A stretch of DNA of 64,000 nt from Idiomarina seosinensis (GTDB lineage: Bacteria; Pseudomonadota; Gammaproteobacteria; Enterobacterales; Alteromonadaceae). The DNA lies in contig NZ_PIQF01000001.1 of assembly GCF_003987275.1 (NCBI RefSeq), forward strand, positions 372,001 to 436,000, written 5' to 3'. Below, one piece after another: positions 1-64,000 of this stretch (positions within the stretch are counted from its first letter, which is position 1; each line of letters begins with the position of its first letter). Below the pieces are notes generated by a model that saw only the letters and a program-made list of their open reading frames with translations, ran no database searches and was not told the DNA's origin. The position numbers and the translations under genes were made by a program.

Positions 1-1200
1 AAGCTCCATCGGGTTCTTCTTTGACGGTCCAGTGACTAAAATTCTCTGTTCACTATCCAGCATACGGCGGGCATGTGCCATAGATTGCTGATTTAACCGT
101 TGCTGCAGTAACTGCAGGCGCTGCTTTTTAGTCGCTTCGCTAATATCATCCGCTAAGTCAGCCGCTGGTGTACCAGGGCGTGCGCTGTAAATAAAGCTAA
201 AGCTCATATCAAAGTCGACAGCCTGGATGAGATCCATAGTGGCTTCGAAGTCAGCGTCGGTTTCGTCCGGAAAACCGATAATAAAATCAGACGACATAGC
301 GATATCGGGACGTGCTCTTTTCAGAGCGCGGATCTTTGACTTATATTCTATCGCCGTGTGACCGCGTTTCATCATGGTCAAGATACGATCGGAACCACTC
401 TGTACGGGTAGATGCAGGTGACTGACCAGTTCCGGAATGGTTTTATAAGCTTCAATGATATCGTCAGTAAACTCGACCGGATGCGATGTGGTATAGCGAA
501 TACGGTCAATACCATCGATAGCGGCTACCAGATGCAATAATTCAGAAAAGCGACATACTGAGCCATCAAAACTCTCGCCGCGAAAAGCATTAACGTTCTG
601 GCCCAATAGGTTTACTTCACGAACGCCTTGTTCTGCGAGCTGAGCGATTTCATAAATGACATCATCGACCGGGCGACTGACTTCTTCGCCTCGGGTATAG
701 GGAACCACACAGAACGAGCAGTATTTAGAGCAGCCTTCCATAATTGAAACAAAGGCGGTTGCGCCATCTGCTTTTGGCTCTGGTAAGCGGTCAAACTTTT
801 CCACCTCAGGAAATGAAATATCAATCATTGGTTGGTGATTATCACCGACTTGTTTGATCATTTCGGGCAGGCGGTGCAATGTCTGTGGCCCAAACACCAG
901 GTCTACAAATGGCGCACGGGCACGAATTGCATCACCTTCCTGAGAAGCGACGCAGCCGCCAACACCAATCAACAGATCGGGATTGGTTTGTTTTAAATTT
1001 TTCCAGCGGCCCAACTGGTGAAAGACTTTTTCCTGAGCTTTTTCACGAATTGAACAGGTATTAAGCAGGATCAAGTCTGCTTGCTCTGCCTCGTCGGTGA
1101 GTTCATAGCCGTGGGTGGAGTTTAGTAGATCCGCCATTTTGGCCGAATCATACTCGTTCATCTGGCAACCCCAGGTTTTTACGTAAAGTTTCTTACTCAT
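1..1200 (-). CDS. miaB: tRNA-2-methylthio-N6-dimethylallyladenosine synthase MiaB (3' end outside window)
   Basis: Radical-SAM methylthiotransferase that adds the 2-methylthio group to i6A37 of tRNAs reading UNN codons. The first 400 codons are present (E. coli MiaB is 474 residues) and the frame runs off the left edge. The N-terminal UPF0004 domain has its three auxiliary [4Fe-4S] cysteines at C12, C49 and C83. The radical-SAM triad CxxxCxxC is at C157, C161 and C164, directly followed by VVPYTRG. The missing part is the end of the TRAM domain. The start is the ATG at 1200, giving [15 protein letters not shown], the canonical family N-terminus. A miaB gene close to ubiF and a Met/Leu/Gln tRNA operon matches the E. 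coli arrangement. Confidence 0.97.
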
Positions 1201-1285
1201 GGTCTCTCAACACTTGCTGACGCTTTGGTACGAAAAGGGCGCGTATTTTACCGCGTATAAGGGGTAAAAGCCAACAGCCGATTGG

Positions 1286-2176
1286 TTAACTTTTGCGCCG
1301 TGTCCGAATTGCAAAATAACCGGCAATAATGATGACTAATGTGCCCCATAGCATGTGCCAGTATACGGCTTCGTCAAAGAACCAATAGCCAAGGACCGCC
1401 GCGAAAATAACCGAGCTGTAGGTAAATACCCCTATTTTTGCGGCTGGCGCTATGGAAAAGGCTTTGGTCATTGCCAGTTGGCCGTAAACCGCAAGTAGCC
1501 CCATAAGGCCTAAACCAAGCCAGTTTTCCGCCGGAATAGACTGCCATAACCAAATAAGCGGAATGGCGGAGGCAATAGTGGCAAAGCCAGAAAAGTAAAA
1601 TACTATTTTACTAGTAGACTCAGTGGCCGACATTTTTCGAATCACGGTTTTAGTAAACGCTGCAAGTGCTGCGGCAATAAAGGCAACACCCACCACCGGC
1701 GATATGGAACTGCCGAGTGGATCAAGAAAAATGAATACGCCGATAAAGCCGAGCAGAATAGCCAGCCAGGTTTGTCGTGAGACATAGTCTTTTAACCAAA
1801 GCCAACCTATCACTGGAATTAAGAACGGCGACAGCAGCAACACCAGAGTTGCCTGTGCTAAGGGTATCGTTGAGATAGCGTAGAAAAATAGGTACATGGC
1901 TGTGATACCAGCGATGCCACGCACCAAATGCAGTTTCCAACGACTCGTTTTTAACGCTCCGGGGCCTTTTCGCCAAAGCCAGGGAAGTAACACTAAAAAA
2001 GCGAAAACGTTACGGAAAAACACCAACTGTTCAAAATTTTGGGTCGCAGATAGGTGCTTCACTAACGCACTGACCCCGGCAAACGATGCTTCCGCAGAGA
2101 GCAACAGCAATGAAGCAAGGATGACCGCTTTATTGGATGTTTCGACCGCAGTTGGGGCCGGTGTTTGCTCAACCAT
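1286..2176 (-). CDS. EamA/DMT-superfamily drug/metabolite transporter
   Basis: Inner-membrane protein of about 296 residues with roughly ten hydrophobic segments arranged as two EamA repeats, the typical drug/metabolite transporter layout. The substrate cannot be told from sequence. A longer open frame reaches 2359, but its first 60 residues are polar, low-complexity and overlap the start of ubiF. I therefore prefer the ATG at 2176 (MVEQTPAP) or 2185 (MFLMVEQ), which gives the normal family length. An AGGA sits about 11 bases before the 2176 ATG. It is divergent from ubiF, sharing a gap of about 110 bases that must hold both promoters. Confidence 0.85.
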   Translation of the reverse strand: MVEQTPAPTAVETSNKAVILASLLLLSAEASFAGVSALVKHLSATQNFEQLVFFRNVFAFLVLLPWLWRKGPGALKTSRWKLHLVRGIAGITAMYLFFYAISTIPLAQATLVLLLSPFLIPVIGWLWLKDYVSRQTWLAILLGFIGVFIFLDPLGSSISPVVGVAFIAAALAAFTKTVIRKMSATESTSKIVFYFSGFATIASAIPLIWLWQSIPAENWLGLGLMGLLAVYGQLAMTKAFSIAPAAKIGVFTYSSVIFAAVLGYWFFDEAVYWHMLWGTLVIIIAGYFAIRTRRKS

Positions 2177-2290
2177 TAAAAACATCGTCCTGAACCGTGA
2201 ATGAGTGCTTATGATACCGGAAATCTGCTCATAAATGTGGTATTTATAGTAGTTATACAATGACGATAAAGAATTTGAATTAGGTGGTAG

Positions 2291-3397
2291 ATGAAACATT
2301 ATGTCATTAACGGTGGCGGCATGGTCGGTGCGTCGGCTGCGTTGGCTCTTGCAACTCACGGCGAACGAGTCACCCTAATTGATGCGCAGCCTGAGGCACA
2401 GACATCTGATGAATGGGATTTACGCATTTCATCGGTTAATGACAACCACTGGCAGTGGCTGTTGTCGTTAGGTATTGGTGATGATCTCAATCACAAACAG
2501 CTGCCTTACCAACGCCTGTCGGTGACAACGATAGCGGGTACCCAACTGAGTTTTACCGCTGCCGACGCTGGCGCCGAGCAGCTTGGCGTGATGGTTGAGA
2601 ATAACAACCTGCAAGCGGCATTGTGGAAGTGTTGCCAGCGGCACGCCGCTATTGAGTTTAAAGCTCCGGCACAGGTTACGGACTTTGATTTGCCAAACCA
2701 ACGACTGACCTTGGACGATGGTGAGCAACTTAATTACGACGTATTGATTGGTGCTGACGGGGCTAATTCGGCAGTTGCCCGTGCGGCGGCTATCGGTTAC
2801 CGCGGCTGGGACTACGGGCAACGTTGTTTACTGGCTAATGTTACCTTAGAGCAGCCATTTGAGGCTGAAACCTGGGAAGTATTCCGTCCCAAGGGTCCTT
2901 ATGCATTGTTACCGTTAACTTCAAACACTGCCTGTTTAATTGACTACCGGTCGGCTGCCGAAATTAATTCAATAAGTAGTGACGCAGACACGTTAATCTC
3001 CGAACTTACCAAGACGTTCGGAGATACGATTGGTGACTTTCAACTGCAGCGCTATGCCAGTTTTCCGTTACAGCGCAAGCACGCGCTCGAATATCATAAA
3101 GGTCATTCGCTGATCTTGATGGGTGATGCCGCTCATACCATTCATCCGTTAGCGGGGCAGGGTGTTAACCTGGGCTTTGCGGATGTACGAAGCTGGTTAG
3201 ACTGTGGTCAGGATGTAAAGCGCTATCAACAGCAGCGGCAACAACAAAATGCACGGATGATGAGAGCGATGGATCTGGTCAATGTCAGCTTTCGGAGTTC
3301 GTCAAAACCAATTAACTGGCTGTTGCGAGGTGGTTTTTCAATTATTGAGCGAACGGCACTGAAATCATTGCTGTTAGGGTCGGCAATGCAGCGCTGA
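2291..3397 (+). CDS. ubiF: UbiH/UbiF-family FAD monooxygenase, probable UbiF
   Basis: Flavoprotein hydroxylase of ubiquinone biosynthesis; UbiF hydroxylates C6 of the demethoxyubiquinol ring. Visible are the Rossmann dinucleotide motif near the N-terminus (VINGGGMVGASAAL), the DGANSAVR-like DG motif (IGADGANSAVARA, mid-protein) and the family signature GDAAHTIHPLAGQGVN starting at residue 278. At 368 residues it is slightly shorter than E. coli UbiF (391). Assignment to UbiF rather than UbiH or VisC rests on the position beside miaB and the metT-like tRNA operon, as in E. coli. A GGTGG stands just before the ATG at 2291. It converges on the tRNA operon with only about 30 bases between them and no obvious terminator. 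Confidence 0.82.
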   Translation: MKHYVINGGGMVGASAALALATHGERVTLIDAQPEAQTSDEWDLRISSVNDNHWQWLLSLGIGDDLNHKQLPYQRLSVTTIAGTQLSFTAADAGAEQLGVMVENNNLQAALWKCCQRHAAIEFKAPAQVTDFDLPNQRLTLDDGEQLNYDVLIGADGANSAVARAAAIGYRGWDYGQRCLLANVTLEQPFEAETWEVFRPKGPYALLPLTSNTACLIDYRSAAEINSISSDADTLISELTKTFGDTIGDFQLQRYASFPLQRKHALEYHKGHSLILMGDAAHTIHPLAGQGVNLGFADVRSWLDCGQDVKRYQQQRQQQNARMMRAMDLVNVSFRSSSKPINWLLRGGFSIIERTALKSLLLGSAMQR

Positions 3398-3428
3398 TAC
3401 AGATAGTTAGGGGTACTTACGAGTGCTG

Positions 3429-3515
3429 TGGTGCGGAGGGAGGGACTTGAACCCTCACGTCCTTTCGGACACTAGCACCTGAAGCTAGCGCGTCTACCAA
3501 TTCCGCCACCACCGC
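3429..3515 (-). tRNA. tRNA-Leu (anticodon CAG)
   Basis: Class II tRNA with encoded CCA (3429-3431), a long variable arm (TGTCC..GGACG), T loop TTCAAGT, and a CTAGC/GCTAG anticodon stem around loop TTCAGGT, so anticodon CAG. The acceptor stem is GCGGTGG/CCTCCGC with a T-T mismatch at pair 5-68. It is the last gene of the minus-strand tRNA operon. Confidence 0.97.
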
Positions 3516-3528
3516 AAATAAGGAAGTG

Positions 3529-3603
3529 TGGCTGGGGCACCAGGGATCGAACCTGGGAATCGCGGGATCAAAACCCGCTGCCTTACCGCTTGGCTATGCC
3601 CCA
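3529..3603 (-). tRNA. tRNA-Gln (anticodon TTG), copy 2
   Basis: 75-base gene with encoded CCA, acceptor TGGGGCA/TGCCCCA and discriminator G. The anticodon loop TTTTGAT in stem GCGGG/CCCGC gives TTG. It is identical base for base to the copy at 3664-3738. Confidence 0.98.
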
Positions 3604-3663
3604 TCCAACTTTGGACAGACTCACGAACCAACAAGATACAAGTATCTAAGGTTAAATAACTAA

Positions 3664-3738
3664 TGGCTGGGGCACCAGGGATCGAACCTGGGAATCGCGG
3701 GATCAAAACCCGCTGCCTTACCGCTTGGCTATGCCCCA
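3664..3738 (-). tRNA. tRNA-Gln (anticodon TTG), copy 1
   Basis: Identical to the tRNA-Gln at 3529-3603 over all 75 bases, including CCA. The 60-base spacer between the copies shows no resemblance to the spacers of the other tRNA genes, so only the gene itself is duplicated or kept identical by gene conversion. Confidence 0.98.
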
Positions 3739-3762
3739 ATTGATTAGCTATTCAAGAGAGAT

Positions 3763-3847
3763 TGGTGCGGACGGAGAGACTTGAACTCTCACGCCGTGAG
3801 GCACTGGAACCTAAATCCAGCGTGTCTACCAATTCCACCACGTCCGC
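3763..3847 (-). tRNA. tRNA-Leu (anticodon TAG)
   Basis: Class II tRNA of 85 bases with encoded CCA. Acceptor GCGGACG/CGTCCGC is fully paired. The anticodon stem CTGGA/TCCAG encloses TTTAGGT, anticodon TAG. It is the counterpart of E. coli leuW, which lies in the same operon position after metT. Confidence 0.97.
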
Positions 3848-3870
3848 ACAATGATTACTCTTCGAAAAGT

Positions 3871-3947
3871 TGGTGGCTACGGCGAGATTCGAACTTGCGA
3901 CCCCAGCATTATGAGTGCTGTGCTCTAACCAGCTGAGCTACGTAGCC
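3871..3947 (-). tRNA. tRNA-Met, elongator (anticodon CAT)
   Basis: 77-base gene with encoded CCA. Acceptor GGCTACG/CGTAGCC and anticodon loop CTCATAA in stem CAGCA/TGCTG. A fully paired first acceptor pair (G1-C72) marks it as the elongator and not the initiator. It is the first gene of the operon Met-Leu-Gln-Gln-Leu. Confidence 0.97.
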
Positions 3948-3999
3948 ATCTTTTCTTTACTTAAAGTTTTCTGTGCATCTCTCTGTGAGTGCGGCGCGT

Positions 4000-4028
4000 A
4001 TTATGCAAATCGCTCCGCTTACCGTCAA
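4000..4028 (-). promoter_or_regulatory. Sigma-70 promoter of the tRNA operon with GC-rich discriminator
   Basis: On the minus strand TTGACG (4028-4023) is followed by exactly 17 bases and CATAAT (4005-4000), then the discriminator ACGCGCCGC. The start site would be near 3993, about 45 bases before tRNA-Met. A near-consensus -35 together with a GC-rich discriminator is the classic design of stable-RNA promoters under stringent (ppGpp/DksA) control. The rest of the 3948-4121 gap shows only A/T-rich sequence. Confidence 0.8.
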
Positions 4029-4121
4029 CCTCTTTTTGCGAAAAAAACAAGGTTTTCGCATCAACTGCTCAAAAAACCATAAAAACGATGAATTATCCAC
4101 CGTTAACTGGCCGAAAAAGGG

Positions 4122-4784
4122 CTACCAAGGTAATTCATCGCCTTTGCTGTGATAAAAATGCCCGGTTGTTTTCAGCGTTAACTCCTCGATTCGTTGAATT
4201 AAACGCTGCGCTGCTTCTTCTGCGGTAATATCACCACGATTTCCAACCATGTCGGTTTGTACGTAGCCTGGGTGTAATAGCACTACCGCAATACCCTGAT
4301 CTTTTAAGTCAAGCGCTAGCGACTTACCCGCTGCGTTGAGAGCGGCTTTCGACATCCGGTAGCCGTAGCGGCTGCCCGAGCCATTGTCAGCGATTGAACC
4401 CATGCGACTGGTAATTAAGGCAACTTTACTGCCTTCTGTTAAGTTATCCAGTAGTACTTCGGTGACTCGCAGCGGCGCAATGGCATTAACCTCATATTGC
4501 GCGCGCAGACTGCCGCCATCGATGTCGCCCAGCTCGTCGTTGTGAAGCAACCCGGCATTATTGATTAAGATATCGATATCTTTATCACCAATGGTTTCTT
4601 GCATACGCAACAGATCAGACGCCTTAGTCACGTCAATGCCTTCGATAATATCAACGTCGAGCTCGGTTAATTGCTTTGAATTGTTGCGGCATACGGCACT
4701 GACTTTATATCCAGCCTCGCTGTACTGCCGTGCAAATTCGAAGCCTATGCCCCGATTGGCGCCGGTAATCACCACGTGCTTCAT
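4122..4784 (-). CDS. Short-chain dehydrogenase/reductase
   Basis: Classical SDR of 220 residues, probably cytosolic. The cofactor motif TGANRGIG is at residues 7-14, NNAG at 75-78, and the active-site Y142xxxK146 follows serines at 126/130. Arg11 in the glycine motif and the lack of an acidic residue after beta-2 do not settle NADH versus NADPH. The substrate is unknown. The open frame extends to 4808, but the ATG at 4784 has a strong AAGGAG seven bases upstream and starts at the usual MKHVVITG, so it is preferred. It lies one base after the fumC stop and is probably co-transcribed with it. Confidence 0.93.
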   Translation of the reverse strand: MKHVVITGANRGIGFEFARQYSEAGYKVSAVCRNNSKQLTELDVDIIEGIDVTKASDLLRMQETIGDKDIDILINNAGLLHNDELGDIDGGSLRAQYEVNAIAPLRVTEVLLDNLTEGSKVALITSRMGSIADNGSGSRYGYRMSKAALNAAGKSLALDLKDQGIAVVLLHPGYVQTDMVGNRGDITAEEAAQRLIQRIEELTLKTTGHFYHSKGDELPW

Positions 4785-4785
4785 G

Positions 4786-6174
4786 TTAGTCTCCTTGATT
4801 AATTCCACCTTCGGTAAGCTTTTTCGGGTCCAGCAAACGTTCTAACTTATCGCGGCCCAAGTCGGTCATTTCGTCAGCTACATCAATAATAGCCCGACCA
4901 TCTTTATAGGCCTGTTTAGCGATTTCGGCAGCCTTGCTATATCCAATAACAGGGTTAAGTGCGGTAACCAAAATTGGATTTTTAGCCAACGCCTCGTCTA
5001 ATCGTTGTTGATTAACTTCAAAATCTTTAATTGCCTTGTCCGCCAGTGAATGACAGCTATTCCCCAGAATATCGATCGACTGGAGCAGGTTATAGGCAAT
5101 AACCGGCAGCATTACGTTAAGCTGAAAATTACCTTGTTGTGCCGCGGTAGTAATGGTGGTGTGATTGCCGTTAACTTGTGCGGCGACCATAGCGACAGCT
5201 TCTGGAATGACCGGATTCACTTTACCCGGCATGATACTACTGCCCGGTTGCAGGGCTGTTAGTTGTATTTCACCTAACCCGGCAAGCGGGCCGCTGTTCA
5301 TCCAACGCAAGTCATTACTTATTTTAAGTAAGGTGGTCGCGAGCGTATTTAACTGACTGTGTAGTTGTAAATTGACTTCTTGTCCGGCAATGCCGGTAAA
5401 CGGGTTTGCTGATGCTTTGAAGTGACTGCCAGTTAGCTCTGATAAAGCCTTAGCAAATTCTCCGGCAAACGGTTTAGGGGCATTAATTCCTGTTCCTATC
5501 GCAGTACCACCTTGCGGCAACACGCGGCTGTGCTCCAGTAGTTGCGGTAATTGCTCTGCAGTTTGATCAAGTTGTCCAGCCCATGCGTCCAGCTCCTGTG
5601 CTAAGGTCATCGGCATAGCATCCATCAAGTGGGTGCGGCCGGTTTTAACCACATCGCGCAAATCGATTGCTTTAGTTCTAATCACATCAATTAAGTGCTT
5701 AAGCGCCGGTTGCAGGTTTGATTCAACCGCAAGTACACTTGCCACCTGAATTGCAGTCGGTATAACGTCATTACTAGATTGGCTTTGATTAACGTCATCA
5801 TTAGGATGAACGTCAACGCCTTGTTGTTGGCATAAGTTGGCAATAACTTCGTTAACGTTCATGTTTGAGCTGGTACCTGACCCCGTTTGAAATATATCAA
5901 CCGGGAAGTGCTCATTGTGTTGCCCGTCGATAATTTGTTGGGCTGCCGCGCGAATGGCTTTTGCCTTTTTACTATCGAGATTGCCAACTTGTTGATTGGC
6001 AGACGCGGCAGCTGCCTTGATGCGGGCGATGGCTTTTATCATTGTTGCTGGCATCGTCAGCCCACTAATTGAAAAATTATCGACCGCGCGCTGGGTCTGG
6101 GCGGCGTATAAAGCATCTCCGGGGACTTTTACTTCGCCCATACTGTCTTGTTCAGTGCGATATTCCTGACTCAT
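4786..6174 (-). CDS. fumC: Class II fumarate hydratase
   Basis: Iron-independent fumarase converting fumarate to L-malate in the TCA cycle; homotetramer in the cytosol. At 462 residues it is the normal family length. The fumarase/aspartase signature SSIMPGKVNP is at residues 312-321, with the substrate-binding TGSGTSSNMN and TGRTHLMDA blocks upstream in the expected order. Class II aspartase is excluded in practice by the overall match to FumC (FRTEQDSMGEVKVP-like N-terminus). The ATG at 6174 has AGGAGG eight bases upstream. It is divergent from the cupredoxin operon. Confidence 0.96.
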   Translation of the reverse strand: MSQEYRTEQDSMGEVKVPGDALYAAQTQRAVDNFSISGLTMPATMIKAIARIKAAAASANQQVGNLDSKKAKAIRAAAQQIIDGQHNEHFPVDIFQTGSGTSSNMNVNEVIANLCQQQGVDVHPNDDVNQSQSSNDVIPTAIQVASVLAVESNLQPALKHLIDVIRTKAIDLRDVVKTGRTHLMDAMPMTLAQELDAWAGQLDQTAEQLPQLLEHSRVLPQGGTAIGTGINAPKPFAGEFAKALSELTGSHFKASANPFTGIAGQEVNLQLHSQLNTLATTLLKISNDLRWMNSGPLAGLGEIQLTALQPGSSIMPGKVNPVIPEAVAMVAAQVNGNHTTITTAAQQGNFQLNVMLPVIAYNLLQSIDILGNSCHSLADKAIKDFEVNQQRLDEALAKNPILVTALNPVIGYSKAAEIAKQAYKDGRAIIDVADEMTDLGRDKLERLLDPKKLTEGGINQGD

Positions 6175-6313
6175 AAACTGAACCTCCTGCTGGTTAATCT
6201 CGTTACCTAGGTTATGTATAACACATTACGATTTGATAACGCCTAAGATCACTCAGTTGGTGCTTGCGGTTTTGTTGATAATCGGTAATCTAGACTTAAA
6301 AAAGGAGCTGACG

Positions 6314-6991
6314 TTGATCATTAAACTGAAGTCGGTACTGGTCATTTTTTTACTGCTGTTGCCGCAGCTTAGCTGGGCTAACAAACTACAGCTTGAAATT
6401 GTCGATAAACGTGGCGACCGCTTAGCCAATGCCGCTGTTATTGTTGACGATCGGTATCTGGCAAATAGCGTAGATAAAACACCGCAAGTCGTAACGATAG
6501 ATCAGGTTGATCGCCAGTTTGTGCCTTTCTTAACCACTTTAAGAGTGGGCAGTGAAGCGGTTTTCCCCAACAGTGATAACATTCGGCACCACGTATACTC
6601 TTTTTCAGAACCTAAACCATTTGAGCTAAAATTGTATTCTGACAAAGAGCGACCGAGTGTGTTTTTTAATAAGCCTGGTGTGGTGACTCTGGGCTGTAAT
6701 ATTCACGATCAGATGATCGCTCATTTATTAGTGACCGATGGTCAAACAGCAACTGCCAGTAACGACCAGGGGCAACTACTGTTAGAACTTTCGGATAGTG
6801 TCCCGCCGCAATTCTCTATCACTGTCTGGCACCCTTTGCAGGGCGAGAATTTATCGGTAGCGAAACAAGTTGAGATCGATCTTAGTCAGCAGCAAACCGT
6901 AAAAGTAGCGCTAGACGTTATGCCCGAAAAGGCAGACGACGAGCCTAAGTCTCGTCTCGAACAACGCTTTAACCGTACGGGTAACTTATGA
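6314..6991 (+). CDS. Periplasmic cupredoxin-like protein (methylamine-utilisation-type annotation)
   Basis: About 225 residues with a hydrophobic signal peptide ending in LSWA, so a periplasmic protein is expected. The central part looks like a plastocyanin-type copper domain: a histidine in RHHVYSF (H92/H93) and, later, the cluster C128-x2-H131-x2-M134, a complete set of type 1 copper ligands. Such proteins are often labelled methylamine utilisation protein, but no mau genes are present, so that name says little. An open frame begins at a TTG at 6233, but that would put charged residues ahead of the signal peptide. The TTG at 6314 has AGGAG six bases upstream and is preferred. Its stop overlaps the next gene's ATG (ATGA), so translation is coupled to the GGDEF/EAL sensor. 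A weak promoter candidate (TTGCGG, 16 bases, TAATCT) lies about 45 bases upstream. Confidence 0.82.
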   Translation: MIIKLKSVLVIFLLLLPQLSWANKLQLEIVDKRGDRLANAAVIVDDRYLANSVDKTPQVVTIDQVDRQFVPFLTTLRVGSEAVFPNSDNIRHHVYSFSEPKPFELKLYSDKERPSVFFNKPGVVTLGCNIHDQMIAHLLVTDGQTATASNDQGQLLLELSDSVPPQFSITVWHPLQGENLSVAKQVEIDLSQQQTVKVALDVMPEKADDEPKSRLEQRFNRTGNL

Positions 6992-9267
6992 TCCGAAGCT
7001 TTCGCACGCGATTGCTGGTTATCCTATTATTGCTCGTCGCTGGCGCATTAAGTGTATCGCTTAGTGCCGTAGGAGTAGCTGTTCAGCAGCAGGTAGAGCG
7101 GTCGGTAGAACAAGAATTAAGTGTTAGTGACAGGGTTTTTCGCGAGCTACTGGCGAGTCGCAGTCAATTATTGTTGCAAGCGGCTCAAGTGTTGACTGAC
7201 GATTTTGGTTTTAAGCGTGCTGTCGCAACCGGTGACCGAGAAACTATAGTCTCTGCATTGGTTAATCATGGCGAGCGTATAGATACTGAATTAATGGTGC
7301 TGCGGAGTCCGGAAGGGAACGAAATCGCAGCAACTCACCCATTACCGCAAAATATTATCGAAACCACACAAGCTTCGACTGAGCAACAGTTAGCGGTGGT
7401 CGAAGGTGAGCTTTTTCAGCTAATTACGGTGCCAGTTAATGCGCCGCAGTTAATTGCCCGGGCCACCTTGGGGTTCCGTGTCGATTCCGCGTTGGCTCAG
7501 GAATTACAGAGTCTCGCCAATGCTGATATCAGTTTATGGTTAGAGGATACCAAGCAAGTGCTCGCCTCTAGTCTTAACAGTGCTCAGAAAACCAGCTTAC
7601 AACAGCACCTAAAGTCGTCTGAAGTTGCGCTTAACGGTTGGTTGCAGCAACAAAACTTTGTCGGTCAGGAAGCGTTACTGGAAACCGCTGAAGAGCAAAA
7701 AGTGCATGTGTTGTTGTCAGCATCGCTGGCGGCTGCAATGGCTGATTTCGATCAACTTCGCACACAAATGGTGTTTATCGCGTTGGCGGCATTAATTATT
7801 GCGGCACTTATTGCATTGTGGGTCGCGCGTAGCGTATCGCAGCCTCTATACCGCTTAACTGAAGCTGCCAGACAATTACAGCGTGGTGATTATAGTAAGC
7901 TGGAATTGCAACAACGAGGCGATGAATTCGGTCAGCTAGTCACCACCTTTGATTCGATGCGTGACGCGATTGCCGAACGCGAACAGCGAATATCCTTCCA
8001 GGCAACTCATGATCAGTTAACCGGACTACCGAACCGACGTTTTTTTGCAAAAAAAATGTCAGATGAATTAAAAAGGGACGGTGTATGGACGCTGCTACTG
8101 GTTAATATCTATCAGTTCAGGGTACTAAATGACACTTTAGGGCAGGTCATTGGTGACCAGGTGTTGAAGCAAATTGGAAGCCGCTTACTGACTCTTTCTG
8201 AAGGCAGTCAGGTAGCACGGGTAGGCGGCGATGAGTTCGCTATTGTGTTGGATAAGTGCATTGAAGGCCCTGAAGATAGCTTGATCGATGAGTTGGAAGC
8301 TTGTCTGGCGCCGCCGGTAAAAGTCGGTGAGAGTGACTATCCGGTGAGCTTTAATTGCGGCGCTGTTTGTTATCCCAATGATGGACAAGAATTTGATACG
8401 CTGTTAAGGCGAGTTCAGGTGAGTGTGCAACAGGCAAAACGCGAGCAAAAATTTATTTATTTTTATAGCGCAGGCCTTGATGAACAACATTTGCGCAAAC
8501 TTACTATCTTGGAATTGTTACAGACCGCTGTTGAAAAAGACGAGCTAACGGTCTTATTACAACCCAAAATTGATTGTGCCACAGGCCGAATCCAAGGTGC
8601 AGAAGCGTTACTTCGTTGGCACAATCAGCAGCTGGGCTTTGTCGGTCCCGATGAATTTATACCATTGGCAGAGCAGTCCGGCCTGATCAAAAGTTTAACT
8701 CGTTGGGTGTGTGAGCAAAGCGTTAAAGTGTTAGAACAATTGCAGCCATTACCGAAGGATTTTACGTTAAGTGTTAACTTATCGGCAGTGGATTTGTTAA
8801 GTAACGAAGTGATTAGTTTGATTGAAGAACTGGAACAGCAATATCCGCAGCTTAGCCAACATTTGGTACTGGAAGTAACTGAAAGTGTTCTGGTAGAAGA
8901 TCCTGAAACCGCGATAGAACGATTGAACTGGTTCAGAAATCGTGGCTATGGCGTTTCGATTGATGATTATGGAACCGGTTATTCGTCGTTAGCGCAAATG
9001 CGACAGTTACCGGTAACGGAACTTAAAATAGATCGTGCGTTTGTACAGTTATTAGCCACCAGCCCGGTGGATCAATCGATTGTTCGTTCAACCATTCAAC
9101 TGGCCCACGAACTAAGCTTGAGCGTGGTAGCGGAAGGGGTTGAAGATGAACAAAGCTGGAATTGGCTGAAACAGCAACATTGCGATGTATTGCAAGGCTT
9201 TTACTTCAGCAAGCCAATACCGTTTGAACAATTTAATCAGAAACTGCAAGGAGAGTCTGATGCTTAA
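6988..9267 (+). CDS. Membrane-bound HAMP-GGDEF-EAL c-di-GMP enzyme
   Basis: 759 residues: an N-terminal membrane helix (about 9-31), a periplasmic sensor of about 230 residues resembling Cache/CHASE-like domains, a second helix (about 262-281), HAMP, GGDEF and EAL. The diguanylate cyclase motif GGDEF is intact at 413-417. The phosphodiesterase motif EAL is intact at 539-541, with the later DDYGTGYSS (DDFGTGYSS in most enzymes) also present. Both activities are therefore possible; which dominates cannot be read from sequence. It starts with ATGA overlap on the cupredoxin gene and ends eight bases inside the DUF3034 gene, so the three are translationally coupled. The periplasmic sensor is the likely partner of the exported proteins encoded on either side. 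Confidence 0.93.
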   Translation: MIRSFRTRLLVILLLLVAGALSVSLSAVGVAVQQQVERSVEQELSVSDRVFRELLASRSQLLLQAAQVLTDDFGFKRAVATGDRETIVSALVNHGERIDTELMVLRSPEGNEIAATHPLPQNIIETTQASTEQQLAVVEGELFQLITVPVNAPQLIARATLGFRVDSALAQELQSLANADISLWLEDTKQVLASSLNSAQKTSLQQHLKSSEVALNGWLQQQNFVGQEALLETAEEQKVHVLLSASLAAAMADFDQLRTQMVFIALAALIIAALIALWVARSVSQPLYRLTEAARQLQRGDYSKLELQQRGDEFGQLVTTFDSMRDAIAEREQRISFQATHDQLTGLPNRRFFAKKMSDELKRDGVWTLLLVNIYQFRVLNDTLGQVIGDQVLKQIGSRLLTLSEGSQVARVGGDEFAIVLDKCIEGPEDSLIDELEACLAPPVKVGESDYPVSFNCGAVCYPNDGQEFDTLLRRVQVSVQQAKREQKFIYFYSAGLDEQHLRKLTILELLQTAVEKDELTVLLQPKIDCATGRIQGAEALLRWHNQQLGFVGPDEFIPLAEQSGLIKSLTRWVCEQSVKVLEQLQPLPKDFTLSVNLSAVDLLSNEVISLIEELEQQYPQLSQHLVLEVTESVLVEDPETAIERLNWFRNRGYGVSIDDYGTGYSSLAQMRQLPVTELKIDRAFVQLLATSPVDQSIVRSTIQLAHELSLSVVAEGVEDEQSWNWLKQQHCDVLQGFYFSKPIPFEQFNQKLQGESDA

Positions 9268-10102
9268 ACGAGGCTTACAATATGCCTTAGTGGCCAGCTT
9301 GTTATTGCCGGCTGTAGCGGCCGCACAGGGCTCTAAATTACTGGCTACCGGCGGAGCCTCAACCATTGAAGGCGCCGGCGGTGGTGGTATTGTTCCGTGG
9401 GCAACGCTTAGTAGCTATGCCGATACTGGAGAGTGGGGGGCGACCGTTAACTTAACTGAAGTTCAGGTTGATGATTTTCGCTTGAGTGTGCAGGGGGCCA
9501 GTCTTTCCTGGAATAACAGACTGGAAGTTTCTTATGCTAAGCAGATCTTCGATTTATCGACCATAGGCGGTGAATTAGAGCAGAATATTTGGGGTGTTAA
9601 AGCGCGCCTATTCGGCGATCTGATTTATGGTGAGTTGCCGCAAATCAGTGTTGGCTTGCAGCATAAAAATAATCAGACGTTCGCACTGCCGTCGGCGGTT
9701 GGCGCCACCGACGATAATGGTACAGACTGGTATATTAGTGCCGCTAAAGCCTGGCTCAATGGGCCTTTTCATCGCACTTGGGTAGCTAACCTTACGGCCC
9801 GAAGAACAAGAGCTAATCAATTAGGGCTGCTGGGTTTTGGTGGCGATAAAAGCGATTCTGCAGAATGGCTTGCTGAGGCGTCTGTGGCGGCTTTCATTAA
9901 TCGTTACTGGGCGGTAGGTGTTGAGTATCGGCAAAAGCCCGACAATTTAAATTTTGCGGTTGAGCAAGACTGGCGTGACCTGTTTGTGGGCTACTTTCCA
10001 TCTAAACGGTTATCAGTAGTGGGTGCTTATACTGATTTGGGATCGATTGCCGGACTCGATGACCAGCACGGCTGGTATTTGTCGTTGCAGGCCTCATTTT
10101 AA
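9260..10102 (+). CDS. DUF3034 outer-membrane-like protein
   Basis: 280 residues with a clean signal peptide (MLKRGLQYALVASLLLPAVAAAQ). The mature protein begins with GSKLLATGGASTIEGAGGGG and GIVPWATLSSY, typical of DUF3034. Alternating polar/hydrophobic strands, aromatic-rich turns and a C-terminal phenylalanine (SLQASF) support a beta-barrel in the outer membrane. The function of the family is not known. The start is the ATG at 9260, preceded by AAGGAGAG and lying inside the last codons of the GGDEF/EAL gene. Upstream codons in the same frame would lack a signal peptide at the N-terminus. Eleven bases separate it from the haemoglobin gene. Confidence 0.85.
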   Translation: MLKRGLQYALVASLLLPAVAAAQGSKLLATGGASTIEGAGGGGIVPWATLSSYADTGEWGATVNLTEVQVDDFRLSVQGASLSWNNRLEVSYAKQIFDLSTIGGELEQNIWGVKARLFGDLIYGELPQISVGLQHKNNQTFALPSAVGATDDNGTDWYISAAKAWLNGPFHRTWVANLTARRTRANQLGLLGFGGDKSDSAEWLAEASVAAFINRYWAVGVEYRQKPDNLNFAVEQDWRDLFVGYFPSKRLSVVGAYTDLGSIAGLDDQHGWYLSLQASF

Positions 10103-10113
10103 AGGGAGAACGT

Positions 10114-10521
10114 ATGAAACGACTAATACTATTGGCAAGCCTTTTATTAATGCCGCTTGCCCATGCCAACGACTTATACCAGCAGCTTGGTGAAAAGCAG
10201 GGAATCTCGGCTATTGTCGAAGAAATGCTTTATCGGGTTGGCGGTGACGAGCGTATCGTACATCATTTCGATGGCGTCGATATTGTACAGGTACACGAAC
10301 TAATTACTGAACAAGTGTGCGATGTTGTTGGCGGACCGTGCGACTATCAGGGGGAAACAATGCAGGCCGCGCACCAGGGAATGGGCATTACGCATGCTGA
10401 TTTTAACGCATTGGTCGAGCATCTAATTATTGCGATGGAGAAACATGACGTCCCGGTTGCTGCGCAAAACCGGCTACTTGCCAGGCTGGCCCCAATGTAT
10501 GGGGACATTACCGAAGAATAA
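10114..10521 (+). CDS. Exported group 1 truncated haemoglobin
   Basis: 135 residues with a signal peptide ending in PLAHA, so the globin should be periplasmic, unlike the usual cytosolic trHbN. The proximal haem histidine is H87 in MQAAHQGMGI. C69 and C76 (QVCDVVGGPC) could form a disulphide in the periplasm. Aligned by eye with cyanobacterial GlbN, the B9-B10 pair Phe-Tyr is replaced by Met-Leu, with a tyrosine one position later. If right, the ligand-stabilising B10 tyrosine is absent. RBS is GGGAGAA before the ATG. It is the last gene of the cupredoxin/GGDEF-EAL/DUF3034 operon and is followed by a strong terminator. Confidence 0.9.
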   Translation: MKRLILLASLLLMPLAHANDLYQQLGEKQGISAIVEEMLYRVGGDERIVHHFDGVDIVQVHELITEQVCDVVGGPCDYQGETMQAAHQGMGITHADFNALVEHLIIAMEKHDVPVAAQNRLLARLAPMYGDITEE

Positions 10522-10526
10522 CCATT

Positions 10527-10560
10527 AAAAAAGGGTCGATTAATTCGACCCTTTTTGTTT
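10527..10560. terminator. Bidirectional intrinsic terminator between the haemoglobin gene and ychF
   Basis: GGGTCGA (10533-10539), loop TTAAT, TCGACCC (10545-10551), flanked by an A-run before and TTTTTGTTT after. It can stop transcription of both converging genes. Confidence 0.9.
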
Positions 10561-10578
10561 ACTTAATGCGGTAAGTGC

Positions 10579-11670
10579 TTAAACGTTAAAGCGGAAGTGG
10601 ATAACATCGCCGTCTTTAACGATGTATTCTTTGCCTTCCAAGCGCCATTTACCGGCATCTTTGGCACCTTGTTCGCCGTTAAACTCAATAAAGTCACCAT
10701 AGCCAACAATTTCAGCCCGAATAAAGCCTTTCTCAAAGTCGGTATGAATACGTCCGGCTGCCTGCGGTGCGGTTGAACCAATCTTAACCGTCCAGGCGCG
10801 TACTTCTTTAGGTCCAGCGGTAAAATAGGTTTGCAGGTTAAGCAGGTCATAACCGGCACGAATTACCCGATTCAGGCCGGGTTCTTCCTGGCCGATTTCT
10901 GACAAGAATTCTTCTTTGTCGGCATCGTCAAGTTCGGCAATTTCTGATTCGATAGCCGCACAGACGGGCACTACAATCGCGTTTTCTTTGCTGGCAATCT
11001 CGCGAACAGTATCCAAATGTGGGTTATTCTCAAAGCCATCTTCATTAACATTGGCAATGTACATCGTTGGCTTCAAGGTCAGTAAATTATAAGAACGGAT
11101 GGTGGTCAGGTCGTCTTTGCTTAAATCAACTGAGCGTGCCATATCGCCGTTATCCAGTGCTGGCTTTAGTTTTTCCAGTACGGCAATTTCGGCTTTGGCA
11201 ACGGCATCGCCACCTTTTGCTTTTTTCGCCAGACGAGTTAATGACTTTTCAACCGAGTCTAAGTCAGCAAGTGCTAATTCGGTATTAATCGTGTCGATGT
11301 CGTCAGCCGGGTTAATACCGCCACTAACATGCACAATATTGTCATCCTCGAAACAACGAACAACGTGACCAATCGCGTCGGTTTCCCGAATGTTTGCTAA
11401 AAACTGATTACCAAGACCTTCACCTTGTGAAGCACCTTTGACCAGTCCGGCGATATCAACGAACTCCATCGTGGTTGGTAGTACACGTTGGGGGTTAACT
11501 ATCGCCGATAGCTTATCCAGACGTGTGTCTGGCACAGGTACTACACCGGTATTTGGCTCTATAGTACAAAACGGGAAGTTTGCGGCTTCGATACCCGCTT
11601 TGGTTAATGCGTTGAATAGCGTCGATTTACCTACGTTTGGTAGGCCGACAATACCACAGCGAAATCCCAT
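10579..11670 (-). CDS. ychF: Redox-regulated ribosome-binding ATPase YchF
   Basis: 363-residue Obg-family P-loop protein that binds ribosomes and, unlike most relatives, prefers ATP; it affects oxidative-stress responses and start-codon use. The P-loop GLPNVGKST is at residues 9-17, the switch [11 protein letters not shown] follows, and NxKD is replaced as usual for YchF by NVNE (YIANVNED). A coiled-coil insertion precedes the C-terminal TGS domain (from about residue 280). The start MGFRCGIVG is canonical. The pth stop lies six bases upstream, and the pth-ychF pairing is conserved in many gammaproteobacteria. Confidence 0.97.
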
Positions 11671-11676
11671 GTTCGG

Positions 11677-12273
11677 TTAACCCTTTTGTTGTGGTCGATA
11701 GCTGTGTAAGCGCAGCAGCGCTGGCCCCCAGCCTTCGACCATTAATGTATCAATACTGCGACTTGCTTCGTCGATGCAATCGTCGATCAGTTGTTGTTCT
11801 GCCGGTGGCGCCTTGCCCAGTACAAAACCGGTTACTTTTGACTTGTGACCCGGATGCCCAATGCCAATCCTTAAGCGTAAAAAGTCCTGTTGGCCGGTCT
11901 GCGCAATAATGTCTTTAATGCCGTTATGACCACCGGCACCGCCGCCTTTTTTAAATTTTGCTGACCCTGGAGGCAGATCGAGTTCGTCGTACGCAACCAG
12001 TATCTGTTCGGCAGGAATCTTGTAAAAGTTGGCAATGCTGGCAACGGAAAACCCACTGCGATTCATAAAACCTTGGGGGAGTACTATTCGCACATCCTGA
12101 GCACCGCTCTGGTAGCGACCAATCAAAGCTTTCGATTTACTATCGGGGGAGAGGCTAACACCATGTCGACGACAAAAGTCCTCAACTAACCAAAAACCCG
12201 CGTTATGGCGGGTTTTTTCGTATTCGGGACCTGGATTACCCAGGCCCACTAATAGCTTGATGCTTGTTTCCAT
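11677..12273 (-). CDS. pth: Peptidyl-tRNA hydrolase
   Basis: 198 residues; cleaves peptidyl-tRNAs released by ribosome drop-off so the tRNA can be reused. The N-terminal block GLGNPGPEYEKTRHNAG carries the catalytic His23. The conserved FMNRSG and AYDELDLPPG blocks with the substrate-binding Asn and Asp follow in order, then GGAGGHNGIKDI. The size matches E. coli Pth (194). The ATG at 12273 is the best start. It sits 14 bases after rplY and six before ychF in a minus-strand run, a standard rplY-pth-ychF arrangement. Confidence 0.97.
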   Translation of the reverse strand: METSIKLLVGLGNPGPEYEKTRHNAGFWLVEDFCRRHGVSLSPDSKSKALIGRYQSGAQDVRIVLPQGFMNRSGFSVASIANFYKIPAEQILVAYDELDLPPGSAKFKKGGGAGGHNGIKDIIAQTGQQDFLRLRIGIGHPGHKSKVTGFVLGKAPPAEQQLIDDCIDEASRSIDTLMVEGWGPALLRLHSYRPQQKG

Positions 12274-12287
12274 AGCAAGACTATTGC

Positions 12288-12956
12288 TTACTCTTCGTTA
12301 GCGTCGTCTTTGCTCTTCTCTGCAGGAACTTCATCCGCAGCTACTGTGTCTTCTTCTTCAACTTCTTTTTCTACACGAGGAGCGGTGATTGAAACAACTG
12401 CCTGGTCGTGATCTTCACCTTTGCTCAGCTCAACCAGTTCAACGCCGTTAGGCAAGTTAAGGTCGGTCAAGTGAATGGTGTCGCCGATGCTAAGTTCTGC
12501 GATATCTACTTCCAGGTATTCTGGTAAGTCTTTAGGTAATACCAGAATTTCAACGTCGTTCACGTGGTGAACAACAACGCCGCCTTCGTCTTTAACGCCT
12601 TTCGCTGTTTTCTCGTTCAAGAAGTGCAATGGCAAGTTAGTGTGTAACTTGTGGCCTTTTTCAACCCGTTGGAAATCAAGGTGAGTTAGCTTAGGCTTGA
12701 ACGGGTGACGCTGCATGTCTTTCAGGATGGCCTGTTCTTTCTTGCCATCGATATCAAGCGTCAGAATGTGCGAATAAAAGGCTTCGTAGTCGGCCATGTT
12801 GTTTACTTTGTTATGATCCAGTTCTAATGCAACTGGGTCACCTTTACCGCCATATAGGATGGCTGGTACTTTATCCGCATGACGTAGGCGGCGGCTCGCA
12901 CCTTTCCCCTTGTCGCCACGGACACTTGCTTTAATCGTAAAATCTAATTTAGCCAT
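12288..12956 (-). CDS. rplY: 50S ribosomal protein L25/general stress protein Ctc
   Basis: 222 residues: the 5S-rRNA-binding L25 domain (about 1-95; SRRLRHADKVPAILYG) followed by the TL5/CTC C-terminal beta domain, and a very acidic tail (about 200-222). E. coli L25 has only the first domain, so this is the long Ctc form. The start MAKLDFTIKA is typical. A promoter with a stem-loop at the predicted mRNA 5' end lies upstream (13024-13092). Confidence 0.96.
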   Translation of the reverse strand: MAKLDFTIKASVRGDKGKGASRRLRHADKVPAILYGGKGDPVALELDHNKVNNMADYEAFYSHILTLDIDGKKEQAILKDMQRHPFKPKLTHLDFQRVEKGHKLHTNLPLHFLNEKTAKGVKDEGGVVVHHVNDVEILVLPKDLPEYLEVDIAELSIGDTIHLTDLNLPNGVELVELSKGEDHDQAVVSITAPRVEKEVEEEDTVAADEVPAEKSKDDANEE

Positions 12957-13023
12957 AATTTAGGGCTCTCAATGTTAATTTGTTTTAGTTTGTCCGCACT
13001 CGCGACCAAGTACGAACCCAGAA

Positions 13024-13056
13024 CCTTAGAAACCGACGCAGGGCCGGTTTCTAAGG
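13024..13056 (-). promoter_or_regulatory. 12-bp stem-loop at the predicted 5' end of the rplY mRNA
   Basis: CCTTAGAAACCG (13024-13035) and CGGTTTCTAAGG (13045-13056) form a perfect 12-bp stem with a nine-base loop. No U-tract follows on the minus strand, so it is not a standard terminator for prs. Its base coincides with the start site predicted from the promoter at 13064-13092, so the transcript would begin with this hairpin. It could stabilise the mRNA or regulate translation. Confidence 0.6.
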
Positions 13057-13063
13057 GCGCGCA

Positions 13064-13092
13064 ATACTACCACCAGAGGTAGTTAATTGCAA
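13064..13092 (-). promoter_or_regulatory. Sigma-70 promoter of rplY
   Basis: On the minus strand TTGCAA (13092-13087), 17 bases, TAGTAT (13069-13064), then the GC-rich discriminator TGCGCGCCC. The predicted start is near 13057, giving a leader of about 100 bases. The discriminator resembles that of the tRNA promoter at 4000-4028, as expected for a stringently controlled ribosomal gene. Confidence 0.65.
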
Positions 13093-13097
13093 TTTAT

Positions 13098-14045
13098 TTA
13101 GTAATCAAACATCGCCGAAATGGATTCTTCGTTACTAACCCGGCGAAGAGCCTCCGATAGCATGCCTGACAGCGTTAGCTGCGTGACTTTGCCGGTAGCC
13201 TTCATCTCTTCCGATAACGGAATACTGTCGGTGACAATGACTTCGTCAATTTGCGATTCAAGTATGTTTTTGACCGCGTTGCCCGAGAAAACCGGGTGAG
13301 TGGCATACGCAAAAACGCGCTTAGCACCATGCGCTTTTAAAGCTTCAGCTGCTTTACAAAGAGTGCCACCGGTATCAATCATGTCGTCGACAATAATACA
13401 GTCGCGATCTTTCACGTCGCCGATAATATGCATGACTTGCGATACGTTAGCAGAGGGGCGGCGCTTATCGATGATAGCTAAGTCAGTATCATCCATTAAT
13501 TTAGCGAAAGCCCGGGCGCGTACAACCCCACCTATATCCGGTGATACTACCGCTGGATTACTGAATTGTTGCTGGCGCATGTGCTCAAGTAATACAGGGG
13601 TACCAAAGACGTTATCGACAGGGACGTCGAAAAAGCCCTGGATTTGCTCTGCGTGTAGATCAACGGTCAATACTCTATCGACGCCAACGCTGGATAAAAA
13701 GTCAGCCACTACTTTAGCGGTAATAGGTACCCGCGCGGAACGTACTCGCCGATCCTGTCTGGCGTATCCAAAGTACGGCATCACAGCTGTGATACGACCG
13801 GCCGAAGCACGACGTAGGGCATCGACCATAACGATCAACTCCATCAAGTTATCGTTGGTTGGAGCACAAGTAGACTGCAATAAAAAAACGTCCGAGCCAC
13901 GGACGTTTTCATTAATAGAGACACTGATTTCACCGTCACTAAAGCGTCCGACGGATGCTTCACCTAGCTTAATGTAAAGCCGGTCAGCAATTTTTTGGGC
14001 AAGTTCTGGTGTGGCGTTACCAGCAAACAGTTTCATGTCAGGCAC
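13098..14045 (-). CDS. prs: Ribose-phosphate pyrophosphokinase (PRPP synthetase)
   Basis: 315 residues, the same length as E. coli Prs; makes PRPP from ribose 5-phosphate and ATP for nucleotides, His, Trp and NAD. The flexible catalytic loop ([10 protein letters not shown]), the ribose-phosphate loop ([10 protein letters not shown]) and the N-terminal FSDGE and [10 protein letters not shown] blocks are all present. I take the GTG at 14045 (MPDMKLFAG), not the ATG at 14036, because GAGG stands six bases before the GTG and E. coli prs uses the same GTG. It is downstream of ispE by 12 bases in a lolB-ispE-prs run. Confidence 0.97.
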
Positions 14046-14057
14046 AACAAACCTCGA

Positions 14058-14912
14058 CTAATATTGGGTTAATGTCCGAATAAGCGGTGAACGGTTCTGG
14101 CCTTGCGCAACAAAACTTTGCAGTTCGCTAAACTGTCGTTGCACTTGCGCTGCAGCATCGAGTGAATCGAAGCGTGCAAATAAACACGCGCCGCTGCCAG
14201 TGAGCCGAGTCGGAGCGTATTGTAGCAACCGGTCACGCAATTTGGCAACTTCGGGGTAAAGATCGCAGACCACCGGCTCAAATACGTTGCAGGTATCTGC
14301 TTGTTGCCAACTGTCTGTGTTGAGCAGCGGGCAGTCTCTTTGTAAAGCCGGATGCCGAAATAGCGCAGCCGTAGAAATACTAACTTTAGGTTTGACCACC
14401 AGATAATAAGGCGTGTCGATGGTTATGTCCGTAAAACGTTCGCCGACTCCCTCAGCAAAGGCACTATGACCATGTACAAAAATAGGCACGTCGGCACCGA
14501 GTTGTAATCCGAGGTGCTCTAATTCTGACTGAGTCAAAGGCTGGTTCCACAAGTAATTTAAACCGACTAACGCGGTGGCTGCATCGGATGAACCACCGCC
14601 AAGTCCAGCTCCCTGAGGCAGGCGCTTGGTTAGGGTGATATCTGCGCCGGGTAAGTGAGCGCAACGCTTTTTGGCCTGTTGATAAAGTAACTTGGCGGCT
14701 TTCATCACCAGGTTGTCTGCGTTGGCAATGCCACTGTCTTTATCAACCAGTATCAGTTGCTCGTCATCGCGTGGTTTAAAGCTTAGTTGGTCACCGTAAT
14801 CCAGAAATTGAAACACGGTCTGTAAATTGTGATAGCCGTCGTCCCGACGCCCTACAATATGTAGGAATAGGTTTAACTTTGCCGGCGCCGGGAGCTCTAA
14901 CATCTGCGTCAT
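14058..14912 (-). CDS. ispE: 4-diphosphocytidyl-2-C-methyl-D-erythritol kinase
   Basis: GHMP kinase of the MEP isoprenoid pathway, phosphorylating CDP-ME at the 2-hydroxyl. From the ATG at 14912 it is 284 residues (E. coli IspE 283). PAPAKLNLFLH at the N-terminus and the ATP-binding GHMP motif PQGAGLGGGSSDAA (about 99-112) are present. The open frame reaches an ATG at 14945, but the 14912 start overlaps the lolB stop as ATGA, which fits translational coupling and family length. Neither start has a clear Shine-Dalgarno. Confidence 0.95.
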   Translation of the reverse strand: MTQMLELPAPAKLNLFLHIVGRRDDGYHNLQTVFQFLDYGDQLSFKPRDDEQLILVDKDSGIANADNLVMKAAKLLYQQAKKRCAHLPGADITLTKRLPQGAGLGGGSSDAATALVGLNYLWNQPLTQSELEHLGLQLGADVPIFVHGHSAFAEGVGERFTDITIDTPYYLVVKPKVSISTAALFRHPALQRDCPLLNTDSWQQADTCNVFEPVVCDLYPEVAKLRDRLLQYAPTRLTGSGACLFARFDSLDAAAQVQRQFSELQSFVAQGQNRSPLIRTLTQY

Positions 14913-15577
14913 TGCTGGCCCATTGGTTGAAACGATGTCTGCCATTCATTAATCTGCATTTTTAATTTGATCTGATTCGATTCCAGATGCACCTGACTCG
15001 GCAGTAGTTGTTGTTGATAGTACCAATCAATTTTCCAAAGCTCACCAGCTGCAGCTTCCACCGTGGCCGCGGCCAGTTTTCCATCGGCAAGATAGTTTAA
15101 CTGTTTGAGTCTTGCTGTGGTTTTACCTAATGCCCACTGGCTGAGCGCAGTAACCGGAACGTCGACGTTAAGTAAACGTTTTAGTAAGCGCTCTGCAGAA
15201 CGGTCATTGTAGCGCTGACCATCGTAGTTCAAGCTTGCCTGCTGATGATCGATGGTCAGCTCAGCAATCTGACCTTTTAGCGGGTGCGAAAAACGCAGTC
15301 GTTGCTGCGGACTGTCAAGTGGCTGCCATTGCCAGTTAACATAAAGCCCATCTCGTTCGTTATTGTGTTTTTGAATAATCGCCATTCGGGCCGATAGTTG
15401 CCATCGATTAATTGAATCTAACTGTTGCTGATGTGCGTTAATAAGCGACTGGCTTACTGTTTTATCGTGCCGCTGCGTATCAGGCATTGGGATTGAACAC
15501 CCCGATACGCTTGCCGCGACGGCAATAAGCAGAGCGCAACGCAATGTAGCCAAAAATGCACGCGATTTAGCAAACAA
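14909..15577 (-). CDS. lolB: Outer-membrane lipoprotein LolB
   Basis: Receives lipoproteins from LolA and inserts them in the outer membrane; LolB is itself a lipoprotein. From the TTG at 15577 it is 222 residues with a signal peptide and lipobox VSG-C27, followed by SIPM. The mature part has the LolB blocks (WQLSARMAI, YVNWQW, SHPLKGQIAELTI). There is no ATG near the signal peptide. An in-frame ATG at 15679 would add about 34 residues and overlap hemA, so the TTG with GGAAG eight bases upstream is preferred, but the start is uncertain. Divergent lolB-ispE-prs and hemA-prfA-prmC is the E. coli order. Confidence 0.88.
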   Translation of the reverse strand: MFAKSRAFLATLRCALLIAVAASVSGCSIPMPDTQRHDKTVSQSLINAHQQQLDSINRWQLSARMAIIQKHNNERDGLYVNWQWQPLDSPQQRLRFSHPLKGQIAELTIDHQQASLNYDGQRYNDRSAERLLKRLLNVDVPVTALSQWALGKTTARLKQLNYLADGKLAAATVEAAAGELWKIDWYYQQQLLPSQVHLESNQIKLKMQINEWQTSFQPMGQQ

Positions 15578-15634
15578 GGAGAGTACTTCCGTTAAAAAGT
15601 GACAGCTTATTAGTGGAACAGAAAGCGTGATGAC

Positions 15635-15663
15635 TTTCAATAATTTGGGCTTTAACGTACAAT
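15635..15663 (+). promoter_or_regulatory. Candidate sigma-70 promoter of hemA
   Basis: TTTCAA (15635-15640), 17-base spacer, TACAAT (15658-15663). The start near 15670 would leave a leader of about 40 bases before the hemA ATG at 15710. It lies past the ATG at 15674 only if transcription starts upstream, so it also argues against that longer start. Confidence 0.5.
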
Positions 15664-15709
15664 CTGCGCACGAATGCACACACGTTGGGATAACGAGCTT
15701 CTACAGCGG

Positions 15710-16978
15710 ATGACCATTTCAGCCCTTGGTATAAACCATAAAACAGCCCCAGTTGATTTGCGCGAACAAGTTGCTTTTTCTAATGAGCAGCTCGATACCG
15801 CGTTGCAGGCGATCCGGCAACTGCAGGGGGTCGATGAAGCGGTCATTGTATCAACCTGTAACCGCACCGAATTGTACTGTCAGGGAACGGTATCCACCGA
15901 CTTACTGTTAGGTTGGTTAGCTGGTTTTCACGGATTGCAGGCTGATGCGTTAATTCATCATCATTACCAGTATCAGGACCAACAAGCTATCAGTCATTTG
16001 ATGTCGGTTGCCAGTGGCCTCGATTCGCTGGTGCTGGGCGAGCCACAGATCCTTGGGCAGGTAAAGCAGGCTTATCAACACGCGAAGCGTCATGCAGCCG
16101 TTGGTGGCGTGTTAGAGCGCTTGTTTCAGCAAACTTTTCGAGTCGCAAAAACCGTGCGCAACGAGACCGAGGTAGGTCAAAATGCGGTCTCTGTGGCCTA
16201 TGCAGCAGTTAGTATGGCGAAGCACATTTTTGCTAATCTCGAAAAATCCCGCGTTCTGTTGATTGGTGCCGGAGATACTTCAGAGTTAGTGGCACAGCAT
16301 TTGCGGCAACAGGGTGTTAGCGATATTACGGTAGCTAATCGTACGTTGCAGAGAGCCAGCGAGCTGGCTGAAAAGATCGGTGGTAAAGCGCACAGCCTAG
16401 CCGAGTTGGGTGAGCTGTTGCCAAATGCCGATATTTTAGTCAGTTCAACTGCCAGCACTTTACCTATTGTCGGCAAAGGAAGCATTGAGCGGGCTTTAAA
16501 AAAACGTCGTCACAAACCGATGTTATTGATTGATCTGGCTGTTCCCCGCGATATCGAAGAACAAGTGAATGAATTAGACGACGCGTACTTATATACGGTC
16601 GATGACTTACAGAATATTATTAGCGAAAATATTAAAAATAGAGAGCAGGCGGCGCGGCAGGCGCAGTTGATTATTCATCAACAAAGTGAAGAATTTGGCG
16701 ACTGGTTGAAGTCGCTTAATAGCGTCGAACTGATTCGCCGCTATCGGCAACATTCTCAAAAAATTGCCGAACAACAATTGCAAAAAGCACAGTTGATGTT
16801 ACAGCAGGGCAAGTCGCCAGAACAGGTATTGCAGCTGCTTAGCCACCGGTTAACTCAACAACTAACGCACCAGCCGACGCAAATATTAAAAACGGCCGGT
16901 GAACAAAATGATCAAGCGGCATTGGCATTACTCGAACAATTATGGCCAGCGTCGTCCGACAAAACGCAAAAGGATTAG
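15710..16978 (+). CDS. hemA: Glutamyl-tRNA reductase
   Basis: First committed enzyme of C5-pathway tetrapyrrole synthesis: reduces Glu-tRNA to glutamate 1-semialdehyde with NADPH. From the ATG at 15710 it is 422 residues (E. coli 418) and starts with MTISALGINHKTAP, as in the family. The catalytic Cys50 is in VSTCNRTELY. The NADPH domain (LLIGAGDTSELVAQHL) and the C-terminal dimerisation helices follow. The open frame begins 12 codons earlier at 15674, but those residues have no counterpart. The RBS before 15710 is weak. prfA follows after nine bases. Confidence 0.96.
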   Translation: MTISALGINHKTAPVDLREQVAFSNEQLDTALQAIRQLQGVDEAVIVSTCNRTELYCQGTVSTDLLLGWLAGFHGLQADALIHHHYQYQDQQAISHLMSVASGLDSLVLGEPQILGQVKQAYQHAKRHAAVGGVLERLFQQTFRVAKTVRNETEVGQNAVSVAYAAVSMAKHIFANLEKSRVLLIGAGDTSELVAQHLRQQGVSDITVANRTLQRASELAEKIGGKAHSLAELGELLPNADILVSSTASTLPIVGKGSIERALKKRRHKPMLLIDLAVPRDIEEQVNELDDAYLYTVDDLQNIISENIKNREQAARQAQLIIHQQSEEFGDWLKSLNSVELIRRYRQHSQKIAEQQLQKAQLMLQQGKSPEQVLQLLSHRLTQQLTHQPTQILKTAGEQNDQAALALLEQLWPASSDKTQKD

Positions 16979-16987
16979 ACGAAATTA

Positions 16988-18076
16988 ATGAACCCATCCA
17001 TTGAACGAAAACTTGAAGGGCTATTAGAACGCTATCAGGAAGTTCAGGCATTACTTGGTGATGCCGGAGTCATTAGTGATCAGAACCGCTTTCGGGCGTT
17101 ATCGAAAGAATATTCGCAACTGGAAGAAGTGGTTGATGGCTTTGAACGTTATAAACAAGCGCAAGAAGACCTGGAAGCAGCGCGTGATATGGCCAACGAT
17201 GACGATCCGGAAATGCGTGAGATGGCAGCCGAAGAGTTGCGCGAGGGTGAAGTTCGGGTAGAACATTTGGAGCAGCATTTACAAGTACTGTTGTTACCAA
17301 AGGATCCCAATGATGACCGTGCCTGTTATCTCGAGATTCGTGCCGGAGCCGGTGGCGACGAGGCGGCTATTTTTGCTGGTGACTTATTTAGAATGTACAG
17401 TCGTTACGCAGAGCAGCAGGGCTGGAAAGTCAGCACCGTCAGTGCCAGCGATGGGGAGCATGGTGGTTATAAAGAAGTGATCGCACATATGAGCGGTGAC
17501 GGGGTTTACGGCAAAATGAAGTTTGAGTCGGGCGGCCACCGAGTCCAGCGAGTCCCCGAAACTGAATCGCAAGGTCGTATCCACACCTCTGCCTGTACGG
17601 TAGCTGTGCTACCCGAAATCCCTGAAGCCGAAGCCATTGAAATTAACCCGGCGGATTTACGTGTTGACACTTACCGGGCTTCTGGTGCCGGTGGGCAGCA
17701 CGTTAACCGTACCGACTCAGCCATTCGACTAACTCACTTACCGACCGGAGTCGTGGTGGAATGTCAGGAAGAGCGCTCGCAGCATAAAAACCGAGCGAAA
17801 GCGATGTCTGTCTTACAATCGCGGTTGCAAAAAATGGAAGATGAAAAGCGTGCTCAGGAAGAAGCAAGCACACGACGTAATCTCGTCGGCAGCGGTGACC
17901 GGTCAGAACGAATCCGCACCTATAACTACCCGCAGAGCCGAGTTACTGATCACCGTATTAATTTAACCTTGTATCGGTTAGACGAAGTATTAACCGGTAG
18001 CTTGAATCTTATTCTTGAACCAATTATTACTGAGCATCAAGCAGATCAGCTGGCTGCGTTGGCTCAGGAACAATAA
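16988..18076 (+). CDS. prfA: Peptide chain release factor 1
   Basis: Class I release factor reading UAA and UAG. 362 residues. The codon-recognition tripeptide is PET at 190-192 (E. coli has PAT), and the peptidyl-transferase GGQ is at 235-237 inside [12 protein letters not shown]. The glutamine there is the substrate of PrmC, encoded immediately downstream. It sits in the conserved hemA-prfA-prmC run. Confidence 0.98.
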
Positions 18077-18919
18077 TTGAAACTTCCATCGATTGATCAA
18101 GCACTGCTCTGGTGTCAACAAAAGTTGTCCACCAGTGAAAGCCCTGCTGTCGATAGCAGGGCTTTGTTGTGCTATGTATTAAGTAAGCCGCGCAGTTATT
18201 TAATGACTTGGCCAGACAAATTATTGTCTGACCAACAGTGGCAACAGTTTCAATGGCTGGCAGAACAGCGAACACAAGGCAAACCAGTGGCGCATTTAAC
18301 CGGCCAGCGAGAGTTTTGGTCGTTGCCGCTGACGGTCAATGACAGTACCTTGATTCCGCGACCTGATACCGAAACATTGGTTGCAGCAGCACTGTCGTTG
18401 GAGCTGCCAGCGGATGCCAAAGTGTTAGATTTGGGGACCGGCACTGGAGCTATCGCACTGGCATTAAAGTCAGAAAAGCCGCAATGGCAAATGGTTGCGG
18501 TTGATCGCCAGCAAGCCGCGGTAGATTTAGCCGCGCACAACTCGGCTCAGTTACAGTTGCCGATTGAAACACGTAAAAGTTATTGGTTTGATAGTATAAA
18601 AGATTTATCAGGATTTGATTTGATTGTGTCAAACCCACCCTATATCGATGCCAACGACAGCCATCTGGAAGAGGGGGATGTGCGTTTTGAACCACGTTCC
18701 GCTCTAGTAGCAGCAAATAAGGGATTGGCCGATATTGAATGGATTATTGAACGAGCTGCTGACCATCTGGTTGCTAATGGTTGGTTGCTGCTGGAACAGG
18801 GATGGCAGCAGGCGGACTCGGTTGTTGAGCTACTGCGGGATAACGGTTATAAAAATATTAACCGTTGGGCCGATTATGGTAGTGTAGACAGAGTCACTGG
18901 TGGGCAGAAGGCAAGCTAA
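18077..18919 (+). CDS. prmC: Release-factor glutamine methyltransferase PrmC
   Basis: SAM-dependent N5-glutamine methyltransferase acting on the GGQ motif of RF1 and RF2. 280 residues (E. coli 277). SAM-binding VLDLGTGTGAIALAL and the catalytic NPPY at 186-189 are intact; the N-terminal helical RF-binding domain is present. Translation starts at a TTG abutting the prfA stop (TAA-TTG), with AGGA about eight bases before it, so coupling to prfA is expected. A second paralogue, PrmB, lies at 44455. Confidence 0.96.
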   Translation: MKLPSIDQALLWCQQKLSTSESPAVDSRALLCYVLSKPRSYLMTWPDKLLSDQQWQQFQWLAEQRTQGKPVAHLTGQREFWSLPLTVNDSTLIPRPDTETLVAAALSLELPADAKVLDLGTGTGAIALALKSEKPQWQMVAVDRQQAAVDLAAHNSAQLQLPIETRKSYWFDSIKDLSGFDLIVSNPPYIDANDSHLEEGDVRFEPRSALVAANKGLADIEWIIERAADHLVANGWLLLEQGWQQADSVVELLRDNGYKNINRWADYGSVDRVTGGQKAS

Positions 18920-18931
18920 AGGGGAAATACT

Positions 18932-20407
18932 ATGAGCAATCAGTTTATGTTCGCTGATGAACCAGGACAACAGACACCGACAATTCCAACAGAGAATTGG
19001 AAGATCCTTATTGTCGATGACGAGCCTGAAGTTCACGCAGTAACCAAGCTTGCCTTAAGTGACTTTAACTTCTTGGGGCGTGGCTTAGAGTTCCATAGCG
19101 CGTTTTCCGGAAAGGAAGCCGAACAATTAATTGATCAACATCCAGATGCCGCCATTTTGTTGCTGGATGTGGTTATGGAAACCGACGATGCCGGCCTTAA
19201 AGTTGCGAGCTATATTCGTGAGCAGGCGCAAAACCATTATACCCGTATTATTTTGCGTACCGGCCAACCTGGACAGGCGCCAGAACGCACTGTAATTGTC
19301 AACTATGACATTAACGACTACAAATCAAAGACCGAGCTGACGGCGCAAAAGCTGTTTACCGCGGTGATGTCCTCGCTGCGCTCGTATCGCGATATTATGT
19401 CGATTGATCAAAGCCGGCATGGTTTGGAAAAAATCATTGCCGCATCCTCTAATTTGTATGCACTACAACCGATGAACAGTTTTGTTGACGGTTTGGTGCA
19501 ACAATTAAGTTGGGTCATCGGCGGCGCCCGACAGACTTTATATGCTACAGCCGACAATGAAGGACGTTCGTATCAGGTGGTTGCCGCTTATGGTGAGGAC
19601 TCTTCGGTCGCAGTAGGACAAACATTGCGTTCAGTACTGCCGGCAACAGCATTATCCGAACTTGATCAAGTGATTGCCAATCATGGTAGTTACTACGGTG
19701 ATGACTTTGTCTTGTTATATTGCCGTAGCCATTGTCGACCCTACGGCTCTGTACTCTTTATTGGTGGTATTTCGCGAAAGCTGAGTGACGATGACCATCA
19801 TGTGCTGCAGCTATTCTCGGAAAATGTTCAGTTAGCTCAGGACAATGTTGTTTGCCTGGAAGATTCTGATCAGTTTCTGGCACGCCTCGGCGATCAGTTG
19901 ATGGAACTTCGGGAAACGGTATTCAGTGCCGATGATTTACCGCAACAAGCTGCTCTGGCATACCAGGTGGGGCAATACGTTGTTACTGAGCCAGAGGCTA
20001 AAAATATTGCTCTGGCCTGGTTTTTATATGAGCCAGCGGGGCCGTTATTAGAATGTGCGACAGATGCTGTCGCCGCTAATGAAACAACCTGCCAGCAGCG
20101 GGTGGCACGTTCTCTGCGCGCTTTAGCTCATGGCCAGCATGTTGCTACTCAAATGGCACATCGCGCATTAATAGAACGCCTCGAACGTTGGGATGGTATG
20201 GGTCTACCGGAGGGTAAGCAGGGCAACGCAATCGCCTTGAGCTCACAAGTGTTGTTATTGGTTGAGCAATTATCAGACTTTCGCCAGCAACAACTGTCGG
20301 GCTCGGAAATAAAAACACGCTTAGAGGATGAAAAAGGGCGCTATTACTCGCCTGATTTTCTCGATACCATAATGGCGAGAATTGATACTCTAACATCATC
20401 TAATTAA
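18932..20407 (+). CDS. Response regulator: REC + DUF3369 + degenerate HD-GYP end
   Basis: 491 residues. The REC domain (about 23-150) keeps the acidic pair D29/D30, the phospho-acceptor D79, the T in ILRTGQ and the K in NDYKSK, so it should be phosphorylatable. A DUF3369 sensor-like domain (GAF-like, about 165-320) follows. The last about 130 residues resemble the second half of HD-GYP: RLERWDGMGLPEG around W420 aligns with HHERWDGSGYPRG. However, the HH pair is RL, GYP is GLP, and no HDIGK block is present, so phosphodiesterase activity is unlikely. No histidine kinase is adjacent. It is inserted in the otherwise conserved prmC-sirB2 junction, 12 bases after prmC. Confidence 0.87.
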   Translation: MSNQFMFADEPGQQTPTIPTENWKILIVDDEPEVHAVTKLALSDFNFLGRGLEFHSAFSGKEAEQLIDQHPDAAILLLDVVMETDDAGLKVASYIREQAQNHYTRIILRTGQPGQAPERTVIVNYDINDYKSKTELTAQKLFTAVMSSLRSYRDIMSIDQSRHGLEKIIAASSNLYALQPMNSFVDGLVQQLSWVIGGARQTLYATADNEGRSYQVVAAYGEDSSVAVGQTLRSVLPATALSELDQVIANHGSYYGDDFVLLYCRSHCRPYGSVLFIGGISRKLSDDDHHVLQLFSENVQLAQDNVVCLEDSDQFLARLGDQLMELRETVFSADDLPQQAALAYQVGQYVVTEPEAKNIALAWFLYEPAGPLLECATDAVAANETTCQQRVARSLRALAHGQHVATQMAHRALIERLERWDGMGLPEGKQGNAIALSSQVLLLVEQLSDFRQQQLSGSEIKTRLEDEKGRYYSPDFLDTIMARIDTLTSSN

Positions 20408-20417
20408 GGGGAATTTT

Positions 20418-20792
20418 GTGTACGCTGCGTTTAAACATTTACACGTTTTATTTGTTGTTATTTCGGTTAGCCTGTTCATTTTACGGTTTATCTGGAAGCA
20501 GCTAGATTCCGGCTTATTGCATAAGCGTTGGGTGAAGATTGTACCGCATGTTAATGACACGCTGTTACTGGCAAGTGCCATCGCAATGCTGGTAATGACT
20601 CAACGTGCTCCAATTAGTGATCCTTGGGTCACTGAAAAAGTGTTGGGTGTAATTGGTTATATTTTCTTCGCTATGTTTGCGATAAAGGGCAAGACAAAGC
20701 TAATAAGCTGGGGCGGTTTTGTGATCGCGTGCTTATGGCTGGCAGCTCTATTCCATGTTGCGTTCGGTAAGCAACCATTATTATTCGGTTAA
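20418..20792 (+). CDS. sirB2: SirB2-family membrane protein
   Basis: 124-residue inner-membrane protein with four hydrophobic helices and the SirB2 pattern: YAAFKHLHVLFVVISVSLF, RWVKIVPHVNDTLLL, then two more helices. Its biochemical role is unknown; the name comes from Salmonella invasion-gene regulation studies. The GTG at 20418 has GGGGAA upstream and starts ten bases after the regulator gene. sirB2-sirB1 after prmC is conserved in enterics (ychQ-ychA). Confidence 0.9.
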   Translation: MYAAFKHLHVLFVVISVSLFILRFIWKQLDSGLLHKRWVKIVPHVNDTLLLASAIAMLVMTQRAPISDPWVTEKVLGVIGYIFFAMFAIKGKTKLISWGGFVIACLWLAALFHVAFGKQPLLFG

Positions 20793-20805
20793 GTTTAAGG
20801 TGACT

Positions 20806-21609
20806 ATGCAGTATTCATTTCTCCAGCAGTGTGAAGAGGAGCTGGTGCCAACGGTTGAAATCCTCTGGGAAATTAGTCGCAGGTTGAACTTAGCAGAGGG
20901 CGAAAGTCTGGCCGACTTTCGTCAGCAAGTAGAACAGTTTGGTGGCTTTAGCGAGAACCTGGAGTTGCCGCAGAAAGTGGCACAAATCAGTCAGTTTTTT
21001 TATCGTCAGCTGGGCTATAGTGACGCGCCGGAAAGTTGGATTAAGGCACAGCGTATCGCGATCGATCAAGTGGCGGCCTACCGCACCGGGGTGCCCTTAG
21101 TAATGGCTGTACTACTGCAAGAGTGTGCTCAACACCATAACCTAGACTTGCAGGTTGTGGACTTTCCAGGTTACCCGTTATTAAAGCTGGTGGACGAGCA
21201 AAAGACTTATTTCGTCGATCCACAGAGTGGTGAATTCGTTCGTTATCAGGAAGTCATGGAACGCTTTGAAGATGTGATGGAAGGCGACGCGGAGTTTTGC
21301 TGGGATTGGGCTGAACCCACACCACAAAAAAACTTGGTCGAAGCCTATCTGACTGAGCTTAAGCATTGTCTTATGGCTGAAGCTCGTTACGAAAAGGCAT
21401 TGCAATGCGTGCAAATGCTATTGACCTTGCAGCCGGATGATCCTTATGAAATAAGAGACCGGGGTTATTTGTTTGAAGAACTCGACTGCCAGCATGTGGC
21501 CGTCGATGATTATCAGTATTTTGTTGACCAATGCCCGGATGACCCCAGCGCGGAATTATTAAAATTACAATTAGAGAGTTACGCCGGTCCTCAGCACCTA
21601 TTCCACTAG
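20806..21609 (+). CDS. sirB1: SirB1 family protein (transglutaminase-like fold, TPR end)
   Basis: 267 residues, cytosolic. The N-terminal half is the SirB1/transglutaminase-like core with GVPLVMAVLLQECA and a histidine-poor active site. The C-terminal third has a tetratricopeptide-like helical repeat (EARYEKALQCVQMLLTLQPDDP). No activity is established for the family. An open frame starts at 20755 inside sirB2, but the ATG at 20806 after AAGGTGAC gives the usual MQYSFLQQ-type start. It lies 13 bases after sirB2. Confidence 0.9.
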   Translation: MQYSFLQQCEEELVPTVEILWEISRRLNLAEGESLADFRQQVEQFGGFSENLELPQKVAQISQFFYRQLGYSDAPESWIKAQRIAIDQVAAYRTGVPLVMAVLLQECAQHHNLDLQVVDFPGYPLLKLVDEQKTYFVDPQSGEFVRYQEVMERFEDVMEGDAEFCWDWAEPTPQKNLVEAYLTELKHCLMAEARYEKALQCVQMLLTLQPDDPYEIRDRGYLFEELDCQHVAVDDYQYFVDQCPDDPSAELLKLQLESYAGPQHLFH

Positions 21610-21664
21610 CGTATAGAGGATTCGATAACTTTCCGCTGACAGCATATTGTTAAGGAGAAACTAG

Positions 21665-23801
<2,137 letters not shown>

Positions 23802-23809
23802 CCATTAAT

Positions 23810-25297
23810 ATGCAACAGTCCTCCTCAATTGCCGATAACAGACTGCAGCCAAGACAAGCCGCTAAGCTGTTGTCGAAAGCTATAGGGGCGTTAATTGCTC
23901 TGCTATCGGTTGCGTTGTTGGCACCATTTGTTTTGGCAGTCGTCAATGGCGAAAAAGATCAATGGACCTACCTTACGTTATCGATGGTGGGGTTGGTCGT
24001 TGGCTTGGCATTATTTTCGCAAAATGCCGGGGGAGCTAAACTTAGAGCACGGCAAGTTTTTTTATTAACCACACTATGCTGGCTAAGTGCCAGCTTGTTT
24101 GTCACCTTACCATTTATTTTTGCACAGCCGCATCTGAGCTTCGCTAATGCTTGGTTCGAGGCTATGTCCGCTATAACGACAACAGGTGCAACGGTTATTG
24201 TCGGTCTTGATGAGCTACCAAGGTCGGTTTTATTGTGGCGTGGAATGCTGCAGTGGTTAGGGGGTATCGGTATCATCGTTATGGCGATGGCCATCCTGCC
24301 ATTCTTGCAAGTTGGTGGCATGCGTTTGTTCCAGGCCGAGTCGTCAGATATGTCGGGTAAATTCTTACCCCGCTCGAGTTTAATGGTAGTCGCTATCGGT
24401 AAAGTGTATTTACTGCTAACCGCGCTGGTGATGTTGCTATATTTTCTCGGTGGTATGGACGGTTTTGATGCTGTTGTGCACGGTATGACAACTATTGGTA
24501 CAGCAGGCTTTTCTAATTACGATGCATCATTTGGGCATTTTTCTGATAGTAGCTTTTTAGTGGTTGTTGGTACCGTCTTTATGGTAGCAGGGGCACTACC
24601 TTTTGTACTTTATATAAGGGCCCTTAAAGGGGACGTAGGCTCTATATGGCAAGATACACAGGTGCGCGCGTTTTTAACGTTTTTGCTGCTGATGATTGCC
24701 TTAATTGCGTTGGTACAAACCTTAAAAGGGCGTGAATTTGGCGATGCGCTGCTGCATTCGGCTTTTAACGTGGTTTCGATTGTTACCACAACAGGCTATG
24801 CCACAGAAGACTATGGCCAGTGGGGCAGTTGGTCATTGATGATTTTCTTCTATTTAATGTTTGTTGGTGGCTGTACGGGCTCAACCTCAGGCGGTATGAA
24901 AATATTCCGTTTCCAGTTATCTCAGCTTTTATTAAGACGTCAGTTTAGCCAGCTGATCCATCCCAACCTGGTGCAAGTACAAACATACCAGGGTCGTCGA
25001 GTTAATGACTCGCTGTTGGGCTCGATGGTTGCGTTTTGCTTTACCTATTTTCTATTAGTAGCGGCAATCGCACTTGGCCTGTCGCTGTTTGAGCTTGACT
25101 TCATCACTGCAATATCAGGAGCGGCATCAGCAGTCAGTAACGTTGGCCCTGGTTTGGGCGACATTATAGGCCCCAGCGGAAACTTTTCGTCATTACCGGA
25201 CGGTGCCAAGTTCTTACTGATTTTTGCCATGTTGGCCGGACGTCTGGAAATTATGACGGTATTGATTTTATTCCATAGGCACTATTGGCAACATTAA
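23810..25297 (+). CDS. trkH: TrkH-family potassium transporter subunit
   Basis: 495-residue integral membrane protein with the four pore-loop repeats of the TrkH/KtrB superfamily: TTTGATV, GTTIGTAGFSN, VTTTGYATEDY and SNVGPGLGD, each supplying a filter glycine. It imports K+ together with a TrkA-type NAD-binding regulator, not present in this window. It starts eight bases after kdsA; the RBS is poor, so coupling with kdsA is possible. Confidence 0.95.
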   Translation: MQQSSSIADNRLQPRQAAKLLSKAIGALIALLSVALLAPFVLAVVNGEKDQWTYLTLSMVGLVVGLALFSQNAGGAKLRARQVFLLTTLCWLSASLFVTLPFIFAQPHLSFANAWFEAMSAITTTGATVIVGLDELPRSVLLWRGMLQWLGGIGIIVMAMAILPFLQVGGMRLFQAESSDMSGKFLPRSSLMVVAIGKVYLLLTALVMLLYFLGGMDGFDAVVHGMTTIGTAGFSNYDASFGHFSDSSFLVVVGTVFMVAGALPFVLYIRALKGDVGSIWQDTQVRAFLTFLLLMIALIALVQTLKGREFGDALLHSAFNVVSIVTTTGYATEDYGQWGSWSLMIFFYLMFVGGCTGSTSGGMKIFRFQLSQLLLRRQFSQLIHPNLVQVQTYQGRRVNDSLLGSMVAFCFTYFLLVAAIALGLSLFELDFITAISGAASAVSNVGPGLGDIIGPSGNFSSLPDGAKFLLIFAMLAGRLEIMTVLILFHRHYWQH

Positions 25298-25349
25298 TCG
25301 ACCGCGTTTGTACCGGCGTTAACACTTAGTACTAACCCAGAGGATAACT

Positions 25350-26123
25350 ATGGAAGGCTGGTTGATGGCATTAACGGTGAGCGCAATGAGCGGTGGTATG
25401 ACTGCTGTCGGAGCTGCGCCGGTATTGATTGGCTGGCGTCCCAGCGACCGTAATACCAATGCTTTGCTTGGGTTTGCTGCAGGTGTAATGCTGGCCGCTG
25501 CTTTCTTTTCGTTAATTGTCCCTGCGCTGGATATTGCAGAAACTCAGTTTGGTGAGGGGATTATCCCACCCGCAATTGCAGTTGCCGGAATCTTGTTAGG
25601 TACTTTGCTGATTGCGGGCATTGACCGTGCGGTTCCGCACGAACACTTTGTAAAGGGTGTTGAGGGGCCTGCTGCGGAGCGCATCAGCCGCTTGTGGCTG
25701 TTTATTATTGCAATAACCATACACAATATTCCCGAAGGCTTAGCGGTTGGTATCACAGCAGCTGGCGGCGATTATGATGCTACTGTCGCAATCGCTTCCG
25801 GTATTGGCTTGCAAAACGTACCTGAGGGTTTGGCCGTTGGGCTCGCTCTGTTAGCTATTGGTTATAGCCGCTGGCATTCTTTTATGGTGGCTGCGCTGAC
25901 TGGCGCGGTTGAGCCGCTGGGTGGTGTCGTTGGCGGTTGGTTTGTCGGCATTGCCGAATGGTTTTTGCCGTGGGGATTGTTAATTTCTGCCGGTGCAATG
26001 ATCTATGTTATCAGTCACGAGATTATTCCCGAGACACACCGGGAAGGGCATCATTCACGCGCTAGTATTGGTTTAATGCTGGGGCTTGTGGTGATGCTAT
26101 TTTTAGATGTATGGCTGGGATAA
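25350..26123 (+). CDS. ZIP-family divalent metal transporter (GufA type)
   Basis: 257 residues with eight helices. The two metal-site helices carry HNIPEGLAVG and QNVPEGLAVG, the duplicated GufA-type signature, and HEIIPETHREGHH is near the end. Zinc or related divalent ions are the likely cargo. The histidine-rich loop between helices 3 and 4 is short (PHEHF). The ATG at 25350 has AGAGGA upstream. It is a stand-alone gene before psrA. Confidence 0.9.
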   Translation: MEGWLMALTVSAMSGGMTAVGAAPVLIGWRPSDRNTNALLGFAAGVMLAAAFFSLIVPALDIAETQFGEGIIPPAIAVAGILLGTLLIAGIDRAVPHEHFVKGVEGPAAERISRLWLFIIAITIHNIPEGLAVGITAAGGDYDATVAIASGIGLQNVPEGLAVGLALLAIGYSRWHSFMVAALTGAVEPLGGVVGGWFVGIAEWFLPWGLLISAGAMIYVISHEIIPETHREGHHSRASIGLMLGLVVMLFLDVWLG

Positions 26124-26155
26124 CCGAAAGCTGAATAAATAGTTTCAGCGAACAC

Positions 26156-26196
26156 TTGATCGCTGAATCGAACTGAATTAAATTAAACGCATGTTT
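26156..26196 (+). promoter_or_regulatory. psrA promoter with an overlapping PsrA-type operator
   Basis: TTGATC (26156-26161), 17 bases, TAAATT (26179-26184). Directly after it comes AAAC-GCAT-GTTT (26185-26196), which fits the published Pseudomonas PsrA box core AAAC-N2-4-GTTT. The palindrome would cover the start site near 26191, a layout expected for autorepression. Confidence 0.55.
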
Positions 26197-26215
26197 TAAA
26201 TATGTGTTTATTACT

Positions 26216-26875
26216 ATGTCAGAAACGGCGACTCATTCCCGAAAAAGTAAAATTACTACACAGAATAAGATTCTTAATGCGGCGGAAACCCTATTTGCCC
26301 GAGAAGGCTTCGAGCAAACGTCGCTCCGCCAAATCACTCAGGAAGCCGGGGTGAACCTTGCCTCTGTTAACTATCATTTTGGCTCGAAGAAAGCGCTAAT
26401 CCAGGCAGTTGTTGCACGCTACATGAATGTTTTCATGCCAGCTTTAGAAGCCCAACTAAAACAACTTGATGATAAGCCGACAATAACCAGTTTATGTGTC
26501 TTTGCCAGCTTTAAGGCGCCGCTATTAAGTTTGACCCAGGTTCACAAACGTGGCACCGAGCACTTTCTTAGACTGTTGGGGTTTGCCTACTCAGAAACAC
26601 AGGGACACCTGCGCAGGTATACCCAAAGCGCGTTCGGCGATGTGCTACAACATTTGCTGTCTTTATTGCACCGCGCAAATCCGCGTTTGACCGAACAAGA
26701 TATGTTTTGGCGCCTACACTTTGTGTTAGGTGCTACCGTGTTTGCGCAAGTATCAGGACAGGCGTTAATCGAAATTGCGCAAGCTGAGTTTGATGAAAAC
26801 GCAGATATTCAAACAGTGATTGAACATCTGATTAATTTTATAGCTGGTGGATTGGATAGTGGCGCTGTTGGTTAA
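26216..26875 (+). CDS. psrA: TetR-family fatty-acid-responsive regulator, PsrA-like
   Basis: 219 residues from the ATG at 26216 (a GTG at 26204 is an alternative start). The N-terminal helix-turn-helix reads LFAREGFEQTSLRQITQEAGVN, then NYHFGSKKALIQAV, very like PsrA. In Pseudomonas and Shewanella, PsrA represses beta-oxidation genes and responds to long-chain fatty acids. The C-terminal ligand domain is all-helical and variable. The adjacent fadE, 56 bases downstream, supports the assignment. No second PsrA box was seen between psrA and fadE, so fadE may be read from the psrA promoter. Confidence 0.82.
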   Translation: MSETATHSRKSKITTQNKILNAAETLFAREGFEQTSLRQITQEAGVNLASVNYHFGSKKALIQAVVARYMNVFMPALEAQLKQLDDKPTITSLCVFASFKAPLLSLTQVHKRGTEHFLRLLGFAYSETQGHLRRYTQSAFGDVLQHLLSLLHRANPRLTEQDMFWRLHFVLGATVFAQVSGQALIEIAQAEFDENADIQTVIEHLINFIAGGLDSGAVG

Positions 26876-26931
26876 GCAATAACCTGTCAGTTGTCTACAC
26901 TTTGTATTGGTAGTGGTCGTTGGAGAAAACC

Positions 26932-29271
26932 ATGGAAATTATCATTTTATTGATTGTACTACTGGTTGTTGTATTGGCTGTTGGCGATATTCGCCGCAGT
27001 CTGGTTACAAAGCCAGTGTTTGCTCTTTTTAAGCGCATTTTACCGCCGCTGTCAGACACTGAACGTGAGGCAATGGAGGCTGGTGATGTCTGGTGGGATG
27101 GCGAATTATTTAGTGGTCGTCCTGATTGGCAGAAGCTGCTGGATATGCCAGAACCAACGTTGACTAAAGACGAGCAAGCCTTTGTCGACAATCAGTTGGC
27201 ACAGTTACTGGACATGCTGGATGATTTCAAAATTGTGCAGCAAGATCGGGACCTGCCTAAACCGGTATGGGACTTTTTGCGCAAAGAACACTTCTTTGCC
27301 ATGATCATTGGTAAGGAGTTTGGCGGTCTGGATTTTTCTCCAGCAGCAAACTCTTACATTGTATCGCGCATTGCAAGCCGCTCTATCAGCGCTGCAGTAA
27401 CCGTCATGGTCCCTAATTCACTAGGTCCAGGTGAACTATTAACCCACTACGGCACCAAAGAGCAACAAGAATATTGGTTACCCCGCTTAGCCGATGGCAC
27501 AGATATTCCTTGTTTTGCTCTGACCGGCCCGGAAGCGGGCTCTGATGCGGGCGCCATTCCTGATGAAGGGATTATTTGTAAGGGTGAACATAACGGAGAA
27601 CAAGTTGTCGGTATTCGACTGAACTGGTCTAAGCGCTATATTACCCTGGCCCCGTCAGCGACAGTACTGGGGCTAGCGTTTAAATTATATGATCCTGATT
27701 CGTTATTAGGTGATAAACGTGAGCTGGGTATCACTTGTGCACTTATTCCTACCTCCCATAAAGGGGTTGAGTCCGGTGACCGCCATTTCCCGTTAAACCA
27801 GGCGTTTTTAAACGGGACTACTTTTGGCAAAGATGTGTTTATTCCACTTGACTGGATTATTGGCGGCATCGACTATGCTGGTAAAGGCTGGCGGATGCTG
27901 GTTGAGTGCCTGTCGGCAGGGCGTGGTATTTCTTTACCTGCATTGGCTGCTGCATCGGGACATGTCACTCAACGGATGACTGGGGCCTATGCGTACGTAC
28001 GCCAGCAGTTTGGACTGCCGATAGGTGTTTTTGAAGGCGTTCAGGCTTCAATGGGTAAAATTGGCGGAACTAACTATACCCTCGAATCCATGCGTCGCTT
28101 AACCATCAGTGCGTTATGCCAGGGCAAAAGTCCGTCAGTAGTTACTGCCATGACGAAATATCACATGACCGAAATGGGTCGGCAGGTGATGGAACATGCG
28201 ATGGATATTCATGCGGGCAAAGGCATTCAATTAGGTCCGCATAACTACTTGGGCCACAGTTATATGGCGACGCCTGTCTCGATTACTGTTGAAGGCGCTA
28301 ATATCTTAACCCGCAATCTAATGATTTTCGGACAAGGTGCAACACGCTGTCATCCATATGTTCTGGAAGAAATGAAAGCGGCGGCTAACCCCGATGAAGA
28401 ACAGGGTATGAGAGACTTCGACTCATTGTTGGTAAAACACGTCAGCTTTGCGGTTGGTAATGTATTTAGCAGTCTATGGATGGCTCTCACTGGCTCTCGT
28501 TTTAATGAAACCCCGGTTAGCGGTGAAACCGCGCGTTGTTATCAGCATCTGACGCGTATGAGTCGGGGCCTGGCAATGACTTCTGATGTATCAATGCTGA
28601 TGTTGGGCGGTGATCTAAAGCGTAAAGAGATGATTTCGGCCCGTTTAGGCGATGTCTTGAGCCACCTTTATATGGCTTCTGCAGTGCTTAAGCGTTTTGA
28701 AGAAGAAGGCCGTCAGGCCGCCGACTTACCGTATGTTCATTATGCGGTGCAACATCACTTGCATGAAATCGGCAGTGCTTTTGATGGCTTTTTCCGTAAC
28801 TTCCCCAACCGGTTTGTTGCCTGGAGCATGCGCGCCTTAGTATTCCCTCTGGGTAATCACTTTAATGAGCCATCGGATCAGCTATTGCAGGACATCAGCA
28901 CGGATATGATGAAACCGGGAGTCACGCGAGATCGCCACACGTTCCTGTGCTATTGGAAAGATGACGAAAGCGATGCGACAGGACACATGGAAAAAGCGTT
29001 CTTGTCGATGTTGAAAATGAAAGACGTCTACAAAACACTGAGAAAGGCACAAAAACGTGGTGAACTGTCTTCAAACCTAAATGGTCAAGAGCTGGCTGAT
29101 GTCGCTTTAGAAAAAGGTCTGATTGATAACGAGACGGCCGAAAAGCTTGCTGAAACCGAGCGTTTACGCTTAACCGCTATCGGTGTTGATAGTTTCGCTG
29201 CTGGTATTTTGGAAAAAAATCAGTTTTACACGACCAAAGGCGACTTAAGAAAAGCCGCAGTTCGCGACTAA
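26932..29271 (+). CDS. fadE: Acyl-CoA dehydrogenase FadE
   Basis: 779 residues from the ATG at 26932, with GGAG six bases upstream (a TTG at 26920 would add four residues). First step of fatty-acid beta-oxidation, passing electrons to ETF and so to the ETF-QO encoded at 53502. An N-terminal hydrophobic helix suggests membrane association. The ACAD core has LTGPEAGSDAG and GMVEGAN-like TVEGANILTRNL with E454 at the usual catalytic position. The long C-terminal extension (DUF1974) is typical of FadE and distinguishes it from short mitochondrial-type enzymes. Confidence 0.96.
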   Translation: MEIIILLIVLLVVVLAVGDIRRSLVTKPVFALFKRILPPLSDTEREAMEAGDVWWDGELFSGRPDWQKLLDMPEPTLTKDEQAFVDNQLAQLLDMLDDFKIVQQDRDLPKPVWDFLRKEHFFAMIIGKEFGGLDFSPAANSYIVSRIASRSISAAVTVMVPNSLGPGELLTHYGTKEQQEYWLPRLADGTDIPCFALTGPEAGSDAGAIPDEGIICKGEHNGEQVVGIRLNWSKRYITLAPSATVLGLAFKLYDPDSLLGDKRELGITCALIPTSHKGVESGDRHFPLNQAFLNGTTFGKDVFIPLDWIIGGIDYAGKGWRMLVECLSAGRGISLPALAAASGHVTQRMTGAYAYVRQQFGLPIGVFEGVQASMGKIGGTNYTLESMRRLTISALCQGKSPSVVTAMTKYHMTEMGRQVMEHAMDIHAGKGIQLGPHNYLGHSYMATPVSITVEGANILTRNLMIFGQGATRCHPYVLEEMKAAANPDEEQGMRDFDSLLVKHVSFAVGNVFSSLWMALTGSRFNETPVSGETARCYQHLTRMSRGLAMTSDVSMLMLGGDLKRKEMISARLGDVLSHLYMASAVLKRFEEEGRQAADLPYVHYAVQHHLHEIGSAFDGFFRNFPNRFVAWSMRALVFPLGNHFNEPSDQLLQDISTDMMKPGVTRDRHTFLCYWKDDESDATGHMEKAFLSMLKMKDVYKTLRKAQKRGELSSNLNGQELADVALEKGLIDNETAEKLAETERLRLTAIGVDSFAAGILEKNQFYTTKGDLRKAAVRD

Positions 29272-29295
29272 TTAATTAGTCGCAAACGACGGCGC

Positions 29296-29344
29296 CGCGC
29301 TTTACTGTCAGTAGTGTTACTGCAGTGAAGCGCGTTTTTGTTTT
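29296..29344 (+). terminator. Terminator of fadE, reaching into the end of the S41 gene
   Basis: CGCGCTTTACTG (29296-29307) pairs with CAGTGAAGCGCG (29323-29334) with one G-T wobble. Inside, CAGTA/TACTG extends the helix, and TTTTTGTTTT follows. The convergent S41 gene's stop codon (29317-29319) lies within the hairpin. Confidence 0.88.
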
Positions 29345-30654
29345 AAGTTATAAAAAACCGGCGGCTCGACTTTATCTTGTTGTGAAAGTTGTGCCGCCTG
29401 TTGCAGGTTCTCCGCACTAACTGCCGGGCAACTGCCTGTCTCAATGTAATCACGAGCGGCGGCGGTGATAGGATCCTGAAAACTACCCCAGTCAGCCACA
29501 ATTTCATCTTCGACCTGGCAAGTCGGGGCTAAACCGTCAAAATAGCGCCCTTCACCTTCTGAGTTAACGGTTTCGAAATTGATCGCAAAAGTCACTTTAT
29601 CGCACAAGTCATTGGGCATCTGACCGACTGGCTTACCGCAGGTTCTATTACCAATAACGGTTACGTCAATATGTGGCTTCAATGAATTAATTATCAGTTC
29701 TGAAGAAGAGCAACTGGCACCGGTAGTCAGGATAACCACGCTATCTAAATCAAGCTGTTGTACACCATCAACCAAATTAAACTCCAATGTCTGATTCTGA
29801 TCCTGATTCTGTTGATTAAATCGGTACTCGACGAAAGTCTTTCCCTGAACATTGGTGCCGGCTGTTTGCGTGGCTGTCTGATTCGCGTAGCGAATTAAGC
29901 CGCCACTGTTGTAGCGAACATCAATAACCAGTTGCTGTACATCTTGTTGCTTGAACTGATTAAACGCCTGGTTCAGATCGCTGCCGGTGCGATTGATAAA
30001 ACTGTCGAGGGTAAAGTAGCCAACTGGCTGCTGGTTAATCGTCCAAACCTGGGTACCCATTACTGTGTTAGTTTCGACAACTGCTTTACTGAGCAACTCG
30101 GTAAACTCTTCGCCACTCGGCTTGCGCCACCTAATTTCGCGGGTTACGCCTGGTTCGGATTCGCCAAAAACACCACTATATTCACCATTAGCTAAAAGCT
30201 CAGCGACGCTTACACCATCAATAGCAATCAGGCTATCGCCGCGCCGCATCCCAGCATCCCAGGCTGGAGAATCCTGATAAACAAAACGCAGCTTAATTTG
30301 GTCGGAATTGACTTGCTGCTGAGAAAAGCCAAAGCCGACATATTCAGCACTGACAAATAGCGACTCGTATTCTTCTTCAGTCAAAATATAGCTGTAGGTG
30401 TCTTCCGCAACGCGCAATTCCTCAAGTACTGCGTAGACGTCCTCAAATGCTTCAGGATCGAGCTCATCCTGAAGCTGGTCAGCCCAAAAATAGTCGGTTT
30501 TCATATAGTTGAAAAAGCGCTGATTCTGGTCCGCTACGGAACAACTGGCAAAGTTACTGCCGTTGTTATTGTTGCTGCCGGAATCAGAAGAACCGCCGCA
30601 AGCGCTGAGTGCGGCGGAGCAAGCAAGAACTAAAAGCGTTTTTTGACTGTTCAT
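29317..30654 (-). CDS. S41-family (C-terminal-processing type) protease lipoprotein
   Basis: 445 residues, exported lipoprotein with lipobox L16SAC19 followed by GGSSDSGSNNNNGS, a flexible linker. A PDZ-like segment (YVGFGFSQQQ to AIDGVSVAELL) precedes the S41 core. The nucleophile serine is in TTGASCSSSELI and the general-base lysine in CGKPVGQ. Natural substrates are unknown; such lipoproteins usually act in the periplasm. Glutamine/asparagine-rich surface loops are notable (RFNQQNQDQNQ). It is not in an operon. Upstream are two short inverted repeats shared with the nagZ promoter gap. Confidence 0.88.
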   Translation of the reverse strand: MNSQKTLLVLACSAALSACGGSSDSGSNNNNGSNFASCSVADQNQRFFNYMKTDYFWADQLQDELDPEAFEDVYAVLEELRVAEDTYSYILTEEEYESLFVSAEYVGFGFSQQQVNSDQIKLRFVYQDSPAWDAGMRRGDSLIAIDGVSVAELLANGEYSGVFGESEPGVTREIRWRKPSGEEFTELLSKAVVETNTVMGTQVWTINQQPVGYFTLDSFINRTGSDLNQAFNQFKQQDVQQLVIDVRYNSGGLIRYANQTATQTAGTNVQGKTFVEYRFNQQNQDQNQTLEFNLVDGVQQLDLDSVVILTTGASCSSSELIINSLKPHIDVTVIGNRTCGKPVGQMPNDLCDKVTFAINFETVNSEGEGRYFDGLAPTCQVEDEIVADWGSFQDPITAAARDYIETGSCPAVSAENLQQAAQLSQQDKVEPPVFYNLKQKRASLQ

Positions 30655-30658
30655 AATC

Positions 30659-30744
30659 TACCTAAATGTTATTTTTTTGTGTGCTTAGGTAAGAGTAAAC
30701 CAGTCGAAAAAAAATCAACAGAGGGATAGCTAAAAATATTAGCT
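30659..30744. repeat. Two short inverted repeats in the S41/nagZ divergent gap
   Basis: TACCTAA (30659-30665) and TTAGGTA (30685-30691) are 19 bases apart, next to the S41 start. AGCTAA (30728-30733) and TTAGCT (30739-30744) flank AAATA nearer nagZ. The region is A/T rich; they could be operator sites or promoter elements, but no known protein is suggested. Nothing else is seen in 30655-30791. Confidence 0.4.
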
Positions 30745-30791
30745 CTGGCACACTGACAGCGCTGAAAATAATTACTTAAAAGAGGAACACC

Positions 30792-31811
30792 ATGGCCCAG
30801 GTTATGATCGATATTGCTGGAACAGAATTAACCGAAGAAGACAAAACGCTTCTTGGTCATCCTGATGTTAACGGATTGATTCTTTTCACCCGTAATTTTC
30901 AATCACTGACTCAGCTATCGGAGCTTTGCCAGCAAAGCCGCGAGGCGGCGAAAAAGCCGCTGTTAATAGCGGTAGATCATGAAGGCGGACGAGTTCAGAG
31001 GTTTCTTCAGGGCTTTACCTTAATCCCTGCAATGGCTGACTTTGCTTACCTGGATGATACCGCGCAACAATTGACGTTAGCCCGGGATATGGGGTGGTTA
31101 ATGGCAGCAGAGGTAAAAGCAGCGGGTCTTGATATTAGTTTTGCGCCGGTGTTGGATATTAACGATGTGAGTGACGTTATCGGTGACAGAGCATTTGCGG
31201 ATAATGCCAGCGACGTGGTGACTTTGGCTTCTGAGTTTATTGCTGGTATGCACGAGGCGGGCATGGCAGCAACAGGCAAGCATTTTCCAGGGCATGGTTC
31301 GGTGCAGGCAGACTCGCATGTCGCTATCCCGGTGGACGAACGTGATAAACAGTCGATTTTTGCCAGCGATTTACCACCGTTCAGAGCCTTTGCGAAAAAA
31401 CTCGACGCGGTAATGCCTGCACACGTTATTTATTCGCAGGTGGATGAACAGCCAGCGGGTTTTTCACGCTATTGGTTGCAAACGGTGTTGCGTCAGCAAC
31501 TCGGCTTTGATGGAATGATTTTTAGTGACGACTTATCCATGCATGGTGCGACAGTGGTTGGCAATATGCAAGCTCGTGCTGATGCTGCGTTAACAGCCGG
31601 TTGCGACATGATTTTGGTCTGCAATGATCGCGCTGCGGCGGTGGAACTGTTGCAGCATGAGTTGCCAGAGACGAACGCAGCGAGCCAACAAAGGTTTACC
31701 CGGATGTTGTCGGGTGACGTTTCTATGGCAATGGATGAGCTGCAACGCACTGACCGTTGGCAGCGCGCACAGCAAGGTATAGAAACTATTCGTAAGGCAG
31801 TGGGTCGTTAA
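30792..31811 (+). CDS. nagZ: Beta-N-acetylhexosaminidase NagZ
   Basis: 339-residue GH3 cytosolic enzyme of cell-wall recycling; releases GlcNAc from 1,6-anhydroMurNAc peptides. Catalytic histidine loop [17 protein letters not shown] and the nucleophile Asp in FSDDLSM are present. It starts at the ATG at 30792 with GAGGAAC upstream. Its last 26 bases overlap the convergent queC gene. Confidence 0.96.
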
Positions 31812-32442
31812 GACCATTAGCGGCAAATGCCTCCAGCCGTTCGATACAGGCACCGCATTTGCCGCAGGCTTTGTCACGGCCGTTGTAGCAGGTCCAGGTT
31901 TTTTCATAGTCCAGCCCCATGCGGATGCCATCGGCCAAAATTTCATTTTTGTCATCCTCCAGGTAGGGAGCGACAACTGCAACTGGCTCGTAATTCGCTA
32001 ACTGACTGACCACATTCATTTGTCGAACAAACTCAGGGCGACAATCCGGATAGATTGCATGATCGCCGGAGTGAGCTCCATAATAAACGGCACTGGCTTG
32101 TTCCGACACCGCGTAGCCAATAGCCAAAGACAGTAGAATCATATTTCGGTTAGGAACTACTGTCGACTGCATTGACTGCTCTTGATAATGACCTTCCGGA
32201 ATCTCAATATCGTCAGTCAATGAACTGCCGGCCAACAGGGTGTTTATCGCGGTTATATCGACCACTTTATGCGGCACGCCAAGCTCTGCACAGACCTTTG
32301 CAGCAACGTCCAGCTCTTTAACGTGGCGCTGACCATAGTTAAAGGATAAGGCTGAAACCTCATGCCCTTGCTGTAATGCTTTGTTGAGAACCGTAAAAGA
32401 ATCCATGCCGCCGGAATAAATCACTACGACTTTTTGTGACAT
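31786..32442 (-). CDS. queC: 7-cyano-7-deazaguanine synthase QueC
   Basis: Makes preQ0 from 7-carboxy-7-deazaguanine, ammonia and ATP on the way to queuosine. From the ATG at 32442 it is 218 residues (E. coli 231). The PP-loop is YSGGMDS at the N-terminus and the zinc-binding cysteines are in the C-terminal [19 protein letters not shown]. The open frame extends upstream to 32631 across queE, which is not credible; GGAGA about eight bases before the 32442 ATG decides the start. It is divergent from queE. Confidence 0.96.
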
Positions 32443-32463
32443 TCGCCATCTCTCCGTTATAAT
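32434..32463 (+). promoter_or_regulatory. Sigma-70 promoter of queE
   Basis: TTGTGA (32434-32439), 18 bases, perfect TATAAT (32458-32463). Transcription would start near 32470, just downstream of the first ATG of the queE frame (32468), which points to the ATG at 32492 as the true start. The -35 overlaps the first codons of the divergent queC. Confidence 0.65.
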
Positions 32464-32491
32464 TCGTATGCCACCCATCTTAACCAATGCT

Positions 32492-33163
32492 ATGACGTAT
32501 CGCATCAACGAAATTTTTGAAACTTTACAAGGGGAAGGAACCTTTACCGGTGTTCCCTCTATTTTTATTCGCCTGCAGGGTTGTCCAGTCGGCTGTCCCT
32601 GGTGCGATACCCAACATACCTGGGAAACCAATGCCGAGGATCAGGTATCGATAGCTAGCATGTTAAGCAAAGACAGCGCTTCTTCGGCCTGGGCAGAAAT
32701 GACGGCCGAGGATATCGTCGATACCTTTCGCACACAGGGCTATCAGGCAAAGCATGTGGTCATCACCGGTGGTGAACCCGCGATGTTTGATTTGTTACCA
32801 ATGGCAGAGGCACTTGAGGCAAACGGTCTGCAACTGCAAATCGAAACCAGCGGTACCTTTGAACTGCTGGTCTCGGAACGCACCTGGGTAACGGTATCCC
32901 CCAAATTGGATATGCCCGGCGGATATCTGGTACGCCCCGATTGCATGAGCCGCGCCAACGAAATAAAACACCCGGTCGCTATGCAAAAACATATTGATGC
33001 TCTGGATGCGTTATTAGCCCGATCTCAGCTACGTGATGACGTACAGATTTGTTTGCAACCGATTAGCCAGCGGCCGCGCGCAACGGAACTGGCAATGAAG
33101 ACCTGCATAGCACGTAACTGGCGGCTGTCGGTTCAGTTGCACAAGTACCTCAACATCGAGTAA
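32492..33163 (+). CDS. queE: 7-carboxy-7-deazaguanine synthase QueE
   Basis: Radical-SAM enzyme that converts 6-carboxytetrahydropterin to 7-carboxy-7-deazaguanine, the step before QueC. From the ATG at 32492 it is 223 residues, equal to E. coli QueE, starting [16 protein letters not shown]. The [4Fe-4S] motif is CPVGCPWC (Cx3Cx2C). GGEPAMF and the C-terminal LHKYLNI are typical. An upstream in-frame ATG at 32468 precedes the predicted start site. Divergent queC/queE keep the preQ0 genes together; queD and queF are not in the window. Confidence 0.96.
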
Positions 33164-33257
33164 GCCTTTTACTACTTTCGTCAATGCCCGGTTAGCGGCT
33201 GCCTATACTCAGACCTTTCAGTGACAATCCCGTTGCTGACTTTGTCTGGAGGCCGCT

Positions 33258-33536
33258 ATGCAGCCCAAAACTTCTCGCCGTAAGATCGCCGGTCAGGGGA
33301 TGACCGAATATATTATTATCGTTGCGCTAATTGCCGTTGCGGCTATTGGTGTTTACTCGCTGTTTGGTAAGTCGATTCGTAATCAGGTCGCGGGACTGGC
33401 TAAGGAAATTACTGGTCAGTCGTCCAGTCAGCAGTTAAACAGAGCTCGTCAGTCATCACGAACTGCCGGAACCAATGCCAATCAGGATATTAATTTAGGT
33501 AACTACGACGAAGCCACTGAACAGGGCAATCAATAA
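33258..33536 (+). CDS. flp: Flp-like type IVb pilin, first gene of the Tad operon
   Basis: 92 residues with a class III signal: RRKIAG then QGMTEY, so cleavage after Gly leaves Glu at +5 and Tyr at +6 as in Flp pilins, followed by a 20-residue hydrophobic helix (IIIVALIAVAAIGVYSLFG). The hydrophilic tail of about 50 residues (SSSQQLNRARQSSR..) is longer than in most Flp pilins. The RBS is TGGAGG. Upstream (33164-33257) only a TATACT -10-like box at 33204-33209 without a good -35 is seen. It heads a run of genes with gaps or overlaps of a few bases through 41947. Confidence 0.85.
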   Translation: MQPKTSRRKIAGQGMTEYIIIVALIAVAAIGVYSLFGKSIRNQVAGLAKEITGQSSSQQLNRARQSSRTAGTNANQDINLGNYDEATEQGNQ

Positions 33537-34790
33537 GTGGACCGCCGGGCTTCAATGACTCACCAACGAGGTCAGACACTGATGCTGATGGCGGTTGCTG
33601 TTTTTCTGATGGTACTGTTATTGATTGCAGCCACGCGCATGGGCGAGCATGCCCGCCGCCAATGGTATATGCAGAGTGTGGCTGATAACGCGGCTCACAG
33701 CGGGGCGGTGCTGATGGCGCGGCAACTTAATTTATCGGCGATTTTGAACCGGGCATTAATTGGTAACCAGGTGGCGATGGGGCAGTGGGTTGGTCTGGCC
33801 AGCTGGATGGCAATGATCACCCGGTTTGGCAAAAATGCTTCCTGGGTAATAGGGCTGATACCCGGTTTACAGGCGGCGGCAATCAAACTTAATAGTATCG
33901 TCGGTAAGGCTGAGCAGATGACCGATAAGTCGGTACAGGTGTTGCTCTATTTCCACAGTGGTGTGATTAAAGCGATTTCTCTGGCGCAGGTGGGGCTGGA
34001 AACCTCGATGATTGTTGAAACGCCGTTTTCGGTCCATAAGGTGATTGAACAACACGATGAAAAACTCGAAGCCTCTTTGTATCAGGGCGGCAGTATTGCA
34101 CCGTTCCCGGGCCTCTGGTGGCGTTTCACTGATAGCCACAGTACCCGCAATAAAAAAAGTTCCGAATTTTTTAAACAGCTTACCCTTAAAAGTCGCGATC
34201 CTTTTACCACCAGAAGAACTTATCGCTGGGGCTCGATTAAGTTACTAAAACTTGAGAAAGCGGGTGGTAATGAGCTGCAGTCAATGCCGGGCGGGCGCTG
34301 GAACTGGAATGCGTTAGATTCGCTCGCCGTTCATGCCTACTTACCGAATCCTCTCGGCTGGGGCTGGGAAGTTGTTAAGGCAGCGGGTTGGGGCGCCCGA
34401 GCGGCTTACAGCAAATATCGTCGTTCCCGGTGGTATCACAAATCGTACGGTAACGCATTTAAGGTTAATAAATGGGTATCACGAACCGGCTGGAATGCAA
34501 TGCGCTCATTTCGGGTACAAACTCTGCCGTTTAGTTATTTGCGGTTAAGAGAGGGTAACCCCTATGGCGCTCACGCTATCGTAGTAAAAATTTCCGACCC
34601 GGAGACTCAACAAGTCACCCACGCGCGCGCCGAGGTTCACTTTTCACGACCGTTATCGATTTTTCCGCGCGGCGACCGGAAACAGGAAAAAGCCAATCTG
34701 TTTAATGCCTTATGGGAGCCTAAGCTGGTGCCGCTGACGGCGACCGATAAAGTGACTATTGCAGCACGCGAGATTGTGATTGATGACTAA
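33537..34790 (+). CDS. tadG: TadG-like pilus-assembly protein
   Basis: 417 residues with one N-terminal helix (LMLMAVAVFLMVLLLIAAT) after HQRGQ, then a long periplasmic part rich in Trp, Lys and Arg. The N-terminus matches the TadG_N (putative Flp-pilus assembly) pattern with VADNAAHSGAVLMARQLN. The rest has no domain I recognise; the usual VWA domain of TadG is not evident. GTG at 33537 abuts the flp stop (AGGG nine bases upstream); an ATG at 33555 is the alternative start. Confidence 0.7.
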   Translation: MDRRASMTHQRGQTLMLMAVAVFLMVLLLIAATRMGEHARRQWYMQSVADNAAHSGAVLMARQLNLSAILNRALIGNQVAMGQWVGLASWMAMITRFGKNASWVIGLIPGLQAAAIKLNSIVGKAEQMTDKSVQVLLYFHSGVIKAISLAQVGLETSMIVETPFSVHKVIEQHDEKLEASLYQGGSIAPFPGLWWRFTDSHSTRNKKSSEFFKQLTLKSRDPFTTRRTYRWGSIKLLKLEKAGGNELQSMPGGRWNWNALDSLAVHAYLPNPLGWGWEVVKAAGWGARAAYSKYRRSRWYHKSYGNAFKVNKWVSRTGWNAMRSFRVQTLPFSYLRLREGNPYGAHAIVVKISDPETQQVTHARAEVHFSRPLSIFPRGDRKQEKANLFNALWEPKLVPLTATDKVTIAAREIVIDD

Positions 34791-35310
34791 AGGACAAGTA
34801 GTGGTCGAAGCACTGGTCGGGCTAACGTTACTGTTGTTGGCGGTATTGATGTTATCGGAGCATTTGTTCCCGGCGGCTTCGGGCAATCAACAGCAACTGG
34901 TCGACAACCGCTCCGCTATCTGGTCGCGGCAGGCGGATCTTAGTCAGTTGCAGGTGAGTGACGATTACGCCTCGGCCAAATATACCGGCAAACTGTTAAA
35001 TGGCCTCAGCCAGCTGGTGGAACTGGACTTTGAGGTCGATAACTTACACCGCACTAACAACCAAGAGACTGAGGTTGCCAGTATCTACCCAATGGCAAGG
35101 ATCACCGACAGCTGGTCCGCACAAACAGAATCGGCGTTGTCTAAACGGCCCGCCTTATTGGTGGTTAATTCACTGTTATCTAACGGTCTGGTGAAACTGA
35201 TTCAGGACGGTATTGGCTGGCTACCAATCGCCAGGGAAGTGCACTCCAGTTCGTTAAAATTTGGTCATATCGACTCTGACGTGGTGCCGCCTATGGCGCT
35301 AAAACATTAA
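34783..35310 (+). CDS. tadE: TadE-like minor pseudopilin
   Basis: 176 residues. The N-terminus MTKG-QVVVEALVGLTLLLLAVLML has a short basic leader, Gly cleavage site and Glu at +5, the pattern of TadE/TadF pseudopilins. The remainder is a hydrophilic periplasmic domain without recognised motifs. Its ATG overlaps the stop of the upstream gene by eight bases, indicating translational coupling. Confidence 0.65.
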   Translation: MTKGQVVVEALVGLTLLLLAVLMLSEHLFPAASGNQQQLVDNRSAIWSRQADLSQLQVSDDYASAKYTGKLLNGLSQLVELDFEVDNLHRTNNQETEVASIYPMARITDSWSAQTESALSKRPALLVVNSLLSNGLVKLIQDGIGWLPIAREVHSSSLKFGHIDSDVVPPMALKH

Positions 35311-35319
35311 TTAAAGGGC

Positions 35320-35838
35320 ATGGGGCAGGATATGGATATCCCGACAGGCTTTGAACAGTGGCAATGGCAACCACAATCGATTAACCACTTTACTCAAGTG
35401 ACTGCGTATCGGCTCAGTAAACCCGAGCAACCTGACTGGGCGCAACTAAATCGTTGGTATCCGGAGTGCACCGAGGCCCGGCTGAATAACTACTGGGTAT
35501 GTCCCATACAGGGCAAAACCTGGACCTTTTTCGAATATCAGCAGGGCCAGTGGGTATTAATGCCGCTCACCGCGCCATCGCTACGTCAGCAGTCACCATT
35601 GCCGTTGGGGCTGGATCTAATCAGTGTGAATGAACAAAACGGTCATAGCGTCTGGCTCTATTTTAGTAACCGGCCGATGAATCTATTAAAACGCCAGCTG
35701 CAGTTTCGGCTGGGACAGCGCATTGCTGCTAAGTCCAGCTTAGACGAGACGGATGACTACTGGTTATTAAAGGATGATGACGGTCGCTTGATTTTCAGCG
35801 AGCACGGCGACTGGACCTTTGTCGTGCTGCTTCGCTAA
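35320..35838 (+). CDS. Unknown protein within the Tad operon
   Basis: 172 residues, hydrophilic and very rich in Trp and Gln; no signal peptide, membrane helix or domain that I recognise. Two starts are possible, the ATG at 35320 (AAGGG close upstream) and the ATG at 35332 (GGGG six bases upstream). It lies nine bases after the TadE-like gene, and the next gene's ATG overlaps its stop (TAATG), so it belongs to the operon and probably acts with the pseudopilins. Without a signal it should be cytosolic unless exported with a partner. Confidence 0.7.
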   Translation: MGQDMDIPTGFEQWQWQPQSINHFTQVTAYRLSKPEQPDWAQLNRWYPECTEARLNNYWVCPIQGKTWTFFEYQQGQWVLMPLTAPSLRQQSPLPLGLDLISVNEQNGHSVWLYFSNRPMNLLKRQLQFRLGQRIAAKSSLDETDDYWLLKDDDGRLIFSEHGDWTFVVLLR

Positions 35839-36020
35839 TGCAGCAGGGTCAGGCAACGCTCGAGTGGCTCATAATGGCTTTAACAACCATCGCTTTATTA
35901 TGGGCAGCTGACAGTCAGTTTGATCTGGTTGCACAGCTGCGACTGTTGGGTGAACAAGTCATCCAGCATTTTTTCTTTATCTTTAACTACGTTTCGTTAG
36001 TGCCAGGGAGCGGCTTGTGA
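35838..36020 (+). CDS. Small pilin-like protein
   Basis: 60 residues. MQQG-QATLEWLIMALTTIALLWAA carries a Gly cleavage site and Glu at +5 followed by a hydrophobic helix, the minimal class III prepilin pattern. The rest is short and partly hydrophobic (FFFIFNYV). It overlaps the previous stop (TAATG) and the next start, so it is expressed with the operon. It could be a minor pilin or a scaffold for the pilus base. Confidence 0.6.
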   Translation: MQQGQATLEWLIMALTTIALLWAADSQFDLVAQLRLLGEQVIQHFFFIFNYVSLVPGSGL

Positions 36021-36736
36021 AAGGAAAGCTGAAGTGGATTGTTATTTTGATCATCAGCCTGTTGATGACGGTTATCACCTTATTATTTTTACAGAAGTAT
36101 CTATCAGAGGAAACCGAACGGCGGATCCAGCAAGCCGAGCCTGAAGGTCAGTCTGTGGTTGTTTTTGCGCGACCAATGGAGGCCGACGAGCAAGTCTATG
36201 CTGAGGCTTTGGCGATACGTGATTTTCCGCAACATCTGGTTAGCTCGCAGTGGCTCAGCAGTTCTGAAATCGCGGAGTTATTGGGGCAGCGACTTAAGTA
36301 CGCAGTAAAACAAGGTGAACCGTTAACCCGGGCAATGCTGATCAGTAATAATTTTGCCGGGCTAAGCCGGCAGCTGCCGAAAGATCATTACGCCGTAACC
36401 TTGTCGAGCGTCGAAGGCGCTCGTCATAATGGATTGTTGGCGGTGGGTGACCGGGTTGATGTGGTGTTTTATCAGCATTTACCAAGCGGCCAACGCGACC
36501 AGCACAGTTTTACCGATCTGGCTGTGTTTGACTTAGGAGGCGAGCAGCAAAACTTGGCGGCGGCAACTGGCATAACCTTGTTGGTTCCCGAGAACCAAAT
36601 TCGCGATTTCACCCACTTTCGAACCGATGAGTATTCGCTTTGGGTGCGACCAACATCGCTGGCAGAAAACAGTGACCGCTGGCAGCCGATCACGCCACCG
36701 ACACGCGTTTTGAGCTGGACAGGGGAACAACCATGA
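36017..36736 (+). CDS. rcpC: Tad pilus assembly protein RcpC/CpaB
   Basis: 239 residues: one N-terminal helix (LKWIVILIISLLMTVITLLFL) and a periplasmic SAF/CpaB domain with VVFARPMEADEQV, LRYAVKQGEPLTRAML-like and VGDRVDVVFYQHLP. CpaB proteins are thought to work with the secretin at the outer membrane. It starts at a GTG four bases inside the previous gene, and its stop overlaps the secretin ATG (ATGA). Confidence 0.9.
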   Translation: MKGKLKWIVILIISLLMTVITLLFLQKYLSEETERRIQQAEPEGQSVVVFARPMEADEQVYAEALAIRDFPQHLVSSQWLSSSEIAELLGQRLKYAVKQGEPLTRAMLISNNFAGLSRQLPKDHYAVTLSSVEGARHNGLLAVGDRVDVVFYQHLPSGQRDQHSFTDLAVFDLGGEQQNLAAATGITLLVPENQIRDFTHFRTDEYSLWVRPTSLAENSDRWQPITPPTRVLSWTGEQP

Positions 36737-37920
36737 AACGACTGCTAGCTGGATTACTGCTGCTCAGCTGTAATGTCTTTGCGCAACAGACCATAGAGCT
36801 TGAGGTTGGTCAAAGTGAGCGGCTGCAAGTGGCTACCAACACCCAAATCATGGTCGCTGATGAATCTGTGATAACGGTAAATTTGATCACGCCAACACAG
36901 TTGTTAATAAAAGGTCTGGCCGCTGGCTACAGTGACTTATGGTTAATCAATGACGCTCCCAAACGGTTGCGGGTAGCTGTTACCGAACCATTAAATAAGA
37001 AGCTGGCGCTTGAACTTCAGGCGTTATCGTCGCGTGATACACATTTAGCTCTGGAGTTTGTCGATAGCTTTGTTATTGCCTCTGGAACAGTAACGGAGAA
37101 TACCGCTGAGGCTTTGCAGTCGTTGCAGGATAATTACCCTCAGCTACTTAATAAAACCGAACCGCCAATCTCCGATCAGCCAATGTTGCGGCTAACGGTA
37201 AAAATCCTCGAAATAAAGCGCCAGCGATTGCAGGAGCTTGGAATTGACTGGCAAAGCGCGACTAGCGGACCCTCCGCATCTACTGCAATTAAAGGCATGT
37301 TCCGTTGGTCAGCCGAATTAGATTCGACCCTCAATTTACTGCAACAACAAGGGCAGGCTGAATTGTTGGCTAGTCCCACATTATCCGCACAGAGCGGCGA
37401 AAGTGCTGCGTTTTTAGCGGGTGGTGAATTGCCGATCCCACAAGTGGTCGCGCAGGGAATGCAGGATGTTACTTTTCGGGAGTACGGGATAAAGCTCAAT
37501 ATCGAGCCGGAAATCACTGCGACTGGCAAAATTAAGACGCAGTTATCGGCCGAGGTCAGCAATATCGATCCGGCCGTCACGGTCGCCGGAGTTCCCGGCA
37601 TTCTGTCGCGCCGTACCGACTCGATATTTTTGTCAGATGAAGGCGATACGCTGGTTCTTTCCGGCTTAATGAGCCTGGAGAAAAGTGACAGTAGTAATGG
37701 GCTGCCGGGTATTAGCGAATTGCCATTGCTAGGACAGTTGTTTAGCTCCAGTCAGCAGCGTGAGCAACAGACAGAATTGCTGATTATGGTTACTACGGAG
37801 CGTTTAGACGCGGCGGATAAACGCGCAGAGGAAGCGCAGCAAAGAGCTTTCCAGCAACAACATTGGTTGGTTGAGGCAGGATGCTCAGGACTACAGGAAG
37901 GAACTCATGACGGATATTAA
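36733..37920 (+). CDS. rcpA: Tad outer-membrane secretin RcpA/CpaC
   Basis: 395 residues with a signal peptide (LLAGLLLLSCNVFA). An N-terminal pilus domain of the BON/STN type (about 20-145) is followed by the secretin core with VPGILSRRTDSIFLSDEGDTLVLSGL and the ELLIMVT strand. It is on the short side for the family. It forms the channel through which the pilus passes. The end of this gene overlaps the start of tadA by 14 bases; the tadZ gene that usually stands between them is absent. Confidence 0.93.
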   Translation: MKRLLAGLLLLSCNVFAQQTIELEVGQSERLQVATNTQIMVADESVITVNLITPTQLLIKGLAAGYSDLWLINDAPKRLRVAVTEPLNKKLALELQALSSRDTHLALEFVDSFVIASGTVTENTAEALQSLQDNYPQLLNKTEPPISDQPMLRLTVKILEIKRQRLQELGIDWQSATSGPSASTAIKGMFRWSAELDSTLNLLQQQGQAELLASPTLSAQSGESAAFLAGGELPIPQVVAQGMQDVTFREYGIKLNIEPEITATGKIKTQLSAEVSNIDPAVTVAGVPGILSRRTDSIFLSDEGDTLVLSGLMSLEKSDSSNGLPGISELPLLGQLFSSSQQREQQTELLIMVTTERLDAADKRAEEAQQRAFQQQHWLVEAGCSGLQEGTHDGY

Positions 37921-39118
37921 ACAACACTTACAACAACAGTTAAGAGAGCACCTAGATCAGCGTGATCCAGCCATCGATAACTTATCTGAGCAGGAGTTGC
38001 GGGAACATGCCAGTAACTATTTATCAGCTTGTGTACAGGACCAGCAACACCAATTGATTATTGCCGAGGTCGTTAATGAGGCGATTGGATTGGGCCCACT
38101 AGAGCCGTTGTTAAGTGATGACAGTATTTCCGAAATTATGGTTAATCGATTCGACAAGATTTTTATCGAAAAAGCCGGTTGTTTACAAAACGCAGGGGTT
38201 AAGTTCTCCAGCGAGCAAGCGCTCCGGCGCGCCATCGATCGTATTGTTTTACCATTAGGGCGGCATGTTGATGAAGCATCCCCTATGGTGGACGCGCGGT
38301 TGAGTGATGGTTCGCGGGTTAATGCTGTAATAACACCGTTGGCGCTGGCAGGTAGCTGCGTGACCATTCGTAAATTTTCAGCCAAACCATTGAGCTTGAA
38401 TGCCTTAATAGATTCTGGCTCATTGAGCGCTGCGGCTGCAGAGTTCTTGATTTTGGCGGTAAAATGTCGGCAAAATATTATTGTGTCGGGGGGTACCGGC
38501 ACCGGTAAGACGACGCTTTTAAACACGCTATCCGGACAAATACCGGCTTCAGAGCGTGTGATAACCATCGAGGATGCGGCAGAACTGCAACTTGAACATG
38601 AAAACTTGATCAGCTTAGAGGCTCGCCCGAAAAATCAGGAGGGACAAGGTGCTGTGGGTATCCGTGAGCTGGTCATAAATGCCTTACGAATGAGGCCTGA
38701 TCGGTTGGTGGTGGGTGAGTGCCGGGGAGCTGAGGCGCTGGATATGTTGCAGGCAATGAATACCGGACACGCCGGCTCGTTAAGTACGGTACACGCTAAC
38801 ACGGCGCGCGATGCCTTAAGGCGTCTGGAAGTCATGGTGCTGATGGGAGGGATTGAGCTACCGGTTGTCGCCATTCGTCAGCAGGTTGCCAGTGCGGTCG
38901 ATATTATTGTGCAAATTGCGCGACTTTCTGACGGTCGACGAGTGGTCATGAGTATCAATGAGGTGACAGGACTTGATGGTGATACCTTGCAAGTTGCCAG
39001 TTTGTACGAACGTTCGCGGTCCGGGCAACAATTAGAAAGCTGCCAAACGCTGTGTCAGTTTGCGCAACAACAAAGTGACGAAATGCAGACAAAATTAATG
39101 AATTGTCTGGTGAACTAA
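37907..39118 (+). CDS. tadA: Tad secretion ATPase TadA/CpaF
   Basis: 403 residues from the ATG at 37907 (strong GGAAGG). Hexameric motor of the secretion-ATPase family; TadA relatives power both extension and retraction. Walker A GGTGTGKTT is near residue 195, the Asp box is ITIEDAAELQL, Walker B RPDRLVVGECRG, and the His box TGHAGSLSTVHANT. The N-terminal domain contains LGPLEPLLSDDSISEIMVN, as in CpaF. Upstream frame to 37871 lies wholly within rcpA and is ignored. Confidence 0.95.
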   Translation: MTDIKQHLQQQLREHLDQRDPAIDNLSEQELREHASNYLSACVQDQQHQLIIAEVVNEAIGLGPLEPLLSDDSISEIMVNRFDKIFIEKAGCLQNAGVKFSSEQALRRAIDRIVLPLGRHVDEASPMVDARLSDGSRVNAVITPLALAGSCVTIRKFSAKPLSLNALIDSGSLSAAAAEFLILAVKCRQNIIVSGGTGTGKTTLLNTLSGQIPASERVITIEDAAELQLEHENLISLEARPKNQEGQGAVGIRELVINALRMRPDRLVVGECRGAEALDMLQAMNTGHAGSLSTVHANTARDALRRLEVMVLMGGIELPVVAIRQQVASAVDIIVQIARLSDGRRVVMSINEVTGLDGDTLQVASLYERSRSGQQLESCQTLCQFAQQQSDEMQTKLMNCLVN

Positions 39119-39120
39119 GT

Positions 39121-39972
39121 ATGTGGACTCAATGGCTGGTGGCTTTTTGTTTGTTACTCAGTGGTGTGTTCTGGGGCACACTGCTCGTACAATTTAACAA
39201 GCAGCGTTTAAAAACCATCGAAGGCGCACTCGAGACTAACGCGCAGCGCTCAATGCAGGAGTTTTTCCTGTACTTACCTGCCCGTATTCTGGTGCGGCTG
39301 TATCTGTGCCTATGCCTTTTAGGCCCTTTGTTAGGCTGGCTATTAGGCGATTGGTTTAGTGCCCTAATATGTTTATTTGTGGTGGTTATAGCTCCGCCGA
39401 TGGGTTACCGCTGGTTATTAAAGCGTCGTTATCGGGCATTGCAAAAACAGCTACCGCCAATGCTGGTAACGCTTAGTAATCAATTGCGCAGTGGTATCAG
39501 TTTAGCTAATGGTATCCGCGGCTTAAAAGGCGAGTTGGCAGCTCCGTTGGGACAAGAAGTGAACGAGATCTTACGCCAGGTAAAGTTAGGCCAGGATCTA
39601 GAAGCGGCTTTGCTCGGCTGGCAGCATCGAATGCCGATATTTTCCGTAAAAATGGTCGTCCAATCGCTCATTCTAGGCTTTCGCAGTGGTGGGCAGCAGT
39701 CTGACTTATTAATGCGCCTAGCGGATAACTTACAAAAGCAAGAGCATATTCGCGAACGTCAGGCGACGCTGTCGTCACAGGCAAAAATGCAAGCTCGTAT
39801 CCTGGTATTGATGCCAGTAGCTTTGTTTTTCCTGCTAAGAAGTATGAAGCCGGATCATATTGCGATGCTGACCGATACGCTAACCGGTCAATTAATGCTG
39901 GTAGCTGCGGCCATTTTAATGATGATTGGCGGCTGGATGATGAAGAAGATACTGAATACGGATGACTTTTAA
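39121..39972 (+). CDS. tadB: Tad inner-membrane platform protein TadB
   Basis: 283 residues with N- and C-terminal membrane helices and a central T2SSF domain (LPPMLVTLSNQLRSGISLANGI). TadB and TadC together form the membrane platform beneath the ATPase. It starts at the ATG at 39121, two bases after tadA; a TTG at 39103 is a less likely alternative. Confidence 0.92.
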   Translation: MWTQWLVAFCLLLSGVFWGTLLVQFNKQRLKTIEGALETNAQRSMQEFFLYLPARILVRLYLCLCLLGPLLGWLLGDWFSALICLFVVVIAPPMGYRWLLKRRYRALQKQLPPMLVTLSNQLRSGISLANGIRGLKGELAAPLGQEVNEILRQVKLGQDLEAALLGWQHRMPIFSVKMVVQSLILGFRSGGQQSDLLMRLADNLQKQEHIRERQATLSSQAKMQARILVLMPVALFFLLRSMKPDHIAMLTDTLTGQLMLVAAAILMMIGGWMMKKILNTDDF

Positions 39973-40763
39973 TGCTACTACTGTTGTTGCCATTAATTTT
40001 TCTCTGCACCTGTGTCATCAGCTATGCGCTATTGCGGCTATGGCAGTGGTTGAATATATTGCCGCGGCTGGACAGGCTAAGCGAACAGTGTTGGCGACGT
40101 ATCCCCGGCCAATTCAGGCGGCGATTAGGGTACCTGTTCGATAGCGAGGGCCGCAGTCCTACCGTTCATCGTTTTGTGAGTAGCTGGACACTAGTGCTTG
40201 TTAGCAGTTCAGTACTGGCGGTAATGACCGGTCTTGGGATGTTACTGCTGGCACTGGTGCTGCTGTTGTTATTTCAGATCAGCCGCAATCAGAACCGTTT
40301 TGCCCGCAAGCAACGACAAATCAAGATGGAGTTGCCGGATTTTTGCGATTTACTGGCGATGATGATTGCTGCTGGAATACCGTTAATACCGGCCATGTCC
40401 AGAGTGTCAGAGGCATGCCAGGGAGGGTTGCTAGCCGCTGAAGTCAGCCGGGTAAACCATCAATTACGGCAGGGAACACCATTTTCTGAGGCCCTGAACC
40501 GACTTGCAGACTTCTATCGTCTGCCACTACTGAGTGAATGGACAGGATTATTGATTCAGGGACATCAACAAGGCAGTAGCCTGGTGACCACTTTACGTTT
40601 TCACTCATTACAAATGCGCCAGCAACTGCTTAACGAAGCTGAAAAAAAGGCACAGGAGGCGCCAGTAAAACTGCTATTCCCGCTAATGACGTGTTTTTTT
40701 CCGGTCAACTTTTTAGTCATATTAGGACCGATTGTTTTACAAATTAGCGAGGGAGGGTTTTAA
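39972..40763 (+). CDS. tadC: Tad inner-membrane platform protein TadC
   Basis: 263 residues, second T2SSF protein (MELPDFCDLLAMMIAAGIPLIPAMSRV), with hydrophobic segments at the N-terminus, middle and C-terminus (LLFPLMTCFFPVNFLVILGP). Its ATG overlaps the tadB stop (TAATG), so the two partners are translated together. Confidence 0.92.
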   Translation: MLLLLLPLIFLCTCVISYALLRLWQWLNILPRLDRLSEQCWRRIPGQFRRRLGYLFDSEGRSPTVHRFVSSWTLVLVSSSVLAVMTGLGMLLLALVLLLLFQISRNQNRFARKQRQIKMELPDFCDLLAMMIAAGIPLIPAMSRVSEACQGGLLAAEVSRVNHQLRQGTPFSEALNRLADFYRLPLLSEWTGLLIQGHQQGSSLVTTLRFHSLQMRQQLLNEAEKKAQEAPVKLLFPLMTCFFPVNFLVILGPIVLQISEGGF

Positions 40764-40765
40764 TC

Positions 40766-41203
40766 GTGTCTATTCAAAATGGCTGTGTACTGTGGCCTTA
40801 CAGCAAAGCTATGACTGGCTTTTGGCAGCGTTGCCGCGGCATGATTGGTGAGCCGGAACCGACTTTATCGCACGCCTTTTGGTTCCCGAAATGTCGCGCA
40901 GTACATAGTTTTGGCATGAAGGCAGCGATTGATCTGATTGCGGTTGATAAAGAGCTCCGCCTACTAGCTGTAGAACGGCATTTCTGCCCGGGAAGAAGTA
41001 TCCGTTTTAAAGGTTGCTACGGTATTATTGAGCTGGCTGCTTCGAGCCCTTGGCCGCTGGAGTCATGGGTTGGACAACAGTTTGTATTTATAGCGCAAGG
41101 AGAGCGTATTAATGAAACGACGAAATTATCACCTACTGACTATTTTGGTATTGCCCTTAAGTCTTGCGATGAGCGGGTGTCAGCTAACGAAGCAACCCCT
41201 TGA
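40766..41203 (+). CDS. DUF192-family protein in the Tad operon
   Basis: 145 residues beginning with GTG at 40766, two bases after tadC. The DUF192 core is clear: CRGMIGEPEP, AVHSFGMKAAIDLIAVDKE, and a C-terminal strand GCYGIIELAA. Most DUF192 proteins are exported, but no signal peptide is seen here, so it may stay in the cytosol. The function of the family is unknown. Its last about 90 bases overlap the tadD frame: the tadD ATG (41112) lies inside this gene, an unusually large same-strand overlap. Confidence 0.8.
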   Translation: MSIQNGCVLWPYSKAMTGFWQRCRGMIGEPEPTLSHAFWFPKCRAVHSFGMKAAIDLIAVDKELRLLAVERHFCPGRSIRFKGCYGIIELAASSPWPLESWVGQQFVFIAQGERINETTKLSPTDYFGIALKSCDERVSANEATP

Positions 41204-41561
41204 GCAACAGCAGCAAGTGTTTCAGCGGGCTCAACAATGGTATCAGCAGGGCGATTTATTAGCGGCCGAACAACAACTTAACCGGCTGCATCGGCATAAC
41301 CTAAAAAGTCCAAATAGCTGGCGGCTTTTAGCGAATATCCATTTTCGTCAGCAGCGAATGCAAGCGGCAGAAAAAGCCTATTTAGCGGCGTTGAAGCTAG
41401 AGCCGTCGGATGCTGTTAGCTGGCACAACCTGGCACTGGTAAGACTGAGGTTAACCACATCGACATTGATGTCGGCTCGAACACAACTCGGATCGTTATC
41501 AGATAACGATGCGACATTACTGGATACGCTATTAAAGCTGCAACGAGTAACGCTCAATTAA
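41112..41561 (+). CDS. tadD: TPR lipoprotein TadD
   Basis: 149 residues with lipobox LAMSGC near residue 23 and then TPR-like helices (AQQWYQQGDLLAAEQQLNRL, LANIHFRQQRMQAAEKAYLAALKLEPSD). TadD lipoproteins act as pilotins or assembly factors for the secretin. The RBS AAGGAG seven to eight bases before the ATG supports translation despite the overlap with the DUF192 gene. Confidence 0.88.
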   Translation: MKRRNYHLLTILVLPLSLAMSGCQLTKQPLEQQQQVFQRAQQWYQQGDLLAAEQQLNRLHRHNLKSPNSWRLLANIHFRQQRMQAAEKAYLAALKLEPSDAVSWHNLALVRLRLTTSTLMSARTQLGSLSDNDATLLDTLLKLQRVTLN

Positions 41562-41947
41562 TGCCTCAACAAGCAGGCATTGTCTTATTAAGCACCGTGC
41601 TTTTTAGTCTGCTGCTGAGTTCGGCAGTGACCGCTGTTGTTGGACAACGGCTGGAGTACGACAAGTTGTATGCGGATGTGGTGATTAATAGTGTGATTAA
41701 TCGACAAAATTTGCTGCGTACACTGGCACAGCAGCTGCAGCGTTGGCCGACTGAGCTTGAACTGATGAGTTATCAACAAGACCAGCTGATTAGCTGGTCG
41801 TTTGACGTTGTCCAGCAGCAGCCAATGATATGGCAGTTGCCGCTTGCGAGGCCACAATGGCAAAGGCGATTAATCCAACGTTTGGGTGGACAAGTCGTTG
41901 GCAATCACTGGCTGATTACTGAAACCCAATCGATCGTTGCTGATTAA
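41561..41947 (+). CDS. Unknown single-helix protein, last gene of the Tad operon
   Basis: 128 residues. An N-terminal hydrophobic stretch ([22 protein letters not shown]) after MPQQA resembles a PilX-like pseudopilin leader, but no Glu at +5 is present. The rest is hydrophilic, Gln/Trp-rich. ATG overlaps the tadD stop (TAATG). Its end overlaps smpB by four bases on the opposite strand. The position marks the end of the Tad operon. Confidence 0.65.
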
Positions 41948-42423
41948 CGTACCGAATGTTTCATAATGCGGGCTTTCTGACGTTGCCAGTCACGTTCCTT
42001 TATGGTGTCCCGTTTGTCGTGAGACTTTTTACCTTTGGCTAACCAGCACTCAACTTTAACCCAGCACGCTTTCCAATACATTGCGGTTGCAACGATCGAA
42101 TAGCCTTCCCGGTCTGCCGCCCCAATCAACTTATCTAACTCTTTACGTTTCAGAAGCAGTTTGCGGCTGCGGTCAGCTTCACAATAAACATGGCTAGAAG
42201 CTTGATTCATCGGTTGTATTTCTGCACCCAATAAGTAAGCCTCGCCATCTTTGATAATGACGTAACTGTCGCGAATATTAACTTTACCGGCTCGAATACT
42301 TTTGACTTCCCAACCTTGCAAGCTAATTCCGGCTTCGAATTTTTCTTCTAAAAAATATTCGTGCCGAGCTTTTTTGTTGAGAGCAATAGTACCGGTGCTT
42401 TGTTGTGATTTATTTTTACTCAT
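41944..42423 (-). CDS. smpB: SsrA-binding protein SmpB
   Basis: 159 residues from the ATG at 42423; binds tmRNA and places it in stalled ribosomes. [27 protein letters not shown] and the C-terminal tail [26 protein letters not shown] are standard. An ATG at 42432 is possible, but TATAAT on the coding strand covers 42436-42431. If that is the -10, translation must begin at 42423 with almost no leader. No tmRNA gene is seen nearby. Confidence 0.96.
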
Positions 42424-42530
42424 GCCAACCATTATACCGATGATTTAGTAAAAGAAAATTGCTTTAAGGACTAGAAAGGCTGACAGATTGCGTTATTATT
42501 GCGCAATCCGAATTTGGCCGTAGGAAAATC

Positions 42531-42962
42531 ATGCCCAGAATCGAAAAAAGTGCGTTAGTGTCGCATAGCGCGCAACAGATGTTCGACTTAGTTAACGATA
42601 TTGATAAGTATCCCGATTTTGTACCGGGGTGCGTGGATGCCAAGGTAATAGAGCAGGGTGATGACTACAAAGTTGCAACTCTGGATATCAGTAAGGCGGG
42701 CATCCGTAAAAGCTTTACCACTCGCAACACGCTAGTAGCGCCGGAACGTATCGATATGCAGTTGGTGGACGGTCCGTTTAAGAAGTTATCAGGTGGCTGG
42801 CGCTTTACTCCGCTGGCGGATGACGCCTGCAAAATTCAGTTTGAACTGGACTTTGAGTTTGCTAACCGTCTGCTCGGTATGGCGTTTGGTAAAATTTTTA
42901 GTGAAGTTACTGCACGTATGGTCGATGCTTTTGTCGAGCGTTCGAAAAAGGTCTACAGCTAG
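42531..42962 (+). CDS. ratA: START-domain protein RatA
   Basis: 143 residues of the Coq10/START family (polyketide-cyclase fold). SAQQMFDLVNDIDKYPDFVPGC is diagnostic. In E. coli the protein was first described as a toxin blocking 70S formation, but the family is better linked to ubiquinone binding. A divergent smpB/ratA-rnfH arrangement is conserved. An inverted repeat GATTGCG/CGCAATC (42486-42508) lies in the promoter gap. Confidence 0.94.
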   Translation: MPRIEKSALVSHSAQQMFDLVNDIDKYPDFVPGCVDAKVIEQGDDYKVATLDISKAGIRKSFTTRNTLVAPERIDMQLVDGPFKKLSGGWRFTPLADDACKIQFELDFEFANRLLGMAFGKIFSEVTARMVDAFVERSKKVYS

Positions 42963-42964
42963 CG

Positions 42965-43315
42965 ATGGCGATGAACACGGTGGAAGTTGCCTACGCAACT
43001 CCTGAGAAACAGCTGATTTTAACGGTACAGGTTCCTGCCGGAACCACGGTTGAACAGTGTATTGAGCAGTCTGGTATCCGGCAACATTTTAATGACATTG
43101 ATCTGAGTCAGCAAAAAGTGGGTATCTGGAATAAAGCGACGAAGCTTCATGCAGAGCCACGAGATGGTGATCGGATTGAAATTTATCGAGCTTTAATAGC
43201 CGACCCGAAAGCAGTGCGTAAGCGCCGCGCCGAGAAAGCGAAACAAGAAGGGCGAGCGGATAAAGTGACAGGCGGCCGCCCTGACGCTAAGCGTAATCAA
43301 CGGAGCAAGGAGTAA
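42965..43315 (+). CDS. rnfH: RnfH family protein (RatB)
   Basis: 116 residues, ubiquitin-like beta-grasp fold; EVAYATPEKQLILTVQVPAGT and GDRIEIYRALIADPK are family signatures. No activity is established. It follows ratA by two bases; the ATG at 42965 is followed by another at 42971. The lysine/arginine-rich C-terminal tail (about 85-116) is likely disordered. Confidence 0.93.
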   Translation: MAMNTVEVAYATPEKQLILTVQVPAGTTVEQCIEQSGIRQHFNDIDLSQQKVGIWNKATKLHAEPRDGDRIEIYRALIADPKAVRKRRAEKAKQEGRADKVTGGRPDAKRNQRSKE

Positions 43316-43317
43316 CT

Positions 43318-43800
43318 ATGCGGTTGTATATTATGCGCCATGGCCATGCAGTGCTGCCGTTGTCGACTCAGTCAGACGAGGAGCGCCGGTTAACGCCCGA
43401 AGGAGAGCAGGAGGTTGTTACAACAGCAACCTGGTTAGCGCAAAAGGCGGGACAATTAGATAGCTGTCTGGTCAGTCCGTATATTCGTGCTCAACAAACG
43501 GCTACGGTGGCGATGGGTTGTGTTAACACTAACAGTCGTAATGATGTACGCGAATTGACGCCTGATACTGACCCGGGTAAAGCATTAACCGCAGTTGCTG
43601 CCGAAATTGAAGCGCATAATTATCAGCAGGTGTTATTAGTGTCACACATGCCGTTGGTGAGTTATCTGGTGCACGAAATTGACCGCAGCAAACAACCACC
43701 GATATTTCCAACGGGTGGCATAGCGGTGATGGAATTTGATCCGCAAAGCCTGCGTGGTACTTTCGAACAACTCATGGCTGCTGAGCGCTGCGTGGTTTAA
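43318..43800 (+). CDS. sixA: Phosphohistidine phosphatase SixA
   Basis: 160 residues, histidine-phosphatase superfamily with RHG at residues 7-9 (H8 is the phosphate acceptor). In E. coli SixA dephosphorylates the PTSNtr protein NPr. SPYIRAQQTA and VSHMPLVS carry the other active-site residues. The ATG follows rnfH by two bases, so it is in that operon. It converges on smrB. Confidence 0.93.
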   Translation: MRLYIMRHGHAVLPLSTQSDEERRLTPEGEQEVVTTATWLAQKAGQLDSCLVSPYIRAQQTATVAMGCVNTNSRNDVRELTPDTDPGKALTAVAAEIEAHNYQQVLLVSHMPLVSYLVHEIDRSKQPPIFPTGGIAVMEFDPQSLRGTFEQLMAAERCVV

Positions 43801-43809
43801 GTTTATTAG

Positions 43810-44373
43810 CTAGTCGCGCCGTTTAATCAGCAACACAATAGCAGCATCGCCGCCCCATTCCTTTGGGGCCTGATGAAAAGCTCTTATCCCCGGATACTGA
43901 ATCAGCCAATGTGGCAACTGTTGTTTTAGACGGCCACTTCCATGTCCATGCATAATCGAACAACATTCAATTAATTGTTTTTCGCAGGCTCTGAGCATGG
44001 CGGCCAGCTCCTGTTTGGCTGCTGCCAATGTCATGCCATGCAGATCAAGTAGCATTTCCGGCGAGTAATCACCTCTGCGCAATTGTTTTAGCAAATAGTG
44101 AGATTCCTGTTCCGCAACATAACGAACCGGACCATCCTCAATGTATCCTTGAAACTGATCGGAGAAAAAGTCGGTGGCGGCTCGACTGTTAAGCCCTACA
44201 GAGTCAGCTTTTTGCCGATGCTTCTTTTGCTGCAGCCGTTGTTTTGCGGGTAACGGCTGTATTTTATCGTTGTCGATCGTTCGAGCCCCCTTTACCGCGT
44301 CACGAAATAACGCACGCTCGTCATCATCGACTGCGGTAGAATTGGTCTTGCGGGCGCTCTTAAAGGATTTCAT
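43810..44373 (-). CDS. smrB: Ribosome rescue nuclease SmrB
   Basis: 187 residues with a C-terminal Smr domain: LLDLHGMTLAAAKQEL and IMHGHGSGRLKQQL (the DLHG and GHGxG motifs). SmrB recognises collided ribosomes and cuts the mRNA between them so that tmRNA can act. The N-terminal 90 residues are basic and disordered-like, as in E. coli. It is divergent from prmB, as in enterics. Confidence 0.94.
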   Translation of the reverse strand: MKSFKSARKTNSTAVDDDERALFRDAVKGARTIDNDKIQPLPAKQRLQQKKHRQKADSVGLNSRAATDFFSDQFQGYIEDGPVRYVAEQESHYLLKQLRRGDYSPEMLLDLHGMTLAAAKQELAAMLRACEKQLIECCSIMHGHGSGRLKQQLPHWLIQYPGIRAFHQAPKEWGGDAAIVLLIKRRD

Positions 44374-44454
44374 GGTAGATGATTCTGATGCTTATTTCGG
44401 TTATTCTATGAGACAAGTTTGTAGTATAAATCATTCAGCTAAGCGGAGACACCG

Positions 44455-45378
44455 TTGAACCCCTCTATTCTTGAAAATGCGCTGCTCGATCTACATAGCA
44501 TAGACGACGTTTTACGTTGGAGCGTCAGCCAAATGATGTCTCAGGAGCTGTACTTCGGTCATGGCACTATTAATGCCGTCGAAGAAGCTCGAGTGTTGTT
44601 AGGCCATATTCTTCAGCTAACTCCTGATGAGTTAGTCGATGCCCGCCATTGCCGCCTGACCCGGGACGAAAAGGGTGACTACCTGCAATTATTAAAACAG
44701 CGCATTGAACTAAGAAAACCGGCTGCCTATCTGACTCACGAAGCTTGGTTTGCCGGGTTACCCTTTTACGTTGACGAGCGGGTGCTAGTGCCGCGATCGC
44801 CAATAGCAGAATTAATTGAAAATGGTTTTCAGCCTTGGCTACAACAATCACCGCAACGCGTTTTAGATTTGTGTACTGGCAGTGGCTGTATTGCTATTGC
44901 CTGCGCTTATGCGTTCCCTGAAGCACAGGTTGATGCCGTAGATTTATCGACCGATGCGCTGCTGGTAGCGGAGCAAAATATTGCGCAGCACGGTTTACAA
45001 CAGCAGGTGATCCCGCTGAAATCGGATCTTTTTAGAGAACTTAGTGGCGAGCGTTACGATTTAATTGTCAGCAATCCACCCTATGTTGATGATGAAGATA
45101 TGGCCGACTTGCCCGATGAGTACCAACATGAGCCAGTAATGGGGCTCGCCGCTGGCTCTGACGGATTGGAACTAGTCGACAAAATGCTATTAGAAGCGGC
45201 TGATTACCTGAACGATGGCGGCTTGTTATTTTGTGAAGTGGGTAACTCGATGCCAGCTTTAAATGAAAAATACCCAGAAACACCGTTTCTGTGGGTTGAA
45301 TTTGAACGTGGCGGTGACGGCGTTTTTGTTTTATCGCGTGAGCAATTAATCACGCATCGGAGTTGTTATGGCGGGTAA
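44455..45378 (+). CDS. prmB: Ribosomal protein uL3 glutamine methyltransferase PrmB
   Basis: 307 residues; methylates a glutamine of L3. The SAM motif [20 protein letters not shown] and the catalytic NPPY ([15 protein letters not shown]) are present. The [10 protein letters not shown] block separates it from PrmC. It uses a TTG start with CGGAGA five bases upstream. It overlaps aroC by 11 bases, in the conserved prmB-aroC pair. Confidence 0.95.
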
Positions 45379-46456
45379 TTCCTTTGGTCAGTTGTTTAAG
45401 GTTACGACTTTTGGTGAGAGCCATGGCCCCGCGTTAGGCGCGGTCGTTGATGGCTGTCCGCCGGGGCTAGAGCTGTCAGAGGAAGATATACAGCAGGCAC
45501 TGGACCGGCGAAAACCGGGCACCAATCGCTATACTACGGCCCGCCGCGAAGCTGACCAGGTAGAAATTTTATCAGGGGTGTTCGAGGGCAAAACAACCGG
45601 TACTCCGATTGGGTTGTTGATTCGTAACACCGATCAGCGTAGCCAGGACTATTCCGATATCAAAGACAGCTTTAGACCCGGCCATGCGGACTACACTTAC
45701 CAACATAAATATGGCGTTCGCGATTATCGCGGAGGTGGCCGTTCTTCAGCGCGGGAAACGGCAATGCGAGTGGCGGCCGGAGCCATAGCGAGCAAGCTAT
45801 TAGAACAGCAAGGCGTCCGTATAATTGCCGGACTCACTCAAATGGGCAATATAAAAATCGAGCAAGTTGATTGGTCAACGGTTCGGGATAACCCTCTATT
45901 TTGTCCCGATGTAGACGCGGTTGCGCCGATGCAAGAGTTGATCAAACAGCTGTTAAAAGACGGCGATTCGGTCGGCGCCAGAATTCGTGTTGAGGCGAGC
46001 GGGCTACCGCCTGGTTGGGGCGAGCCTGTATTCGACCGGCTTGATGCTGACTTGGCAAAGGCACTGATGAGCATTAACGCAGCAAAAGCCGTATCCTTGG
46101 GTGCTGGTTTTGATGCGGTAGCTCAACGTGGTAGCGAACACCGGGACGAAATGACAGCCTCCGGTTTTTGTTCAAATCATGCCGGGGGTGTGCTTGGGGG
46201 AATTAGCTCAGGCCAAACGGTAACCGCGGATATAGCGTTTAAACCAACCTCGAGTATCAGTCTTTCGGGACAAACAATTAATCGTTTTGGTGATGAACAA
46301 GCGATTGTCACCAAAGGTAGACACGATCCATGTGTTGGCATTCGAGCGGTACCTATTGTAGAGGCAATGACTGCATTAGTGCTGGTTGATCACTGGTTAC
46401 GACAACGAGCACAAAACGCTGACGTTAAACACAGTACTCCGGTCATTACCCGATAA
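45368..46456 (+). CDS. aroC: Chorismate synthase
   Basis: 362 residues; last step of the shikimate pathway, FMN-dependent 1,4-elimination of phosphate from [36 protein letters not shown] and [16 protein letters not shown] are the three family signatures. The start lies inside prmB, so translation is likely coupled. Confidence 0.98.
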
Positions 46457-46459
46457 ATT

Positions 46460-47002
46460 ATGCAGCAGCGGCAGTACCAACAATTAATTGATATTTTTGC
46501 GGACTGTTTTCAGGACAGCGAAAAAACTCAGTTGGTGGCCGGTGAGGATGAACCCTATTACCAGCCAGCGGCGGTGGGTCAGCGGTATCACAAAGTGGTA
46601 TTTGCTCACGGTTTTTATGCCTCAGCGCTTCACGAAGTCAGTCATTGGTGTATTGCCGGAAAAGTACGTCGCCAGATTTTTGATTACGGCTATTGGTACG
46701 AACCTGATGGCAGGGACGAAAAGCAGCAACAGGCGTTTGAACAGGTAGAACTCAAACCGCAAGCGCTAGAGTGGCTGTTTTCTTTATGCGCCGGTGTTAA
46801 CTTCCGGGTTAGCGTCGACAATTTAGGTGGCATCGAGGTTGACCGAAGGGCGTTTACTGTTGCTGTGAAAGATCAATTACTGCGGTATTTTCGTACAAAA
46901 TTACCGACACGCGCGGAGCAGTTTGCGCGAGCATTGTGTCGTTACTATGGCAATTGTTGGCCCTCGTTGGAAGAGCTTAGGCAATTGCCGGTTGATAACT
47001 AA
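46460..47002 (+). CDS. epmC: Elongation factor P hydroxylase EpmC
   Basis: 180 residues; hydroxylates the beta-lysylated lysine of EF-P after EpmA/EpmB action. The metal-binding motif H58xxxH62 is in ALHEVSHW. GKVRRQIFDYGYWYEPDGR is a family block. It starts three bases after aroC; epmC is a near neighbour of aroC also in E. coli. Confidence 0.93.
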   Translation: MQQRQYQQLIDIFADCFQDSEKTQLVAGEDEPYYQPAAVGQRYHKVVFAHGFYASALHEVSHWCIAGKVRRQIFDYGYWYEPDGRDEKQQQAFEQVELKPQALEWLFSLCAGVNFRVSVDNLGGIEVDRRAFTVAVKDQLLRYFRTKLPTRAEQFARALCRYYGNCWPSLEELRQLPVDN

Positions 47003-47019
47003 CGCAAGGAGATAGTGTG

Positions 47020-47151
47020 ATGTTACGACGTTTATTGATGTTAAGTTTTGTTTTAGGCCTTGCCAGCTGCGCAACCATTGAAGGAGCCGGCGAGGATCTC
47101 GAATCTGCTGGTGAAGCTATTCAGGAGTCTGCTGAGGATAATAACGAATAA
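47020..47151 (+). CDS. Entericidin-like small lipoprotein
   Basis: 43 residues: a signal peptide with lipobox LASC17, then ATIEGAGEDLESAGEAIQES and an acidic tail. The ATIxGxGxDxxxAGxAI pattern is that of the EcnA/EcnB entericidin family of small lipoproteins. RBS AAGGAG eight bases before the ATG at 47020. Its stop overlaps the following gene's start (TAATG), so it is co-translated with an NAD-kinase-like protein, an unexpected pairing. Confidence 0.8.
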   Translation: MLRRLLMLSFVLGLASCATIEGAGEDLESAGEAIQESAEDNNE

Positions 47152-48290
47152 TGTCGTCTAACCGTTTAGTTGTCGGTTTAATTATTAACCCTTTTGCAGG
47201 TATTGGTGGTGCCGTTGCACTTAAAGGCAGTGATGGCGAAGAAACTCGAGCAAAGGCCTTAGAGATGGGGGCTGAGCCCAAAGCTCAGCTACGTGCAGGG
47301 CTGGCACTGGAAGTACTGACACCTTACCGGGATAAGCTTGAGTTTGTCACCTGCGAGGGGGCGATGGGTGCGCAGCAGCTTGCACAGCATGGCTTTCGCT
47401 ATCGTTCAGTTTATTCTCAGGAAACTAAAAACAGTTCCGGTCTGGATACCCAACAGGCTGTCCGAAAAATTCAGCAACAGGGTGTTGATATCATCGTGTT
47501 TGCCGGCGGCGATGGCACCGCCCGTGACGTCTATCAGGCAGTCGACGAACAGCAACTGGTGCTAGGTATTCCGGCGGGCGTGAAGATCCATTCCGGGGTG
47601 TATGCGGTCAGCCCTAAAGCCGCTGGCCGAGTGCTGGAAAACATTGTTACCGGAAAACTATCATCGATAAAAGCCGCCGATGTCATGGACATTGATGAAG
47701 CTTTGTTCCGGCAGGGCACAGTAAAGGCCCGGCGCTTTGGAGAGATGCTGATCCCAGCCGAGCTGGAATATGTGCAAGCGGTAAAAATGGGCGGTAAAGA
47801 AAGCGACGAACTGGTATTAGCTGATATTGCCGCCGAAGTTATTGAGCGAGCGGATGATGAACACTTGATTATGGGATCGGGCTCGACGGTCGCTGCGATC
47901 ATGGAAGATATGCAGTTGCAGAATACCTTGCTAGGTATCGACTGGGTGCATCAACAGCAATTATTGGCCAGCGACTTAACGGAGCAACAGCTATATGAAC
48001 GTCTTTGCCAGCTCGACGCCGGGCAGGTAAAGCTGGTCATCACCGTAATTGGAGGCCAAGGGCATATCATCGGGCGCGGCAATCAGCAGCTGAGTGCGCG
48101 CGTGTTAGATAAGATAGGCCGTGATAATTTATGGGTAGTTGCAACCAAGAATAAACTTGAAGCGTTGCAAGGACGGCCTTTGCTGATCGACTCCGGGGAT
48201 GACAGCCTGGACCAGCAGTGGTCTGGCTTGCTGTCCGTTATTACCGGCTATCATGACGAAGTGCTGGTGCGGCTAGAGGCGGTGTCATAG
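47151..48290 (+). CDS. ATP-NAD kinase-like protein (COG3199 type)
   Basis: 379 residues, cytosolic. GLIINPFAGIGG at the N-terminus and GGDGT at 119-123 are the NAD/diacylglycerol-kinase superfamily motifs. IPAGVKIHSGVYAVSP and the length place it in the COG3199 branch, separate from housekeeping NadK. Whether it phosphorylates NAD is not shown by sequence alone. It begins in the stop codon of the small lipoprotein and converges on the ferredoxin gene. Confidence 0.85.
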   Translation: MSSNRLVVGLIINPFAGIGGAVALKGSDGEETRAKALEMGAEPKAQLRAGLALEVLTPYRDKLEFVTCEGAMGAQQLAQHGFRYRSVYSQETKNSSGLDTQQAVRKIQQQGVDIIVFAGGDGTARDVYQAVDEQQLVLGIPAGVKIHSGVYAVSPKAAGRVLENIVTGKLSSIKAADVMDIDEALFRQGTVKARRFGEMLIPAELEYVQAVKMGGKESDELVLADIAAEVIERADDEHLIMGSGSTVAAIMEDMQLQNTLLGIDWVHQQQLLASDLTEQQLYERLCQLDAGQVKLVITVIGGQGHIIGRGNQQLSARVLDKIGRDNLWVVATKNKLEALQGRPLLIDSGDDSLDQQWSGLLSVITGYHDEVLVRLEAVS

Positions 48291-48309
48291 CCGCAAATTT
48301 AATGGGCTG

Positions 48310-48630
48310 CTAGAACTGCGACTTGGGCAGGTGGACAACCAGTCCATCGAGCTCGTCGTTAAGCTCAATTTGGCAGCTTAAACGGCTGTTTTCCTTTGGC
48401 TCTATCGCCATATCAAGCATGTCTTCTTCCTGTTCAGATGCTGGCTCCAGCTTATCTTCCCACTTTTTATCGACATAACAATGACAGGTCGCGCAGGATA
48501 AAACGCCGCCGCATTCTCCGACAATACCATCAATAAAATTATCTACAGCTGCTTCCATAACACTTGAGCCGTTTTCTGCGTCGGCTTCAAACTGATTACC
48601 ATCGGCATCGATAAAATAAACTGTCGGCAT
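48310..48630 (-). CDS. [2Fe-2S] ferredoxin
   Basis: 106 residues, adrenodoxin/putidaredoxin-like: C40-x5-C46-x2-C49 and C86 ligate the cluster (an extra cysteine is at 51). The surface is acidic (SEQEEDMLDM). The ATG at 48630 with AGAGAG upstream gives MPTVYFID; an open frame to 48690 adds 20 residues with no counterpart and is rejected. It is not in an isc operon; its redox partner cannot be named. Confidence 0.93.
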   Translation of the reverse strand: MPTVYFIDADGNQFEADAENGSSVMEAAVDNFIDGIVGECGGVLSCATCHCYVDKKWEDKLEPASEQEEDMLDMAIEPKENSRLSCQIELNDELDGLVVHLPKSQF

Positions 48631-48754
48631 AATACTCTCTTTCGTTAAAATCTTGGGCACGATAGAATAAATTACGTGGCGTTGTAACACAATGTCATTT
48701 TCGCCAAGCTTGAACGTATTTGGCTTTATTAGTGACAGTAGGGATAGTGAAATT

Positions 48755-49240
48755 ATGGGATGGCATTCAAATCGAGAGTTTTTTGTATCATGGGAAGAGT
48801 TACATCGAGCGACGAAAGAACTGGCGCGCCGGCAGCTACCAGCGGAGCAATATAAGGGTGTTATTGCGGTCAGCCGTGGTGGTCTAGTACCCGCTGCTAT
48901 TATTTCGCGAGAGCTAAACTTGCGAACCGTCGATTGTGTATCGGTCAGTTCATACGATCATAACGAGCAACGCGATGATTTGAATATGCTAAAAGACGTG
49001 ACTGCAACACAGGACGGTGAGGGCTTTTTGGTGGTTGATGACTTGGTGGATACCGGCAATACCTTAAAGTTTTTGCGGCAACGTTTACCCAAGGCTAAAT
49101 TTATTACTGTCTACGCAAAGCCTGCCGGGATGGAGTTAGTCGATGATTATGTTGCAGACCTGGAGCAAGACACCTGGATTCATTTTCCATGGGATATGCA
49201 CTTACACTACGTCGAGCCGTTAGCCGGCCAGGAAGGCTAG
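48755..49240 (+). CDS. gpt: Xanthine-guanine phosphoribosyltransferase
   Basis: 161 residues; salvages xanthine and guanine with PRPP. IAVSRGGLVPAAI, SSYDHNEQR and the PRPP loop VVDDLVDTGNT (93-103) match E. coli Gpt closely, as does QDTWIHFPWDM. The open frame begins at 48692, but the ATG at 48755 gives the normal N-terminus (AGGGA about ten bases upstream). It converges on proS. Confidence 0.93.
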   Translation: MGWHSNREFFVSWEELHRATKELARRQLPAEQYKGVIAVSRGGLVPAAIISRELNLRTVDCVSVSSYDHNEQRDDLNMLKDVTATQDGEGFLVVDDLVDTGNTLKFLRQRLPKAKFITVYAKPAGMELVDDYVADLEQDTWIHFPWDMHLHYVEPLAGQEG

Positions 49241-49259
49241 GCAGCAAGTCCCGATAACT

Positions 49260-49286
49260 AAAGACGCGTTATGATAACGCGTCTTT
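49260..49286. terminator. Perfect 12-bp hairpin between gpt and proS
   Basis: AAAGACGCGTTA (49260-49271), loop TGA, TAACGCGTCTTT (49275-49286). The proS stop codon (49269-49271) is inside the stem. T-tracts are short on both sides (TTT), so it may end transcription from both genes inefficiently or protect 3' ends. Confidence 0.65.
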
Positions 49287-50972
49287 AATGTGGGAAGCTA
49301 CCTGCTCTATTTTCAACTTTACTTTATCACCGGCTTTACGTGCCTGATACTCGACCATGCCTTCGTCGAGGTTGCGTTCACCTACCACGATTTGGTGTGG
49401 AATACCGACCAGTTCCATATCTGAAAACATAACACCCGGGCGTTCTTTGCGATCATCAAATAAAACCTCAACACCTTGATCTTTTAGTTGCTGATAGAGC
49501 TTTTCGGCGGTCTCCTGAACACGCGCTGATTTGTGCATGTTCATGGGAATAATGACCGCTTGAAATGGCGCTAAGTTATCCGGCCAGCAAATACCGCGGT
49601 CATCATGATGTTGCTCGATAGCCGCAGCAACAATACGTGAAACGCCGATACCATAGCAGCCCATGGTTAAGGTTTCGTGTTTACCTGTTTCTGATAAAAC
49701 TCCGACCTTCATCGCATTACTGTATTTTTTGCCGAGCTGGAAGATATGGCCAACTTCGATACCCCTGGCTATTTTTAAATACCCTTGTCCGCATGGACTC
49801 GGATCGCCTTCGATCACGTTGCGGATATCAACGGCTTCAGTAATTTTTGCGTCACGCTGCCAATTGACACCGGTGAACCAAACGCCATTTCTACCAGCGC
49901 CACAAGCAAAGTCTGATAACTGCGCGGCGGCGTGATCGACCATTATTGGACCGGAAAAATCAACTGGGCTTAAGAATACATTGTGAAGCTCATGGGTGGT
50001 GTAACTATCGACCAGGTTAAACGGGCTCGCTACTTGCTCGAGTTTTTCTGCTTTTACGCTATTGAGCTCATGGTCGGCACGCACTACCAGCAGCACGTAC
50101 TCGGCTTCTACCGAGTCGCTGGCTTCCACCAGGAAACATTTAACCGCTTGCTGTGCTTCTACCGACAGGGGTTGCAATAATGCAGCTAACTCGTCGCCTT
50201 TTACCTGATGTTCCTGCTTGTCCATGGCTGGCGTCGCACGTTCGCCTTTTGGAGGGAGTGCTTCGGCCATTTCGACGTTAGCGGCGTAGTCAGACCCGTC
50301 AGAAAATGCGATATCGTCTTCACCGGAGCTGGCAAGTACATGGAATTCATGTGACGAGTTACCACCAATAGAGCCGGTGTCAGCTATCACTGGACGGTAG
50401 TCGAGCCCCAGCCGTTCGAAGATTCGGCAGTAAGCTGCGTACATTTGGTCATAAGACTGTTGCAGCGACTCCTGGGTTAAATGAAATGAATAGGCGTCTT
50501 TCATCACGAATTCGCGCGCTCGCATTACGCCAAAGCGTGGGCGGATTTCATCGCGGAATTTGGTTTGAATCTGAAATAGCGTCAACGGCAGTTGTTTATA
50601 ACTGCTAACTTCTTTGCGAACCAGTTCACTGATGATTTCTTCATGAGTAGGGCCGAGCAGGAAATCACGTTGGTGACGATCTTTAAGCCGTAATAACTCT
50701 GGACCGTAGTCGTCCCAGCGACCAGACTCTTGCCAGAGGTCTGCGGGTTGTACCATTGGCATAAGAATTTCCAGAGCATCTATGCTCTGCATCTCCTCAC
50801 GAACAACTTTCTCGACTTTACGCAGCACGCGTAAACCACTCGGCGTCCAGGTGTATAAACCGGCCGCGACTTTCCGGATCATGCCGGCACGAAGCATTAG
50901 CTGATGGCTGACGACTTCTGCGTCGGAAGGAGTCTCTTTAAGAGTTGATAATAAATATTGGCTGCTGCGCAT
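49269..50972 (-). CDS. proS: Prolyl-tRNA synthetase (bacterial type with editing domain)
   Basis: 567-residue class IIa synthetase. Motif 2/3 blocks ([30 protein letters not shown]) flank the YbaK-like Ala-tRNA-Pro editing insertion (about 225-385), and a C-terminal anticodon-binding domain follows. The ATG at 50972 gives [15 protein letters not shown], the usual start. Orientation and neighbourhood with trmO and rcsF match E. coli. Confidence 0.97.
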
Positions 50973-51047
50973 GATTTAACGGTCTCATGTTTGTTAACCC
51001 GAAAACAGCCGGAAGTTTAACAGCGTCTGCACAATGTCAAAAGACTT

Positions 51048-51740
51048 TTACGGCTGGAATAGCTTAATTTCTTCGACCATCAAGGATTTATCATTAACTA
51101 CCCAACGAATATCGTAGTTAAATAAGCGACTACCGTACTGGCGGCTGTGATTGGAGTGTTTATGATAGGCGGGTCTTGGATCTTGTCGCAGCACCTGGTC
51201 AATCACCTGTTTGAGTTCGGGGGTTTGCGGTAAATAACGATCTAACTGTTTTGCGGCTCGCTCGCTGTAGGCTACAGTCAGAAATTCAGGCTGACTGCCG
51301 GCAAACTCACTGCTGGCACTATTAATACAGTCGACATAAGGCACATAAGGCTTAATATCGATGATTGGCGTTTGATCCAGCAAGTCGGCTCCGGCCACAA
51401 CGAGCTCGACCGTGGGGCTACGCTTTACTGCTACTAATTTAACCACGGATAAACCCAGATTATTAGGCCGAAAAGGGGAACGAGTGGCGAAAACACCGAC
51501 ACTTTTATTGCCCCCCAGGCGCGGTGGTCGAACTTTTTCCTTCCATTGATTGGAAGAGTGCTGGTGGAACTCGAATACCAGCCATAAATGGCTATGCTGT
51601 TCAATCCCTTCAATACTCGCTTGATGATCGTAATCGCCAGTTAGCACTATGGTAGAAGTTACTGCCGGTGCTAATCCGGGTTGTCGTGGAATACTAAACT
51701 TTTCCGGAAAGGGACTGTGAACAATAGCAATCGGGTGCAT
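51048..51740 (-). CDS. trmO: tRNA (Thr) t6A37 N6-methyltransferase TrmO
   Basis: 230 residues (YaeB/TsaA family); SAM-dependent methylation of t6A37 to m6t6A in tRNA-Thr(GGU). FATRSPFRPNNLGLSVVKL, GADLLDQTPIIDIKPYVPYVD and the N-terminal IAIVHSPFPEKF are family signatures. It is downstream of rcsF in the E. coli order, but here a divergent gene intervenes. Confidence 0.95.
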   Translation of the reverse strand: MHPIAIVHSPFPEKFSIPRQPGLAPAVTSTIVLTGDYDHQASIEGIEQHSHLWLVFEFHQHSSNQWKEKVRPPRLGGNKSVGVFATRSPFRPNNLGLSVVKLVAVKRSPTVELVVAGADLLDQTPIIDIKPYVPYVDCINSASSEFAGSQPEFLTVAYSERAAKQLDRYLPQTPELKQVIDQVLRQDPRPAYHKHSNHSRQYGSRLFNYDIRWVVNDKSLMVEEIKLFQP

Positions 51741-51858
51741 AGTAAAACTCAGTTAGTGTTAACTATTTTCACTACATTTTAAGCTAAATCACTAACACGA
51801 TATAAATACAATTTAGTGGCCGACCTTTAAACCATTGAAAAATAAGGATAAATAAGTC

Positions 51859-51874
51859 TGGCATGTTGTTTGCT
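51859..51874 (+). promoter_or_regulatory. Sigma-54-like promoter upstream of the GVGE-repeat gene
   Basis: TGGCATGTTGTTTGCT matches the -24/-12 consensus TGGCACG-N4-TTGCW with one mismatch (T for C at the sixth base) and the exact GG-to-GC spacing of ten bases. The start near 51885 would leave a leader of about 55 bases before the ATG at 51940. No enhancer-binding protein gene is in the window. The remainder of the 51741-51939 gap is A/T rich and shows nothing else clear. Confidence 0.5.
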
Positions 51875-51939
51875 CAACTTTATTAGCATTTGTAGCGAAA
51901 AGTATTAATGAGTAACAACCAAAACAGGATACTAAAAAT

Positions 51940-52590
51940 ATGTTTAAGCAAAAAATCTGGCCTATCGCATTAGGTTTAATTGGTTTAGTAACAGTCAGCT
52001 CGGCCGCCTATGCCGATGATAAAGTCGTCTATAATCATCAATTCTCGGTTGATGCCAGCACTGAACTGAATATCGATAACGGGGTTGGAGAAGTCGAATT
52101 TATTCGTGGTGACAGCAATGAGTTGCTGGTTGAATTGACCATCAAAGCGACTGAGGAAGGGTTCTTTTTTGGTGGCGGTGACATAGAGCAAGTAAAATTA
52201 GAGGAACAATGGCGTGGGCAGCAGTTGACTCTGTCAATAGAGCCAGACGAGGATGTTCAGGCTAACTGGCAAATTACCTTACCTAAGGTAGCAGCGGTTA
52301 ATGTTGATCTGGGGGTTGGTGAGATTCACGGTGAGCTGTTGACGACTGATACGGAATTGGATCTGGGTGTTGGCGAAGTTGATCTAACTTTCTACGGCGA
52401 AGATATTGCCTCTATCAGTGTGGACGTGGGGATTGGAGACTCCAGTATTAGCGGATTTAGTGGTGGTCGTGTCGAAAAAACGACCGCAGTTGTTAGCTCA
52501 GAATCTAATGCCAGTGGTAGTGGTCGCTATCGAATTTCTGCCGATGTTGGGGTCGGAGACGTTAGCCTGACCGTAAAGGGGTTAAAATAA
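51940..52590 (+). CDS. Exported DUF4097-like protein with GVGE repeats
   Basis: 216 residues with a signal peptide ending SSAAYA, so periplasmic or surface. The mature part consists of short beta strands with a recurring G-V/I-G-E/D turn at 48-51, 125-128, 143-146, 164-167 and 204-207, suggesting a beta-helix/pseudo-adhesin fold of the DUF4097 kind. A glycine-phenylalanine patch (EEGFFFGGGD) is at about 73-81. Function unknown. RBS AGGA ten bases before the ATG. It is inserted between trmO and rcsF, which are neighbours in E. coli, and has a sigma-54-like site upstream. Confidence 0.75.
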   Translation: MFKQKIWPIALGLIGLVTVSSAAYADDKVVYNHQFSVDASTELNIDNGVGEVEFIRGDSNELLVELTIKATEEGFFFGGGDIEQVKLEEQWRGQQLTLSIEPDEDVQANWQITLPKVAAVNVDLGVGEIHGELLTTDTELDLGVGEVDLTFYGEDIASISVDVGIGDSSISGFSGGRVEKTTAVVSSESNASGSGRYRISADVGVGDVSLTVKGLK

Positions 52591-52608
52591 CAGTCGTTTA
52601 AAGGTTAG

Positions 52609-52634
52609 CTCGCGTTAGTTGTTGCTAACGCGAG
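52609..52634. terminator. 10-bp hairpin at the rcsF 3' end
   Basis: CTCGCGTTAG (52609-52618), loop TTGTTG, CTAACGCGAG (52625-52634). It overlaps the rcsF stop (52615-52617) and lies just past the convergent GVGE gene's stop. No long T-tract follows. Confidence 0.6.
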
Positions 52635-53040
52635 AGACCGCCTTGCCAAAACAGCTAACTTGCGTGTAGCAGCTTGAATGACGGGTACTGGGTAGCTGAT
52701 AGCAATGATTCTCGATGATTGCCTGTGCGCCAAAACGTGCAGCATCAATACGCATTGATTGAATTGCCTGCTGTTGTGAGGCAGGTGGCTGATCAAGGCG
52801 TAGTTGGCAGCTATCACCGGTGACAATACTTAATAACCGATAATTTCTGCTGTCGGCATTGGTTAAAACATCAATATCATTCGGGTCACTTGCAGACGAC
52901 TTACTCTCAGTAGGTTGATTAACTGGCGCAACAAGTGCGAACGGATTTTGCCACTGAAACTGACTACACCCGGCTAAGGTTAGTAGCGCAGTAACGAAAC
53001 TCAGCACCTTTACACTGGAAACGAAGGATTTACGCAACAC
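52615..53040 (-). CDS. rcsF: RcsF-family outer-membrane lipoprotein
   Basis: 141 residues from a GTG at 53040 (AGGG just upstream); a TTG at 53037 is possible. The signal peptide ends in LTLAGC, and a proline/serine-rich linker leads to a compact domain with four cysteines (SCQLRL, NHCYQL, SCYTQ, SCFGKA), as needed for RcsF's two disulphides. RcsF senses envelope stress for the Rcs phosphorelay; RcsC/D/B are not in the window, so the downstream pathway is open. Its position near trmO-proS matches E. coli. Confidence 0.85.
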   Translation of the reverse strand: MLRKSFVSSVKVLSFVTALLTLAGCSQFQWQNPFALVAPVNQPTESKSSASDPNDIDVLTNADSRNYRLLSIVTGDSCQLRLDQPPASQQQAIQSMRIDAARFGAQAIIENHCYQLPSTRHSSCYTQVSCFGKAVSRVSNN

Positions 53041-53065
53041 AAAGCCCTTTTTCTTATTGTTTGGT

Positions 53066-53479
53066 TTAGCCTATCAGAAACTCTTCTAACGGACGACCAT
53101 TGTCGAGTGCTTTCTGCAAGCCCTTCGGCATACGTCCTTGACCGGTCCAGGTTTTACGCTCACCGTGTTCATCGATAAACGCATATTTAGCTGGCTTAGG
53201 GGCTCGTTTAGTTTTTGTCTTGTTCAGCTTCTCACCGCCTAGCTCTTCTTCCAGGATATCGGAGATATCAATCCCAGCTTCTTGCATGGTTTTTTTAAGC
53301 TCGGCTATTTTTTCTCTTTTTTGTTGGCGTTCACGCTCTAACTCAGCCTCTTGCTGCTCGCGCTTACTAATAATATTAGTCAGCTTATCCTGAATATCTT
53401 TTAAAGCACTGACATCAAGCTCTTTAAGCGCCGCGTTTAAACGGCGCTCATGGGTAATGATATTAATGAAGTCACTCAT
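53066..53479 (-). CDS. hns: H-NS-family nucleoid protein
   Basis: 137 residues: N-terminal dimerisation helices, a charged coiled coil (about 35-80) and the C-terminal DNA-binding domain with TWTGQGRMPKGL at 110-121, where QGR (114-116) inserts in the minor groove of A/T-rich DNA. The residue after QGR is Met where Thr is usual. The ATG at 53479 has AAGGAT upstream. It lies 22 bases downstream of ETF-QO and may also have its own promoter. Confidence 0.9.
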   Translation of the reverse strand: MSDFINIITHERRLNAALKELDVSALKDIQDKLTNIISKREQQEAELERERQQKREKIAELKKTMQEAGIDISDILEEELGGEKLNKTKTKRAPKPAKYAFIDEHGERKTWTGQGRMPKGLQKALDNGRPLEEFLIG

Positions 53480-53501
53480 AACGATCCTTTATATTTAATG
53501 G

Positions 53502-55148
53502 TTACATATTAGGATATGTCGGGCCGCCGCCACCTTCCGGTGTCACCCAGTTAATATTCTGGGACGGATCTTTAATATCGCAAGTTTTACAATGAATACA
53601 GTTTTGTGCATTAATTTTAAAGACTTCTTTACCGTCCTCTTCAACTATCTCGTAAACGCCGGCAGGGCAATAGCGTTGAGCAGGTTCAGCGAATTCAGGT
53701 AAATTCACCGTTAACGGAATATCGCTGTCTTTTAATTGTAGATGACAGGGTTGATCTTCAGCGTGATTGGTATTTGATAGAAAAACCGATGATAACCGAT
53801 CGAAAGTAATCTTGTTATCAGGTTTAGGATAGTCAATCGGCTGATGTTTATCCGTTTTTTCCGTACATTTATAATCCGCGGTCCATTCTTTAAATTTAAA
53901 CGGTAATTTGCCACCAAAATAGTTTTGGTCAAGCATGTTATAAGCACCGCCTAACGTCGTTCCAAGCTTGTGAATAGCACCACCGAAATTACGCGAGCGG
54001 TAGAGCTCATCAAATACCCAGGAATTTTCAAAAGCGTCTTTATAATCGGTTAAGTCGGTGTGTTGCTGACCCTGTTGCAGCGCAGAGAAAATAGTCTCGG
54101 CTGCAATCATACCGGACTTCATGGCGGTATGGTTGCCTTTAATCTTAGCAAAGTTAAGAGTCCCTGCGTTACATCCAACCATCAGTCCGCCGGGAAAGGT
54201 CATCTTCGGTAAAGAATAATAACCACCTTTAGAGATCGCTCGTGCGCCGTAACTGACACGTTTACCATTTTCTAAAACGCTTTTAATGGCGCTATGTGTT
54301 TTAAAACGCTGGAATTCCTGAAATGGATTTAAATAGGGGTTTTTATAGTTAAGGTCGATGATTAGACCAACATACACCTGGCCATCTTCGGCATGGTACA
54401 GGTAACCACCACCGGAGCCGTTATTATTGAGCGGCCAGCCCGCGGTGTGAACTACTTTACCCGGTTGGTGAACGTCTTCAGGCACGTCCCAGATTTCTTT
54501 AAAGCCGAGCCCATAATGTTGCGGTGTTGCATCTTTATCCAAGTCAAACTGCTTGATCAGTTGTTTGCCTAAGTGGCCGCGTGAGCCCTCAGCAAAAATC
54601 GTATATTTGGCGCGTAATTCCATGCCGGGCATATAACCGTCTTTTTCAGAGCCGTCAGCCGCCACGCCCATATCGCCGGTTTGAATACCAGCAACGCTAC
54701 CATCGTCGTTGTACAGCAATTCGCTGGCGGGGAACCCCGGAAATATCTCGACACCCAGTTGCTCAGCTTGTTCTGCCAACCAGCGACAAATATTACCCAT
54801 ACTGACGATATAGTTTCCGTTGTTATGGAACGACTTAGGTACAGAAAAGCCGGGCAGTTGGGTGTGGTTATCCTGGTCTTTTAGGAACAAGATTTCATCA
54901 CCGGTAACTTCCGTGTTTAACGGAGCGCCTTTGTCTTTCCAGTCGGGGAAAAGTTCATTCATGGCACGCGGTTCGAAAACGGCGCCTGAAAGAATGTGGG
55001 CACCAATGTCTGCTCCTTTTTCGACCACACAAATCATTAACTCCTGGTCGTTTTCCTGAGCTAGTTGCCCGAGTCGACAGGCGGTTGCCAGGCCTGAGGG
55101 GCCGGCACCGACTATAACAACATCAAAATCCATGCTTTCGCGTTCCAC
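53502..55148 (-). CDS. Electron transfer flavoprotein-ubiquinone oxidoreductase
   Basis: 548 residues. Passes electrons from ETF, reduced by acyl-CoA dehydrogenases, to ubiquinone. FAD-binding VVIVGAGPSGLATACRL is at the N-terminus, the quinone-binding membrane loop is in the middle, and the [4Fe-4S] cysteines are in the C-terminal CPAGVYE and NCIHCKTCDIKDP. The frame extends to a TTG at 55172, but the GTG at 55148 has GGAGG five bases upstream and leads to MDFDVVIVG, so it is preferred. It links functionally to FadE (26932) and to the isovaleryl-CoA dehydrogenase expected upstream of liuB. Confidence 0.95.
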   Translation of the reverse strand: MERESMDFDVVIVGAGPSGLATACRLGQLAQENDQELMICVVEKGADIGAHILSGAVFEPRAMNELFPDWKDKGAPLNTEVTGDEILFLKDQDNHTQLPGFSVPKSFHNNGNYIVSMGNICRWLAEQAEQLGVEIFPGFPASELLYNDDGSVAGIQTGDMGVAADGSEKDGYMPGMELRAKYTIFAEGSRGHLGKQLIKQFDLDKDATPQHYGLGFKEIWDVPEDVHQPGKVVHTAGWPLNNNGSGGGYLYHAEDGQVYVGLIIDLNYKNPYLNPFQEFQRFKTHSAIKSVLENGKRVSYGARAISKGGYYSLPKMTFPGGLMVGCNAGTLNFAKIKGNHTAMKSGMIAAETIFSALQQGQQHTDLTDYKDAFENSWVFDELYRSRNFGGAIHKLGTTLGGAYNMLDQNYFGGKLPFKFKEWTADYKCTEKTDKHQPIDYPKPDNKITFDRLSSVFLSNTNHAEDQPCHLQLKDSDIPLTVNLPEFAEPAQRYCPAGVYEIVEEDGKEVFKINAQNCIHCKTCDIKDPSQNINWVTPEGGGGPTYPNM

Positions 55149-55164
55149 AATAACCTCCGCTTCA

Positions 55165-57381
55165 CTAGGCAATCTGTATTGGGATTAGCCCATGATAATT
55201 TTCGAGTAATTCGGTAATTTTTTCTGCTGGTAAAGGACGGCTGAATAAATAGCCCTGACCGATACTGCACTCACGATTCATTAAAAAGTCAACTTGCTCG
55301 GGGGTTTCAATGCCCTCAGCAACGAGTTGAATATTTAGGTTTTTCGCTAAATTAATGATGGTCTGAACAATCACTGCATCGTCTTCGTTGTGGGGTAGGT
55401 CATTAACAAATGACCGGTCAATTTTTAACGATGTTACTGGAAAGTTCTTTAAATATGAGAGCGATGAATAACCCACACCAAAATCATCGATCGCCAGACT
55501 AATACCATGCTTCCGTACAGAATGCATAAAGTTGGTGTGTGACTGGATATTCTCAATAAATACCTGCTCGGTTAACTCCAGTTCAATACGCTCGGCAGGA
55601 ACTTGTGCCGAGTTAACGGTATCCATGATGTTATCGACCAGATCGGGCAAGTGTAGCTGTTTTCCGGAAATGTTGATGGCCATGGTCAGATCATCAAAGC
55701 CCATGTGGTGCCAATGGTGTAATTGCTTACAGGCTTCTTTTAGTACAAATTCCGATAGTGGAATGATAAGGCCGGTATCTTCGGCAATTGGAATAAATTC
55801 GTCGGGGCCAATCACGGTACCGTCATCTTGCACCCAGCGCACAAGCGCTTCCATACCAACTATGCGATGGCTCAGCAGTTCGACTTTAGGTTGGTAGTAG
55901 ACCGCCAATTTTTCATTTTCTACCGCGTAACGGAGTTGTTTAACCAGCTCTAGTTTTTTGGCTAAATCGCGGTGTACCGCAGTGTTGTATAAATGGAATG
56001 TATTGCGGCCATTATCTTTTGCCTGATAGAGCGCTGTATCGGCATTCCGGATTAAAAACTCTGGGTTATAATCGGCGTCATCGGCAAAGGCAATACCAAT
56101 GGATGCGCTAATAAATAGCTCGTAGTCATCAACAAAGAAATGTGAATCCAGTGCCGTGAGTAACTGCTGGGTAAGGTTCAGCACCGTTTGGCGATTCTCA
56201 GGTTCAAATACAGCTAACAGAAACTCATCGCCGCCCGAACGGGCTAAGCGGCTATATTTGGGCGCTAGTTTACTGATTCGTCGCGCAACACGGCGCAATA
56301 GTTCGTCACCAACGGTATGACCTAAGGCATCGTTTACCTCTTTAAAGCGGTCAAGGTCGATAAATAAAATAGCGGTATTTGCGCTTTTTTCACGGTCTCT
56401 TAAATTCTCACCGAGAATACGCATTAAGGCATTACGATTGATTAAGTTGGTCAGCGAATCATGCTCGGCTAAATATGCCATCTGCTTTTCAATGCGTTCG
56501 CGCTCATCAATCTCTGTGTACAATTCGATGTTGGCGTCGGCCAGTTGCTGTGCTTTGTAGCGACTCTGCGACAAGATGTAGATGACAAAGGTCAACATTA
56601 GGGTGATTAATAATCCGGCAACCAGGATCGCTAGCGATACGCCGCCTTGTAGTTCTCTCAGTTTACTCGGTGTTAGCCAAAGATTTAGCTGCCAGCTGTT
56701 ACCCAGCACCTGTAACGTGCGATGTAATTGCCAGTCGTCTTTTAAGCTGATGTCACCGGCAAATTGGTAAAGGGTCTGCTCTTTGCGGCTTAAGGATAAC
56801 TGAAAACCTTCTGAAATATTGCCGCGCACGACATTATTAAGTAAGTCTTGCAGGCTAATGATAAGCCCTAAAAAGCCCTCTTTGTCGCCACGGTCTAACC
56901 GGGCAAACATGGCGATGTCGCTGCTTAAACGGGCCAAATTACCAGCGTCCCCGACCATTGCGTGACGATTACCGGCCGAAGCCTGTAAGGTGGTGAGCAT
57001 GTCCGAGCCAGCAAACTCAGTACCGAGTAATTGTGGCTGTCGGTGAGGTGGGTAAAAGCGTTGAATGACGAGTTCTGGCGATAACCAGACCATGCCCTGT
57101 ACACTTTGATAATAAAGCGATATTAGTTCTGCATCTCGCTGCCAGCGATCATTAATTTCCTGGTCACTTTGCTCCCATTCGCGCGCTAGCAACTCGGTCG
57201 CAAACAAATGCGCTGTCATATTTTGCCGAATTTCGCGCTGAATGTTGAACGCTTCAGTTTGCAGTGCTTCACGCACACCCTGGTTTTCACCGTAACGTAG
57301 ATAGCTAAAAGCCAGCATCGTTAATACGATGCCGGCAATAGCGGTCAAAAACACTTGCTTAGCGCCGGGAAATAATGTCAT
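55165..57381 (-). CDS. CHASE-GGDEF-EAL c-di-GMP enzyme
   Basis: 738 residues: an N-terminal helix, a periplasmic CHASE-type sensor (VQGMVWLSPELVIQRFYPP is typical), a second helix near 245-270, then GGDEF and EAL. GGDEF (SGGDEF) is intact at 383-387; the EAL motif is intact at 511-513, with IAIDDFGVGYSS downstream. Either or both activities may be present. It ends 16 bases before the ETF-QO start, so transcription may run on into that gene. It is a second, unrelated-sensor c-di-GMP enzyme beside the one at 6988. Confidence 0.93.
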   Translation of the reverse strand: MTLFPGAKQVFLTAIAGIVLTMLAFSYLRYGENQGVREALQTEAFNIQREIRQNMTAHLFATELLAREWEQSDQEINDRWQRDAELISLYYQSVQGMVWLSPELVIQRFYPPHRQPQLLGTEFAGSDMLTTLQASAGNRHAMVGDAGNLARLSSDIAMFARLDRGDKEGFLGLIISLQDLLNNVVRGNISEGFQLSLSRKEQTLYQFAGDISLKDDWQLHRTLQVLGNSWQLNLWLTPSKLRELQGGVSLAILVAGLLITLMLTFVIYILSQSRYKAQQLADANIELYTEIDERERIEKQMAYLAEHDSLTNLINRNALMRILGENLRDREKSANTAILFIDLDRFKEVNDALGHTVGDELLRRVARRISKLAPKYSRLARSGGDEFLLAVFEPENRQTVLNLTQQLLTALDSHFFVDDYELFISASIGIAFADDADYNPEFLIRNADTALYQAKDNGRNTFHLYNTAVHRDLAKKLELVKQLRYAVENEKLAVYYQPKVELLSHRIVGMEALVRWVQDDGTVIGPDEFIPIAEDTGLIIPLSEFVLKEACKQLHHWHHMGFDDLTMAINISGKQLHLPDLVDNIMDTVNSAQVPAERIELELTEQVFIENIQSHTNFMHSVRKHGISLAIDDFGVGYSSLSYLKNFPVTSLKIDRSFVNDLPHNEDDAVIVQTIINLAKNLNIQLVAEGIETPEQVDFLMNRECSIGQGYLFSRPLPAEKITELLENYHGLIPIQIA

Positions 57382-57426
57382 ACAGGCCTTTGGTCTGGCA
57401 TTTTAATTTTTTTTATTAACGATGAA

Positions 57427-59373
57427 CTATGACAATTCCGGACGCTGACGAAACTCATCTAAAGCCTCAGGATTAGCTAGTGCATCGGTATTCTTAACCG
57501 GTTCACCATGAATGACATTGCGAACCGCTAATTCAACAATCTTACCACTGATTGTGCGCGGAATGTCTGATACTTGCAATATAACAGCTGGCACGTGTCG
57601 AGGTGTCGCATTAGCTCGAATTGTTTTAGCGATTTTTTGTCGCAGTTCATCATCAAGCTCAATGCCGTCACGCAACCGTACAAATAAGACAACTCGCTCG
57701 TCATCCTGATATTGCTGGCCGACAGCAATACTTTCCAAAACTTCATCGACTTTTTCGACTTGTCGATAGATTTCTGCCGTACCAATGCGCACCCCGCCGG
57801 GGTTTAAGACAGCATCCGAGCGGCCATAGATAATAACCCCATCGTGCTGCGTCAGTTCGGCAAAATCGCCGTGCGCCCAGGTGTTTTCAAACCGTTCAAA
57901 ATAGGCCTTAGAATAACGACTGCCGTCTTTATCATTCCAGAATCCTATCGGCATACAAGGGAAAGAATTTTCACAAACCAATTCGCCTTTTTCGCCCTGA
58001 ACCGGTTTGCCCTGATCATTATAGACATTGACTGCAAGACCTAAGCCGCGGCATTGCAATTCACCCCGGTAAACCGGAAGGATAGGGCAGCCAAGTGCAA
58101 AGCAGGAAACAATATCAGTACCGCCGGAGATGGATGACAAGCAAACATCTTGCTTGATGTCCCGATAGACATAGTCAAAACTTTCCGGCGGCAGCACTGA
58201 ACCGGTGGTTAAGATAGCGCGAAGCTTTTCCAGTTCATGTGACTCACGCGGTTTCACCTCGGCTTTTTCTTGAGCTGCCAGATATTTAGCACTGGTGCCA
58301 AATACGCTGATCCCTTCTTCATCAGCAACGTCCCATAAAAACTCAGGTTCCGGGGCAAATGGCGAGCCGTCGAACAACACCAATGAGGCGCCATGAGCAA
58401 GACCGCTAACCAGCCAGTTCCACATCATCCAACCGCATGTGGTGAAGTAAAACAAAACATCTTCCGCGTGTAAATCGGTATGCAGACCATGTTCTTTTAA
58501 ATGCTGCAGTAAGGTGCCACCGGCGCCATGGACAATGCATTTAGGCACTCCCGTGGTGCCCGAGGAGAACATAATATAAAGCGGATGGTTAAAATCGGTG
58601 CGGACAAAATCAATGTGGGTGGCCGAGTTATCAATAAAGTCTTCCCAGCTCACCACTTTGTCGTTACTGATACGGTCAGATTGATCGCTGAAGTTGACCA
58701 GCACCAGGCATTCGACAGAAGGCAGCTCTGCCATAATGTCACTGACTTTGTCTTTAATATTTAAGTTTTTACCGTTATAAAAATAGCCATCGACGGTTAG
58801 CATAACTTTGGGCTCAACCTGGCCAAAGCGGTCGAGTACTCCCTGCACCCCAAAATCAGGCGAACATGAGGACCATACTGCACCCAGACTGGTGGTTGCC
58901 AGCATAGCAACAATCGTTTCAATACAGTTTGGCATCATCGCGGCGACGCGGTCACCTTTTCCGACACCGCGTTGTTTTAACGACTCGGCAAATTGCGCGA
59001 CTTGCTGATACAGCTCACTGTAGGTCAGCTGCTGCCGCGCACCATTCTCACCACGGAATATCAACGCGACTTTGTCGTCTCGATCACGTAATAAATTTTC
59101 AGCAAAGTTCAGCTGCGCATTTGGGAACCATTGCGCGCCGGGCAACTTGTCTTTGTCCGTAACGATGGTATCGCCTTTATCGCCAATGACCGCGAAATAA
59201 TCCCAGATCATTGACCAAAAGGTTTCGTCATTATTAATCGACCACTGATAAAGGTCGTGGTAATTGGCCAAAGCCTGCTGGTGTTGCGAATTAACTTGCT
59301 GTAAGAAATCCGTCATACGAGCATCAGCGATGGTATCTGCTGATGGTTGCCAAAGTCGTTCAGTTGTCATCAT
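57427..59373 (-). CDS. aacS: Acetoacetyl-CoA synthetase
   Basis: 648 residues, ANL superfamily. The adenylation motif is SSGTTGVPKCIVHGAGG; GRSDAVLNPGGVRIGTAEIYR is the hinge region. The C-terminal lysine lies in RTISGKIVELAVRN. The length and the N-terminal DLYQWSINNDETFW match acetoacetate-CoA ligases more than acetyl-CoA synthetase. It overlaps the liuE stop (TAATG) and re-activates the acetoacetate released by LiuE. Confidence 0.93.
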   Translation of the reverse strand: MMTTERLWQPSADTIADARMTDFLQQVNSQHQQALANYHDLYQWSINNDETFWSMIWDYFAVIGDKGDTIVTDKDKLPGAQWFPNAQLNFAENLLRDRDDKVALIFRGENGARQQLTYSELYQQVAQFAESLKQRGVGKGDRVAAMMPNCIETIVAMLATTSLGAVWSSCSPDFGVQGVLDRFGQVEPKVMLTVDGYFYNGKNLNIKDKVSDIMAELPSVECLVLVNFSDQSDRISNDKVVSWEDFIDNSATHIDFVRTDFNHPLYIMFSSGTTGVPKCIVHGAGGTLLQHLKEHGLHTDLHAEDVLFYFTTCGWMMWNWLVSGLAHGASLVLFDGSPFAPEPEFLWDVADEEGISVFGTSAKYLAAQEKAEVKPRESHELEKLRAILTTGSVLPPESFDYVYRDIKQDVCLSSISGGTDIVSCFALGCPILPVYRGELQCRGLGLAVNVYNDQGKPVQGEKGELVCENSFPCMPIGFWNDKDGSRYSKAYFERFENTWAHGDFAELTQHDGVIIYGRSDAVLNPGGVRIGTAEIYRQVEKVDEVLESIAVGQQYQDDERVVLFVRLRDGIELDDELRQKIAKTIRANATPRHVPAVILQVSDIPRTISGKIVELAVRNVIHGEPVKNTDALANPEALDEFRQRPELS

Positions 59374-60287
59374 TACTTCCCTTGTTTCGCGAGCTCAGCC
59401 AGAGCGACTTGCGAGCGTGGGCCATGCTCTAAATGTTGGCAAATTGTGGCGCCGGCAGCAATCAGTTTTTGCAGGTCGACACCGGTCTCGATGCCCATAC
59501 CGGTTAACATGTAAACCACATCTTCGGTGGCAACGTTGCCGCTGGCACCCTTAGCGTATGGGCAGCCACCCAGTCCGGCCACGGCACTATCAATGGTCGC
59601 TACTCCAAGCGGCAGGCAGGCACTGATATTGGCTAGTGCCTGGCCGTAGGTATTATGAAAATGCAACGCCAGGTGTTCAATCGGAACTTCCGCGGCCACC
59701 GCCTGCAGCATTTCTTTGGCTTGTAACGGGGTACCGATGCCAATAGTGTCGCCCAGCGATACTTCATAGCAGCCCATGTCGTACAAAGTCTTCGCAACTC
59801 TTACTACATCGGCTAATGGTACTTGCCCCTGATAAGGACAGCCTAATACGCACGATACATAGCCCCGCACCGGAATGCCTTTTTCTTTTGCGGCACTGAT
59901 AACCGGTTCAAAACGAGCTAAAGACTCATCAATACTGCAGTTGATATTTTTCTGACTAAAAGCTTCAGAAGCTGCACCAAATACAGCAACTTCGTCAGTA
60001 TTAACCGCTAGCGCGTTGTCAAAACCTTTAAGGTTTGGCGTAAGGCCCGCATAAGTAACGCCTGTTGCGCGCTGAATCGCGCGCATAACGTCAGCACTAT
60101 CGGCCATTTGAGGAACCCACTTCGGGCTGACGAAGCTGGCACTCTCAATATAGCTTAGGCCAGCTTCTGTGAGTTGATCAATCAGCGCGACTTTGGCCGA
60201 GGTCGGCACGGCAACTTCATTTTGCAGACCATCACGCGGTCCCACCTCGACAATTTTGACTCGCTTAGGCAGTGCAGATTCGGTCAT
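59373..60287 (-). CDS. liuE: Hydroxymethylglutaryl-CoA lyase
   Basis: 304 residues; splits HMG-CoA to acetoacetate and acetyl-CoA, the last step of leucine degradation. [11 protein letters not shown] at the N-terminus and [20 protein letters not shown] with the catalytic cysteine are the signatures. Start and stop both overlap neighbours by one base (TAATG), showing tight coupling with liuD and aacS. Confidence 0.95.
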
Positions 60288-62260
60288 TATTCCTCCTCAG
60301 TCATTGCCAGTAACTCATCGCCGTCACTGACTAAGTCGCCGGCGCCGAAGTAAATATCGGTAACCTCGCCATTGTGACCAGCGCGAATGGTATATTCCAT
60401 TTTCATTGCTTCCATGATCACCAATGGCTGGTCTTTTTCAACGGCATCGCCTTTGTTCACCAATACTTCCATGATGGTGCCGTTCATCGGTGCCACAAGG
60501 CCACCATGAGCGGCTTCATCGACCAATGTATCAGTCACCTTATGGCGATGCAGAATAACCGGACCTTGCTCGGTAAAGACCGTTAACTCTTGATCATCCG
60601 CGCAAACAAAACGCTGATAGCGATAGCCATTACGGATTACTGTAAGCTGGTCGTCACTAACCTGAACCTGCCAGCTGCATTGGTTGTCGCCCTCACCGGT
60701 AATAAACTGGTCACCCCGTTGTTCAACAGCAACCACATGCACCTCGCCCTGATGCTGTAGCTCTATTTGGTGGACAGCAGCATCGTTTAAGCGCATAGCA
60801 TTAGCCTGTTGCCAGGGCGATGCTGTATCAGTTAGTGCATTTTGACGAGCCACGACGTCATACAACGCAGCCTCTGTGCCAATTCGCTGAATATCGAGAT
60901 CTTTAGCTGGCATCAGTGATTGCTCGTGCTGCTGAATAAACTCTGTGGTCAGGTTCATTTGCACGAACTCAGGATGACTGGCTAAGCGATGTAAAAAGTC
61001 GATATTAGTGGTTAGTCCGGTTAACCGGTATTGTCTTAATGCACGCTGCAGCTTGAGTAATGCGCGTTCCCGGTCAGTGTCCCAGACAATTAATTTCGCG
61101 ATCATTGGATCATAGAACGACGAAATTTCATCACCTTCGGTAATCCCGGTATCAATACGTACCCCAGCTTCACCTTCAGGTGTGCGTAAATGCCGAATCT
61201 GGCCGGTACAAGGCAAAAAGTCGTTGTCTGGATCTTCAGCATAAATACGTGCCTCAAAGGCATGACCGTTTACCTGAATATCATTTTGTACCAGCGGCAA
61301 CGGCTGACCGGAGGCGACCAGTAGCTGCCACTCGACTAAATCCTGACCGGTAATCATCTCGGTGACGGGGTGCTCTACCTGCAGTCGGGTGTTCATCTCC
61401 ATAAAGAAGAATTCACCACTTTGGTCATACAAGAACTCGACCGTACCCGCGCCCACATAGTCGATCGCCTGAGCGGCTTTAACGGCAGCTTCTCCCATGG
61501 CCTTGCGGGTGGTTTCGGTGAGTGCAGGGGCCGGAGCCTCTTCTAGTACCTTTTGGTGACGACGCTGCACTGAGCAATCACGTTCGGCTAAATACACGGC
61601 ATTACCGTGTTCGTCACAAAACACCTGGATTTCAACGTGCCGCGGGTTGCGGATAAAGCGTTCAAACAGCATTTTGTCGTTGCCAAACGATGAATTCGCT
61701 TCGCGTTTGGCCGATGCCAGCGCCTCGTCAAACTCGTCAATGTTTTCGACCACCCGCATCCCTTTGCCGCCGCCGCCATAGGCTGCTTTTAATAATAACG
61801 GAAAGCCGACTTCTTCAGCTTTCGCTTTGAGCGTTGCTGGCTCTTGCTCGCTGCCATGGTAACCGGGCACTAAGGGCACGCCGGCTTCTTGCATAATTGC
61901 TTTAGCAGCACTTTTTGAGCCCATTGCGGCAATCGATGACACCGGAGGGCCAACAAAGATTACGTTATTTTGCTGACATAAATCAGCAAACTCTTCGTTC
62001 TCGGATAAAAAGCCGTAACCTGGATGAATTGCTTCAGCTGCAGTTTGCTTGGCCGCATCAATAATTTTATCGGCACGTAAGTAACTCTCGCTGCTGGCCG
62101 CTGGTCCTATGTGAACCGCTTCGTCTGCTAACGCAACATGGCGTGCATTGCGATCGGCATCGGAATACACCGCGATGGTTCGAATTCCCATGGATTTTGC
62201 TGTGGCAATAATACGACAGGCAATTTCACCACGGTTGGCAATCAATAATGATTTAATCAT
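60287..62260 (-). CDS. liuD: Methylcrotonyl-CoA carboxylase, biotin-containing alpha subunit
   Basis: 657 residues: biotin carboxylase domain ([21 protein letters not shown]-grasp [12 protein letters not shown]) and a C-terminal biotinyl domain with the target lysine K620 in EAMKMEYT, 37 residues from the end. Pairing with LiuB makes it methylcrotonyl-CoA carboxylase rather than propionyl-CoA carboxylase. The frame is open to 62398, but that overlaps liuC; the ATG at 62260 has AGGAA upstream. Stop overlaps the liuE ATG. Confidence 0.95.
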
Positions 62261-62273
62261 GCTAGTTCCTGTA

Positions 62274-63059
62274 TTAGCTGTCGTTGCGCCAAGCGGCAGG
62301 GCGTTTTTCCAAAAAGGCAGATAAGCCTTCCTGACCCTCGTCCGACACGCGAATTTTGGCAATTTCTTCAATCGTCTGCTGTCTAACGCTGTCATCAACA
62401 GGGCGTGAGCCGACGTTGGCGATTAGCTGCTTACATGCCGCGACCGCCTGTGGACTATTATTGAGCAAAGCGTCCAGCCATTCACCCAGAGCACTGTCAA
62501 AATCATCGACAATACGGTGTACCAGGCCTAGCTGCTGTGCTTCGTCAGCAAAAAAGCGCTCCGCCGTTAGCAAATAGCGGCGCGATTGACGCTCGCCTAT
62601 CGCTTTTACCACGTAAGGACTAATGACCGCAGGGATTAAGCCAATTTTTACTTCGCTTAAACAAAAGCTGCTCTTAGGTTGCGCTAGCACCATGTCCGAG
62701 CATGCGGCAAGGCCTACGGCGCCGCCAAAGGCGGCACCTTGTACTAGGGCGATGGTAGGTTTAGACAGTTGATCCAGACGTTGCATTAACAAGCTAAGCT
62801 GGCCGGCATCATCAATATTCTGTTGATAATCCTTATCTGCCATTGAGCGCATCCAGTTAAGATCAGCACCGGCAGAGAAGTTTTTCCCTTCTGACTGCAA
62901 AACCAACACGCGCACGTTATCGTCGTTGTTTGCCTTATCAAGGGCCTCAAGCAACTCTGCAATCATGATGTCGTCAAATGCGTTGTGTACTTCGGGACGG
63001 TTTAAAGTTAACCGTGCAACGCCACGAGCATCGACCTCGTAGTTAGTGTATTGACTCAT
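62274..63059 (-). CDS. liuC: Methylglutaconyl-CoA hydratase
   Basis: 261 residues, enoyl-CoA hydratase/crotonase family. The oxyanion-hole blocks FSAGADLNWMRSM and QGAAFGGAVGLAACSDMVLA are present. Position between liuB and liuD in the operon identifies it as the hydratase of leucine degradation. It starts at the ATG at 63059, with GGAGG upstream. Confidence 0.93.
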   Translation of the reverse strand: MSQYTNYEVDARGVARLTLNRPEVHNAFDDIMIAELLEALDKANNDDNVRVLVLQSEGKNFSAGADLNWMRSMADKDYQQNIDDAGQLSLLMQRLDQLSKPTIALVQGAAFGGAVGLAACSDMVLAQPKSSFCLSEVKIGLIPAVISPYVVKAIGERQSRRYLLTAERFFADEAQQLGLVHRIVDDFDSALGEWLDALLNNSPQAVAACKQLIANVGSRPVDDSVRQQTIEEIAKIRVSDEGQEGLSAFLEKRPAAWRNDS

Positions 63060-63072
63060 CGAGACCTCCTGG

Positions 63073-64000
63073 TTACATGCGGAAGACGCCGAAACGGCTG
63101 TCTTCTATCGGTGCATTTAACGAGGCAGCAATACTTAAACCCAGCACCTCACGAGTCTGTGCCGGGTCAATAATACCGTCGTCCCACAACCGACCAGAAG
63201 CGTAGTAAGGGTGACCTTGCTGCTCGTACTGATCAACGATCGGCTTTTTAAGTTCTTGTTCTTGTTGCTCGCTCATACTTTCGCCTTTGCGGGCCAGGTT
63301 GTCTTTAGTCACCTGCGCCATAACGCCGGCGGCCTGTTCACCACCCATGACCGAGATACGGGCATTGGGCCACATAAACATCATGGTGGGATCATAAGCC
63401 CGGCCACACATGCCGTAGTTGCCGGCACCATAACTACCGCCAATGAGTACCGTAAACTTAGGCACATTAGCGCAGGAAACGGCCATGACCATTTTGGCAC
63501 CGTGCTTGGCGATACCTTCGGCTTCGTATTTTTTACCCACCATAAAGCCGGTGATGTTTTGTAAAAACACCAGAGGAATTTTCCGCTGTGCACATAACTC
63601 GATAAAGTGAGCACCTTTTTGTGCACTTTCTGAGAACAAAATACCGTTATTGGCGACAATCCCAACGGGATAGCCATGAATACGAGCAAAGCCGGTGACC
63701 AGCGTGTTGCCATAGTTGGCTTTAAACTCGTCAAAGTCGGAATCGTCGACCACGCGAGCGATCACTTCGTGTACATCGTATGGTTTGCGCAAGTCTGTGC
63801 CGACAATGCCGTAAATTTCTTTTGCATCGAAGCGCGGTGGCTTGCTGGGTACACGGTCCAGCTCAGTGGGTTTAGGCCGATTCAGGCGAGCAACAGAGCG
63901 GCGCGCCAGTGCTAATGCATGTTCGTCGTTATGGGCAAAATGGTCAGCAACACCGGAAATACGTGTATGCACATCGGCACCGCCTAACTCTTCGGCACTG
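63073..64000 (-). CDS. liuB: Methylcrotonyl-CoA carboxylase beta subunit (5' end outside window)
   Basis: The carboxyltransferase subunit. Only the last about 309 codons are present; the frame continues to the window edge through [13 protein letters not shown], so the GTG at 63972 is internal and not a start. Acyl-CoA and carboxybiotin sites ([39 protein letters not shown]) are conserved. The isovaleryl-CoA dehydrogenase gene expected upstream lies beyond the window. Confidence 0.95.

Follow-up and report, generated by a model that had tools for sequence, protein, structure and literature searches.

A conserved operon of predicted exported copper and haem proteins and a predicted c-di-GMP phosphodiesterase looks like a periplasmic sensing module

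In the YfiBNR system, a single operon encodes periplasmic and outer-membrane proteins that control a membrane c-di-GMP enzyme, in that case a cyclase. Pseudomonas aeruginosa possesses a group of CHASE4–GGDEF–EAL receptors, IsmP (PA2072), PA0847, PA14_53310 and PA14_37690, which two papers report to be responsive to iron, haem or copper (PMC10904736, PMC13277305). The terms ‘cupredoxin’ and ‘operon’ were not found in the second of these (PMC13277305). Here we describe an operon that combines a membrane c-di-GMP enzyme with three predicted exported proteins and that has the appearance of a periplasmic sensing module, not described before, with a swappable output. According to the original prediction, no system of this composition had been characterised; our searches of open-licence PMC text, in which none was found, agree with it.

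Organization of the operon

The four genes occupy positions 6314–10521 on the + strand of the window, the 64,000-nucleotide stretch of Idiomarina seosinensis DNA analysed here, and share one terminator.

6314..6991, + strand: gene 1, predicted exported cupredoxin (type-1 copper protein) carrying an additional beta domain at its C terminus (predicted-structure matches, ligand residues)
6988..9267, + strand: gene 2, inner-membrane receptor with dCache_3, HAMP, degenerate GGDEF and intact EAL domains, predicted c-di-GMP phosphodiesterase (Pfam, hydrophobic stretches, catalytic-residue survey)
9260..10102, + strand: gene 3, DUF3034 protein, predicted to form an outer-membrane barrel of 12 strands; its N-terminal segment is rich in Gly (Pfam PF11231, model, Foldseek)
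10114..10521, + strand: gene 4, predicted exported truncated globin of group I; His87 is the proximal His, and Cys69 and Cys76 are invariant (Pfam Bac_globin, phmmer, homologue alignment)
10528..10556, + strand: terminator-like hairpin of 12 pairs with a T run, at the operon end (hairpin scan)

Genes 1 and 2 overlap by 4 nt, genes 2 and 3 by 8 nt, and 11 nt separate genes 3 and 4. With the 12-pair hairpin, these coordinates uphold the expectation of four tightly packed genes ending at a single terminator, and we regard the operon as real. The scan of the stretch gave nine terminator-like sites where 4.5 were expected; the one at 10528–10556 has the longest stem and is suitably placed. Upstream of gene 1 no promoter-like site was seen, and the six such sites overall match the 6.1 expected by chance. 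Gene 1 starts with TTG, preceded by AAGGAG. Patterns for FNR, Fur, CopR, NsrR and NnrR, written as simple regular expressions, were not enriched across 115 upstream regions when compared with mononucleotide shuffles. Export had been proposed for the cupredoxin, the DUF3034 protein and the globin; export signals on all three support this, the signal peptide of gene 1 as judged by eye.

Properties of the four products

The product of gene 1 has no Pfam or NCBIfam match above cut-off. Its predicted model (pLDDT 90.7) gives Foldseek matches to amicyanin, plastocyanin and pseudoazurin, and the ligands His92, Cys128, His131 and Met134 are conserved in 115 of 116 homologues, the one exception having a gap. 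By fold and by its full His-Cys-His-Met ligand set, gene 1 thus encodes a predicted type-1 copper protein.

Gene 2 contains dCache_3 (4e-8), HAMP, GGDEF and EAL domains by Pfam, and hydrophobic stretches at about residues 5–32 and 257–284; this confirms the expected membrane c-di-GMP enzyme with a periplasmic sensor, here a dCache domain. EAL phosphodiesterases use a catalytic set of Glu, Asn, Asp-Asp, Lys, Glu and Gln together with the EAL signature. All nine positions (E539, N597, E629, E632, D659, D660, K680, E716 and Q736) are retained in 111/111 homologues. An intact diguanylate cyclase site, comprising GG[DE]EF and the metal Asp, was not present in the window receptor, which keeps the GGDEF letters and has Asn373 in place of the metal Asp; among the homologues, GG[DE]EF is intact in 25/111 and the metal Asp in 14/111. 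Because EAL is intact throughout and GGDEF in so few, gene 2 is predicted to be a c-di-GMP phosphodiesterase. The earlier statement that it ‘sets’ c-di-GMP is therefore better put as ‘degrades’.

Gene 3 matches Pfam PF11231 (DUF3034) at 9.4e-107, with 356.7 bits against a cut-off of 25. Its model (pLDDT 88.4) has 12 long strands, its C-terminal residue is Phe, and all Foldseek matches shown are outer-membrane barrels, FapF being first, so that DUF3034 is predicted to be an outer-membrane beta-barrel. Among the open-licence PMC papers searched, two name the family: PMC12548924, with a single mention in a figure legend on retrons, and PMC4255298.

Gene 4 matches Bac_globin (PF01152) at 4e-13 and HbN by phmmer at 1.9e-13, and Cys69, Cys76 and the proximal His87 occur in 126/126 globin homologues. 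A loose lipobox pattern, counted from start codons chosen by a heuristic, occurs in 71/126. Family profile and proximal His place the product among the group-I truncated haemoglobins, and it is predicted to be exported, haem-ligating and often lipobox-bearing. The copper and haem ligand sets of the original prediction are both upheld by these surveys (115/116 and 126/126). The distal residues of HbN-type NO dioxygenases are Tyr B10 and Gln E11. Among the 126 globins, Tyr B10 was found in none and Gln E11 in one; B10 is Leu, Val, Ile or Met in 123/126, and the window globin has Leu39 (B10) and Ile64 (E11).

Conservation, sub-modules and exchanged outputs

The order cupredoxin, receptor, DUF3034, globin on one strand was found at 101 of 127 DUF3034 loci, or 99/125 once the duplicate pairs L068/L147 and L115/L149 were reduced, and at 23/39 in an even phylum sample. 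Two of the 101 (L084 and L088) have the receptor split into two frames, and contig ends truncate L070 and L071. Median gaps across the 101 loci are −4, 0 and 9 nt, with start codons chosen by a heuristic. The flanking genes fumC and ychF are both present at only 22/127 loci and are retained in the Idiomarina group only. Named loci were drawn from the best 80 of 308 relatives (73/80 in full order), and so lean to close relatives. The agreement of 101/127 loci in order and strand argues that the arrangement is not due to chance. The operon is not local to Idiomarina: its order is kept far beyond close relatives, the point on which the original prediction had staked itself.

DUF3034 and this type of globin are near-obligate partners, the globin being present in 39/39 DUF3034 genomes. 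The globin profile (A2) includes rows from 10/39 of these genomes and the cupredoxin profile (A1) from 9/39, which raises the scores of both; two comparison genomes (G340 and G488) have a strong globin without DUF3034. Of 57 strong cupredoxin genes, 46 lie directly before a receptor homologue. The other 11, one at a contig end, have no receptor directly behind, and several are followed by another barrel-like gene. DUF3034 and globin stand without cupredoxin or receptor at 10/127 loci, two of which are cut by contig ends. The genes behave as two sub-modules, cupredoxin plus receptor and DUF3034 plus globin, most often joined in a single operon. In a mirror-tree comparison all parts correlate at 0.74–0.90, which shared descent alone could give, and the cupredoxin–dCache pair is not singled out: its distances showed no co-variation beyond that of other parts (partial correlation 0.13, against 0.27 for cupredoxin–EAL). 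The strongest partial co-variation is that of DUF3034 and globin (0.48).

At a few loci the output is exchanged. A Ser/Thr kinase takes the place of GGDEF–EAL at L074, L080 and L214, and a hybrid histidine kinase at L226 and L227. Homology to the receptor input half (dCache–HAMP) covers profile positions of about 1–340 of 758 at these kinase loci, extending to about 440 in L074 and L080. At L158, an ECF sigma/RskA (anti-sigma) pair stands instead of the receptor. Such swaps are rare, with six loci in total. A short cupredoxin adjoining a hybrid kinase (L232) was rejected as a swap, the homology being limited to the HAMP region, and a LysR gene behind a cupredoxin (L152) was not counted as an output.

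Two loci carry further genes of the CCP_MauG type. A di-haem CCP_MauG gene lies between cupredoxin and histidine kinase at L226, and MbnP and CCP_MauG genes adjoin DUF3034–globin at L035.

A possible mechanism, its alternatives and known systems

The reading that we prefer, and which we place just short of probable, is that the type-1 copper protein, with the barrel and the globin, gates the phosphodiesterase in a periplasm-to-cytoplasm signalling module; copper, redox, haem or gas are candidate, unproven signals. The cupredoxin would dock on the dCache domain in the periplasm, so that its copper (or redox) state is read there; relayed by HAMP and the degenerate GGDEF domain, that state would set how fast EAL breaks down c-di-GMP. 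Barrel and globin would sit at the outer membrane and provide the input or modify it: a small solute may be let in, or the haem may react or exchange electrons with it. The outcome would be a sessile/motile switch that follows periplasmic metal or redox state.

This gating model is supported by the conserved order (101/127 and 23/39, against 22/127 for the flanks fumC and ychF), by the adjacency of cupredoxin and receptor (46/57) and the output swaps that keep the input half, by the tight gaps, by EAL in 111/111 with GGDEF in 25/111, and by the Cys-free periplasmic part of the receptor. Published receptor relatives reported to bind iron, haem or copper also favour it. It is weakened by the 11/57 cupredoxin genes without a receptor behind and the 10/127 loci with DUF3034 and globin only, by the cupredoxin–dCache partial correlation of 0.13, by the small number of swaps (six loci) and by the lack of an enriched regulator motif among those searched upstream. 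More tentatively still, we consider it possible, if doubtful, that the operon represents a wider class of receptors gated by metalloproteins, so far undescribed. In this class a type-1 copper protein would be the removable sensory subunit of a dCache–HAMP receptor whose output has been exchanged during evolution (phosphodiesterase, Ser/Thr kinase or histidine kinase, and perhaps ECF sigma), and the outer-membrane barrel, joined by the exported globin in the DUF3034 branch, would form a dedicated input port across the envelope.

The exported proteins could instead constitute an envelope enzyme or electron-transfer pathway, running from copper to haem or reducing peroxide or oxygen, with the phosphodiesterase only co-transcribed; making the pathway would then lower c-di-GMP, and no signal would be passed directly. 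Type-1 copper and haem proteins are typically redox carriers, CCP_MauG occurs at L226 and with MbnP at L035, and DUF3034 and globin show the strongest partial co-variation (0.48). However, such a pathway would leave unexplained why 46/57 cupredoxin genes are followed by receptors that share one input half, and why that half is retained when the output becomes a kinase; we consider it unlikely.

It is less probable again that the receptor's own dCache/CHASE4-like domain binds metal or haem, with cupredoxin and globin as mere donors or buffers of copper and haem. CHASE4 domains of GGDEF–EAL proteins, among them IsmP and PA14_53310/PA14_37690, are reported to bind ferric iron, haem or copper directly (PMC10904736, PMC13277305), and in homologues L144, L165, L080 and L214 a weak CHASE4 match overlaps dCache_3. 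In the window receptor, however, the CHASE4 model gave no match at E 0.1, dCache_3 alone being found, and residues 31–258 hold four His, two Met and no Cys, with only His94 fairly conserved (85/111). With no Cys and a single fairly conserved His, metal chemistry is more likely to reside in the partners than in the receptor.

The gas or NO sensing of the original prediction, with the globin as an HbN-like NO dioxygenase or an O2 sensor informing the receptor, found no support and is very unlikely: the globin finds its best structural relatives in HbN and other truncated haemoglobins of group I and its proximal His is universal (126/126), but the HbN distal residues are missing (Tyr B10 0/126, Gln E11 1/126), the NO-response gene NnrS occurs in 20/39 DUF3034 genomes against 21/39 without DUF3034 (a weak test, the comparison genomes being hand-picked from earlier lists), and FNR-, NsrR- and NnrR-like sites are not enriched upstream of gene 1.

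If the gating model is true, the operon offers a first handle on how periplasmic copper or redox state reaches c-di-GMP in bacteria; it would also give a context to DUF3034 and this exported globin type, and explain genes that now bear a domain name only. The phosphodiesterase assignment, the DUF3034–globin pairing and the swapped outputs are each directly testable.

Each part has described relatives from which it departs. Like amicyanin, pseudoazurin and plastocyanin, gene 1 is predicted to have the cupredoxin fold and His-Cys-His-Met ligands; unlike them, it has CxxHxxM spacing, is about 225 residues long with an additional beta domain, gives no above-cut-off Pfam match and is genetically linked to receptors. 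The globin shares with HbN and the group-I truncated haemoglobins its fold, as judged by sequence, the proximal His and Phe CD1, whereas its predicted exported or lipoprotein-like character, its two invariant Cys and its distal pocket, which is apolar and lacks Tyr B10 and Gln E11, set it apart from HbN. As in YfiBNR, predicted periplasmic and outer-membrane proteins are encoded with a membrane c-di-GMP enzyme in one operon, but YfiBNR has no copper or haem protein, the folds differ, and the enzyme here is predicted to be a phosphodiesterase rather than a cyclase. Gene 2 resembles the IsmP/PA14_53310 group in being a membrane GGDEF–EAL protein with a periplasmic Cache-type domain. It differs in that PA14_53310 is a cyclase, whereas gene 2 has EAL as its intact domain; in that IsmP carries a PAS domain after CHASE4; and in that the P. 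aeruginosa CHASE4 domains are reported to bind ligand themselves, whereas here the putative metal centres lie in separate exported proteins.

Four genes and their predicted products

The original prediction, made from sequence alone, was of four overlapping or closely abutting genes ending at one terminator; gene coordinates and a hairpin scan bear out the genes, their overlaps and the terminator.

6314-6991, (+): gene 1, cupredoxin
6988-9267, (+): gene 2, inner-membrane receptor with dCache_3, HAMP, GGDEF and EAL domains (Pfam)
9260-10102, (+): gene 3, DUF3034 protein (Pfam)
10114-10521, (+): gene 4, globin (Pfam Bac_globin)

Searching gene 1 against Pfam and NCBIfam profiles gave no family above cut-off; structure comparison matched its predicted model (mean pLDDT 90.7) to the cupredoxin domain of a nitrite reductase, amicyanin, pseudoazurin and plastocyanin. 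The DUF3034 protein is predicted to form a 12-stranded barrel (mean pLDDT 88.4), whose best structural matches are the outer-membrane barrels FapF (E 9.6e-8, TM 0.49/0.54), OmpG, NanC and KdgM. Within the best 80 of its 308 relatives, that of Idiomarina aquatica SN-14 is 85% identical. The genome carrying the window is 2.69 Mb.

Conservation of the order and its two sub-modules

DUF3034 was detected in 16/197 genomes sampled from the order and in 39/398 sampled evenly from the phylum. The 127 loci surveyed comprise the window, 80 from named genomes (the best 80 of 308 relatives, leaning to close relatives), 16 from the order sample and 30 from the phylum sample. Cupredoxin, receptor, DUF3034 and globin follow in this order on one strand at 101 of them (99/125 once two duplicates are taken out), with median gaps of -4, 0 and 9 nt; the full order is found at 73/80 loci of the close-leaning named set and in 23/39 of the even phylum sample. 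Carriers include Idiomarina, Pseudidiomarina, Aliidiomarina, Marinobacter, Pseudomonas, Pseudoxanthomonas, Vreelandella and Marinimicrobium. Since the flanking genes fumC and ychF are both present at only 22/127 loci, all of them the window or from the first three of these genera, the operon outlives general synteny. A second GGDEF-EAL gene of the receptor's own family adjoins the operon upstream of the cupredoxin (L137, L157) or downstream of the globin (L091).

At six loci the cupredoxin-receptor pair is divergent from the DUF3034-globin pair, and at L074 and L144 the order is DUF3034, globin, cupredoxin, receptor-type gene; we therefore infer two sub-modules.

In the first, globin is present at 126/127 DUF3034 loci (L080 lacks it) and lies directly downstream on the same strand at 123 (opposite strand in L033 and L034, longer gap in L159). 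Among the 398 genomes, 41 match the globin profile at E 1e-39 or better, including all 39 with DUF3034, and the next match is at 2.5e-28, although the profile holds rows from 10 of those 39 and its scores favour them; G340 and G488 have a strong globin without DUF3034. Cys69, Cys76 and proximal His87 are invariant in the 126 globins; B10 is aliphatic in 123 and Tyr in none, E11 is Gln in one, and a loose lipobox pattern occurs in 71. Genome G269 carries a second DUF3034-globin pair (C3:72191-73313), each gene with an internal stop, so that the pair decays together. Many genomes of family f57 have group-I globins in tandem arrays of two to four, of a type with weaker scores (e.g. G290:C14:147383-148558). 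At L035:2645-6979, the second copy in G173, MbnP, CCP_MauG and metallo-beta-lactamase-fold genes lie immediately upstream of the pair and a divergent cupredoxin-like gene is also present, a possible link to copper.

In the second, cupredoxin matches of E 1e-49 or better number 57, in 51 genomes of the same sample: 38 of the 39 DUF3034 genomes (G269 being the exception) and 13 others. A receptor homologue directly follows 46 of them, 30 with DUF3034 nearby and 16 without; of the remaining 11, three are near DUF3034, seven are not and one is at a contig end. In G052, G433, G403 and G538 the cupredoxin is elsewhere in the genome than DUF3034-globin. Several cupredoxin loci without DUF3034 carry a barrel-like protein of roughly 400 residues (12/12 tested similar to each other), with weak porin matches only and no Pfam family; its gene takes DUF3034's place downstream of the receptor in L203, L209-L213 and L225, and directly follows the cupredoxin in L204, L208, L218 and L221.

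The receptor and its exchanged outputs

All 111 receptor homologues share the EAL-motif Glu, Asn597, Glu629, Glu632, Asp659, Asp660, Lys680, Glu716 and Gln736, whereas GG[DE]EF is kept in 25 and the metal Asp of the GGDEF domain in 14; because of this difference the receptor is predicted to be a phosphodiesterase whose GGDEF domain survives as a regulatory remnant. The window receptor has the GGDEF letters and Asn373 for the metal Asp, and could retain some nucleotide binding. Cys is absent from the receptor's periplasmic part, where just a single His is fairly conserved.

Other outputs stand behind the cupredoxin at six loci. L074, L080 and L214 have a Cache-HAMP-Ser/Thr kinase gene (Pkinase 1.8e-56, 1.6e-54 and 2.9e-52), and L158 an ECF sigma gene with an RskA-type anti-sigma gene. 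L226:724-5329 and L227:4763-8672, in f57 genomes and with cupredoxins under the strong cut-off, have a hybrid histidine kinase, separated from the cupredoxin by a di-haem CCP_MauG gene (L226) or a gene for a small CxxCH protein (L227); these rows are possibly a related sensing system. Judged by homology to the 758-position receptor profile (5-339 in L214, 1-342 in L226, 2-345 in L227, 3-441 in L080, 4-437 in L074), the common part is the input half, extending slightly beyond it in L080 and L074.

Proposed signalling and known systems

Gene content, linkage, ligand and catalytic residues and predicted folds are established for this operon. As for mechanism, the cupredoxin would signal copper or redox state to the receptor's dCache domain, with barrel and globin supplying the input. 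Counting against this are the existence of receptor-less cupredoxins, the occurrence of DUF3034-globin alone at 10/127 loci (two cut by contig ends), and a cupredoxin-dCache co-variation that does not exceed that of other operon parts.

None of the open-licence PMC papers listed by literature searches describes this operon. Its receptor resembles the CHASE4-GGDEF-EAL proteins IsmP, PA14_53310 and PA14_37690, for which responses to iron, haem or copper are reported (PMC10904736; PMC13277305). In cable bacteria, truncated haemoglobin domains that are exported as cytochrome fusions have been described and discussed as oxygen-reducing (PMC11976967), which sets a precedent for periplasmic globins with a redox role. 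We conclude that the operon is real, conserved and undescribed, and kin to known c-di-GMP receptor systems.
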